From IMG/VR virus record IMGVR_UViG_3300050139_000003, positions 1 to 34,435 of that record: DNA of 34,435 nucleotides; one strand, written 5' to 3'. Shown here piece after piece: positions 1 through 34,435 of the stretch (position 1 is its first letter; the number at the start of each line of letters is the position of its first letter). The notes under the pieces are model-generated. The model did no database searches, had not been told where the DNA came from, and saw only the letters and a program-made list of their open reading frames with translations. Position numbers and translations under genes: made by a program. The DNA comes from a virus.

Positions 1-99
1 ATTTTGTATTAAGAACTAGTTTCTTTACAGAAACTCTATATTAGTAGTCTCTTAAAAGTACCTAGTGTAGTGTCTGTCTTAAGATAAGGAAAATAGATA

Positions 100-174
100 A
101 TGAAAATTTTAGGTTGGGTTAAGGAAACTTGGTTAGGTCTTTTAGTAATTGGTATTTGTCTCTTAGTATTTTAA
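100..174 (+). CDS. 24-residue single-span membrane peptide
   Basis: Short ORF starting ATG at 100 with a purine-rich AAGGA upstream and ending TAA just before terS. After a short Lys/Trp/Glu-containing head, the second half is a hydrophobic stretch (Leu, Val, Ile, Cys) long enough for one membrane span. It could be a small holin-like or membrane peptide, but nothing in it identifies a function. It sits directly upstream of the packaging genes in the same direction. Being so short, it could be a chance ORF; the ribosome-binding site and position favour a real gene. Confidence 0.4.
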   Translation: MKILGWVKETWLGLLVIGICLLVF

Positions 175-181
175 TATAAAA

Positions 182-868
182 ATGTTATCTAAGGCAATTA
201 CTAAAGATGCATCTAGTTTTGATATATCTTCTTTACCTGAAACTATTCTAGTTTCTAAAAAGAATTTAGAGAAAACTAAAAAGATTACTACAGAAGAGTA
301 TCGTCTTAGGCACGATCCTCGTTATCGTAATCGGTATTCTGATACTAAGAAGATGGAAGTTGTTTGTTGTTTCGCAGTGTGTGGGAACTCCAAACAAGCT
401 TCTGAGATTACAAAGGTGCCAGAGGCAACTATCCGTACTTGGAAACAAACAGAGTGGTGGTATGAAATCCTTTCTCGTATTCAAGCTGAGGAAGACGAGG
501 AGTTAGATACCAAGTTAACTAAACTCTTGAATAAAGCAGTAGCTCATGTTAATGATAGACTAGATGAGGGGGATTGGGTATACAATGCCAAGCTCGACAA
601 ACTTATTCGTAAACCTATTAATGCTAAAGATGCTGCTATCGTTACCGCTATTACTATTGATAAGCGACAACTCCTTCGTGGACAGCCCACTTCCCGAGTG
701 GAAAAGGTTAGCCAATCCGAACGACTTACAAAACTTGCGGAACAATTCGCCAAATTCTCTTTGGCAAAAGAAGTTTCCTCAACTGCTGAATTGGTAGAAA
801 TAGAAGAAGAGGTGGTATCTGAGGAAGAGGTAGAAGAAGTTACAATCAATGAGTTGTTCTCAGAATAA
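182..868 (+). CDS. terS: Terminase small subunit (putative)
   Basis: 228 residues. Inferred role: recognises the phage DNA and recruits the large terminase subunit to start packaging. Residues about 69-92 read as a helix-turn-helix (N-S-K-Q-A-S-E-I ... A-T-I-R-T-W-K), the DNA-binding part expected in small terminases. The middle is helical and the last 30 residues are very acidic (runs of Glu). It lies immediately before terL, and its TAA overlaps the terL ATG (TAATG), which fits the usual terS-terL order and translational coupling. The start at 182 has no clear Shine-Dalgarno; another in-frame start could be used. The identification rests on HTH plus position, not on a diagnostic motif. Confidence 0.75.
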   Translation: MLSKAITKDASSFDISSLPETILVSKKNLEKTKKITTEEYRLRHDPRYRNRYSDTKKMEVVCCFAVCGNSKQASEITKVPEATIRTWKQTEWWYEILSRIQAEEDEELDTKLTKLLNKAVAHVNDRLDEGDWVYNAKLDKLIRKPINAKDAAIVTAITIDKRQLLRGQPTSRVEKVSQSERLTKLAEQFAKFSLAKEVSSTAELVEIEEEVVSEEEVEEVTINELFSE

Positions 869-1791
869 TGTTAGATGAGAATATTATTGAGGGCTTCGTT
901 GCAAGTCTTCTCCTTGGCAAGTTCGATGGTGCTACTACAATACCAAAAGTACACAAGGAGTGGTGGAAACTCTGCACTTCTGAGGATAAACTTATTGCCA
1001 TAGCTGCTCCGCGAGGTCATGCCAAAAGCACAGCGATTACCCTTTCTTTCTTACTCGCGTCCGTCTTATTTAAGCAATCTAAATTTGTAATTTTAGTATC
1101 CGATACTGAAACACAAGCATCCCTCTTCCTGGGGGATATAACATCTGAACTTTCTGAGAACGAAGATTTAAAGTCTTTGTTTGGTCTTAAGAAGTTTCTT
1201 AAACTATCTGCTACAGACATCATTGTAGAGATGGAAGATGGAAGTAGATTTCGTATTATCGCTAAGGGTGCAGAACAAAAACTACGTGGCCTTAAGTGGG
1301 GTAATAAACGCCCTGATTTAATCATCTGTCATAAAGAGGACACAGATATTTACACGCCGGAAACTGGCTGGATAAAGAATCAAGATTACCCAAATGCAAA
1401 AATTGTATCTAGTGAAGTTTATGAAGTAGAGTTTGAAGATGGTATCAAAGAGATAGTTAGCTCAGACCATAGATATTTTATAGAGGGGTATGGATGGAAG
1501 TTTCCTTGGCAGATGAAATCAAACGAGAACGTCATAGAGAATCTAACAGACGATATAATGAACTCCATCCTGAGCGCAGAAAAGAACAAAACAAAGCATA
1601 CAACGCAAATCCAAAAACTAAAGAACGGTTTCAAAAGTGGGTTGCAAATAATCTTGATGCTTATAATAATTCAAGGGCGCAATGGTCGAAAGATAATCCC
1701 GCAAAGGTTAAAGCAAATACTGAGAAATACCGTAGGGAACATCCTGGCTGGATGGCTGCTCAATGTGCAAAACGTAGGGCAAAGAAGTTGA
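868..1791 (+). CDS. terL: Terminase large subunit, N-terminal ATPase half fused to intein N-half
   Basis: Residues 1-153 are the start of the packaging motor ATPase. APRGHAKST at about 47-55 is the Walker A loop and RPDLII at 148-153 leads into Walker B. At Cys154 (codon at 1327) the reading changes to an intein start: C-H-K-E-D-T-D-I-Y-T-P-E-T-G fits intein block A, and I-V-S-S-D-H-R-Y-F-I followed by G-Y-G-W at about 198-210 fits block B. Beyond codon 1495 the frame becomes low-quality sequence to a TGA at 1789. Here the HNH ORF in another frame takes over. The rest of TerL resumes in this same frame at 2101. Full TerL needs protein splicing and removal of the frame breaks, or trans-splicing. 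Confidence 0.85.
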   Translation: MLDENIIEGFVASLLLGKFDGATTIPKVHKEWWKLCTSEDKLIAIAAPRGHAKSTAITLSFLLASVLFKQSKFVILVSDTETQASLFLGDITSELSENEDLKSLFGLKKFLKLSATDIIVEMEDGSRFRIIAKGAEQKLRGLKWGNKRPDLIICHKEDTDIYTPETGWIKNQDYPNAKIVSSEVYEVEFEDGIKEIVSSDHRYFIEGYGWKFPWQMKSNENVIENLTDDIMNSILSAEKNKTKHTTQIQKLKNGFKSGLQIILMLIIIQGRNGRKIIPQRLKQILRNTVGNILAGWLLNVQNVGQRS

Positions 1792-2009
1792 GTGCTACTC
1801 CTAAGTGGGTAGACAAAGAAGAACTCTTTCTTATAGAAGAAGCATACTACTTAGCTAGAATTAGAACTGATCTTTTTGGTTTTCCTTGGGATGTGGATCA
1901 CATCATTCCTTTACAGGGAAAGACTGTTTGTGGTTTGCATACCCTTGCTAATCTACAGGTAATACCAAGTTCTTCCAATTATAGTAAAGGAAACAGCTTT
2001 GAGGGTTAA
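1494..2009 (+). CDS. HNH homing endonuclease inside the terL intein, in a different frame
   Basis: 171 residues. Inferred role: cuts an intein-less terL allele to spread the element. The N-terminal half has charged tandem units of the R-R-Y-N-E-L-H-P-E-R-R type seen in many phage HNH enzymes. The C-terminal half has the HNH core D-V-D-H-I-I-P-L, then L-A-N-L-Q-V-I-P and a final N-Y-S-K-G-N-S-F. Its ATG at 1494 follows GAGGGG (1483-1488) at a good distance, so it may be translated on its own. It ends TAA at 2007-2009, where the intein C-half starts in the TerL frame. Alternatively, it was once fused in frame and two shifts of opposite sign broke it out; G-Y-G-W joined to E-V-S-L-A-D-E-I would read well. 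Confidence 0.85.
   Translation: MEVSLADEIKRERHRESNRRYNELHPERRKEQNKAYNANPKTKERFQKWVANNLDAYNNSRAQWSKDNPAKVKANTEKYRREHPGWMAAQCAKRRAKKLSATPKWVDKEELFLIEEAYYLARIRTDLFGFPWDVDHIIPLQGKTVCGLHTLANLQVIPSSSNYSKGNSFEG
1986..2001 (+). promoter_or_regulatory. Possible ribosome-binding site and TTG start for the intein C-half
   Basis: AAAGGAAA at 1986-1993 is followed seven bases after GGA by TTG at 1999-2001, which is in the TerL frame. The frame is open from the stop at 1960-1962 to the amber at 2113. This could start a separately translated intein C-half, as expected for a split intein. It also lies inside the HNH coding sequence, so it may be coincidence. Confidence 0.3.
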
Positions 2010-2112
2010 GTCTGTTACTCGCCTTGAGGAGGGGGCAAATGTCGTCACTGTTAGAACGCAAGGCGGATGGTATAAAACCAAAGCCGGAATGTCCCACAAC
2101 TGTGACGACCTT

Positions 2113-2115
2113 TAG
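2113..2115 (+). other. In-frame amber codon in the terL C-extein
   Basis: Directly after the splice junction the TerL frame reads Cys-Asp-Asp-Leu, then TAG, then Leu-Glu-Asn-Glu-Glu, and continues as clear terminase sequence. TAG is used as a normal stop elsewhere in the window, for example at 6571, 13363, 21279, 22890 and 23812, so general recoding is unlikely. A GAG-to-TAG change or a six-base insertion (TAGCTG) would both explain it. Translation of the nuclease half would need suppression, readthrough or a downstream start. Confidence 0.9.
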
Positions 2116-2241
2116 CTGGAGAATGAAGAGGCTGTTGCTAGTTCGGAAAGACGCGAGAAATTCCGTAGATGGTTTAATGCTGCTCTTGTTCCTGCTTTAG
2201 CACAACATGGCAGACTCATCATAGTCGGTACTATTCTTCAC

Positions 2242-3135
2242 ATGGATAGTTGGCTTGAAAGGTTAATGCCAGATACAGCGGCTAAGACCACTGTTGAGGA
2301 GGGGTTAAAACTCTACTCTATAAAGAAGTCAATGTGGAGAGCAGTTAAGTATCGTGCGCATAACCAGGACTTCAGCCAGATACTCTGGGCAGAGAGATTC
2401 TCAAGAGAGTCTTTACAAGTAAAACGGCAATGGTATATAGACCAGGGATTACCAGATGTATATTCCCAAGAGTACCTTAATTATCCAATAGATGAAAGTT
2501 CAGCTTACTTTAAACGGGATGACTTCTTACCTTTTACTCTAGATGACTACGAAGAGAAACTTAACTATTATTCAGCGGTTGATTTCGCTATATCTACAAG
2601 AGAAGGTTCTGATTTCACTGTTATTGCTACCACTGGTGTTGCCTCTAGTGGTGATCTACTTGTTGTAGACATTCGTAGAGGAAGATGGGATTCTGCTGAA
2701 ATTATAGAGCAGATGTTTACAGTTCATACTAAGTATAAACCTGAGTTGTTTATTGTGGAACAAGGGGCTATTCAGAAGAGTATAGGACCATTCCTACAGA
2801 AAGAGATGATGCAGAGGGGAAAGTTTATTAACTTATATCCTCTTGTTCCTACCAAAGACAAACAATCACGAGCAAGATCATTGCAGGCCCGTATGCGAGC
2901 AGGGGGAATACGTTATGATAAAGATAAACTATGGTATCCTATACTTGAAGACGAAATGGCAAGATTTCCTAAAGACCGCCATGATGACCAAGTTGATGCA
3001 CTTTCTTGGATTGGATTAACTCTAGATAAGTTTATAGAAGCCTCAACTCCACAAGAAGATGCAGATGAGGAGTATAACAACATGATTAACGACTCAACTG
3101 AACAACAAGGCCGAAGCCGGTATACAGGATACTAA
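2242..3135 (+). CDS. terL: Terminase large subunit, C-terminal nuclease half
   Basis: The terminase frame is open from 2116; 2242 is the first ATG after the amber codon. Conserved sequence already starts upstream at the splice junction (2101), including E-R-R-E-K-F-R-R-W-F and the motor motif G-R-L-I-I-V-G-T-I-L-H, so a product from 2242 alone would lack part of the ATPase. From 2242 the RNase H-like nuclease is intact: Asp114 in Y-Y-S-A-V-D-F-A, Glu173 in L-F-I-V-E-Q, and the acidic group R-H-D-D-Q-V-D-A-L at about 246-254. This domain cuts concatemeric DNA at the start and end of packaging. Joined to the N half the enzyme would be about 500 residues, normal for TerL. Portal follows three bases later. 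Confidence 0.85.
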   Translation: MDSWLERLMPDTAAKTTVEEGLKLYSIKKSMWRAVKYRAHNQDFSQILWAERFSRESLQVKRQWYIDQGLPDVYSQEYLNYPIDESSAYFKRDDFLPFTLDDYEEKLNYYSAVDFAISTREGSDFTVIATTGVASSGDLLVVDIRRGRWDSAEIIEQMFTVHTKYKPELFIVEQGAIQKSIGPFLQKEMMQRGKFINLYPLVPTKDKQSRARSLQARMRAGGIRYDKDKLWYPILEDEMARFPKDRHDDQVDALSWIGLTLDKFIEASTPQEDADEEYNNMINDSTEQQGRSRYTGY

Positions 3136-3138
3136 TAC

Positions 3139-5301
3139 ATGGAATTAGATGCTAAACTAGACCTTAAAAAAGTAGTTAAAAGCAAGAATATTGCTGATAT
3201 GCTGGATGAGGGGGACCTTGCTAAAATTGCTAGTCTTGTTCACGATGAGTGGTTTATAGACCAGACCTCTCGTTATGATTGGGAGAATAAGACAGCGGAA
3301 GCAATGAAGTTGGCACTTCAGGTTATGGAAGAGAAATCCTTTCCCTGGGCTGGTGCATCTAATGTCAAGTTCCCTTTAGTAACTATTGCTGCTTTACAGT
3401 ATTCTGCAAGAGCATATCCTGCCTTGATTCCAGACAGTGAGGTAGTTAAAATGCGGGTAGTAGCAGAGAACGATGATTCTGGTGCTGCTCAGGCTAGGGC
3501 CGATAGGGTTGAGGATTATATGTCCTTCCAACTTCTAGAAGAGGATGAAGATTGGGAAGAGCATATGGATAAGATGCTCATCTCACAGGCCATCGTAGGT
3601 TGTGCTTTTAAGAAAACCTACTTTGATCCTATATTAGGTCATAATGAATCTGAACATATTCTTGCTAAAGATTTATATATTCCCTACTTCGCAAAATCAC
3701 TCGATTGTGCTTCTCGTATTACTCAAATCTTATACTACTCTAAAAATGAACTTCTTGAGAAACAGAGACGTGGTTTATTTCTAGAATGTAAATTTCACCA
3801 GCCAGAAGTCAGTCTTGATGATCCCATTCAACAAGCAGAGGAAGATGCACAGGGGGTTATCGCTCCTTCTAATGATCTTTCTGCTCCATATGAACTCCTT
3901 GAACAGCACAGATATATTGATTTAGATGGTGATGGGTATGAGGAACCGTACATAGTAACAATTAAAAAGGATACTAAGGAGTTACTAAGAATTGTTGCAA
4001 GATTTACTTCTGGTAATATTCAAACTAATAAAGATAAAGAAATTATCTATATTAAACCAGATCAATACTTTACTAAGTTTTCCTTTATTCCTAGTCCAGA
4101 TGGAGGTATTTACGATCTGGGATTTGGGGTGTTACTTGGGCCTCTTAATGAGTCTATTAATACTATTCTTAATCAACTGGTGGATGCCGGTACTCTCTCT
4201 AACACCGCTGGTGGTTTTCTTGGGCGTGGGGTCAAGTTTCGTTCTGGTGATAATAATTTCAGACCATTTGAATGGAAGAGAGTTGACTCGACGGGAGATG
4301 ATCTTAAAAAGGGTATCTTTCCTCTGCCTGTACGGGAACCTAGCAATGTACTTTTTCAACTATTAAATCTTTTAATAGACTATGGTAACAGAATTGGGAT
4401 GGCAACAGACCCAATGGTGGGGGAAAACCCAGGACAAAATACACCAGCAGAAACCTCTCGTAACATGATTTCCGAAGGAAAACGAATCTTTAATGCTGTC
4501 TATAAGCGTACTTATAGAGGTCTTAAGGAGGAGTTCAGAAAACTATATCATCTCAATAGTATTTATCTTAACACCACTCATAACTATTATTCTCTACTTA
4601 CAGGGCAATCTGCAAAGGTTATGCAAGCAGACTTCTCTGGAGAAGGCAAAGATGTGGTTCCAGCAGCAGACCCTAGTATGATAAGTGATGAGGAGAAGAT
4701 GCAATCTGCACAAATGGTGCTAGGTCGTTCTGATGCCTCTCCCTTGTATAATAAATATCAAGTGGAGCGTAATTTTCTTAAAGCAATGAAAGTTCAGGAT
4801 ATTGATTCTATCTTAAATAAAGTTCCACCACAACCACAACCTGATCCTAAGATTGCTGTCGAGACAATGAAGATTGCTCAAGAAGATAAGAAACTTAAAC
4901 AAGATATTATATTTAAGATACAGCAATTGCAACAAGAAACTAAATATCTTGAAGCAGAGATTCTACAGAAGGAAGCACAAGCTGCCCTTATGTTAGCACA
5001 ATCCAAGGGTGTAGAAACAGGTCATCAAGTTGCAGCTATGCAAACCGCTGCTGCTTTGTTGAAGCAGAAACACGAGGGTACATTAGAATCTTTGAGGTTC
5101 TTACAAGAACTTTCTCAAATGAGTTTTGATAACCAGCATAAAACTGCACAATTGAAATTAGATAATGCAACAGCAGAAGCACCTGAATCACCAGTAGAGG
5201 ATCAGAGCCAAGGAGAAGAGAATGATACAAGCGGGGGAATGGCAGGAGTGGCAGACCCATCCGGTAACAGTGGAATGGTACAAGTTCCTGGACAGTCTTA
5301 A
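3139..5301 (+). CDS. Portal protein (P22-size)
   Basis: 720 residues, close to the P22 portal length. It forms the ring at the head vertex through which DNA enters and leaves, docking TerL during packaging and the tail afterwards. The N-terminal third has W-E-N-K-T-A-E-A-M-K and S-F-P-W-A-G-A-S-N-V-K-F-P-L, typical of this group of portals. Residues about 560-670 form a long Gln/Lys/Glu-rich helical region (K-I-A-V-E-T-M-K ... I-Q-Q-L-Q-Q-E), consistent with the barrel or crown helix. The tail end is rich in Gly, Ser and Pro. Position directly after terL supports the call. The next gene starts inside its last 80 bases. Confidence 0.85.
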   Translation: MELDAKLDLKKVVKSKNIADMLDEGDLAKIASLVHDEWFIDQTSRYDWENKTAEAMKLALQVMEEKSFPWAGASNVKFPLVTIAALQYSARAYPALIPDSEVVKMRVVAENDDSGAAQARADRVEDYMSFQLLEEDEDWEEHMDKMLISQAIVGCAFKKTYFDPILGHNESEHILAKDLYIPYFAKSLDCASRITQILYYSKNELLEKQRRGLFLECKFHQPEVSLDDPIQQAEEDAQGVIAPSNDLSAPYELLEQHRYIDLDGDGYEEPYIVTIKKDTKELLRIVARFTSGNIQTNKDKEIIYIKPDQYFTKFSFIPSPDGGIYDLGFGVLLGPLNESINTILNQLVDAGTLSNTAGGFLGRGVKFRSGDNNFRPFEWKRVDSTGDDLKKGIFPLPVREPSNVLFQLLNLLIDYGNRIGMATDPMVGENPGQNTPAETSRNMISEGKRIFNAVYKRTYRGLKEEFRKLYHLNSIYLNTTHNYYSLLTGQSAKVMQADFSGEGKDVVPAADPSMISDEEKMQSAQMVLGRSDASPLYNKYQVERNFLKAMKVQDIDSILNKVPPQPQPDPKIAVETMKIAQEDKKLKQDIIFKIQQLQQETKYLEAEILQKEAQAALMLAQSKGVETGHQVAAMQTAAALLKQKHEGTLESLRFLQELSQMSFDNQHKTAQLKLDNATAEAPESPVEDQSQGEENDTSGGMAGVADPSGNSGMVQVPGQS

Positions 5302-5467
5302 AAAGGAATTACAAGAAGAGTGGAGTAAGAGTATTTATGTTGGAGAGACAGGTGATGAGACTCTACAGCGTAATGCAGCAGCAATAGGGCAAGTGCAATT
5401 AATAGATAAACTTAAAGAAGCAACAGTAGAAAATGTGACTGAGGAAAACTATGAATATAGAGAATAA
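5222..5467 (+). CDS. Small conserved phage protein between portal and GroES-like gene
   Basis: 81 residues, charged and probably helical, with W-Y-K-F-L-D-S-L-K-K-E-L-Q-E-E-W and N-A-A-A-I-G-Q-V-Q. Similar short proteins commonly follow portals in podovirus-like genomes; their role is unknown to me. The start at ATG 5222 overlaps the portal end by 80 bases in another frame and is supported by AAGGAG six to seven bases upstream. Its own end overlaps the start of the GroES-like gene by 17 bases. This tight packing indicates one late head-assembly operon. Confidence 0.7.
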   Translation: MIQAGEWQEWQTHPVTVEWYKFLDSLKKELQEEWSKSIYVGETGDETLQRNAAAIGQVQLIDKLKEATVENVTEENYEYRE

Positions 5468-5771
5468 AAGTGGGATTACCCCAGTAGGCCTATCAGTTTT
5501 AGTCCTACCAGATCAAGTAGAAGAAAAGAGTACTGGTGGTATTATAGTAGCAACTACTACTGAGTTAGATAGGTTTCAAATGGCGCAAACAGATGCTCAA
5601 GTGATAGCAATTGGTCCCTTGGCCTGGCATGATGAACCTTCTCCAAGGTGTAAAGTAGGGGATAGAGTTATTATCGCTAAATACACAGGAATGGTTAGAC
5701 AAGGTAATGATGATTTAAAGTATCGGTTGGTATTAGATTCCGATATTGTTGCTCTCTTAGAGAAGGAATAA
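5451..5771 (+). CDS. GroES-like co-chaperonin (Cpn10)
   Basis: 106 residues, the normal size for Cpn10. It would cap host GroEL and help fold capsid protein, as gp31 does for T4. The order of features fits the family: an N-terminal strand (G-L-S-V-L-V-L-P), a mobile loop carrying the GroEL-binding hydrophobic tripeptide (S-T-G-G-I-I-V at about 27-33), a middle A-Q-V-I-A-I-G-P, then K-V-G-D-R-V-I-I-A-K-Y, and a terminal D-S-D-I-V-A-L-L-E. The start has GAGGAAA just upstream and overlaps the previous gene. It lies between portal and scaffold, before the major capsid gene, which fits a head-folding role. Confidence 0.9.
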   Translation: MNIENKSGITPVGLSVLVLPDQVEEKSTGGIIVATTTELDRFQMAQTDAQVIAIGPLAWHDEPSPRCKVGDRVIIAKYTGMVRQGNDDLKYRLVLDSDIVALLEKE

Positions 5772-5775
5772 GAAA

Positions 5776-6573
5776 ATGGCTGAAGATAATGATAATAATG
5801 ATGTTGTAGTACAACAAGAGACAGAAGCAAAGCAATTTGGTTGGGTCCCAAAGGAAGAATTTAAGGGAGAAGAGGCTGAATGGCGAGATGCAGATACTTT
5901 TCTGCGTAGAGGTAAGGAAATTAATGGTTTCTTGCGTAAGGATTTAGAGAAAATCCAACGAACTTTGCAGAGTAAGGATGCAGAAATTGCAGAAATTCGC
6001 TCTACAATGGAAGATTTCCGCAAATATCATAATGAAACTGAGCAAAGGGCATATAAACGTGCTATTGAAGACCTAAAACAGGAAAAAAGTGCAGCAATTG
6101 CACAGGGAGATGGGGATAAAGTAGTTCTTTTAGATGAACAAATAGATACTTTAAAGGAAGCACAAGCAAAACCTCAAGTAACTACTAACCAACCTACACC
6201 AGACCCTAAATTTGCCGCAGAATTTCAGACTTGGCAAGAAGAAAATAGTAATTGGTGGCAGAAGGATATGGAACTTACCGAATTAGCAGTTGACTTTGGT
6301 GAGATTCTAAAGAAGAAGAATCCTAATATGTTAGGTAAAGTATTTCTTGATGAGGTACTTAAGAAAGTTAAGAGTATTCATCCAGATAAGTTTGAGAACC
6401 CTAATCGTCAGAATTCAGCAGTAGGGAGTAGTTCTCAAGGTGGTGGTTCTCTAGGAAAGAAGAAGAAGAGTTATGATAATCTTCCTCCAGAAGCTAAGAA
6501 AGCTTGTGACAAGTTCACTAAGCAGAAATTAATGACAGAGGCCCAATACGTGGCCGATTATGATTGGGAGTAG
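5776..6573 (+). CDS. Head scaffolding protein (putative)
   Basis: 265 residues, strongly charged. The N-terminus has F-G-W-V-P-K-E-E-F-K-G and R-R-G-K-E-I-N-G-F, a pattern common in phage scaffold-like proteins just before capsid genes. Residues about 55-130 look like a coiled coil (L-E-K-I-Q-R-T-L-Q-S-K-D-A-E-I), followed by a Pro/Thr linker, a helical part and a basic Lys-rich segment near the end. Inferred role: guides procapsid assembly and then leaves. The stop is TAG. It is followed within a few bases by the next head gene. Confidence 0.7.
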   Translation: MAEDNDNNDVVVQQETEAKQFGWVPKEEFKGEEAEWRDADTFLRRGKEINGFLRKDLEKIQRTLQSKDAEIAEIRSTMEDFRKYHNETEQRAYKRAIEDLKQEKSAAIAQGDGDKVVLLDEQIDTLKEAQAKPQVTTNQPTPDPKFAAEFQTWQEENSNWWQKDMELTELAVDFGEILKKKNPNMLGKVFLDEVLKKVKSIHPDKFENPNRQNSAVGSSSQGGGSLGKKKKSYDNLPPEAKKACDKFTKQKLMTEAQYVADYDWE

Positions 6574-6578
6574 AGAAA

Positions 6579-7055
6579 ATGGTCTTTCAAAAGAAAAATG
6601 TAACTATTGAAAAAGAGGTAGTACAAGAAACTAAACAGGTAGAAAAGGTATCACAACTCAAGCCTCGCAATAAAAGAAAATCCTTTGGGTCCGCACAACT
6701 TAAACTACAGGTAGACCAGACTATTGATGGCTTCCATATACGTTGGGTTAATGATGAACCAGGAAGATTGCAATATGCACAAGATTGTGGATACTCTTTT
6801 GTAGAACCAGAAGAAGTAAAGTGGGAAGCCAATAAAGAAAGTAGAATAAAGGTATTGGCAGGAACACAAAAAGATAAAATAACTCCTATGTATACATACT
6901 TGATGAAACTTCCTATGGAATATTATCTTGAAGATAAGAAATTATATATGGAGAAAAACAAGCAATTTGAAGATGCTATCCGAGGGGGCAAGTTAGATCG
7001 TGAACCTGGTGATGGCAGATATATCCCTTCTGGGGGTATATCATACAAACCGTAA
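6579..7055 (+). CDS. Conserved head-region phage protein
   Basis: 158 residues starting ATG at 6579 with GGGAGTAGAG upstream; an in-frame TTG at 6564 is less likely because ATG 6579 is better placed. The basic N-terminus is followed by a conserved-looking core: G-F-H-I-R-W-V-N-D-E-P-G-R and A-Q-D-C-G-Y-S-F-V-E-P-E-E, later A-I-R-G-G-K-L-D and G-D-G-R-Y-I-P-S-G-G-I-S. I recognise this pattern from phage genomes, where it lies near scaffold and capsid genes. It is probably a head-associated protein, but no biochemical role is known to me. Confidence 0.65.
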   Translation: MVFQKKNVTIEKEVVQETKQVEKVSQLKPRNKRKSFGSAQLKLQVDQTIDGFHIRWVNDEPGRLQYAQDCGYSFVEPEEVKWEANKESRIKVLAGTQKDKITPMYTYLMKLPMEYYLEDKKLYMEKNKQFEDAIRGGKLDREPGDGRYIPSGGISYKP

Positions 7056-7075
7056 TTAATGTAAAGGAATAAAGA

Positions 7076-7720
7076 ATGGCTAACGTAAACGCCCCTAAAG
7101 GCTTTTCTCCAGTCAAATCATTGATAGGTGGTGCTTTCCCAGGACAAGGTAATCTATATTACATTGCTTCTGACGGAACCAACACTTATGCAATTGGTGA
7201 CGTGGTGATGAGTGCTGGTGGTGCTGATGCCAATGGTGTACGACAAGTAACAAAGTGGGCTGGTGCAACTACCACGTCTGCTTTGCCCTTGGGTATTATC
7301 ACTGGTTTTGCAACTCCTCCAGGTGGAACCGCTCTACAAGGTGCCCCACTTTCCCTAGAAAAACTCTATCTAGGTCTTAGTGCTGGTGCTCAATATGTAT
7401 ATGTTTGTGATGATCCTAATGTGGTATTTGAAGCACAGTTCGATAGTACGGCTATTACTACTACGACTATTGCTGGCAATGCCGCTGTAACGATTGTAGC
7501 AGATAATACCGCAACTCTGTCCGAAGCAGCACCTTTGTCAAAAATCGTGCTTACGTCTCCGGCTGTAACTGCAACGCTCCCTATTCGTTTGTTGGGTGCT
7601 GTACAGGTACAAAACAATGTGGTTGGTGCCTACGTTAAAGTCTGGTGCAAGTGGAATTACCATGAAAATGGTGTTACTGCTGGTGCATCCGGTACTGTCG
7701 TTGGCTACTTAGCACCCTAA
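7076..7720 (+). CDS. Probable head structural or decoration protein
   Basis: 214 residues, Ala/Thr/Val/Gly-rich and mostly beta. It opens A-P-K-G-F-S-P-V-K-S-L-I-G-G and contains L-Y-Y-I-A-S-D-G and a run of I-G-D-V-V. Proteins of this type are often placed just upstream of a major capsid gene and annotated as virion proteins. The late part has alternating Thr/Ala/Val strands. AAGGAATAAAG lies before the start. The gap to the capsid gene is 16 bases, so both are probably made from one message. Confidence 0.6.
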   Translation: MANVNAPKGFSPVKSLIGGAFPGQGNLYYIASDGTNTYAIGDVVMSAGGADANGVRQVTKWAGATTTSALPLGIITGFATPPGGTALQGAPLSLEKLYLGLSAGAQYVYVCDDPNVVFEAQFDSTAITTTTIAGNAAVTIVADNTATLSEAAPLSKIVLTSPAVTATLPIRLLGAVQVQNNVVGAYVKVWCKWNYHENGVTAGASGTVVGYLAP

Positions 7721-7736
7721 TGACTAAAGGAGAATA

Positions 7737-8654
7737 ATGATGGCTGGTATAATTATGACCTCAAACCATCCCAAGGCTCTTTGGCCTGGGGTGAAAGCTT
7801 GGTGGGGTAAGTCGTATCAAGATCACCAAACTGAGTACACTGATTTATTTGATACTTTCTCGTCTGAAAAGGCTTATGAAGAAGATGTGCAAATCGTAGG
7901 ATTTGGCTTGGCACCTGTTAAGGCCCAAGGCGCTGCGGTTACATATGATTCTGAAGTTCAAGGCCCAACGACCCGTTACACCCATGTAGCCTATGCACTT
8001 GGCTATGTTGTAACGCATGAGGAACTGAAAGATGATTTGTATACTGAAGTTTCTAACACCCGTGCTGCTTCTTTGGCTCGTGGTTTTAGGCAAACTAAGG
8101 AACGTATTGCAGCTAATGTTTACAATAATTCCACTACCGCTGGTTTTACTGGTGGTGATGGTGTTGTATTACTGTCCACTGCACACGTTTTAACTTCTGG
8201 TGGTACTGCATCTAACACGTTGTCTGCGCAAGCTGATTTGAGCGAAGCTTCCTTGGAAGACTTAATTGTTCAAACCATGCAAGCAACTGATGATCGTGGC
8301 TTGCTAATTAACTTGATGCCTAAGTCTTTGCATATTGCTCCTGCTAACTGGTTTAATGCTAACCGTATTTTGGAAAGCGTTTATCAAGTTGGTACGGCTA
8401 ATAACGATATTAACGTTATTAAAGCAACCAATGCTTTGCCTATGGGTGTTAAGGTAAATCACTATTTCACGGATGCTGATGCTTGGTACGTTCGCACTAA
8501 TGTGCCGAATGGTATGAAGTATTGGGAACGTGAGGCCATTGTGTTTGACCAAGACAATGACTTTGATACCATGAATGCGAAAGCTAAGGGGTATGAACGT
8601 TATTCGGTGGGTTGGACTGACTGGCGCGGTGTGTATGGCTCTACTGGAGCCTAA
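7737..8654 (+). CDS. Major capsid protein, Mu gpT-like
   Basis: 305 residues. The ATG at 7737 is next to a second ATG at 7740, and AAAGGAG lies just upstream. It resembles Mu-type major head proteins: W-P-G-V-K-A-W-W-G near the start, a middle V-T-H-E-E-L-K-D-D, and the late P-K-S-L-H-I-A-P-A-N-W-F-N-A-N segment, which fits the HK97-fold core. It ends S-V-G-W-T-D-W-R-G-V-Y-G-S. Location after the scaffold candidate and the strong terminator immediately behind it fit a highly expressed capsid gene. Synonymous codons look less AT-driven here than in neighbours (many CGT, GGT, AAC), which would suit high expression; this is an impression, not a count. Confidence 0.85.
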   Translation: MMAGIIMTSNHPKALWPGVKAWWGKSYQDHQTEYTDLFDTFSSEKAYEEDVQIVGFGLAPVKAQGAAVTYDSEVQGPTTRYTHVAYALGYVVTHEELKDDLYTEVSNTRAASLARGFRQTKERIAANVYNNSTTAGFTGGDGVVLLSTAHVLTSGGTASNTLSAQADLSEASLEDLIVQTMQATDDRGLLINLMPKSLHIAPANWFNANRILESVYQVGTANNDINVIKATNALPMGVKVNHYFTDADAWYVRTNVPNGMKYWEREAIVFDQDNDFDTMNAKAKGYERYSVGWTDWRGVYGSTGA

Positions 8655-8661
8655 TTAAGAC

Positions 8662-8688
8662 TCCCCTCCCCAAAAGGGAGGGGATTTT
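8662..8688 (+). terminator. Rho-independent terminator after the major capsid gene
   Basis: A perfect 9-bp GC-rich stem (TCCCCTCCC at 8662-8670 pairing with GGGAGGGGA at 8676-8684) with the loop CAAAA, followed by TTTT. It starts a few bases after the capsid stop. The T-run is short, so it may stop only part of the transcripts and reduce expression of the genes downstream relative to capsid. Confidence 0.8.
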
Positions 8689-8701
8689 AAAGGAAAAAAA
8701 A

Positions 8702-8983
8702 ATGGCAACTGTAATTGTAAGTCAAGTAACAAAAACAGAGGTGTTCCCTGAAGGAACTGTCCTTGGTGGATATGTATATACTGTAAATGGTGTTGCACAA
8801 CCTGTAACTCAGGAACTTAGTGCAACCTTTCTGGATGTAGTTAGTGGTGCTGGTACTGCAAGTGTACAAGCAGTGGCTGCTGATGGTACGACTCCTCTTG
8901 GAGTTGCTGCAACTGCTACCTTCACTGTTCCCACTCCAGTATCTCTTCAGGTCCCTGACGTAGTAAGTGTTGTTGTATCCTAA
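8702..8983 (+). CDS. Small beta-rich virion protein candidate
   Basis: 93 residues, rich in Val, Thr and Ala, with alternating strands (V-T-K-T-E-V-F-P-E-G-T-V-L-G-G-Y-V-Y) and a repeated A-T-A-T-F-T-V-P-type end. This looks like an immunoglobulin-like or decoration fold, but no diagnostic motif is visible. AAAGGAAAAAAA lies upstream of the ATG, just after the capsid terminator. It probably decorates the head or forms part of the virion; the function is inferred from position and composition only. Confidence 0.5.
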   Translation: MATVIVSQVTKTEVFPEGTVLGGYVYTVNGVAQPVTQELSATFLDVVSGAGTASVQAVAADGTTPLGVAATATFTVPTPVSLQVPDVVSVVVS

Positions 8984-9105
8984 TGTTCCACCTAGTAATA
9001 TTAATTAGGTTCTGTCGGGAAAGGATTAAACATCACTACCGCAGGATGCGTTATGGGGTACAGATTAAAGTTCCAAAATCTATTAATATTTGTGTAGGAA
9101 AATAA
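8983..9105 (+). CDS. 40-residue basic hypothetical protein
   Basis: Starts with an ATG that overlaps the preceding stop (TAATG), the same arrangement seen at many real gene joints here. The product has a hydrophobic start (F-H-L-V-I-L-I) and then a cluster of Arg, Lys and His (R-E-R-I-K-H-H-Y-R-R). No family recognised. It has no separate Shine-Dalgarno, so it would depend on translational coupling. Confidence 0.35.
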   Translation: MFHLVILIRFCRERIKHHYRRMRYGVQIKVPKSINICVGK

Positions 9106-9116
9106 AGGAGAGAAAA

Positions 9117-9251
9117 ATGAGTGGAAAACTTCTATGGACAGGGTTAACTCTTATTCAGGCGGGGTTATTCTTTAATATGAATCCCTTTACTGCTAAAGTT
9201 GGTGCTGCTATAATGATTGTGGGTTTGATCCTGCTTTGGCTTGATAAATAA
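9117..9251 (+). CDS. 44-residue small membrane protein
   Basis: ATG at 9117 follows a strong AAAGGAGAG. The product is largely hydrophobic: a first helix over L-L-W-T-G-L-T-L-I-Q-A-G-L-F-F, a short M-N-P-F-T turn, then a second helix V-G-A-A-I-M-I-V-G-L-I-L-L-W-L ending Asp-Lys. That is the form of a two-span hairpin membrane protein. A holin-like or virion membrane role is possible; neither can be shown. Good ribosome-binding site and composition make it likely real. Confidence 0.6.
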   Translation: MSGKLLWTGLTLIQAGLFFNMNPFTAKVGAAIMIVGLILLWLDK

Positions 9252-9262
9252 AGGAAATTATT

Positions 9263-9325
9263 ATGGGTGCTGCACACGAAGCGGAAAAAGGTAAACGTCC
9301 CCCCGTTCCGCCTATTAAAAAGTAA
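9263..9325 (+). CDS. 20-residue basic, proline-rich peptide
   Basis: Tiny ORF starting ATG at 9263 with AAAGGAAA eight to nine bases upstream. It has an Ala/His/Glu start and then K-G-K-R-P-P-V-P-P-I-K-K. It follows the 44-residue membrane protein gene by 11 bases in the same direction. The ribosome-binding site suggests it is translated, but the length makes this uncertain and no function can be given. Confidence 0.3.
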   Translation: MGAAHEAEKGKRPPVPPIKK

Positions 9326-9331
9326 AAAGAA

Positions 9332-9421
9332 ATGAAACGTCCTAGTTTCACACGATTAAGAATGAATATGCACTCCAGGTTCATACCAATGTTCCTACGT
9401 AGAAAACGTCATAAAATTTAA
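9332..9421 (+). CDS. 29-residue arginine-rich peptide
   Basis: Starts ATG at 9332, six bases after the preceding stop, with an A-rich leader but no clear Shine-Dalgarno. The product is highly basic (many Arg and Lys, also His) with several Met and Phe, ending R-R-K-R-H-K-I. It could bind nucleic acid or be a chance ORF. Confidence 0.25.
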   Translation: MKRPSFTRLRMNMHSRFIPMFLRRKRHKI

Positions 9422-9437
9422 TTAAACTATGGGGTAT

Positions 9438-9451
9438 CGCCCTTTGGGGCG
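9438..9451 (+). other. Small GC hairpin upstream of the beta-helix gene
   Basis: CGCCC at 9438-9442 pairs with GGGCG at 9447-9451 around a TTTG loop. No T-run follows, so it is not a normal terminator. It lies in the leader of the gene at 9484 and may protect or process the message. Weak evidence. Confidence 0.25.
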
Positions 9452-9483
9452 CTCAACTCTGAGTCCATACAAGGAGATTTAAA

Positions 9484-10479
9484 ATGTCACAAACCTTTCC
9501 AGCGCCAGCAAGTAATTATCCATCTGGTTTTAATAATATAACGCTTCGTGGTATTCCAATTACACAAGTCCAGCCCGGACAAGTTTATTGGGTATCTAAT
9601 AGTGCCCTATCAATTCTGCCGGGTCATATCAATGGCTCTGATGGTAATAATGGTTCTTTTAGTGCTCCATTTTCTACTATACAAAAGGGCATTGACTCCT
9701 GTGTAGCAGGTCGTGGAGATATTGTATTTGTAAAACCGGGACATGCAGAAACTATTACTTCTGCTACCACTCTTCTGTTTAATAAAGCAGGGGTAGCTAT
9801 TGTTGGTTTGGGTCAAGGAACTTCTGCCCCAACTCTAACTTATACTACTGCTAATACTGCAACTATTCCTGTATCAGCAGATAATATATCTATTGTTGGT
9901 TTCCGATTTGTAGGTAACTTCTTAAGTATTGCTTCTGCTATTACTGTTGCAGCAGCTAAATACTTTACTGTAGAATATTGTGATGTATCTGATACAGATG
10001 CTACACATAACTTCTTGTCTTTTATAACAACTACTGTTTCTACAAACTCAGATTATCTCTGGGCGGAAACTAATAATATTGTTACTATTGGCACCACTAA
10101 TAATGCTGCTGCATTTGTAGTTCTTAATACGATGACAGGTCTTACTTTAGTTGAGAATCGTGTAACTAATACACTTGATCGTGCTAACGTGTCTAACTTT
10201 TTATCCCATGCTGCCTTGGTGTTGATTAATGCTGTTGTAGCACGTAATACTTTGTTTAGTGCCAATTCTACCAATACTTCTGTAGGTATGTTAATTTCAA
10301 CTACAGCAACTACTGGTTCTGGTATGGCTTATGATAATTATATTCGTGCTCTTGATGTAGCTGCTGCTATTATTGTTAATGCAGTCGCTATTCAATGGGG
10401 TATGTTTAATAACCTTTATATTGGTGATGGTGCCTCGTTGTCTGGTTTTGTGTTACCAGCAATCGGTTCTGACGCTTAA
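9484..10479 (+). CDS. Beta-helix virion protein (pectate-lyase-like fold)
   Basis: 331 residues. The N-terminus has P-G-Q-V-Y-W-V-S-N and then G-S-D-G-N-N-G-S-F-S-A-P-F-S-T-I-Q-K-G-I-D, the usual entry to right-handed parallel beta-helix proteins of phages. The rest is a series of short strands with Asn/Thr/Val-rich turns (I-S-I-V-G-F-R-F-V-G-N, L-T-L-V-E-N-R-V-T-N, L-I-N-A-V-V-A-R-N), as expected for helix rungs. No catalytic residues for a lyase are evident. It could be a head fibre, spike or capsid-bound protein; its location among head genes suggests virion structure. AAGGAG stands before the ATG. Confidence 0.65.
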   Translation: MSQTFPAPASNYPSGFNNITLRGIPITQVQPGQVYWVSNSALSILPGHINGSDGNNGSFSAPFSTIQKGIDSCVAGRGDIVFVKPGHAETITSATTLLFNKAGVAIVGLGQGTSAPTLTYTTANTATIPVSADNISIVGFRFVGNFLSIASAITVAAAKYFTVEYCDVSDTDATHNFLSFITTTVSTNSDYLWAETNNIVTIGTTNNAAAFVVLNTMTGLTLVENRVTNTLDRANVSNFLSHAALVLINAVVARNTLFSANSTNTSVGMLISTTATTGSGMAYDNYIRALDVAAAIIVNAVAIQWGMFNNLYIGDGASLSGFVLPAIGSDA

Positions 10480-10497
10480 TAATTAGGGAGACTTAAA

Positions 10498-10770
10498 ATT
10501 CCTAGCTCACCCAACTATAAAAGGGACTATTCCAAATCTGGAGAGGGGGCATACCATGCCACTCCAAAACAGAAGAAAAATAGAGCAGCTAGGAATTCTG
10601 CTAGACGCAAGATGATTGCAAAGGGTAAAGTTAGTAAAGGTGATGGGAAGGATGTAGACCACAAAAAACCTCTCTCAAAAGGTGGGTCTACTTCTTCCTC
10701 TAATCTTCGTGTAAAGACTGCTAGTAACAATCGTTCTTATAAGAGAACAAAAGGCGGTAAGGTGAAATGA
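10498..10770 (+). CDS. Small HNH-type endonuclease-like protein, apparent ATT start
   Basis: 90 residues if read from ATT at 10498. The frame gives P-S-S-P-N-Y-K-R-D-Y straight after it, then a basic helical stretch (K-N-R-A-A-R-N-S-A-R-R-K-M), then G-D-G-K-D-V-D-H-K-K-P-L-S-K-G-G and S-N-L-R-V, an HNH-like beta-beta-alpha core. Related phage proteins, as I recall them, begin M-P-x-S-P-N-Y-K-R-D-Y, so the first codon should be here, but it is ATT. AGGGAG lies about seven bases upstream. An ATG further in would remove the conserved start. Its TGA overlaps the next ATG. Confidence 0.65.
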   Translation: MPSSPNYKRDYSKSGEGAYHATPKQKKNRAARNSARRKMIAKGKVSKGDGKDVDHKKPLSKGGSTSSSNLRVKTASNNRSYKRTKGGKVK

Positions 10771-10865
10771 AACAGAAGGAAGATTCCTTTATAGTAACTG
10801 AATTAGCAATGCTTATAGTATTAGCAAGTGTTCTATTTATTATATATATGGTTCTACGAGGATAA
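10767..10865 (+). CDS. 32-residue single-span membrane protein
   Basis: Starts in an ATGA overlap with the HNH-like gene stop. The first twelve residues are polar and charged (M-K-Q-K-E-D-S-F), followed by one hydrophobic helix (L-A-M-L-I-V-L-A-S-V-L-F-I-I-Y) and a short end with Arg-Gly. Function unknown; the coupling to its neighbour and clear membrane segment support a real gene. Confidence 0.5.
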   Translation: MKQKEDSFIVTELAMLIVLASVLFIIYMVLRG

Positions 10866-10868
10866 ATT

Positions 10869-11135
10869 ATGGGACGCGCAGATTACTACCTCTCTGGGGG
10901 ATGGAATTTAATATGTGATGAATGTGGTAAGAAACGCAAGCAAAAAGACATTAAGATGACTTGGGATGGCAGACGTGTGTGTAAAGACCGTTGTTGGGAA
11001 TATCGTCATCCACAAGACTTTGTTAAGGGTGTTATGGATTGGCAACAAGTTCCATTTTCTCGTCCAGATACTCCTCCCGAATTTACAGTAGAAGCACAAG
11101 CTTTAGTAGACACTAACTTACAACAACCTGATTAA
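10869..11135 (+). CDS. Zinc-ribbon-like conserved phage protein
   Basis: 88 residues with two cysteine pairs: I-C-D-E-C-G-K-K near residue 15-22 and V-C-K-D-R-C-W-E near 37-44, a likely zinc site. The start G-W-N-L-I-C-D-E-C-G and the later R-H-P-Q-D-F-V-K-G resemble a small protein found in many tailed phages near head-tail genes. The C-terminal part is Pro-rich and flexible. A head completion or regulatory function has been proposed for none that I can cite; the role is unknown. It precedes the gp4-like gene by eight bases. Confidence 0.6.
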   Translation: MGRADYYLSGGWNLICDECGKKRKQKDIKMTWDGRRVCKDRCWEYRHPQDFVKGVMDWQQVPFSRPDTPPEFTVEAQALVDTNLQQPD

Positions 11136-11143
11136 GGATTAAA

Positions 11144-12091
11144 ATGGCAACCAGTGGGACAAATTCTTTCAGTGTTACTAAGAATGACATAATTGCAGCA
11201 TCTCTAAGAACTTTGGGTGTCATTGCTCTTGGAGAAACACCTACTACAGAAGATTATACCAATTGCTCACAAGCCCTTAATATAATGATTAAGAGTTGGG
11301 CTAAGAAAGGTTGGCCTCTATGGACAGTAGAACTTCTTAGTATCAATATGGTTTTAGGTGCTTATGTATATCCTATAGGTCCAACAGCAGGATATGTCTA
11401 CTCTATAACATTAACCAATGGTGGTACTGGTTATGCTGCATCTGGCTCAATTGTGTTTACAGGTGGTGGAGGTACTGGCGCTACTGCTACTTATACTTCT
11501 ACTGGAGGAGTGATAAATACTATTACTTTGACAGCGGGAGGTAGTAGTTATACCCAGGTAGGCCCAACCTTATCTGCTGCTGGTGGTAGTGGTTTAGTTG
11601 CGGTTGCAAATGTGGTAGGATTAACTACGCTTAAACCAGTACAAGATTTTACTGCTTTCCTTCGTTATACACAGACACAAAAAGACATTTCTCTTCTTGA
11701 TATTTCCCAACAAGAGTATGATATGTTAGGGATTAAAACTACTTCTGGTGTTCCTAACCAATTCTATTATTCTAATAATTTAGTAATACCACAATTATAT
11801 GTATACCCAGTACCAGCCCAAACAGGATATGTTCTCTATCTTCGTGCACAATATATGTTTGAGGATATGACTGCTGCAAGTGATAATTTTTACTTTCCGA
11901 CAGAGGCCTACCAAGCACTCAAATGGGGTCTTACTGCGGAAGTAGCTGCTGAATATGGGGTTCCTCAAGAGATGCTAGCATATTATGATGGTAAAGCCCA
12001 ACAATACATGGAAGATGTGTTCAATTTCTCAGTGGAAGAACCTAGTGTCTATTTCAGCGTAGATAGTCAAACCTACGGAAGTAATAAGTAA
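11144..12091 (+). CDS. P22 gp4-like tail accessory/head-tail adaptor with inserted domain
   Basis: 315 residues. The N-terminus (I-I-A-A-S-L-R-T-L-G-V-I-A-L-G-E ... I-M-I-K-S-W-A-K-K-G-W) and C-terminus (F-P-T-E-A-Y-Q-A-L-K-W-G-L-T, then A-A-E-Y-G-V-P) match the helical packaged-DNA stabilisation protein that joins portal to tail. Between them, residues about 83-158 form a Gly/Thr-rich insert with T-N-G-G-T-G-Y and G-G-G-G-T-G-A-T-A-T, a beta domain common in phage virion proteins. P22 gp4 is about 166 residues, so the insert and extra segments explain the longer size. The next gene, gp10-like, starts after three bases. Confidence 0.75.
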   Translation: MATSGTNSFSVTKNDIIAASLRTLGVIALGETPTTEDYTNCSQALNIMIKSWAKKGWPLWTVELLSINMVLGAYVYPIGPTAGYVYSITLTNGGTGYAASGSIVFTGGGGTGATATYTSTGGVINTITLTAGGSSYTQVGPTLSAAGGSGLVAVANVVGLTTLKPVQDFTAFLRYTQTQKDISLLDISQQEYDMLGIKTTSGVPNQFYYSNNLVIPQLYVYPVPAQTGYVLYLRAQYMFEDMTAASDNFYFPTEAYQALKWGLTAEVAAEYGVPQEMLAYYDGKAQQYMEDVFNFSVEEPSVYFSVDSQTYGSNK

Positions 12092-12093
12092 CT

Positions 12094-13365
12094 ATGGCCC
12101 AAGGACAGCAACCAGTAGTTCCCGTTAGGGTTCCGTTAGTCTCTGGCATTGAAAGACGTTCTGCTACAGAAGATAAAGACGAACTGGCAGTTAATATTTT
12201 CTATGATAAGAATACAAATGTAGATAAAACCATGTATGGTCTACATGAAGTGCTTAATACTTTCTATGCAACCAAAAGACCTGGATTAACTTCCTTTATT
12301 ACAGGAAGTGGCCAGGCAAAGGGTATATTTGGTTATGGTGGAGACCTCTTTACTTTTTCTCCTGCTTTCTATGACTGGACTACAGGACAATATCTTAGTG
12401 GTAAATATATTATTCTAGGGGGGAATGAGTATTTAAGTAATGGTAAATTATACTCACAAGTTTCTACTGATGGTCTTAATTGGGCTACCTATGAAGTCTC
12501 GACAAGTTATGATCCAATAAGTACCCCAGGAGTTTGGTATAGTTCCAAGATGGGATCACAGATGGTGGTTGCTGGTGCTGTGGACAACGTAAGTGGGTTA
12601 GTATATGCTTTCTCCACTACTGACGGAATTTCCTGGGTAGAAAGTTCTATATTTACTTCCCCAATGGCAGGTATTCCATATTTTATTTGCAACACTGGTA
12701 CTACATATATAGTTTGGGGTATAACTAATATATATTCTACATCTACTAATGGCACTACCTGGACAGAACATGTAGCTTCAGCAATACCTTCTTTTGGTTA
12801 TTATGTTGGAGCAATTGGAGCAAATAGTTCTATTTCTGTTGCCTTGCCAAGTTCTGTATTTGGTGTCACTACCACCTTTTATACATCTTCAGATACAATA
12901 AATTGGACAAGTAGAACTTTACCAATTACACGAAACTGGAAGTCAATAGTATGGGCAGCAAGCCTTGGTTTATTTGTTGCTGTTAGTCAACAAGTAGCTT
13001 CAGAGATACCCTATATTATAACCTCCCCAGATGGGATAACCTGGACTTTACAACTAGCAAGTACAGGACAAGGTTGGAAAGCAATCTTTTGGACAGGAAC
13101 CTATCTTATTGCTTTTGGTTCTGGTAACAATGCTTACTACTACTCTATAGATGCAATACATTGGATAGAGGCTAGTGTACCTTTTGTAACTAATGTATCT
13201 AATAATGCAATGAACGCTTATTCTAATGGAACACAAATTGTTTTTATAGAAGGTAATGGGGGTCTTGGGGATATAGAGAGAGAGGCTACTTCATTAACTT
13301 CTACCTTCATTAAAAAAGACCTGCCAAGTTTATCTAGGTCAACTCCTACAGTAACTACACCATAG
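12094..13365 (+). CDS. gp10-like tail protein, N-terminal part with six-repeat propeller-like domain
   Basis: 423 residues. Residues 1-90 (V-V-P-V-R-V-P-L-V-S-G-I-E-R-R ... K-R-P-G-L-T) match the start of P22 gp10-like packaged-DNA stabilisation proteins. Residues about 95-395 hold six repeats of the form S-x-D-G-x-x-W, with Trp at about 130, 181, 223, 271, 317 and 357; this is the pattern of BNR/sialidase-like propeller blades. No sialidase catalytic site is evident, so carbohydrate binding is more likely than cleavage. It stops with TAG, and the rest of the gp10 sequence follows in another frame as the next gene. It is probably one half of a two-chain tail protein. Confidence 0.7.
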   Translation: MAQGQQPVVPVRVPLVSGIERRSATEDKDELAVNIFYDKNTNVDKTMYGLHEVLNTFYATKRPGLTSFITGSGQAKGIFGYGGDLFTFSPAFYDWTTGQYLSGKYIILGGNEYLSNGKLYSQVSTDGLNWATYEVSTSYDPISTPGVWYSSKMGSQMVVAGAVDNVSGLVYAFSTTDGISWVESSIFTSPMAGIPYFICNTGTTYIVWGITNIYSTSTNGTTWTEHVASAIPSFGYYVGAIGANSSISVALPSSVFGVTTTFYTSSDTINWTSRTLPITRNWKSIVWAASLGLFVAVSQQVASEIPYIITSPDGITWTLQLASTGQGWKAIFWTGTYLIAFGSGNNAYYYSIDAIHWIEASVPFVTNVSNNAMNAYSNGTQIVFIEGNGGLGDIEREATSLTSTFIKKDLPSLSRSTPTVTTP

Positions 13366-13372
13366 GGAAAAA

Positions 13373-14929
13373 ATGGCAATTTTTGATTTCATAGAGCAGA
13401 GTGGGGCCGGTTCAGGATTTGTTTATAAAAACACTACTGCTGGATATGTTTACGGTTTTGCTACCTTTACTGCGACAGTAGGTACAGGAACCTCTATAAT
13501 GACAATCTCTGAGGTTACTCAAGGAACTGTAGTTGTAGGAATGACTGTAACTGGAGGTTCCCTTAGTGGTACTGCTACTATAAGTTCATTTGGTACGTTT
13601 GATGGGATTAGCGGGACGGTTAATTTAAGTGGAACTGACACTTGGAGTGATCCAACAACTGTAACTGGAACGGGATTTATTCAAATTACAGACTCAGATT
13701 ATCCTACTGCCACAGTTAGAGGAATAGTTTATCTTGATGGTACTTACTATGTAATGACACCAGATGCTAAGATATATGGTTCAGAGATAGAAGACCCCTT
13801 TACCTGGACAGCTTTAAATATGATTCAGGCACTAGCAGAACCAGATTTGGGTGTTGCTCTATTTAGACAATTAAATTTAATTGTGGCATTTGGAGAATAT
13901 TCTACAGAATTTTTCTATGATGCGGCCAATCCTCCTCCAGGAAGTCCATTACTTCCTTACTCATCTGCTTTCCTTGAAGTGGGGTGTGCTTCTGCTGGAA
14001 GTATAGCACAAGCCGAGAATACTCTCTTTTTTATGGGTAAGGGTAAGCAAAAGGGAAGAAGTATTTATATGCTTGATGGTACACAACCTAAAGTAGTGAG
14101 TATTCCTTTTGTTGACAGACTCCTTGACTACGATGATCTGGTTGGTATAGCCGCTTATTTTATAAAGTTGGGGGGTCATGGTCTTTATATACTGACACTT
14201 CCCACTTCTGGTATAACACTTGTCTATGATACTTATTCTACCTATTGGTCAATCTGGACACAAATGTATTTAGATAACACCCTTGACATAAGTAGTTCTG
14301 TTATTACCTGGGTAGATGGATTAGTCACTGTAATTTATAGTGGGCATGGGTTAATAGATGGGCAATATACTATTCTTACTGGGTCTGATCCAATAAATTA
14401 TGATGGAAATTATGTTGTTAGTGTAGTGGATGCTGATACATTTACATTTCCAATTTCCTCTGATCCAGGAACTTATATTAGTGGTGCTTCTCTAGCAGTT
14501 TATCTAGAGCAGTTTTTTAATATGGCTTCCTATACCAAAGTAGGAAATCTTGATTTGGTACAAGACAGTACAACTGGAGCTGTTTATACAATGAGCACTG
14601 GTGCATATCTTGACAATGGACTTCCTATTAAATATCGTATCCGTACAGATAAGTGGGACGGACTAAAGCAACTTGAAAATAATAAGTTAAAATACTTTTC
14701 TAGAGTAGAACTTATTGGTGATAAGGTTGATGGTACTGCTTATGTAAGATATTCTAATGATGATTACCAAACTTGGAGTAAGTACAGACCAGTAGATTTA
14801 GCAGCGCAACGCAGTCAACTATATAGGCAAGGTAGGGGACGTAGGAGAGCTTATGAAATAATTAATTATGATAATCAGCCAATTCGCCTAGAGGCGTTGG
14901 AAATTACAGCAACCGAGGGAGCAAGATAA
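13373..14929 (+). CDS. gp10-like tail protein, C-terminal part with two inserted beta domains
   Basis: 518 residues. F-V-Y-K-N-T-T-A-G-Y-V-Y at 16-27 and I-T-D-S-D-Y-P onward look like the middle of a gp10-like protein, not its start. The main body (R-G-I-V-Y-L-D-G-T-Y-Y-V-M, V-A-F-G-E-Y-S-T-E-F-F-Y-D, F-F-M-G-K-G) continues that family to about 300. Two inserts are visible: residues about 29-100 (T-I-S-E-V-T-Q-G-T-V-V-V-G-M) and about 307-376 (S-G-H-G-L-I-D-G-Q-Y ... Y-D-G-N-Y-V-V), both common phage beta modules. The start ATG 13373 has GGGAAAAA upstream and lies seven bases after the previous stop. It would complete the tail tube under gp4. Confidence 0.75.
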   Translation: MAIFDFIEQSGAGSGFVYKNTTAGYVYGFATFTATVGTGTSIMTISEVTQGTVVVGMTVTGGSLSGTATISSFGTFDGISGTVNLSGTDTWSDPTTVTGTGFIQITDSDYPTATVRGIVYLDGTYYVMTPDAKIYGSEIEDPFTWTALNMIQALAEPDLGVALFRQLNLIVAFGEYSTEFFYDAANPPPGSPLLPYSSAFLEVGCASAGSIAQAENTLFFMGKGKQKGRSIYMLDGTQPKVVSIPFVDRLLDYDDLVGIAAYFIKLGGHGLYILTLPTSGITLVYDTYSTYWSIWTQMYLDNTLDISSSVITWVDGLVTVIYSGHGLIDGQYTILTGSDPINYDGNYVVSVVDADTFTFPISSDPGTYISGASLAVYLEQFFNMASYTKVGNLDLVQDSTTGAVYTMSTGAYLDNGLPIKYRIRTDKWDGLKQLENNKLKYFSRVELIGDKVDGTAYVRYSNDDYQTWSKYRPVDLAAQRSQLYRQGRGRRRAYEIINYDNQPIRLEALEITATEGAR

Positions 14930-14930
14930 T

Positions 14931-15881
14931 ATGGCAGCAATTACGCAACCAGGTGGATCAATTTCTTCGGGGATGCCTACACCAGATCAGTTCCCTGTTT
15001 CTGGTAGTATCGGGGCAGTTGATTACCAAGCCTACCAAGCAGCAATGCAGGCATGGCAAGGTAGGAATCAGGCCCCAAGGGCACAGAGTAACCCCTTTGC
15101 CTATGGTCCTCTTTCAGATGAAGCAAAAGCAGAAGCTGAGGCTACAGCACGTCAAAATGCCTTAGACCTACAAGCTGCTCAGGTTAAACAGGCTACCAAA
15201 GTAGCCAATACACCCCTGTATTCTGCTTCTGCTGCACCTATTTCCAGTGGTGTAATTGGTGGTAGTGTGGTATCTGGTGGTGGTACTCAAGTTGGTGGTG
15301 GAACTGGCACATCTGCTGGTACTAATTTAACTCCTTGGGATCAGCAACGAGGAACAGCAGCAACTACTCTTGCTTCCACTATGAACCCAAGTAATGACCC
15401 CTCTAATCTGTATAGAGATAAGATGGCTTCTATGGTGAATGGACAATTCTCTCCAGATGATCCCTCTTATCAATTCAGACTTAATCAGGGCCAACAAACA
15501 TTAGAAAGAAGTTTAGGAGCTAGGGGTCTTTTACAATCTGGTAATGCTGGTGCTGAACTACAAGCATATGGGCAAAATACCGCATCAACAGAGTATGGTG
15601 CTCAATTTGCAAGATTATTAAGTGGTCTTACTGGTGTAGAAAGTCAATATAATAGTCAACAACAACGACTAATGTCTATGGCAGGTGTTGGTGCTGATCC
15701 TACTGCTAGTGGTACTCTTGGGGTAGCACAAACTAATGCTGCTACACAGCAGGCACAGGTTGGGGTTAATGCAGCGCAAGTTGGTGTTAATCAACAGAAG
15801 GTCTCTAATGACTTTACTTCACAGATGGCGGGTATTGGTCAAGGTGGAAGTAGTAATATTTGGGCAAATATTTGGGGATAA
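14931..15881 (+). CDS. DNA transfer/ejection protein candidate
   Basis: 316 residues. The N-terminal half is low complexity, rich in Ala, Gln, Gly and Ser. The C-terminal half contains D-P-S-Y-Q-F-R-L-N-Q-G-Q-Q-T-L-E-R-S and A-R-G-L-L-Q-S-G-N-A-G, followed by Y-G-Q-N-T-A-S-T-E-Y. This segment recurs in phage proteins annotated as DNA transfer or ejection proteins. It ends with Ala/Gln/Val repeats (Q-A-Q-V-G-V-N-A-A-Q-V-G-V-N). It opens a run of three genes with one- to three-base gaps that likely encode internal virion proteins ejected with the DNA. Confidence 0.6.
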   Translation: MAAITQPGGSISSGMPTPDQFPVSGSIGAVDYQAYQAAMQAWQGRNQAPRAQSNPFAYGPLSDEAKAEAEATARQNALDLQAAQVKQATKVANTPLYSASAAPISSGVIGGSVVSGGGTQVGGGTGTSAGTNLTPWDQQRGTAATTLASTMNPSNDPSNLYRDKMASMVNGQFSPDDPSYQFRLNQGQQTLERSLGARGLLQSGNAGAELQAYGQNTASTEYGAQFARLLSGLTGVESQYNSQQQRLMSMAGVGADPTASGTLGVAQTNAATQQAQVGVNAAQVGVNQQKVSNDFTSQMAGIGQGGSSNIWANIWG

Positions 15882-15884
15882 TAA

Positions 15885-17027
15885 ATGGCTACTCTACAAG
15901 AAATGGCTAGTGGTGTAGGTCCTAGTGGGAACTACATAGGAACTCCTGGAGATGTTTGGCTAGGTGGAAGTGCACCTGAAACTTACACTGACCCCACTAC
16001 AGGTAAACTATATAATCAAGATTTTTATCAACATCAGTATCAGCAATCCTTACAGGAACAGGCTACTATTGATGCCAAAGATGCTCAAGATAAAAAGGAT
16101 TACCAAGATTGGCAAACAGCCACAAAACTCAAACAAGCGGTAAAAGATAGCCAAGACCAAAAAACAGGACAGATGTTAGATAGTTCCTTGGCAGATAATT
16201 TATCTAAGGCTGCCGCAGATATTATTGGTTATGGAGATATGAAGAAAGGGTTTGAAACTCTTGCCCTTTCTAAAAAATACCAAGATAGTGCAGATGCTTC
16301 TCAGAAAGAGGATGTTGCTCTAGCAGGTTCTAAAATGAGTTTGGGTAATGATATACTTGCCACAGTTAATGATGAAGCTTCTTTTCAAAATGCAAAAGTA
16401 CAAATGGCCGGACTTGGCCCTACCTTTGCTATTCCTCCACAATATACTACTTATGATGATAATGCTAAAAATTGGGTGGACAATAGACGACAATTTAGTG
16501 CTCGTGGTATTGCCGCTGCAAAAGTACAACTGGCTACACAAACTGCTGCCCTTAACGCAGAGACCCAGGCTAATAGAGTATTAACTGAACAAGCAAAGAC
16601 TCAACAAACGGAAAGAGATGAGGCATTGGCAAGAAATCCTAAACAGAAGATTCTTGCTCCAGCAGACCAAGCAGAATACCAATCTCAACTGAGTACTTTT
16701 ATTCCTGATACTTGGGGTAAGGTTGATACTCCAAATGACAAGGCAGCGGCCACTCAAAACTGGTATGATAAGACTGCATTATACCAATCTCAAGGCATGC
16801 CACTAGATCAAGCTAAAATTAAGGCTGCTGGAGATGTTAAATCTCAATTTAGTTCTGAAGGTAAGTTTGTCCCTCAGGCAAAAGGAACTACTATCACCAA
16901 TCCCACAATAGGAGGAAACGGAGTATTGCAAACTACTGCTCCTAAGACACAAGCAGATTTTAATGCCATACCTAGTGGAGCATTATATATTAATCCGTCT
17001 GATGGTAAGACTTACAAGAAGAAATAA
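15885..17027 (+). CDS. Internal virion protein candidate, helical
   Basis: 380 residues, Ala/Gln/Lys/Asp-rich and predicted helical (D-A-K-D-A-Q-D-K-K-D-Y-Q-D-W, later L-A-T-Q-T-A-A-L-N-A-E). No catalytic motif or signal peptide. A short Thr/Pro/Gly-containing N-terminus is followed by long helices and a final segment N-P-S-D-G-K-T-Y-K-K-K. The position between two probable ejection proteins and the composition suggest an internal virion protein. I do not recognise a named family. Confidence 0.5.
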   Translation: MATLQEMASGVGPSGNYIGTPGDVWLGGSAPETYTDPTTGKLYNQDFYQHQYQQSLQEQATIDAKDAQDKKDYQDWQTATKLKQAVKDSQDQKTGQMLDSSLADNLSKAAADIIGYGDMKKGFETLALSKKYQDSADASQKEDVALAGSKMSLGNDILATVNDEASFQNAKVQMAGLGPTFAIPPQYTTYDDNAKNWVDNRRQFSARGIAAAKVQLATQTAALNAETQANRVLTEQAKTQQTERDEALARNPKQKILAPADQAEYQSQLSTFIPDTWGKVDTPNDKAAATQNWYDKTALYQSQGMPLDQAKIKAAGDVKSQFSSEGKFVPQAKGTTITNPTIGGNGVLQTTAPKTQADFNAIPSGALYINPSDGKTYKKK

Positions 17028-17029
17028 AT

Positions 17030-20000
17030 ATGCCTCTTGACTTTTCTAATCAAGGTGAACAAGTACAACAAGACCAACCAGACTTTAGTTCTGGTGGAAC
17101 TCCTATGGACTTTAGTTCCCAGGGAACTCCTGTGTCTTCTCCAAGTCTTCTAAGAAAGGTGGGAGATACAGCAATAGATATTGGAGACTTTGTTACTGCT
17201 GCTCCTGGAATGGTATTGTCTGGGTTAAAGGACTTAGGTACTCGTATAGGAACAATTGCTGCTGGTGCCTCTCGTGAGGAACAGGATAAGGCAGCAGCAC
17301 AGGCAGCACAGGATATTCCTCAATACCTGCAAGCACCTGTTTCTTACTTTCTTGACAAACTAGGAATTAGTAAAACTGATAATCCAACTATTGTTGCTAA
17401 AGGTTTAGATATACTTACCAAGGGTATAGAAAAGGGTGGAGACTGGGTAGAGAAGGAAACTGGGGGCCTTGTAACTAGTGGAGCATTTAAATCGCTCACA
17501 GGTTACGAAATGGCTGCTGCTGCTGGATATGGCACTGTTAAGGCGGGGGGAGGTCTTGTAAATAAAATAACCGCCCCTAAAGAAGTTCCTGCTCCAATTG
17601 ATGATATGTTTGCTAAGGCAGCAGATGAAGTTAAACCAGTTGAAACTCCTCAGGACTTCTCTGGTAATGGAGTAATACAACCAGAAGCACAGCAAAATCT
17701 CCCCTTTACTGGAGACATACAAGGTCTGGAAAGACAGAAGGATATGTTTACTCCTCAAGCACAAGAACATCTTGATGCTACTTCTAACCAAGGAGATTTA
17801 TTTAACAAGTCTCAAGGAGCAGTACAACCAGTTACAACTGAGGCTATTGTTCAAAATGTAGAAGCTAAGCCTATTCCAGAGCAGTCTCCTATAGAGCAGT
17901 CTGCTGTGCAGGACTCTCTTACTCAAGATGTAGAACAGAAGTTACAACAGTCCTCTTTACCACAGGAAAGTAAACCTACCTCTATTAGTGATGAAATTCT
18001 AGCAGAACATAATAGACTTCTAGGAGATACACAAGCACAAGTAAATCCTGATGCTGGAGTTGGTGGTAAACAAGGTGGTGCTATCGGTTTTAAACCAGAT
18101 GAACCTACTCTCCAAGATAAAGCTAAAACTATGTCTTTGGAAGATTGGTCCAAAGAGGCTGCTAAAACATATCCTCAATATGCAGACAATCCTATGATTG
18201 CTGCTAAGGTATATGACCAACTTCGTCCCATAGAACCTATACCTAAAGAAATTAACAATGTTAAGCAACTTGTTAATGAAAAGATTAAAGATTGGGATGG
18301 TCAAGGTAATGTTGACCAACGTACAGTCATGCAAGGAACAAATACTCTAGAGAAACTTCTTCCTAAAGAAGCAGATAGAGTTGCTTTATACGATAAGATT
18401 GACCAAGGTACAGATACTACAAGTCCAGGTGCAAGATTGTATCGTGGTCTTGCAGATACTATCTGGAAACGTGCGGCAGATGCCGGTGTAGTTAAGTCTT
18501 ATGTTAGTGACTACATTACTCATATGTATGACTTCGGTAGACAAAGTAAATCTGATGCAATGACTGCTTTATACAGATTTGCAGATAATCTAGAAGTTAC
18601 TCGTGGCGCTGGTATGTCAACCAAGTCTCAGTTTGCTAGAGAGCGTACTTTTCAGACTATTAAAGAGGCTGCTGATAAAATGGGGCTTAAGCCCTTAACT
18701 ACAGATGTTTCTAAGGTATATCAAGCCTATGCTACATCTATGCTTAAAGCAGTTAATAATAAAAGACTGATAGAGGAACTTGGTACTGTTAAGGGCAAGG
18801 ATGGTTACTCTGCTATTATTGACAGACCTAAAGATGGCACCGTTCCTAGAGGATATACTACAGTTAATCATCCACAATGGATAGGTAAACTAGTAGATAC
18901 GTCTATCGCTCCTACCCTACAAAGTATGTTTGATAACTATAATCCTCATGCCTTAACTAGAATTGCCCACTCTGTAAGTATTATGGCAAAGACAAGTATT
19001 TTTTCTTTCTCTGCTTTCCATCCCATGTCTCTAGTACAGGCATTGGCTGGTGCATCAAGAGGAACAAGTCCACTTACAGAGGGTATTAAACTATATAAAG
19101 AGTTTAAGAATAGTCCTGGTGGGGATTTAGTAGAGACTTTACAGAGAGGTGGCTTGGAAATTGGTCATCCCCCAATTGATCTTAACCCAACTGTTGCACA
19201 AGCACTTGTTGATACAAGTTCTAAGTTTATGGATAAAATAGTTCCCGGTCTTGGTTGGACTACTAAAGCTCCTTATGCTCTTGCAAAAGGACTACAACAG
19301 ATTATCTTTGGTCAAATACAGACAACCTTTAAATTAGGTATTGCTTCTCAGGAATTTGCAAGGCTTACACTAAAAGGAATACCAGAGCGTAAGGCGGCAG
19401 AGATGGCTTCTACTTTTGCCAATGATATGCAGGGTGGATTGAACTGGCGTAGAATTGCTCTTGATGCAGACACTAAACTTGGCAGTGACTTGGCTAATTT
19501 TCTAGCTTCTAAACAAGGGCAGTATCACGCCCAAATATGGGCACTTGCCCCAGACTGGACAGTAGCAACTGCTCGTTCTTGGCTTGGTGCTATTCGTAAA
19601 GGGAAAGACCCTGCTGAGAAATTAATGTATACTAAATATCTTGCACAGTCTGCTGTAATTACTGCTTTGGTTATGGACTCTCTAAATATGCACTACTCTG
19701 GGAGACACTTCTGGCAGAATGATGATCCTACTACTGTGGATATGGGAGATGGTCGTAAGTTACAAGTTAATAAGCACTTTATGGAAGGTATACACTGGCT
19801 CAGAGATTTTGACCAAACAATGCTAAATAAAATGGGAAGTGTTCCTTCTGAGTTCTTTGCACAAGCAATGAATAAGGAATATCTTTCTAATCAAGGTGCT
19901 CCAGATATTGTAAAGAAGCAGACTCAAATACAGCAACTATTAGAACCAAAGTCTAAAGTACAGGAAATAGCTGGAAATACTTTGAAAAGAGTGCAGCATA

Positions 20001-20149
20001 TGGGAAGTAGGTTTGTTCCTATTACTGCTCAGAATGTACTTGCTGGTACTCCAGAGCAAGCATTGTCTGGGTTTGCTGGTTTACCTATTCGTGGGAGAAC
20101 CACAGAAGAGAAAGTAAACGAGAAGATGCAAAGATTGATGGGGTTATAA
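17030..20149 (+). CDS. Large internal virion/ejection protein
   Basis: 1039 residues, the longest ORF here. It begins with repeats of the D-F-S-x-Q-G-x-P-V kind (residues 4-40), a likely flexible tail. A Gln/Glu/Pro-rich linker follows at about 200-340. The C-terminal 600 residues are helical with aromatic-rich parts (F-S-F-S-A-F-H-P-M-S-L-V-Q-A-L) and amphipathic helices suited to crossing the cell envelope (L-A-K-G-L-Q-Q-I-I-F-G). No lysozyme or protease motif is evident. Position after the tail genes and size match the largest ejected core protein of podoviruses. The identification is by context. Confidence 0.55.
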   Translation: MPLDFSNQGEQVQQDQPDFSSGGTPMDFSSQGTPVSSPSLLRKVGDTAIDIGDFVTAAPGMVLSGLKDLGTRIGTIAAGASREEQDKAAAQAAQDIPQYLQAPVSYFLDKLGISKTDNPTIVAKGLDILTKGIEKGGDWVEKETGGLVTSGAFKSLTGYEMAAAAGYGTVKAGGGLVNKITAPKEVPAPIDDMFAKAADEVKPVETPQDFSGNGVIQPEAQQNLPFTGDIQGLERQKDMFTPQAQEHLDATSNQGDLFNKSQGAVQPVTTEAIVQNVEAKPIPEQSPIEQSAVQDSLTQDVEQKLQQSSLPQESKPTSISDEILAEHNRLLGDTQAQVNPDAGVGGKQGGAIGFKPDEPTLQDKAKTMSLEDWSKEAAKTYPQYADNPMIAAKVYDQLRPIEPIPKEINNVKQLVNEKIKDWDGQGNVDQRTVMQGTNTLEKLLPKEADRVALYDKIDQGTDTTSPGARLYRGLADTIWKRAADAGVVKSYVSDYITHMYDFGRQSKSDAMTALYRFADNLEVTRGAGMSTKSQFARERTFQTIKEAADKMGLKPLTTDVSKVYQAYATSMLKAVNNKRLIEELGTVKGKDGYSAIIDRPKDGTVPRGYTTVNHPQWIGKLVDTSIAPTLQSMFDNYNPHALTRIAHSVSIMAKTSIFSFSAFHPMSLVQALAGASRGTSPLTEGIKLYKEFKNSPGGDLVETLQRGGLEIGHPPIDLNPTVAQALVDTSSKFMDKIVPGLGWTTKAPYALAKGLQQIIFGQIQTTFKLGIASQEFARLTLKGIPERKAAEMASTFANDMQGGLNWRRIALDADTKLGSDLANFLASKQGQYHAQIWALAPDWTVATARSWLGAIRKGKDPAEKLMYTKYLAQSAVITALVMDSLNMHYSGRHFWQNDDPTTVDMGDGRKLQVNKHFMEGIHWLRDFDQTMLNKMGSVPSEFFAQAMNKEYLSNQGAPDIVKKQTQIQQLLEPKSKVQEIAGNTLKRVQHMGSRFVPITAQNVLAGTPEQALSGFAGLPIRGRTTEEKVNEKMQRLMGL

Positions 20150-20150
20150 T

Positions 20151-21281
20151 ATGGCAGGAAATAGATTTCTACCACCACCTCCAGTAAGTAATGATCCCAA
20201 AGACCCTTCCTATAGAGATTGGTTTTATAAGTTACAACAGTTTCTATCTAATGCTGGAAATATATTATTCACTGCTCTAGACTTTACTGGTAGTAACCTT
20301 ACTTCTATAGCAACCCGCAACCACAATGATTTGCAGAATATACAGGGAGGTACGGCAACTGAGAGATACCACTTAACCTCTTCTCAAGCGGCTGCTATTG
20401 CTACTACAGGGGGTGTAGGTAGACCTGGGATAGACGGTGAGGATGGTGAGGATGGTTTCCCAATGCCAGGTCCACAGGGACCTAGTGGTGCTGCTGGTGC
20501 AGTAGGAGCTACTGGTCCACAAGGACCAATTGGATTTAGCATAGATGGTGAAGATGGTGCAGACGGTATGCCCATTCCTGGCCCAAGGGGTGCTACAGGG
20601 CCTACTGGAATTACAGGAATAACAGGTGCTCAGGGAGCAGTTGGTCCTGCTGTGTATTTAGAGGCTCCTGAGGCTGACGAACCTTTCACTATTCCAGGAC
20701 CGCGGGGTCTTCCTGGAACTATAGGACCAACAGGTATTACAGGTAGTCAAGGGCCTGTGGGTCCCCCAATCTATCTAGAGGCAGAGCAAGGAGAAGAAGG
20801 ACAGCAGGGTATACAAGGTTCTCAAGGTGTTCAAGGAATACAGGGAATTCAGGGTATTACTGGTGCTACAGGAACAACCGGCAGTAGTGGTCCACAGGGA
20901 CCGCAGGGTATAGTTGGAATTGGTCTTGATGGGACTGATGGTGATGATGGTGTCCCCATACCTGGTCCTCGGGGAGCACAGGGGATTCAAGGGGTTCAAG
21001 GTAATGCAGGAACCAACGGAATAATTGGATATAACGGTATCCCTGGAGTGGATGGGGAAGAGGGGCCAGAGGGTTTCTCAATACCAGGAAATCAAGGTAT
21101 ACAGGGGCCTATCGGGGCAACTGGAAATCCTGGTACTACTGGAGCGCAAGGTCCTATGGGACCCGCAATATTCTTAGAGGCTGATAGTGGGGAAGACGGC
21201 ATGATGGGTCCTCCTGGGGTAAGTAGTACAGGTGGAACAAGTACAGGTGGTGACATTCTGCGTACTCAGATATTTTCATAG
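20151..21281 (+). CDS. Collagen-like tail fibre protein
   Basis: 376 residues. The N-terminus has R-N-H-N-D-L-Q-N-I-Q-G-G-T and Y-H-L-T, a usual phage fibre module. From about 93 to 355 it is Gly-X-Y collagen-like sequence that should form a trimeric rod. The rod is interrupted by two recurring modules. One is D-G-E-D-G-x-D-G-x-P-x-P-G-P at about 95, 132, 260 and 300 (the last diverged); the other is P-x-(I/V)-(Y/F)-L-E-A at about 166, 206 and 338. These may be hinges or trimer registers. It ends in a Gly/Ser/Thr segment. It likely attaches to the virion by the N-terminus and carries a receptor tip made by another gene. Confidence 0.8.
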   Translation: MAGNRFLPPPPVSNDPKDPSYRDWFYKLQQFLSNAGNILFTALDFTGSNLTSIATRNHNDLQNIQGGTATERYHLTSSQAAAIATTGGVGRPGIDGEDGEDGFPMPGPQGPSGAAGAVGATGPQGPIGFSIDGEDGADGMPIPGPRGATGPTGITGITGAQGAVGPAVYLEAPEADEPFTIPGPRGLPGTIGPTGITGSQGPVGPPIYLEAEQGEEGQQGIQGSQGVQGIQGIQGITGATGTTGSSGPQGPQGIVGIGLDGTDGDDGVPIPGPRGAQGIQGVQGNAGTNGIIGYNGIPGVDGEEGPEGFSIPGNQGIQGPIGATGNPGTTGAQGPMGPAIFLEADSGEDGMMGPPGVSSTGGTSTGGDILRTQIFS

Positions 21282-21290
21282 GAAGAACAG

Positions 21291-21653
21291 ATGGCAACTT
21301 TTACAGGGAAACGAAAATTAAGTGGTTCAACTAGCGGAATGCCAATTAAGGTAGTGGCAATAGCCACCCTTGGTACTACTATTCATACAGCGGTAGCAGG
21401 TACTACAGCAGGAACATTTGATGAGATATGGTTGTTCGCGTTCAACTCTGATACAGTGGACAGGGTATTAACTCTTGAGTGGGGAAGTGCAACCGCCCCT
21501 GACCAGAATATTATTGTAACTATTGCTACCAAGTCTGGCCTTTTGTTAGTTGCTCCTGGACTTATTCTTCAAAATTCTTTAGTAGTGACTGCCTTTGCAA
21601 GTGCAGCTAATGTAATAACAATATCAGGTTTTGTAAATACCATGACTGACTAA
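21291..21653 (+). CDS. Small virion protein, beta-rich
   Basis: 120 residues. Sequence alternates Val/Ile/Thr strands with a middle D-E-I-W-L-F-A-F-N-S-D and L-T-L-E-W-G-S-A-T-A-P-D. Similar small proteins of about this length occur in phage tail-fibre regions and are annotated as structural. Positioned between the collagen-like fibre and the Gly-rich adhesin, with GGAAGAACAG before the ATG. It may be a fibre connector or tip component; no direct proof. Confidence 0.5.
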   Translation: MATFTGKRKLSGSTSGMPIKVVAIATLGTTIHTAVAGTTAGTFDEIWLFAFNSDTVDRVLTLEWGSATAPDQNIIVTIATKSGLLLVAPGLILQNSLVVTAFASAANVITISGFVNTMTD

Positions 21654-21655
21654 AT

Positions 21656-22504
21656 ATGACTGATTTCCTTGTATATTATAGACGCACACGACATCCTGGG
21701 TATATCTCTGGCATTAGACCAGATTTAACCCCTAAAACATCCTCAGTAGAGTATCTTGTTGTTGCTGGAGGAGGTAGTGGATACTCTGGAAATGGCGGTG
21801 GTGGGGGTGCAGGAGGGTTTCTAACATCAACAGGATTTGCTGTAGCATCTGGTTCACCTATTACTGTGACTGTGGGTGCTGGTGGGTTGGGTTCCAGTTC
21901 TTCTAACAGTGGTAATAATTCTGTTTTCAGTTCAATCACAGCTACTGGTGGTGGTGGGGGTGGCGGGACTAGTGTTAACGGCAAGTCTGGTGGGTCTGGT
22001 GGTGGTAGTGGTGGGAGTGGTGGTGGTGGTGCCGCTTCTCCAGCAGGACAGGGAAATATAGGAGGAAACGGGGCGGCCAATGCTACTGGTGGTGGTGGGG
22101 GTGCTAGTGCAGCAGGTGTTTCCGGGGTGACCCTTGTGAGTAACGGAGCTGGAGGAGGTGGGATTAGTTCCTCTATAACAGGGCTAGCTGTAACTTATGC
22201 TGGTGGGGGTGGAGGAGGAGGTGTAGTAGGTCTTGCCACACCTGGAGTAGGTGGGTCTGGAGGTGGTGGGTCTGGTAGTGGTAGTGGAGTAGGAACAGCA
22301 GGAACAGCAAATACTGGTGGGGGTGGTGGTGGTGGTTATAATGCAACAGGAAACATAGGTGGAGGTGGTGGGTCTGGTATTGTAGTTATAAGATACTCGA
22401 CTACATATGCCTTAGCAACTTCTACCACAGGTAGTCCAATTTATAGTAATGCTGGTGGATATCATATTTACACTTGGACTTCCAGCGGCACCATAACTTT
22501 TTAA
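21656..22504 (+). CDS. Glycine-rich adhesin-like fibre tip protein
   Basis: 282 residues. V-E-Y-L-V-V-A-G-G-G-S-G-Y starts a long Gly-rich region with blocks of six or more Gly and Ser separated by short strands, ending G-G-G-S-G-I-V-V-I-R-Y. This is the pattern of phage Gly-rich receptor-binding tips, which are thought to pack as polyglycine-II helices. The last 35 residues (Y-H-I-Y-T-W-T-S-S-G-T-I-T-F) form a beta end. The gene starts two bases after the previous stop. It is a likely receptor-contact protein. The GGTGGT-rich DNA gives a Pro-rich antisense ORF that is not a gene. Confidence 0.75.
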   Translation: MTDFLVYYRRTRHPGYISGIRPDLTPKTSSVEYLVVAGGGSGYSGNGGGGGAGGFLTSTGFAVASGSPITVTVGAGGLGSSSSNSGNNSVFSSITATGGGGGGGTSVNGKSGGSGGGSGGSGGGGAASPAGQGNIGGNGAANATGGGGGASAAGVSGVTLVSNGAGGGGISSSITGLAVTYAGGGGGGGVVGLATPGVGGSGGGGSGSGSGVGTAGTANTGGGGGGGYNATGNIGGGGGSGIVVIRYSTTYALATSTTGSPIYSNAGGYHIYTWTSSGTITF

Positions 22505-22517
22505 TAGGAGTAGGAAA

Positions 22518-22892
22518 ATGGCAGCAAATAAAATTATAGCAGTAGGTCCAGTAGCAATGTCGGCAACTTTAACAACTAATATTATGAATGGTAATGTTAC
22601 TTCTTTGGCAGGTCCAGTTGGATTTACTATGACCCAACCTTACCTCATTATTCGCCATATTCGTATTGTGAATAAGACGGCAGGTGCTGTAACCTTCTCA
22701 TTATGGAAGGGAGCAACTGGTGGGAACTCTGCTGGTACTGAGGTAGTTGGGACTGCTCTTAGTGTAGCTGCTAATAGTGCTTATGACTGGTATGGTATGA
22801 TGCGCTTCGATGCTGCTGACTTTTTAGTTGGTGGGGCAAGTGCAGGAACATCATTGGCATTCCAAGCAGAGGGTGAAATAGGTCTTATCTAG
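22518..22892 (+). CDS. Small virion protein, Ala/Val-rich
   Basis: 124 residues, beta-rich, with L-I-I-R-H-I-R-I-V-N-K-T and S-L-W-K-G-A-T-G-G. Proteins like this occur in phage tail regions near adhesins. AATAGGAGTAGG precedes the ATG. The TAG stop is one base before the next ATG. Function unknown; probably part of the tail fibre or virion surface. Confidence 0.5.
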   Translation: MAANKIIAVGPVAMSATLTTNIMNGNVTSLAGPVGFTMTQPYLIIRHIRIVNKTAGAVTFSLWKGATGGNSAGTEVVGTALSVAANSAYDWYGMMRFDAADFLVGGASAGTSLAFQAEGEIGLI

Positions 22893-22893
22893 T

Positions 22894-23163
22894 ATGAATA
22901 AGTTCTTCCATGATATTATTACAGATATAACTGGCAACGACTATGATGTGTCAAAGATACTGTGGATTATCGGCGTTATTAGTTTTATTGTATACGCTGG
23001 TATTCACATCTATCTGAATCATATCTTTGACCCCATGTTATATGGTACTGGGTTAGGCGCAGCCTTAGGTGGGGGTGGATTTGCAGTACAACAACGTAAT
23101 AAAGAGCAACAACCGGCAGGGATTATTCCGCCAAAACCAGAAGAGATAAATAAGGAGAATTAA
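22894..23163 (+). CDS. Holin-like small membrane protein
   Basis: 89 residues. After a polar N-terminus there is a strong hydrophobic helix (I-L-W-I-I-G-V-I-S-F-I-V-Y-A-G-I at about 22-37), a short loop, then a Gly/Ala-rich second span (L-G-A-A-L-G-G-G-G-F-A-V), and a charged Pro/Glu tail. Two spans and a charged C-terminus fit a class II holin or a similar virion membrane protein. It lies in front of the DUF5675-like gene, where lysis functions are expected. A holin role is inference. Confidence 0.5.
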   Translation: MNKFFHDIITDITGNDYDVSKILWIIGVISFIVYAGIHIYLNHIFDPMLYGTGLGAALGGGGFAVQQRNKEQQPAGIIPPKPEEINKEN

Positions 23164-23412
23164 ATGTCAGGATATAGGCTTGCGCCATTAGCACCATTTT
23201 ATAAGGCAGTAGCAATTGTAAAAAGTGATACTACTGTATTTCCGGCAACTCGTGGAATTTATGTTGGAGTGGCTGGTGATTTAAATATTGTAATGCACGA
23301 AGGAGGTTCCCCTGTAGTCTTTAAAGCTGTCCCGGTGGGAGTTTTAAATGTCTGTGCTATACAAGTATATAGTGCAAATACTACTGCTACAGATATGGTT
23401 GCTCTATATTAA
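23164..23412 (+). CDS. Small conserved phage structural protein
   Basis: 82 residues. Contains A-T-R-G-I-Y-V-G-V-A-G-D-L-N-I-V-M and F-K-A-V-P-V-G-V-L, and ends A-T-D-M-V-A-L-Y. This pattern recurs in many tailed phages as a small structural protein; its place in the virion varies or is unknown. ATG follows the preceding TAA immediately, with AAGGAG upstream. Confidence 0.6.
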   Translation: MSGYRLAPLAPFYKAVAIVKSDTTVFPATRGIYVGVAGDLNIVMHEGGSPVVFKAVPVGVLNVCAIQVYSANTTATDMVALY

Positions 23413-23421
23413 GGGGTTTAT

Positions 23422-23814
23422 ATGAGTGTTGGCATGGAAAAACAAGATCATCGTGATACAGACCATTGGCAACTTGACAAGCATATTCCTATATCCTTGT
23501 TAGCGGCTCTATTTTTCCAATTAATTATCTTTATAGCACTATTTGCTACGCTAATGGAGAGGGTTACTGTATTGGAGAGGGATCAAACCTCTATCTCGGC
23601 ACTTCCTGAACGCTTGGCTAGTCTAGAAGCACAGGTATCTAACACTAATGATACCTTACGGGACATACGAGATGATGTAAGAGCATTTCATCTAACTGAT
23701 GTACAATCTAGTAAGGCACTAAGGTCTGATCTATATAGTTATAGACCCATTCCAGAGCAGACTACACCAAAGATACATAAATCAGATAAAGTAACTCCTA
23801 TTCCAGAACATTAG
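23422..23814 (+). CDS. Single-span membrane protein with coiled coil
   Basis: 130 residues. A charged cytoplasmic-looking start is followed by one span (I-S-L-L-A-A-L-F-F-Q-L-I-I-F-I-A-L-F-A) at about 24-43, then a coiled-coil stretch (L-E-R-D-Q-T-S-I-S-A-L-P-E-R-L-A-S-L-E) and a Pro/Lys-rich tail. This could be an inner-membrane lysis regulator or a holin partner. It is not the spanin, because an Rz/Rz1 pair exists on the other strand. TAG stop, two bases before the next ATG. Confidence 0.5.
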   Translation: MSVGMEKQDHRDTDHWQLDKHIPISLLAALFFQLIIFIALFATLMERVTVLERDQTSISALPERLASLEAQVSNTNDTLRDIRDDVRAFHLTDVQSSKALRSDLYSYRPIPEQTTPKIHKSDKVTPIPEH

Positions 23815-23816
23815 TT

Positions 23817-23996
23817 ATGATTTTACCAATACCTGAGGGGCAGACTAGTTTGTGCTATTCTTGTAAATACCATGACTGGGAGATTGAGGTAGGTTTGTCT
23901 TCTTCCAGGGTTGTATGGATTAATAAATGTTTACATCCCTCAGAATTTGAAAGTGGGGATAATGTTACAGAATGTTTTGGGTACGAGAGGAAATGA
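23817..23996 (+). CDS. 59-residue cysteine-containing small protein
   Basis: Begins two bases after the previous TAG. It has C-Y-S-C near residue 12-15 and two further cysteines later (N-K-C-L-H-P and T-E-C-F-G-Y), a spacing that could hold one zinc ion. Stop TGA is one base before the ATG of the next gene, so the three genes are tightly packed. No family recognised with confidence; small Cys-rich proteins of this form occur in many phages. Confidence 0.55.
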   Translation: MILPIPEGQTSLCYSCKYHDWEIEVGLSSSRVVWINKCLHPSEFESGDNVTECFGYERK

Positions 23997-23997
23997 T

Positions 23998-24384
23998 ATG
24001 AATCTAAGGCTAGAGAGATTTTTATTTCAAGATAAAGCAACAATAGGGAAACTTTCTATTGATGGAGAGTTTTTTTGTTATACTTTGGAAGATATTATCA
24101 GAGATGTTAAAGTACAGAATAAAACAGCAATTCCTGCTGGACATTATGTAATAATGATTACCTGGTCTCCCAAGTTTCAGAGACTACTTCCTTTACTAAT
24201 AGAAGTACAAGGATTTGATGGTATTAGAATCCATCCTGGTAACTCAGACAAAGATACTGCTGGATGTCTTTTAGTTGGGGATTCTTATGGAGAGGATTGG
24301 CTCGCTAATTCTAGAGTAACATTTGATAAACTCTACGAAAAGCTACTCACTGATAAAAATAATCTTACAATAGATATTAGTTAA
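23998..24384 (+). CDS. DUF5675-like protein, possible lysis enzyme
   Basis: 128 residues from ATG 23998, chosen because AGAGGAAA lies just upstream and it starts right after the previous stop; an in-frame ATG at 23911 would overlap that gene. The core Y-T-L-E-D-I-I-R, then I-P-A-G-H-Y-V-I, then I-R-I-H-P-G-N and D-T-A-G-C-L-L-V-G matches DUF5675. The His and Cys in the last two motifs resemble an L,D-transpeptidase-like layout, which suggests peptidoglycan activity, but this is unproven. No other endolysin is evident in the window. A terminator follows directly. Confidence 0.7.
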   Translation: MNLRLERFLFQDKATIGKLSIDGEFFCYTLEDIIRDVKVQNKTAIPAGHYVIMITWSPKFQRLLPLLIEVQGFDGIRIHPGNSDKDTAGCLLVGDSYGEDWLANSRVTFDKLYEKLLTDKNNLTIDIS

Positions 24385-24385
24385 A

Positions 24386-24413
24386 CAAAAAGCCCCGAAA
24401 GGGGCTTTAGTTT
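24386..24413. terminator. Bidirectional terminator between the convergent arms
   Basis: A perfect 8-bp stem AAAGCCCC (24389-24396) and GGGGCTTT (24401-24408) closed by the stable GAAA tetraloop. A-rich sequence on the left and T-rich on the right allow it to stop both the rightward late transcripts and the leftward early transcripts. Confidence 0.85.
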
Positions 24414-24433
24414 AATTCTCTCTTACTATAAAA

Positions 24434-24574
24434 CTAAGCTGCCTTAATTTTAGCCAGAGCTTCTTCCAAGGATGGAAATACAAAAGTACTAGATTCAACT
24501 TGTTTAGTTACAAAATCTAGCTTGCTAATCTGTAAAATCCAACCATTATCTACTTTAGTAAGTTCTACTTTCAT
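24434..24574 (-). CDS. 46-residue hypothetical protein
   Basis: Reads M-K-V-E-L-T-K-V-D-N-G-W-I-L-Q-I, a beta-type start, then a helical end (L-E-E-A-L-A-K-I-K-A-A). The pattern of a short strand pair followed by a Glu/Ala helix is common in small phage proteins with no assigned role. AGGAT lies upstream on the minus strand and the start is a few bases after the HNH gene stop. It is the last gene of the leftward arm before the terminator. Confidence 0.55.
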   Translation of the reverse strand: MKVELTKVDNGWILQISKLDFVTKQVESSTFVFPSLEEALAKIKAA

Positions 24575-24578
24575 TTTT

Positions 24579-24914
24579 TTAATATCCTAAATAATATAAC
24601 ATTGATTTTGGAACTTCTTTATCTAATTTTTTAAGTCTTACAAAAACTGCTTCGGGGGAAATCTTTTTCCTTATTAGCCACCCATAGAGAGGACTGCCTG
24701 ATTTTGATTGATTACAGTTCCTACATACTGGGAGAATATTATTTCTGCTACTATTTCCAACTCCGGCAATAGGTTCTATATGATCCAACTCTACCTCTAA
24801 GTAAAAAAAGGTACTCTCACAGTAAGGACAGTCTAACCAAAGTTCCCCAGAATCTACACATTCTTTATAGAAATGCTCTTTTCTATAGGATTGATAGTTT
24901 CTCCACTTTCTCAT
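24579..24914 (-). CDS. Free-standing HNH endonuclease
   Basis: 111 residues. The core has C-P-Y-C-E-S, then L-E-V-E-L-D-H-I-E-P-I-A-G, then N-I-L-P-V-C-R-N-C-N-Q-S-K-S. Four cysteines bind zinc; the D-H pair and the late Asn belong to the catalytic beta-beta-alpha site. The C-terminus carries a helical part (P-E-A-V-F-V-R-L-K-K-L). Such genes usually spread as homing elements. It sits near the end of the leftward arm, between small unknown genes. AGAGG is found upstream of the start. Confidence 0.85.
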   Translation of the reverse strand: MRKWRNYQSYRKEHFYKECVDSGELWLDCPYCESTFFYLEVELDHIEPIAGVGNSSRNNILPVCRNCNQSKSGSPLYGWLIRKKISPEAVFVRLKKLDKEVPKSMLYYLGY

Positions 24915-25028
24915 TCAAAAATGACCTCTACAGTTGCACCATAACCTATTAAAATTTTTCATTTGAGTTATCATCAAGGGGTATCAAAGATAATGCCTTC
25001 TAGGGCCCTTTACGCAAAGAACAACCAC

Positions 25029-25163
25029 TTATTCGTCCCAAATTGTAAATAAGATACGAAGAATAAATAAATCAATCACCAAATGTGAGGTTCCTTCACC
25101 CTCTTCTCGTACAAATTCAAATCCTACCATAAATCCACATATCCATGAACCATCTATTTGCAT
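25029..25163 (-). CDS. 44-residue conserved small phage protein
   Basis: Starts M-Q-I-D-G-S-W-I-C-G-F-M-V-G-F-E-F-V-R-E-E-G-E and continues H-L-V-I-D-L-F-I-L-R-I-L-F-T-I-W. Small proteins with this V-G-F-E-F ... I-D-L-x-I-x-R pattern are common in phages; role unknown. Its ATG overlaps the end of the 83-residue gene, and AGAGGAAAG precedes it. The 114 bases between its end and the HNH gene hold no convincing gene. Confidence 0.55.
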   Translation of the reverse strand: MQIDGSWICGFMVGFEFVREEGEGTSHLVIDLFILRILFTIWDE

Positions 25164-25405
25164 TTTTCTTTCCTCTTCTTAAGTATTTCAATCATCTCTA
25201 AAGTTTGCAGAGACAGATTAGAGTGTACTAATAACATTGGTAATCTTAAACTTACTGAATAATGTTTTAACGGCACCGTCTGATTGTATAGTAACTTAAT
25301 TAGATTATCAGTATCCCAATCTTCTAGTGGAAATTTACCCGCTAAGAGAAGTTCCAAAAGAAATAGTTGTGTCTCTGGTAAAACTGCCTTTGTTTCAATC
25401 TTCAT
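25154..25405 (-). CDS. 83-residue Leu-rich hypothetical protein
   Basis: Leu-rich and probably all-helical (Q-L-F-L-L-E-L-L-L-A-G-K, then L-I-K-L-L-Y-N-Q, later S-L-R-L-P-M-L-L-V-H). The end is Lys-rich. Purine-rich GGAAG lies upstream on the minus strand. No family recognised. It is part of the string of small, closely spaced genes downstream of the spanins. Confidence 0.5.
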   Translation of the reverse strand: MKIETKAVLPETQLFLLELLLAGKFPLEDWDTDNLIKLLYNQTVPLKHYSVSLRLPMLLVHSNLSLQTLEMIEILKKRKEKCK

Positions 25406-25420
25406 TTTTATTTTCTTCCA

Positions 25421-25564
25421 TTATAGGTTCTCCATATAGTATTGTAATGTGGAACCACATGCCAGAGTAAGTCCGAATACAGTAATCCAACCATCTATAG
25501 TGAATGGTTTTTGATTTCTACATAGTAAGAGCCATAGAAGTATAAATCCTATATTATTAAGCAT
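25421..25564 (-). CDS. 47-residue two-span membrane protein
   Basis: Begins with a hydrophobic helix (I-G-F-I-L-L-W-L-L-L-C) and, after R-N-Q-K-P-F-T-I-D-G, has a second span (W-I-T-V-F-G-L-T-L-A-C-G). The ATG overlaps the end of the upstream gene. Small membrane proteins of this size in an early arm could act on the host membrane, but nothing shows the role. Confidence 0.55.
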   Translation of the reverse strand: MLNNIGFILLWLLLCRNQKPFTIDGWITVFGLTLACGSTLQYYMENL

Positions 25565-25754
25565 TGTTTGTCATCCGTCTATCTTTATATAGGACTGCTA
25601 AAACATCGTTGTCTGTTTCCACTTCTCTTCCATCTGGTAGTTTAACTATTAGAGTAGTTGGGAAATGTCCCATTCTAAGAACTTCTACCTCGCAATCAAG
25701 TTCGACAGACCATTGATGATGATTAACTCTCTTCTTAGTTTTCTTGATAGTCAC
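25557..25754 (-). CDS. 65-residue hypothetical protein, GTG start
   Basis: Starts with GTG inside the stop of the gene before it (TAGTG). It has a basic start (K-K-T-K-K-R-V-N-H-H) and a beta core W-S-V-E-L-D-C-E-V-E-V-L, then L-I-V-K-L-P-D-G-R-E-V-E. The pattern suggests a small all-beta protein. No family recognised. The stop overlaps the next ATG. Confidence 0.55.
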   Translation of the reverse strand: MTIKKTKKRVNHHQWSVELDCEVEVLRMGHFPTTLIVKLPDGREVETDNDVLAVLYKDRRMTNNA

Positions 25755-25912
25755 TAGACTACCTCTTGTATTAGTTCTTCATATTTTAATTCTATAATAT
25801 CTGAGAACCTGTCTACAATATCCTCGCTTGTTAATGATAGTAGTTCTAGAAGAGCTACTTCATCAACTTGTTCTACTAACTTCTCACGCAACTCTTCTAG
25901 AGTAATAGGCAT
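25754..25912 (-). CDS. 52-residue conserved acidic helical protein
   Basis: Reads M-P-I-T-L-E-E-L-R-E-K-L, then D-E-V-A-L-L-E-L-L-S-L-T-S-E-D-I-V-D-R-F. Small proteins with this L-L-E-L-L-x-x-T-S-E-D-I-V-x-R-F sequence are widespread in tailed phages of Gram-negative hosts; function unknown to me. Its TAG stop overlaps the next gene's GTG start. It lies in the small-gene cluster below the spanins. Confidence 0.65.
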   Translation of the reverse strand: MPITLEELREKLVEQVDEVALLELLSLTSEDIVDRFSDIIELKYEELIQEVV

Positions 25913-25913
25913 C

Positions 25914-26090
25914 TCAGGCACTCTCATCATCCGTACTTTTAAGTCGATCTCGTTCTTCTACTAAACAGATTAAAAATTTGCAGTCATCTATCATTTGTTT
26001 AATAGCACTAAGATTACTCTCTGTCGCCAGGTAAACAACTTTCTCCAGTCTTTCCTTAATATTCTTAATCTCTAATGTTTTACTTCCCAT
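25914..26090 (-). CDS. 58-residue hypothetical protein
   Basis: ATG at 26090 is favoured over an in-frame ATG at 26102 because GAGG lies at the right distance before it. Reads as a charged helix (E-I-K-N-I-K-E-R-L-E-K-V) followed by L-S-A-I-K-Q-M-I-D-D-C-K-F-L. The start overlaps the end of the Rz gene. No family recognised. Confidence 0.5.
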   Translation of the reverse strand: MGSKTLEIKNIKERLEKVVYLATESNLSAIKQMIDDCKFLICLVEERDRLKSTDDESA

Positions 26091-26625
26091 ACTGTGCCTC
26101 ATCCCAAGCTTTAATAGCTAATAGCTTTTCTTTTATGGTGTTGTGGTACTCGTCCCAGAGGAGTTTGTTTTTGAGGGCATCTCCAAATTCAACTGTGGCT
26201 GCATTTCCAGTAGGGAGGGTTCTGGCGGAAGAATTAGAAGCTGTGCTGGAATCCGAGGACACACCCCTGTTTGAATCGTTCCACAAGAGGAGAGCATCGG
26301 CAGTAAGCTTACAGTCAGTAGTGATAAGACTATTTTTCTTTTGAAGTTTGTCATACTTACCTTTCAGTATTAGATATTGTCCTTGCAGTAGATGTACATC
26401 ATTCTCATATTTTACAGCGGTAACTGTATCTATTTTACCTTGTTTCACAACTTGCTTTACAATTGCTTGTGCAGCAGTTGTCTCTTGTGCTTTGTGATAA
26501 ATATGTGCAGTATATAATCCACCACCAAAGCTGGCAGCAGCTATAATAGCATACAAATACCAACCACTTGCTAGGCCAAGAACTGCACCCTTAGCAGATA
26601 CAAATAAATTACTAAAAAATCCCAT
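26080..26625 (-). CDS. Rz: i-spanin (Rz-like)
   Basis: 181 residues. It has one N-terminal span (L-Y-A-I-I-A-A-A-S-F-G-G-G-L-Y) at about 24-38 and then a long periplasmic helical region (H-L-L-Q-G-Q-Y-L-I-L-K-G-K-Y-D-K-L-Q-K-K). With the outer-membrane lipoprotein encoded inside it, it should fuse inner and outer membranes in the last step of lysis. GGGAGAA before the ATG gives a good start. It is larger than typical Rz because of a Ser/Thr-rich segment at about 120-140. Unusually, it is on the early strand, away from the late lysis candidates. Confidence 0.85.
   Translation of the reverse strand: MGFFSNLFVSAKGAVLGLASGWYLYAIIAAASFGGGLYTAHIYHKAQETTAAQAIVKQVVKQGKIDTVTAVKYENDVHLLQGQYLILKGKYDKLQKKNSLITTDCKLTADALLLWNDSNRGVSSDSSTASNSSARTLPTGNAATVEFGDALKNKLLWDEYHNTIKEKLLAIKAWDEAQYGK
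26133..26354 (-). CDS. Rz1: o-spanin lipoprotein (Rz1-like), nested in Rz
   Basis: 73 residues in another frame, fully inside Rz. The signal sequence F-K-R-K-I-V-L-S-L-L-T-V-S-L-L-P-M ends in a lipobox L-S-S-C at Cys24, so the mature protein is an outer-membrane lipoprotein of about 50 residues. It is rich in Pro, Ser and Thr, as Rz1 usually is. AAAGG lies just upstream. Nested Rz/Rz1 is known from lambda; this supports a Gram-negative host and confirms the Rz call. Confidence 0.85.
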   Translation of the reverse strand: MTNFKRKIVLSLLTVSLLPMLSSCGTIQTGVCPRIPAQLLILPPEPSLLEMQPQLNLEMPSKTNSSGTSTTTP

Positions 26626-26648
26626 TATTCAGTTCTCCCATAAGTTCT

Positions 26649-27113
26649 TTAACCATTTTGTTTTATAAACTCCTCATATACTTTGTGGGCAAGTTCTGGG
26701 GAGAGGTGCGAACCAAGATCATATTTCTTACAATCTATATTACACTGTACCCTCCACTTATTGCCATGTTTAGTAACTCCAGGATAACCAGATGCCCCGG
26801 AAACTCTTGTAACATTCCTACAATTCTCTGAGTTTGTTGCCTCTCTTAAATTATTTATTCTATTATCTATTTTGATTCTGTTCTTGTGGTCTAGCCTACT
26901 TTGTGGTAAACTTCCATACATATATAACCAAGCTAATCTGTGTGCTTTATATTTTTTGTATTCTATAACTATGTTTAGATAACCTCTACCATCTATAGAA
27001 CCTGCTGTATCTCCTACCTTGACTCTGCGGGCAGGAGAAGTCTTCCTGGTAAATATGCCAGTGTCAGGATTATAGATTAGTAGTTCTTTTAATATCTCTT
27101 GGGTAAGAGACAT
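26649..27113 (-). CDS. HNH endonuclease with AP2-like DNA-binding domain
   Basis: 154 residues. It begins L-L-I-Y-N-P-D-T-G-I-F-T-R-K, then K-V-G-D-T-A-G-S-I-D-G-R-G-Y, the HNH core A-H-R-L-A-W-L-Y-M-Y-G and L-D-H-K-N-R-I-K-I-D-N-R-I-N-N-L-R-E-A-T, and ends with an AP2-like G-Y-P-G-V-T-K-H-G-N-K-W-R-V. This is the standard layout of free-standing phage homing endonucleases. The start overlaps the stop of the exonuclease gene (TAATG). It lies between that gene and the spanins. Confidence 0.9.
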   Translation of the reverse strand: MSLTQEILKELLIYNPDTGIFTRKTSPARRVKVGDTAGSIDGRGYLNIVIEYKKYKAHRLAWLYMYGSLPQSRLDHKNRIKIDNRINNLREATNSENCRNVTRVSGASGYPGVTKHGNKWRVQCNIDCKKYDLGSHLSPELAHKVYEEFIKQNG

Positions 27114-27856
27114 TATCTTATACTCATAGTTTTAAATTTATGGCTGTTAAGAATTTTATTATCCCTAAACCAAGTTCCACAATCAGAGCACTGCATACGC
27201 TGGTATTTACTAGCTAATGTATATGTGAACCCGCGCTTTTGGTAATGACTAGAACCACAATTAGGGCATACCATAGCCCCCTCAGAATACATGCTATAGC
27301 TTGCATGACCTTTAATCCAAGGGAGAAGTTTATAATATACTTCTTCAAGAATAAGGACATCGTTAATGTTATACTCAATCATCATAGTCCATGCTTCAGG
27401 GTCTCCAGCCATACAACGAACCCAGAGTTCGTGTCCAATAGTCTTTATCTTTTGACCAACTCCAAGAGCCTTGCAAACATATTCTAATTTATTAGATGGG
27501 AATTTAAACTCAGTCTTAACTGTTTGCCACAAATCAATTTGTTTATAGGGACTTGGTGGAGGAAAATCATTCTCTAAAAAATCTTTATTCAGAGTTGGTA
27601 TATCAAATCTTTTACCATTGAAGTGAACTACTGCATCAGCTTCATTTAATAGAGCATGGATACCAAGTAGCATATCCTCTTCTGTTCTAGTCTCCCTACT
27701 GCTGGAATAAATCTTCTCTTCTCCAAGAAATTTAGCTGCCCAACAGAGAGTATATCCACTTTCCATAAGTTGAGATAAAGCTACGTTTTGATCCCAAAGT
27801 GCCCACACATGCGCCAAATTGGGCGCGGTCTCAATATCCAGGAACAAGATGCGCAT
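27113..27856 (-). CDS. RNase H-fold 3'-5' exonuclease with C-terminal zinc ribbon
   Basis: 247 residues. Motifs of the DEDD exonuclease group appear in order: F-L-D-I-E-T at 5-10, H-F-N-G-K-R-F-D-I-P at about 78-87, and Y-N-I-N-D-V-L-I-L-E-E-V-Y at about 161-173. The C-terminal 60 residues hold two Cys pairs (C-P-N-C and C-S-D-C), forming a zinc ribbon that may bind DNA or protein. Similar enzymes occur in phages and in bacteria (YprB-like). Likely role: DNA end processing or recombination alongside the 5'-3' exonuclease. GAGAGGAAAC precedes the ATG. Confidence 0.8.
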   Translation of the reverse strand: MRILFLDIETAPNLAHVWALWDQNVALSQLMESGYTLCWAAKFLGEEKIYSSSRETRTEEDMLLGIHALLNEADAVVHFNGKRFDIPTLNKDFLENDFPPPSPYKQIDLWQTVKTEFKFPSNKLEYVCKALGVGQKIKTIGHELWVRCMAGDPEAWTMMIEYNINDVLILEEVYYKLLPWIKGHASYSMYSEGAMVCPNCGSSHYQKRGFTYTLASKYQRMQCSDCGTWFRDNKILNSHKFKTMSIR

Positions 27857-27920
27857 GTTGTTTCCTCTCTCTATGGTAGTTTTTCATACAAGGTATGTCC
27901 AAAAAAAGTATTCTCAATTG

Positions 27921-28136
27921 TTATCCTCTATGGAAGATTTCTTCAGGTAATGTTTCTAGTATGTGTTTATACATCTCCTCATTAGTTGCAGGAATGTTTA
28001 CCGCGTCGCTACTATTACTAAGACTAATAAGATAATTAAGACCAACATTTATTAGATATCCTACCTCTTGTGGGGTTAATTTTAAAGCTACTTCTGCCGA
28101 GTTATCATCGTGCTCTTTGATGTAGGTTACAATCAT
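27921..28136 (-). CDS. 71-residue hypothetical protein
   Basis: Starts in a TAATG overlap with the upstream HNH gene. A short beta start (I-V-T-Y-I-K-E-H) is followed by L-T-P-Q-E-V-G-Y-L-I-N-V-G-L-N-Y-L, a helical middle, and an acidic C-terminal helix. No family recognised. The 64 bases to the exonuclease gene hold an A/T-rich leader and no further gene. Confidence 0.5.
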   Translation of the reverse strand: MIVTYIKEHDDNSAEVALKLTPQEVGYLINVGLNYLISLSNSSDAVNIPATNEEMYKHILETLPEEIFHRG

Positions 28137-28549
28137 TATTTTTGTTTTCCTTTTTGTGGTTTCTGCATAAGTGTCTCACCTTTTTGCATCTTATGTAATT
28201 TAGCAGTAAGTCTTTCACCTTTAGTTTTCTTTAAGTGGCAATCTACGCAAAGCACTTGGAGATTTTCTTTAGGACAAAATAATCTATTAATAAACTCATC
28301 CCAAGATACAAACCCAATTAAAGGGTCCACGACGGCTAATATGTGATCTACTTGTACATTGGTCTGAACAAACTCATTATGACAAAGAGCACATTCGTAG
28401 TGCATTGCTTCTCTACCACTTTTAGGATTTAATTTCTTACCTCTTCGAGCATCTTTAAGTACTTCATACTTGATTGGATAACGCCTGAATCCCGACCTGA
28501 TTGTTGATGTTATGAAGCTCTTTAAACGGCCATCACTCCAACTTTTCAT
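28136..28549 (-). CDS. HNH endonuclease, zinc-finger type
   Basis: 137 residues. The motif order is C-A-L-C-H-N-E-F, then V-Q-V-D-H-I-L-A-V-V-D-P-L-I-G-F, then S-W-D-E-F-I, F-C-P-K-E-N-L-Q-V-L-C-V-D-C-H-L-K-K-T. This pattern is common in phages, where such HNH proteins appear as free-standing genes in replication or packaging regions. The basic N-terminus (G-R-L-K-S-F-I-T-S-T-I-R) may help bind DNA. The start overlaps the stop of another HNH gene (ATGA). Confidence 0.85.
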   Translation of the reverse strand: MKSWSDGRLKSFITSTIRSGFRRYPIKYEVLKDARRGKKLNPKSGREAMHYECALCHNEFVQTNVQVDHILAVVDPLIGFVSWDEFINRLFCPKENLQVLCVDCHLKKTKGERLTAKLHKMQKGETLMQKPQKGKQK

Positions 28550-29091
28550 ACCACTCTCTTATGTAGAGCTATTTTATTTAGCCACTCCATAAAAGCCTCA
28601 AATGGTAGAGTTCCTTTTGCATGATTACATGAAAAACAGCAGGGGAGGCAGTTGTCTGAATCGTAACCGAACGCATTTATTTTTCTGTCTATTCCATTAT
28701 AAATATACTCACCATAGTAATCTTTAGCGGTAAAAACTCTTTGAGGGGGGGAACCACAATAATAGCAGTCTTGCTTTGTTAAGGCCCTAAATTCATCCTT
28801 AGATAACCAAAAGTATAGGCCCCTATTTGAAGCTCCTCTTTTATATCTATCAAAGATAAAATTGAAACTAGACTCTCCAAAAGGGAGTTTAGAGAGACAG
28901 CCACAAGACTTCTTCCCACCACTCTTCAAAGACCCCTGTCTAGCTACGATAGTATTACCACAATCACAAAGACATTCCCACATAACATTATAGTTTTTTC
29001 TTTCCTTTGTGGGGCTAAGAGCAATTAACTTTCCAAAGCGTTGCCCACTAATGTCTTTAATCTTTCTACTTCTGGTCTTTTCGAGAACCAT
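28546..29091 (-). CDS. HNH homing endonuclease with zinc-finger N-domain
   Basis: 181 residues from ATG 29091, preceded by a strong AGGAAGGAG; an in-frame start further upstream at 29136 is less likely. The N-terminal domain I-S-G-Q-R-F-G-K-L-I-A-L ... W-E-C-L-C-D-C-G, then K-S-C-G-C-L, is the usual small DNA-binding finger of phage homing enzymes. The C-terminal part has C-Y-Y-C-G-S and C-C-F-S-C-N-H-A-K-G-T. Its start lies 67 bases inside the end of the 5'-3' exonuclease gene, so it entered next to or in that gene. Confidence 0.85.
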   Translation of the reverse strand: MVLEKTRSRKIKDISGQRFGKLIALSPTKERKNYNVMWECLCDCGNTIVARQGSLKSGGKKSCGCLSKLPFGESSFNFIFDRYKRGASNRGLYFWLSKDEFRALTKQDCYYCGSPPQRVFTAKDYYGEYIYNGIDRKINAFGYDSDNCLPCCFSCNHAKGTLPFEAFMEWLNKIALHKRVV

Positions 29092-29741
29092 TCTCCTTCC
29101 TCTCTTAACATCCAAAAACAATCTGCATTTACCCAAAATCTAGTTGGATCGTTATATTTTTCATATACAAGTAAGAACATATCTTCCTCAGTTTCTATAC
29201 CAGAGAGGAGTTTCTCTGCTCCCACCTTTCCTATCTTATCTACACCTCTAAGATTGTCCGCTCGATCACCAACTAACATTTGAAAATAAAAATATTTTAC
29301 TATTTGTTCTTTATCAGTATAAAATAATATATCCTTAACAAAGTCATACTTAAAACCTTCTACTTGATATAGTATATCCTTGTCAATAGTGCATCCGATA
29401 GTAGTATCTGGATTTTTAGTTTGCTCTATACTTATTAAATCATCTGCCTCTACTCCTACTGCTACCTTGGCATCCCAAGACTTAATTAAAAAATCCTTTA
29501 AGAATGTGTAATGTATAGGTTTTTCCTGGGTGCGATGAGCTTTATACTCAGGATTAAGGATAGCTCGAAAGCTTTCCGTTCTTGGACAGGACAAATAAAG
29601 GTTATATGCAGTGGCTTGTACTGTACCTAAGATACGCTCTATAAGTTCATTTATACGCCACTCTGCAATAGCCTCTGTCTCTGTGTTAGTTGTATATCCC
29701 ACTCTATAAAGAAGTAGGTCCGCATCCAGTAAGGCCCTCAT
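29025..29741 (-). CDS. 5'-3' exonuclease (T7 gp6/flap-endonuclease-like)
   Basis: 238 residues from ATG 29741, where R-A-L-L-D-A-D begins; the longer in-frame reading to 29789 adds residues that do not fit the family and is used by a small membrane peptide in another frame. Metal-binding motifs appear in order: L-L-D-A-D, G-V-E-A-D-D-L-I-S, T-I-D-K-D, and G-D-R-A-D-N-L-R-G-V-D-K-I-G (helix-three-turn-helix). It removes RNA primers and degrades host DNA in T7-like phages. The gene start overlaps the stop of the 25-residue gene. Confidence 0.85.
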   Translation of the reverse strand: MRALLDADLLLYRVGYTTNTETEAIAEWRINELIERILGTVQATAYNLYLSCPRTESFRAILNPEYKAHRTQEKPIHYTFLKDFLIKSWDAKVAVGVEADDLISIEQTKNPDTTIGCTIDKDILYQVEGFKYDFVKDILFYTDKEQIVKYFYFQMLVGDRADNLRGVDKIGKVGAEKLLSGIETEEDMFLLVYEKYNDPTRFWVNADCFWMLREEGEWFSKRPEVERLKTLVGNALES

Positions 29742-29815
29742 TGTGTGATAACATAATACAAAAGTAGGCCAATAAAGGCGAGTACACATACAATTATCAT
29801 AAATAAGACTTTCAC
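29738..29815 (-). CDS. 25-residue single-span membrane peptide, GTG start
   Basis: The start GTG lies inside the lipoprotein gene's stop (TAGTG), and its TGA overlaps the exonuclease ATG (ATGA). After M-K it is almost wholly hydrophobic (V-L-F-M-I-I-V-C-V-L-A-F-I-G-L-L-L). The double coupling to both neighbours argues for a real gene despite the size. It might work with the lipoprotein in the envelope. Confidence 0.5.
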   Translation of the reverse strand: MKVLFMIIVCVLAFIGLLLYYVITQ

Positions 29816-30192
29816 TATACGTGCAGACGTTGAACGAAGTTGTTAGCGTTTACTTTATAGGTGAATATATTCTTGGTTACTTCGTCTACTAACTCAATGT
29901 AGATAAATTTATCATCATGCCCGTAGCAACCTCCTACCTTTTCATTAGTCTTCTTGTTAAGGGCATAGGCATAATGCAGGTCCATCCCTGTATCACTCTT
30001 AGTCCACTTCTCACAATCTTGGTTTGTAACTACCAACTCTACTCCATTAGGAGTCGTAATCTCTTCTCCAGCTTCATTATAAGAGTGGGAAGGAATAGTG
30101 ACATACATTTCTAATATCTCAGTAGCAGAAGCATAGTTGCAGCCTGCCATTACTAGTAAAACTAGTACAAGTGTTGCAAATAAACTTCTCAT
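29815..30192 (-). CDS. Phage lipoprotein
   Basis: 125 residues. The N-terminus M-R-S-L-F-A-T-L-V-L-V-L-L-V-M-A-G-C is a lipoprotein signal with Cys18 as the lipid site. The mature part has beta-like strands and two more Cys residues (D-C-E-K-W and G-G-C-Y-G) that could form a disulfide, which fits a periplasmic location. Function unknown; phage lipoproteins can block reinfection or alter the cell surface. The start overlaps the end of the 54-residue gene. Confidence 0.75.
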   Translation of the reverse strand: MRSLFATLVLVLLVMAGCNYASATEILEMYVTIPSHSYNEAGEEITTPNGVELVVTNQDCEKWTKSDTGMDLHYAYALNKKTNEKVGGCYGHDDKFIYIELVDEVTKNIFTYKVNANNFVQRLHV

Positions 30193-30353
30193 ACTTTACC
30201 TCCAAAATATTCAATTACTGCTTTAAGATGCTGACATATTTCTTCATCTTCCTTTGTCTGAGGCTCAAGTGAGTCACACTCAAAGGCAGATAAGAGAACC
30301 GTTACCACAAGTTTGTCTAGAGATTCGTCGTTGATATCCAGCTCGGCCCTCAT
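30189..30353 (-). CDS. 54-residue acidic hypothetical protein
   Basis: Reads M-R-A-E-L-D-I-N-D-E, then L-V-V-T-V-L-L-S-A-F-E, then an acidic helix T-K-E-D-E-E-I-C-Q-H-L-K-A-V-I-E. The stop overlaps the lipoprotein start (ATGA), so it is translationally coupled. No family recognised; it has no signal peptide and is probably cytoplasmic. Confidence 0.55.
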   Translation of the reverse strand: MRAELDINDESLDKLVVTVLLSAFECDSLEPQTKEDEEICQHLKAVIEYFGGKV

Positions 30354-30366
30354 ATCTGATCCTCTC

Positions 30367-31029
30367 TTAGTACTTAAGTGGTTCTAGAACCAAGACTTCA
30401 TTATTTGGTGCAATTTCTGGTAATACTTCATAAGTTACCGGAGCTACTACAACTGGTGCAACTGCTATTACTTTATGATTCTTAATATCTTCATTTTTCT
30501 GTGCTAGAGCTTTGCAAGAAGGAGCACTCTTTGCATACTTAGCTTGACAACGAACGTTCAAGCCATCCTCACCATATCCAGCTTGGTCGAAAGCACGAGC
30601 AGTTTCAAGAATCAGACATTCTTCTGAGGTCCAAGTAGAGCCTAAAGAAAGACCTACAATTCCAGTAGATACACCTGCTGAGGAAGAACCCATACAAGGA
30701 GCCGTTGGGAAAACTGTTGGAGCATACGCTGAGGAAACAGGTGGATGATAGGACTTAGAAGCTGCTACATTAACAGATGCCGAGGAGTCACCACCAGCAG
30801 CATTACCACCCTTCCCACCGTTAGCAGTATTCTTATTGGTAGTACCACTACCCTCACCACCACCCATACCTACATTAATGGTATTAGTATTACCTGAAGC
30901 AGTTGCAGTTGAGGTACTAGTACTTGTTAGTGTTTCTATATTAGTGCCACCATTAGAGATAGCATTTGCATTAATTGCAAAAGTTAAAAAACATACTGAT
31001 ACAGCTAAAGCTAGTTTTGTTTTATTCAT
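30367..31029 (-). CDS. Exported Gly/Ser/Thr-rich phage protein
   Basis: 220 residues. A clear signal peptide at 1-23 (L-A-L-A-V-S-V-C-F-L-T-F-A-I-N-A-N-A) is followed by a low-complexity Thr/Ser/Gly/Asn region, then a conserved-looking core: P-T-A-P-C-M-G-S-S-S-A-G, S-L-G-S-T-W-T-S-E-E-C-L-I-L-E-T-A-R, and two further Cys residues that could form disulfides. It ends in a Val/Pro-rich tail. I recall this C-M-G-S-S-S-x-G pattern from other phage exported proteins of unknown role. Export into the periplasm is clear; function is not. Confidence 0.65.
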   Translation of the reverse strand: MNKTKLALAVSVCFLTFAINANAISNGGTNIETLTSTSTSTATASGNTNTINVGMGGGEGSGTTNKNTANGGKGGNAAGGDSSASVNVAASKSYHPPVSSAYAPTVFPTAPCMGSSSAGVSTGIVGLSLGSTWTSEECLILETARAFDQAGYGEDGLNVRCQAKYAKSAPSCKALAQKNEDIKNHKVIAVAPVVVAPVTYEVLPEIAPNNEVLVLEPLKY

Positions 31030-31047
31030 GGGTTTAACCTTTTTTTG

Positions 31048-31539
31048 TTAAAAAATCTCTTCGTTTACTACTTCTGTTGGTGCTTCAATACCAAATACAA
31101 AGTTTTCAAATTGTTTTGCAATTTGCAAAACATTTTCTACTGTTGGCTTTCCTTTAGAAAGTGGTAAGAGATTAAGTGCTGCACTAATACTACTCTGCCT
31201 AACAATATATACTTGGGTTTGAGCACGCTCCTCTGCTGTTGCATAGGTACTTCCTAACACCTTACCTGCTGGTTTATCTGGAGTAGGAGCAGTAATTGCC
31301 TTATTACCATCTACTTTAGAAATAGATTTCCATTGCCAATATTCACCCTCTTTAACAGTTTCAACTTCTAAAACATCTCCCTTAGCAAATCCTTGGACGG
31401 CTTTGAATACAGCAGGGTTAGAAAAAGAGACCAACTTCTTGTTCTTTACTTCATTTGCCTCATTCTTGAAGATGACTTCTAAAGTCTGGTACTTACCTGT
31501 TGCTACCGGACTACCTATCTCAACTACGGTTATCTGCAT
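31048..31539 (-). CDS. SSB-like/OB-fold replication protein (putative)
   Basis: 163 residues. The N-terminal 85 residues are beta-rich (Y-Q-T-L-E-V-I-F-K-N, K-K-L-V-S-F-S-N-P-A-V-F, G-D-V-L-E-V-E-T-V, Y-W-Q-W-K-S-I) and read as an OB fold. A flexible Pro/Lys part follows, then a helical R-Q-S-S-I-S-A-A-L-N-L-L, and an acidic end E-V-V-N-E-E-I-F as in many SSBs. Position between DNA polymerase and other replication genes fits ssDNA binding. A consensus promoter lies just upstream and AAGGAGAAG before the ATG. Confidence 0.6.
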   Translation of the reverse strand: MQITVVEIGSPVATGKYQTLEVIFKNEANEVKNKKLVSFSNPAVFKAVQGFAKGDVLEVETVKEGEYWQWKSISKVDGNKAITAPTPDKPAGKVLGSTYATAEERAQTQVYIVRQSSISAALNLLPLSKGKPTVENVLQIAKQFENFVFGIEAPTEVVNEEIF

Positions 31540-31562
31540 TTACTTCTCCTTTTCTGAGTTTC

Positions 31563-31594
31563 ATTATACTACCATACTTCTACTTCTTTGTCAA
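31563..31594 (-). promoter_or_regulatory. Sigma-70-type promoter for the SSB-like gene
   Basis: On the minus strand a perfect TTGACA (31594-31589) is followed after 17 bases by TAGTAT (31571-31566); a better TATAAT (31568-31563) overlaps this at a spacing of 20. The -35 box overlaps the polymerase C-half TGA. It is the clearest promoter in the window and would drive the genes from SSB leftward using host RNA polymerase. Confidence 0.6.
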
Positions 31595-32313
31595 GCATTA
31601 TTTGAAATTAGTTCCATATCTTTCCAATTCATTCCTTTATCTATTGTACATACAATAGGAAGATTGAACTCTACCCCAAAAAGTTTGTGGAAGTTTCCTG
31701 GTAAGTCTTTGAAGGTTTGGTGCAACACAGAACACAAGAGTTCTATATTGTTTTCTGCCGTGTCAATTACTATACTATCGTGTACTGTGTTTACTAATTT
31801 ATAATCTTTTAAATCTAATTTCTTTAATTTATTGAAAAAGCTAACTCTTGCTAAGGCCATGAGGTCAGCGCCCCCTGACTGAACAGGGTAGTTCTTAATC
31901 AAAGTTATTGGGTATACTAATTCTCCTCCTTTTAAAATAGGTTCAAAATCAAATATTCTTCCTGTAGGCATTACAAGTTTTCCAGTTGCTATAACATCTT
32001 GTACTATTTTAATGTGCCACTGTCTGAGACCCTCATACTTTTCGTAGAATGTGTCTATGATGACCTGCCATCGTTTCTCATTTAATCTGCACTCGGCAAA
32101 GTTTGCATCGTGAGCAAAGCTGTAGGCTCCTCCTCCATATAAAGTTCTAAAGACAAAGACTTTTGCTACAAGTCTAGAAGGTAGTTTTAACATCTTCATA
32201 TTATCAGCATGCATGTCTGCACCTGAAATGATTTCGGCCATCATTATTTTATCTTGACTTAAGTAGGCGGCTACTACTACTTCTAAAGCTTTTGCATCTC
32301 CTTGAAGGAGCAT
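31591..32313 (-). CDS. DNA polymerase family A, C-terminal half (palm and fingers)
   Basis: 240 residues. Begins M-L-L-Q-G-D-A-K-A-L-E with the motif A aspartate at residue 6. Motif B follows (R47, K51, L-Y-G at 58-60 in A-K-V-F-V-F-R-T-L-Y-G), and motif C is V-H-D-S-I with Asp179. Together with the N half it makes a complete polymerase; alone it lacks the thumb and exonuclease. It starts with an ATG overlapping the TAA of the 110-residue ORF. The sequence runs on directly from the N half if that ORF is ignored, so the gene was once whole. Confidence 0.9.
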   Translation of the reverse strand: MLLQGDAKALEVVVAAYLSQDKIMMAEIISGADMHADNMKMLKLPSRLVAKVFVFRTLYGGGAYSFAHDANFAECRLNEKRWQVIIDTFYEKYEGLRQWHIKIVQDVIATGKLVMPTGRIFDFEPILKGGELVYPITLIKNYPVQSGGADLMALARVSFFNKLKKLDLKDYKLVNTVHDSIVIDTAENNIELLCSVLHQTFKDLPGNFHKLFGVEFNLPIVCTIDKGMNWKDMELISNNA

Positions 32314-32645
32314 TACCTATTACCATTAGCAAGAGCAATAAAACTATTTTCTATGTCGTCTTGATGTTTCTTATTAAGTTTTAAGAATACATATAAAGCG
32401 CCATATTCATCCATTTGTCTATTGATAACCCCTATAGTAAAGTCAAATCCTGCCTGTTCATTCATGGCATCTACTTGCTCACTATAATCTATGATAGTAG
32501 TACCACCAATGTTTTTACAATAGACATCACTTGCTAGATGTCCTTCTACTACATCATATTGATTTATGTTTTTCATATTAATCCCTAATATAGTAGTATG
32601 GTCTGTTCTTTTTACATCTTGGAAATTAAATTCCTCTTGTTCCAT
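32313..32645 (-). CDS. 110-residue unknown protein inserted in the polymerase gene
   Basis: It lies exactly between the two polymerase halves, with AGGAG (overlapping the N-half TAG) before its ATG and a TAATG overlap with the C half at its end. It reads N-F-Q-D-V-K-R-T-D-H-T-T-I-L-G-I, then Y-D-V-V-E-G-H-L-A-S-D-V-Y, then F-D-F-T-I-G-V-I-N-R-Q-M-D-E-Y-G-A-L-Y-V-F. No HNH, GIY-YIG, LAGLIDADG or intein motif can be seen, so it is not an obvious homing gene. It could be a bridging subunit, a passenger or the remains of a mobile element. Confidence 0.75.
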   Translation of the reverse strand: MEQEEFNFQDVKRTDHTTILGINMKNINQYDVVEGHLASDVYCKNIGGTTIIDYSEQVDAMNEQAGFDFTIGVINRQMDEYGALYVFLKLNKKHQDDIENSFIALANGNR

Positions 32646-32654
32646 TCTTTTCTC

Positions 32655-33812
32655 CTAATATCTAGAGTAAAACAAATCTTTAATATTTCCATCGAGATTT
32701 TGCAAATTCGGGCGAGATGACGATAGGCGTCCGGTTCTGGCTATGCATTGATTAAACTGTCCGTGTAACTCATTCTTAGGCCAATCCAATTCCATCCTAA
32801 GTTTTGGGATACCTTTGTAATAAGTTCCCACTCTCTTTTCTATTGTACTCCTTTCTAACAAAATGTCAAGAACTTTCTTCGCTTCTTTACTTCCTTTTAA
32901 ACTCTTAAGGGTTTGTTCGTCTGTTGAGAAGTATCCCTCTTTCTTTAATTCACTTCCTTTTGGTGGTGTAAAGAGGCGTGGTAGCGGGTATTCCCGCGTT
33001 TTCCATCCTAACTTCTCTTGACCTTCCCTCTCTCCTGTTTTGTACACTCCGATAACTTCCTGATAAGGGATAGTAATTGTTCCACCATAAAGCATACAAC
33101 TAAGCTGGTCGCCACTATCAAAGTTAATACCATCAATAGGGAACATACTAAGAAGGTCTTTATCATAACCATCAAGAATAAGCTGGTCTTCTTCTGCCAA
33201 CTTAGCACATTTGTCTTCGTTGAATAGTAATCCATTATACTCCATTTCCTCTAATACTAATAAATCTTGGTTATGTAAACTAATAAGTTTACGTCTAGCA
33301 ACAGGTAACTGTTGCACTTCCTCTACTTGTTTTAAATAAACCTGATAAGTTAAGTGTAGGTCTTGTTCTAAGTATTTCTCTAGGATATCTCTAGGAACAT
33401 CTGGAGTATCTATCCCCCGCGACCAATACTCCTCTTCTACTACATCTAATTTCTTTCCAAGGTTATAATATTCTGCTACTTGGTTTAGTGATGGGAAAGT
33501 ATCTTTCTGATTAGATAAGATGAAGTGCACTAACTGGCAGTCGTGAATCCTGCAATGACTAAAATTTATTCCGTAACGTCGAATCCAATGCAGGTCGAAT
33601 TTTGCATTAAAAAGAATTAACAGATTACAATTATTAATTAACTCCTGTATCTTCTTTAGTCCCTCTCCATAAGGAGTTCCATCATATTCTATTGATATAA
33701 GATAATTAGTTTCTCCGTCATAAAGACCAACATAACAAAGTTTATTCATTTCTGAAAATGGGTTTCCGTGGGCAAATATGCTGGTCTCAACATCTAAGAC
33801 GAGAGGAATCAT
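32655..33812 (-). CDS. DNA polymerase family A, N-terminal half (3'-5' exonuclease and thumb)
   Basis: 385 residues. Proofreading motifs are intact: D-V-E-T at 7-10 (Exo I), F-N-A-K-F-D at 68-73 (Exo II) and Y-L-E-Q-D-L-H-L-T-Y at 147-156 (Exo III). The end has the family A T-G-R-L-S-S-S-R-P-N-L-Q-N segment and stops at L-F-Y-S-R-Y, a few residues before the catalytic motif A aspartate. The remainder is in the separate downstream gene. The combined length (625) suits a small T7-like replicative polymerase. The start overlaps the end of the previous gene. Confidence 0.9.
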   Translation of the reverse strand: MIPLVLDVETSIFAHGNPFSEMNKLCYVGLYDGETNYLISIEYDGTPYGEGLKKIQELINNCNLLILFNAKFDLHWIRRYGINFSHCRIHDCQLVHFILSNQKDTFPSLNQVAEYYNLGKKLDVVEEEYWSRGIDTPDVPRDILEKYLEQDLHLTYQVYLKQVEEVQQLPVARRKLISLHNQDLLVLEEMEYNGLLFNEDKCAKLAEEDQLILDGYDKDLLSMFPIDGINFDSGDQLSCMLYGGTITIPYQEVIGVYKTGEREGQEKLGWKTREYPLPRLFTPPKGSELKKEGYFSTDEQTLKSLKGSKEAKKVLDILLERSTIEKRVGTYYKGIPKLRMELDWPKNELHGQFNQCIARTGRLSSSRPNLQNLDGNIKDLFYSRY

Positions 33813-34048
33813 GGTAGTCTTGCTGAGGCATCTGCTGCAATCTTATTATAACAATTCATTACTGCTTCCATTACTGTATCCCCTGTAGAGAAAAGGTACT
33901 CCTCAGATTCTACCATAAATCCAGTATTGTTTCTATATACTTCATTACTAAATTTAGTTGCTGCATGTATCTTATCACCAATCCAATATGGTTCTATTTT
34001 GTATTTCTCCATGATTGGACCAACCTCATTCCAATTATACATCTTCAT
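33809..34048 (-). CDS. 79-residue hypothetical protein
   Basis: Lies between helicase and polymerase. The start overlaps the helicase end by 14 bases; an in-frame ATG at 34042 is also possible. Reads W-N-E-V-G-P-I-M-E-K-Y-K-I-E-P-Y-W-I-G-D, later F-S-T-G-D-T-V-M-E-A-V-M-N-C-Y. No family recognised. Location suggests a replication accessory role, by context only. Confidence 0.55.
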   Translation of the reverse strand: MKMYNWNEVGPIMEKYKIEPYWIGDKIHAATKFSNEVYRNNTGFMVESEEYLFSTGDTVMEAVMNCYNKIAADASARLP

Positions 34049-34433
34049 ACCTCGCTCTCTCTGGTCTGATTAATACCTGCATCCTAGCGTGTCTCTTAGC
34101 AGGATTTGTATCTTCATCTCCTAATAGTTTATTCTTGCTGATGTTTAAGTATCTTGTGTATTCATATTCTTGGTCATGTACTTTTCCGATTCCTAGAATC
34201 CAGTCGGCCTCTGCTTGCTTACTTGTCTTGGCATCTGCGACATGCCCCATGTTAAGCCATTTCTGTCCTTCACCTGTACCATCTGCTTGGCAAACGGCAA
34301 TGACAGGCGCGTGCTTCTTAGCGAGTTCTCTAGCCCATTGATATATTTCTCCAAGTTCTAAATCCTTTCTATCAGCTTTAAATCCCTTTACTTTATCTAT
34401 CTGGTCAAAGATAATTAGGGATGGCTCATTATT
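34035..34433 (-). CDS. Replicative helicase (DnaB/RecA-fold), C-terminal part
   Basis: At least 133 residues, running off the right edge. Visible are S-L-I-I-F-D-Q-I-D-K-V (Walker B, hydrophobics then Asp), P-V-I-A-V-C-Q-A-D-G-T-G (motif with Gln after the beta strand), and A-D-W-I-L-G-I-G-K-V, with Y-L-N-I-S-K-N-K and H-A-R-M-Q-V toward the end. This matches the C-terminal half of DnaB-like or T7 gp4-like helicases. Walker A and any primase domain lie outside the window. It heads the leftward replication genes seen here. Confidence 0.8.
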   Translation of the reverse strand, partial: NNEPSLIIFDQIDKVKGFKADRKDLELGEIYQWARELAKKHAPVIAVCQADGTGEGQKWLNMGHVADAKTSKQAEADWILGIGKVHDQEYEYTRYLNISKNKLLGDEDTNPAKRHARMQVLIRPERARYEDV

Positions 34434-34435
34434 CT

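What the first reader, a model, noticed from the sequence alone, without database searches (positions are those of the whole stretch)
1483..2009. Out-of-frame HNH endonuclease with its own ribosome-binding site inside an intein: a possible fractured, split-intein terminase
Both intein ends are in the TerL frame, but the endonuclease is readable only in the frame one base earlier, with GAGGGG before its ATG. AAAGGAAA and TTG (1986-2001) precede the intein C-half. So three products could be made: TerL-N with intein N, a free HNH, and intein C with TerL-C. Gene fracture by a split intein with a free endonuclease between halves is known in metagenomes, but I do not know of one with the endonuclease overlapping both intein halves. 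The alternative is a decaying or frameshifting intein.
Basis: partly seen in the sequence, partly recalled or inferred. Interest (0 to 1): 0.85.

Follow-up and report, generated by a model that had tools for sequence, protein, structure and literature searches.

The report
Hidden nuclease inside a split-intein terminase
In some uncultured phages the essential DNA-packaging gene is broken up by a self-splicing protein element (an intein) whose two halves flank and overlap a complete DNA-cutting enzyme in another reading frame, and a conserved stop codon just after the break leaves open how the full packaging protein is made.

Summary
Window 1327-2100 is a mini-intein inserted just before the conserved Cys of the TerL Walker B motif (RPDLII|CDDL). 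A complete HNH gene (1494-2009) lies one base out of frame between the intein halves and overlaps both.

Four other lineages (L246, L256, L258, L260/L261) share the layout: same -1 frame, same HNH start region, same intein-C start position. An independent case with a different HNH lies in another phage's TerL (L272/L273). Element DNA is far less diverged than its host gene (L246 versus L256: intein dS about 0.15, TerL dS about 1-2), as expected of a homing element.

Every member at this TerL site has an in-frame stop directly after the C-extein residues CDD(L/M), and in all but one the next codon is Leu (window CTT TAG CTG). About 154 uninterrupted relatives have neither codon. So intein-C plus TerL-C is not simply one product: TerL-C needs stop bypass or a restart.

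This is a new variant of split-intein 'fractured genes', combined with the recently described hidden out-of-frame HNH. The stop-Leu signature is unexplained. Splicing, homing and stop bypass are inferred, not shown.

The parts
868..1326 (+). TerL N-terminal extein (Walker A to the Walker B strand, ends RPDLII)
   Evidence: Aligns with uninterrupted TerL of L088, L003, L002 and L138; PHROG 38 terminase large subunit
1327..1542 (+). Intein N-half (72 aa, Cys1, block-B-like SSDHRYF), in the TerL frame; its last ~48 nt overlap HNH
   Evidence: Homologous halves in L246, L256, L258, L260 at the same site; intein-containing profile hit, weak alone for the window, E=5e-10 for L260
1543..1791 (+). TerL-frame continuation after intein-N, overlapping HNH, to TGA 1789-1791; function unknown
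   Evidence: Open frame; HNH synonymous change is lower where it overlaps in close pairs
1483..1488 (+). GAGGGG, possible ribosome-binding site of HNH
   Evidence: Sequence; L246 and L256 have AAAGGA/GAAGGA at about the same distance, L258 has none as clear
1494..2009 (+). HNH endonuclease gene, complete, one base out of frame with TerL (171 aa)
   Evidence: Relatives are mostly free-standing phage HNH genes with the same C-terminal end; PHROG endonuclease VII E=1.7e-13; same frame in L246, L256, L258, L260
1986..1993 (+). AAAGGAAA, possible ribosome-binding site of intein-C (also codes the HNH residues KGN)
   Evidence: Resembles the AAAGGA pattern upstream of other genes of the window
1999..2100 (+). 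Intein C-half, TTG start, ends SHN
   Evidence: Start is NTG at one homologous position in all members: TTG in window, L246, L256 and ATG in L258, L260
2101..2112 (+). C-extein of the intein-C ORF: CDDL, the Walker B acidic pair with its +1 Cys
   Evidence: CDD(L/M) in all members and in uninterrupted TerLs
2113..2118 (+). Stop-Leu hexamer TAGCTG, absent from uninterrupted TerLs
   Evidence: Stop directly after CDD(L/M) in every member at this site; Leu next in all but L256
2116..3135 (+). TerL C-terminal extein (LENEE..., rest of the ATPase domain and nuclease domain)
   Evidence: 55-70% identical to relatives over full length; terminase profiles

Best explanation
This is a mobile homing element in a phage terL gene: a split mini-intein carrying a complete HNH nuclease gene nested out of frame between, and overlapping, its two halves. 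One mRNA gives (1) TerL-N with intein-N, (2) HNH from its own start, and (3) intein-C ending in the four C-extein residues CDD(L/M). The intein halves would join CDD(L/M) to TerL-N by trans-splicing, and the HNH would spread the element by cutting uninterrupted terL at Walker B. The rest of TerL is made either by ribosomes that pass the conserved stop (hop or readthrough) or by a restart at the next codon; I do not decide between these. Shown here by sequence: the layout, its conservation, complete splicing residues, purifying selection and horizontal spread. Inferred: splicing activity, HNH cutting, and how the stop is passed.
For: Same layout in L246, L256, L258, L260/L261. Cys1, block-B His, HN end and +1 Cys are invariant among members. 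Intein-C starts NTG at one homologous position, and in L260 a TAA directly precedes it. All ORFs are under purifying selection, while element dS is far below TerL dS between L246 and L256, with identity falling away from the element. A contiguous member (L265) is modelled as an intein fold. An independent parallel (L272/L273) passes the curated intein cut-offs with an out-of-frame HNH. No other frame breaks in the window.
Against: No expression data. The window's own intein halves score weakly against intein profiles. The stop after CDD(L/M) means that splicing of the three plain products would not give a whole TerL chain. Members are few and all metagenomic. Lower dS in part of the HNH can come from double coding as well as from recent transfer.
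Confidence: 0.74

Rival explanations
1. Refinement A: the stop is bypassed in frame. The peptidyl-tRNA leaves the codon before the stop and lands on the similar codon after it (stop hop), giving exactly the ancestral CDD(L/M)-ENEE; or the stop is read through, adding two residues. Full TerL then arises by splicing TerL-N to intein-C-TerL-C.
For: Stop then CTN is kept in frame through synonymous change in window, L246, L258, L260 and L265. In L260 the flanking codons match perfectly (CTT TAG CTT). No ATG/GTG/TTG start exists for 42 codons in window and 50 in L260. A hop product has native length. Stop hops work in synthetic constructs (PMC5009743).
Against: In L256 one base is lost, so TerL-C is in another frame; only a 5-nt hop from ATG to GTG would rescue it. 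In L246 and L258 the codons are ATG and CTG, a poor match. No conserved RNA structure at the site.
Confidence: 0.45
2. Refinement B: the stop is a true end, and TerL-C is a separate polypeptide restarted at the codon just after it (CTG or GTG). TerL then works as two chains, TerL-N-CDD(L/M) made by splicing, and TerL-C.
For: CTG follows the stop in window, L246 and L258; in L256 a GTG overlaps the stop (TAGTG) and TerL-C is in a different frame from intein-C.
Against: The codon is CTT in L260 and CTA in L265, which are not known starts, and L260 has no NTG start for 50 codons. No ribosome-binding site is evident. The chain break would lie beside the ATPase centre.
Confidence: 0.35
3. The gene is decaying, or the frame breaks are assembly errors; there is no functional split.
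For: Frame breaks and a stop lie in an essential gene, and no expression is shown. L265 has lost most of its HNH.
Against: Same layout in several lineages; purifying selection on every ORF; no breaks in other window genes.
Confidence: 0.06
4. The insert is removed as RNA, a group I or II intron carrying the HNH.
For: Introns are known in phage terL genes (PMC10448857), and HNH genes often sit in introns.
Against: No Rfam intron in the window or region. The HNH fills the gap. The Walker B DD lies upstream of the stop, so no single excision gives native TerL. Intein residues are conserved.
Confidence: 0.03

Closest known systems
Fractured genes with split inteins and a free-standing endonuclease (Dassa et al. 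2009, not readable here; cited in PMC6892783 and PMC10448857)
   Same: Host gene broken by a split intein with a separate nuclease gene between the halves, in phage-like DNA
   Different: Here the nuclease is an HNH overlapping both halves out of frame, and the C-extein ORF ends after four residues. From my own knowledge, the Dassa nuclease is a different family.
Split PolB intein with HNH gene in Pseudomonas phage MIJ3 (PMC6892783)
   Same: HNH gene between split intein halves in a phage gene
   Different: Different host gene; no out-of-frame overlap of both halves and no stop-Leu signature reported in the passages read
ShiLan domain, hidden out-of-frame HNH in phage methylases (PMC11855218)
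   Same: Complete HNH gene in another frame inside an insertion at a conserved site of a host gene; homing-like spread
   Different: The ShiLan insertion has no splicing domain and an open host frame; here there is an intein and the host frame is closed by stops
Split-intein TerL of Lactobacillus phage CL2 (KR905067)
   Same: Cultured phage with TerL plus intein-N, an HNH gene, then intein-C with the TerL tail
   Different: Other TerL site; HNH starts after the intein-N stop; no stop after the C-extein start
In-frame LAGLIDADG inteins at the same TerL site (L266-L271)
   Same: Same insertion point before Walker B Cys; CH...T start and SHN|CDD end
   Different: One continuous frame, LAGLIDADG nuclease, no stop after CDD
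T4 gene 60 translational bypass (PMC5009743)
   Same: A stop follows the take-off codon with a similar codon downstream, next to a homing nuclease gene
   Different: 50-nt gap with known stimulators and shown by experiment; here at most a one-stop hop, unproven

Membership tests
Intein (Hint splicing domain) | Cys1, block-B His, C-terminal HN, +1 nucleophile, in frame with exteins at a conserved site | tested here: met
   Invariant in members; C|DD site
Intein (Hint splicing domain) | Hint fold or curated intein profile | tested here: inconclusive
   Window halves score weakly; L260 half E=5e-10; the model of relative L265 matches inteins with probability 1.00
Intein (Hint splicing domain) | Protein splicing activity | not testable with these tools
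   Needs expression
Split intein / fractured gene | Intein halves on separate ORFs with a free nuclease gene between | tested here: met
   Stops in the TerL frame; own starts; L260 has TAA directly before the intein-C start
Split intein / fractured gene | The two extein ORFs together encode the whole host protein | tested here: not met
   The intein-C ORF ends at a stop after CDD(L/M); met only if the stop is bypassed
Hidden out-of-frame HNH insertion (ShiLan type) | HNH gene in another frame than the host gene | tested here: met
   Frame -1 in all five lineages
Hidden out-of-frame HNH insertion (ShiLan type) | No splicing domain and host frame open through the insertion | tested here: not met
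   Intein halves present; TerL frame stops at 1791
HNH endonuclease | HNH motif and homology to known HNH nucleases | tested here: met
   VDHI-PLQGK...GLH..NLQV...N..K.N conserved; PHROG endonuclease VII E=1.7e-13; Pfam HNH only weakly in relatives; no PDB fold match
Homing element | Element less diverged than host gene, patchy occurrence | tested here: met
   dS 0.13-0.38 against 1.1-2.0 in TerL; identity falls away from the element; 154 of 157 loci lack it
Homing element | Nuclease cuts the empty site | not testable with these tools
   Needs a cleavage assay
[quoted passage not shown]
   Perfect match in L260, 2 of 3 bases in the others; the product would have native length; L256 deviates

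The most novel reading that the evidence does not exclude
The element carries a natural in-frame stop hop: the ribosome skips a stop codon flanked by similar Leu/Met codons and so restores the exact TerL sequence. The 6-nt insert would be a minimal bypass cassette tied to a homing nuclease, perhaps also protecting the carrier from its own nuclease, as proposed for T4 gene 60.
Probability: 0.22. Interest if true: 0.88.

Novelty: new variant of a known kind. Interest (0 to 1): 0.68.

Why it matters
It joins two rare arrangements, split-intein gene fracture and a hidden out-of-frame homing nuclease, in one conserved, mobile element in an essential gene, and shows that the combination arose more than once. 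The conserved stop just after Walker B makes a clear, testable puzzle: either TerL works as two chains broken beside its ATPase site, or ribosomes pass the stop by design. The second would bear on whether in-frame stop hopping is used in nature. The very short intein halves may also interest makers of protein-splicing tools.

Tried and rejected
Assembly error or decay: rejected by recurrence in other lineages and an otherwise intact contig. My own early idea that one extra base would give a natural GWKKVSLADEI intein: rejected, because the TerL frame past GWK is conserved as intein. TAG recoded to sense: rejected, because TAG ends 7 of the 37 listed ORFs and no tRNA is present. Group I/II intron: no Rfam match. 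RNA structure at the stop: inconsistent z-scores. Relatives of the intein in bacterial genomes: none found; in cultured phages no close relative at this site. A first intein search with a single joined sequence found nothing; the TerL-N alignment was what led to L246. HNH fold search against PDB: no match. A pattern scan for HNCDDx-stop-(C/T)TN-GAR in viral contigs returned only the six contigs already known. An alignment with partial rows could not be used for a scan.

Full report
What is there. The window is a 34,435-base virus record. Reading TerL in its own frame, the N-terminal part (868-1326) ends RPDLII. Instead of CDDLENEE it then reads CHKEDTDIYTPETGWIKNQDYPN...EIVSSDHRYFIEGYGWKFPWQMKSNENVIEN. 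The frame stays open to 1791 and then closes with several stops. It reopens at 1963 and gives, from TTG 1999, MRVKSVTRLEEGANVVTVRTQGGWYKTKAGMSHN, followed by CDDL, TAG, then LENEEAVASSERREKFRRWFN and the rest of TerL. The HNH ORF 1494-2009 is one base out of frame. The TAG at 2113 was not mentioned in the finding.

Site. Relatives without the insert read RPDL(I/V)(I/V)CDDLE(N/G)(D/E)E or close to it. Of 157 TerL loci screened (some contigs fetched twice), 154 read (C/G/V/F)DD(L/M/I/F) directly at this point; one (L246) has an intein and one (L172) aligned badly. The insert thus sits exactly before the Walker B Cys, which serves as the +1 residue.

Same layout elsewhere. L246 (3300017780_000924), L256 (3300032156_000243), L258 (3300050195_000006) and L260/L261 (two contigs of 3300035661) each carry the homologous intein-N in the TerL frame, an HNH gene in the same -1 frame, and intein-C back in the TerL frame. 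Identity to the window is 56-61% for intein-N (window versus L246, L256, L258), 53-58% for intein-C and 45-50% for HNH. The HNH starts at an ATGG that overlaps the TGG of an intein Trp. The intein-C start is TTG in window, L246 and L256 and ATG in L258 and L260, at one homologous position; in L260 a TAA directly precedes it. In the first ~18 codons of HNH the TerL frame also stays intein-like (W-E/Q-L/M, then N-E-N-V in most), so that stretch codes twice. HNH synonymous differences are fewer where the TerL-frame ORF overlaps it than outside, strongly in the L246/L256/L258 trio and weakly or not at all in the more diverged pairs.

Not an error. Against MW202796 and the relative containing L138, all conserved genes of the window match in one frame; only TerL is split.

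Intein and HNH identity. Splicing residues are invariant among members. L260 intein-N hits an intein-containing model at E=5e-10; the window's own halves are weak. L264/L265 carry the same stop after CDDL; in L265 the mini-intein is contiguous, with an out-of-frame HNH C-terminal remnant. A model of L265 (core pLDDT above 90) matches solved inteins with probability 1.00. L266-L271 carry ordinary in-frame LAGLIDADG inteins at the same site with no stop after CDD. The HNH belongs to a family of mostly free-standing phage nucleases that end at the same place, for example SNSFEN, GNRFNG and here GNSFEG. Its profile matches include an endonuclease VII PHROG.

Mobility. Between L246 and L256, dS is 0.15 (intein-N), 0.13 (intein-C) and 0.38 (HNH), but 1.1-2.0 in the TerL exteins; dN/dS is below 1 in every ORF where it can be estimated. 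Nucleotide identity is mostly 88-100% across the element and its close flanks and falls to roughly 72-85% farther out. This is what homing with co-conversion predicts. Double coding can lower dS in overlaps, but intein-N outside the overlap and most of intein-C are also low.

Independent parallel. L272/L273 carry a split intein in the nuclease domain of a different TerL. The halves pass the intein_Nterm and intein_Cterm cut-offs, and a different HNH (HNH_3) lies in frame -1, its start overlapping TGGAAG and its stop overlapping GTTAAG, as in the window. There is no stop after its CDDLRY. Lactobacillus phage CL2, a named phage record with an annotated host, has an annotated HNH gene between a TerL with intein-N and an unannotated intein-C.

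The stop. Codons around it are: window CTT TAG CTG; L246 and L258 ATG TAG CTG; L260 CTT TAG CTT; L265 CTC TAA CTA; L256 ATG TAG then TGG (one base lost, so TerL-C is in another frame). Stop and Leu are kept through synonymous change between diverged lineages, so both seem selected. TAG is an ordinary stop in this phage (7 of 37 listed ORFs). TerL-C is conserved from LENEE on, but the window has no ATG/GTG/TTG in that frame for 42 codons and L260 none for 50. A restart at CTG or GTG fits window, L246, L258 and L256 but not L260 (CTT), nor L265 (CTA) unless it starts later. In-frame bypass fits all but L256. A hop would give exactly the native length; readthrough would add two residues. A 2016 review states that in-frame bypass works in synthetic constructs while no natural in-frame stop hop is known, and discusses the T4 gene 60 bypass together with a neighbouring homing endonuclease (PMC5009743). 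I cannot decide between bypass and restart.

Placement. Split inteins with a free nuclease between the halves are known (PMC6892783; Dassa 2009 as cited there). Out-of-frame HNH genes hidden in phage gene insertions were described in 2025 (PMC11855218), explicitly without a splicing domain. The present element combines the two and adds the stop-Leu signature. I found no description of this combination in the open library searched, which lacks most subscription papers. Hence: new variant of a known kind.

Limits. No expression, splicing or cutting was tested. Members are few (window plus seven contigs with the stop, about five lineages) and all are metagenomic. The structure model is of a relative, not of the window's two halves.

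Noticed in passing
L137:1-135: TerL of the same family is interrupted at a contig end about 12 nt upstream of the intein site by non-TerL DNA, possibly an intron; no Rfam match.
   Followed up: partly
L281 (Lactobacillus phage CL2) 506-2734; L280 (Brochothrix phage BL3) 727-2607: Phages with named hosts whose TerL is split by an intein: in CL2 with an annotated HNH gene between and an unannotated intein-C ORF, in BL3 with an HNH remnant.
   Followed up: partly
window 2027-2041: A strong ribosome-binding-like run followed by ATG (GAGGAGGGGGCAAATG) lies inside intein-C in the +1 frame; it is shared with L246, L256 and L258 but not with L260 or L265.
   Followed up: partly
window 31591-33812 (- strand): DNA polymerase A is split into two genes (31591-32313 and 32655-33812) with a 110-aa ORF between; MW202796 also has it in two separate genes.
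   Followed up: partly
window 24579-24914, 26649-27113, 28136-28549, 28546-29136 (- strand): Several more HNH-like ORFs in the same contig, so it is rich in homing-type nucleases (by eye).
   Followed up: no
L265:693-1202: Contiguous mini-intein with an out-of-frame HNH remnant, a likely evolutionary step after loss of the nuclease; its stop is TAA.
   Followed up: partly
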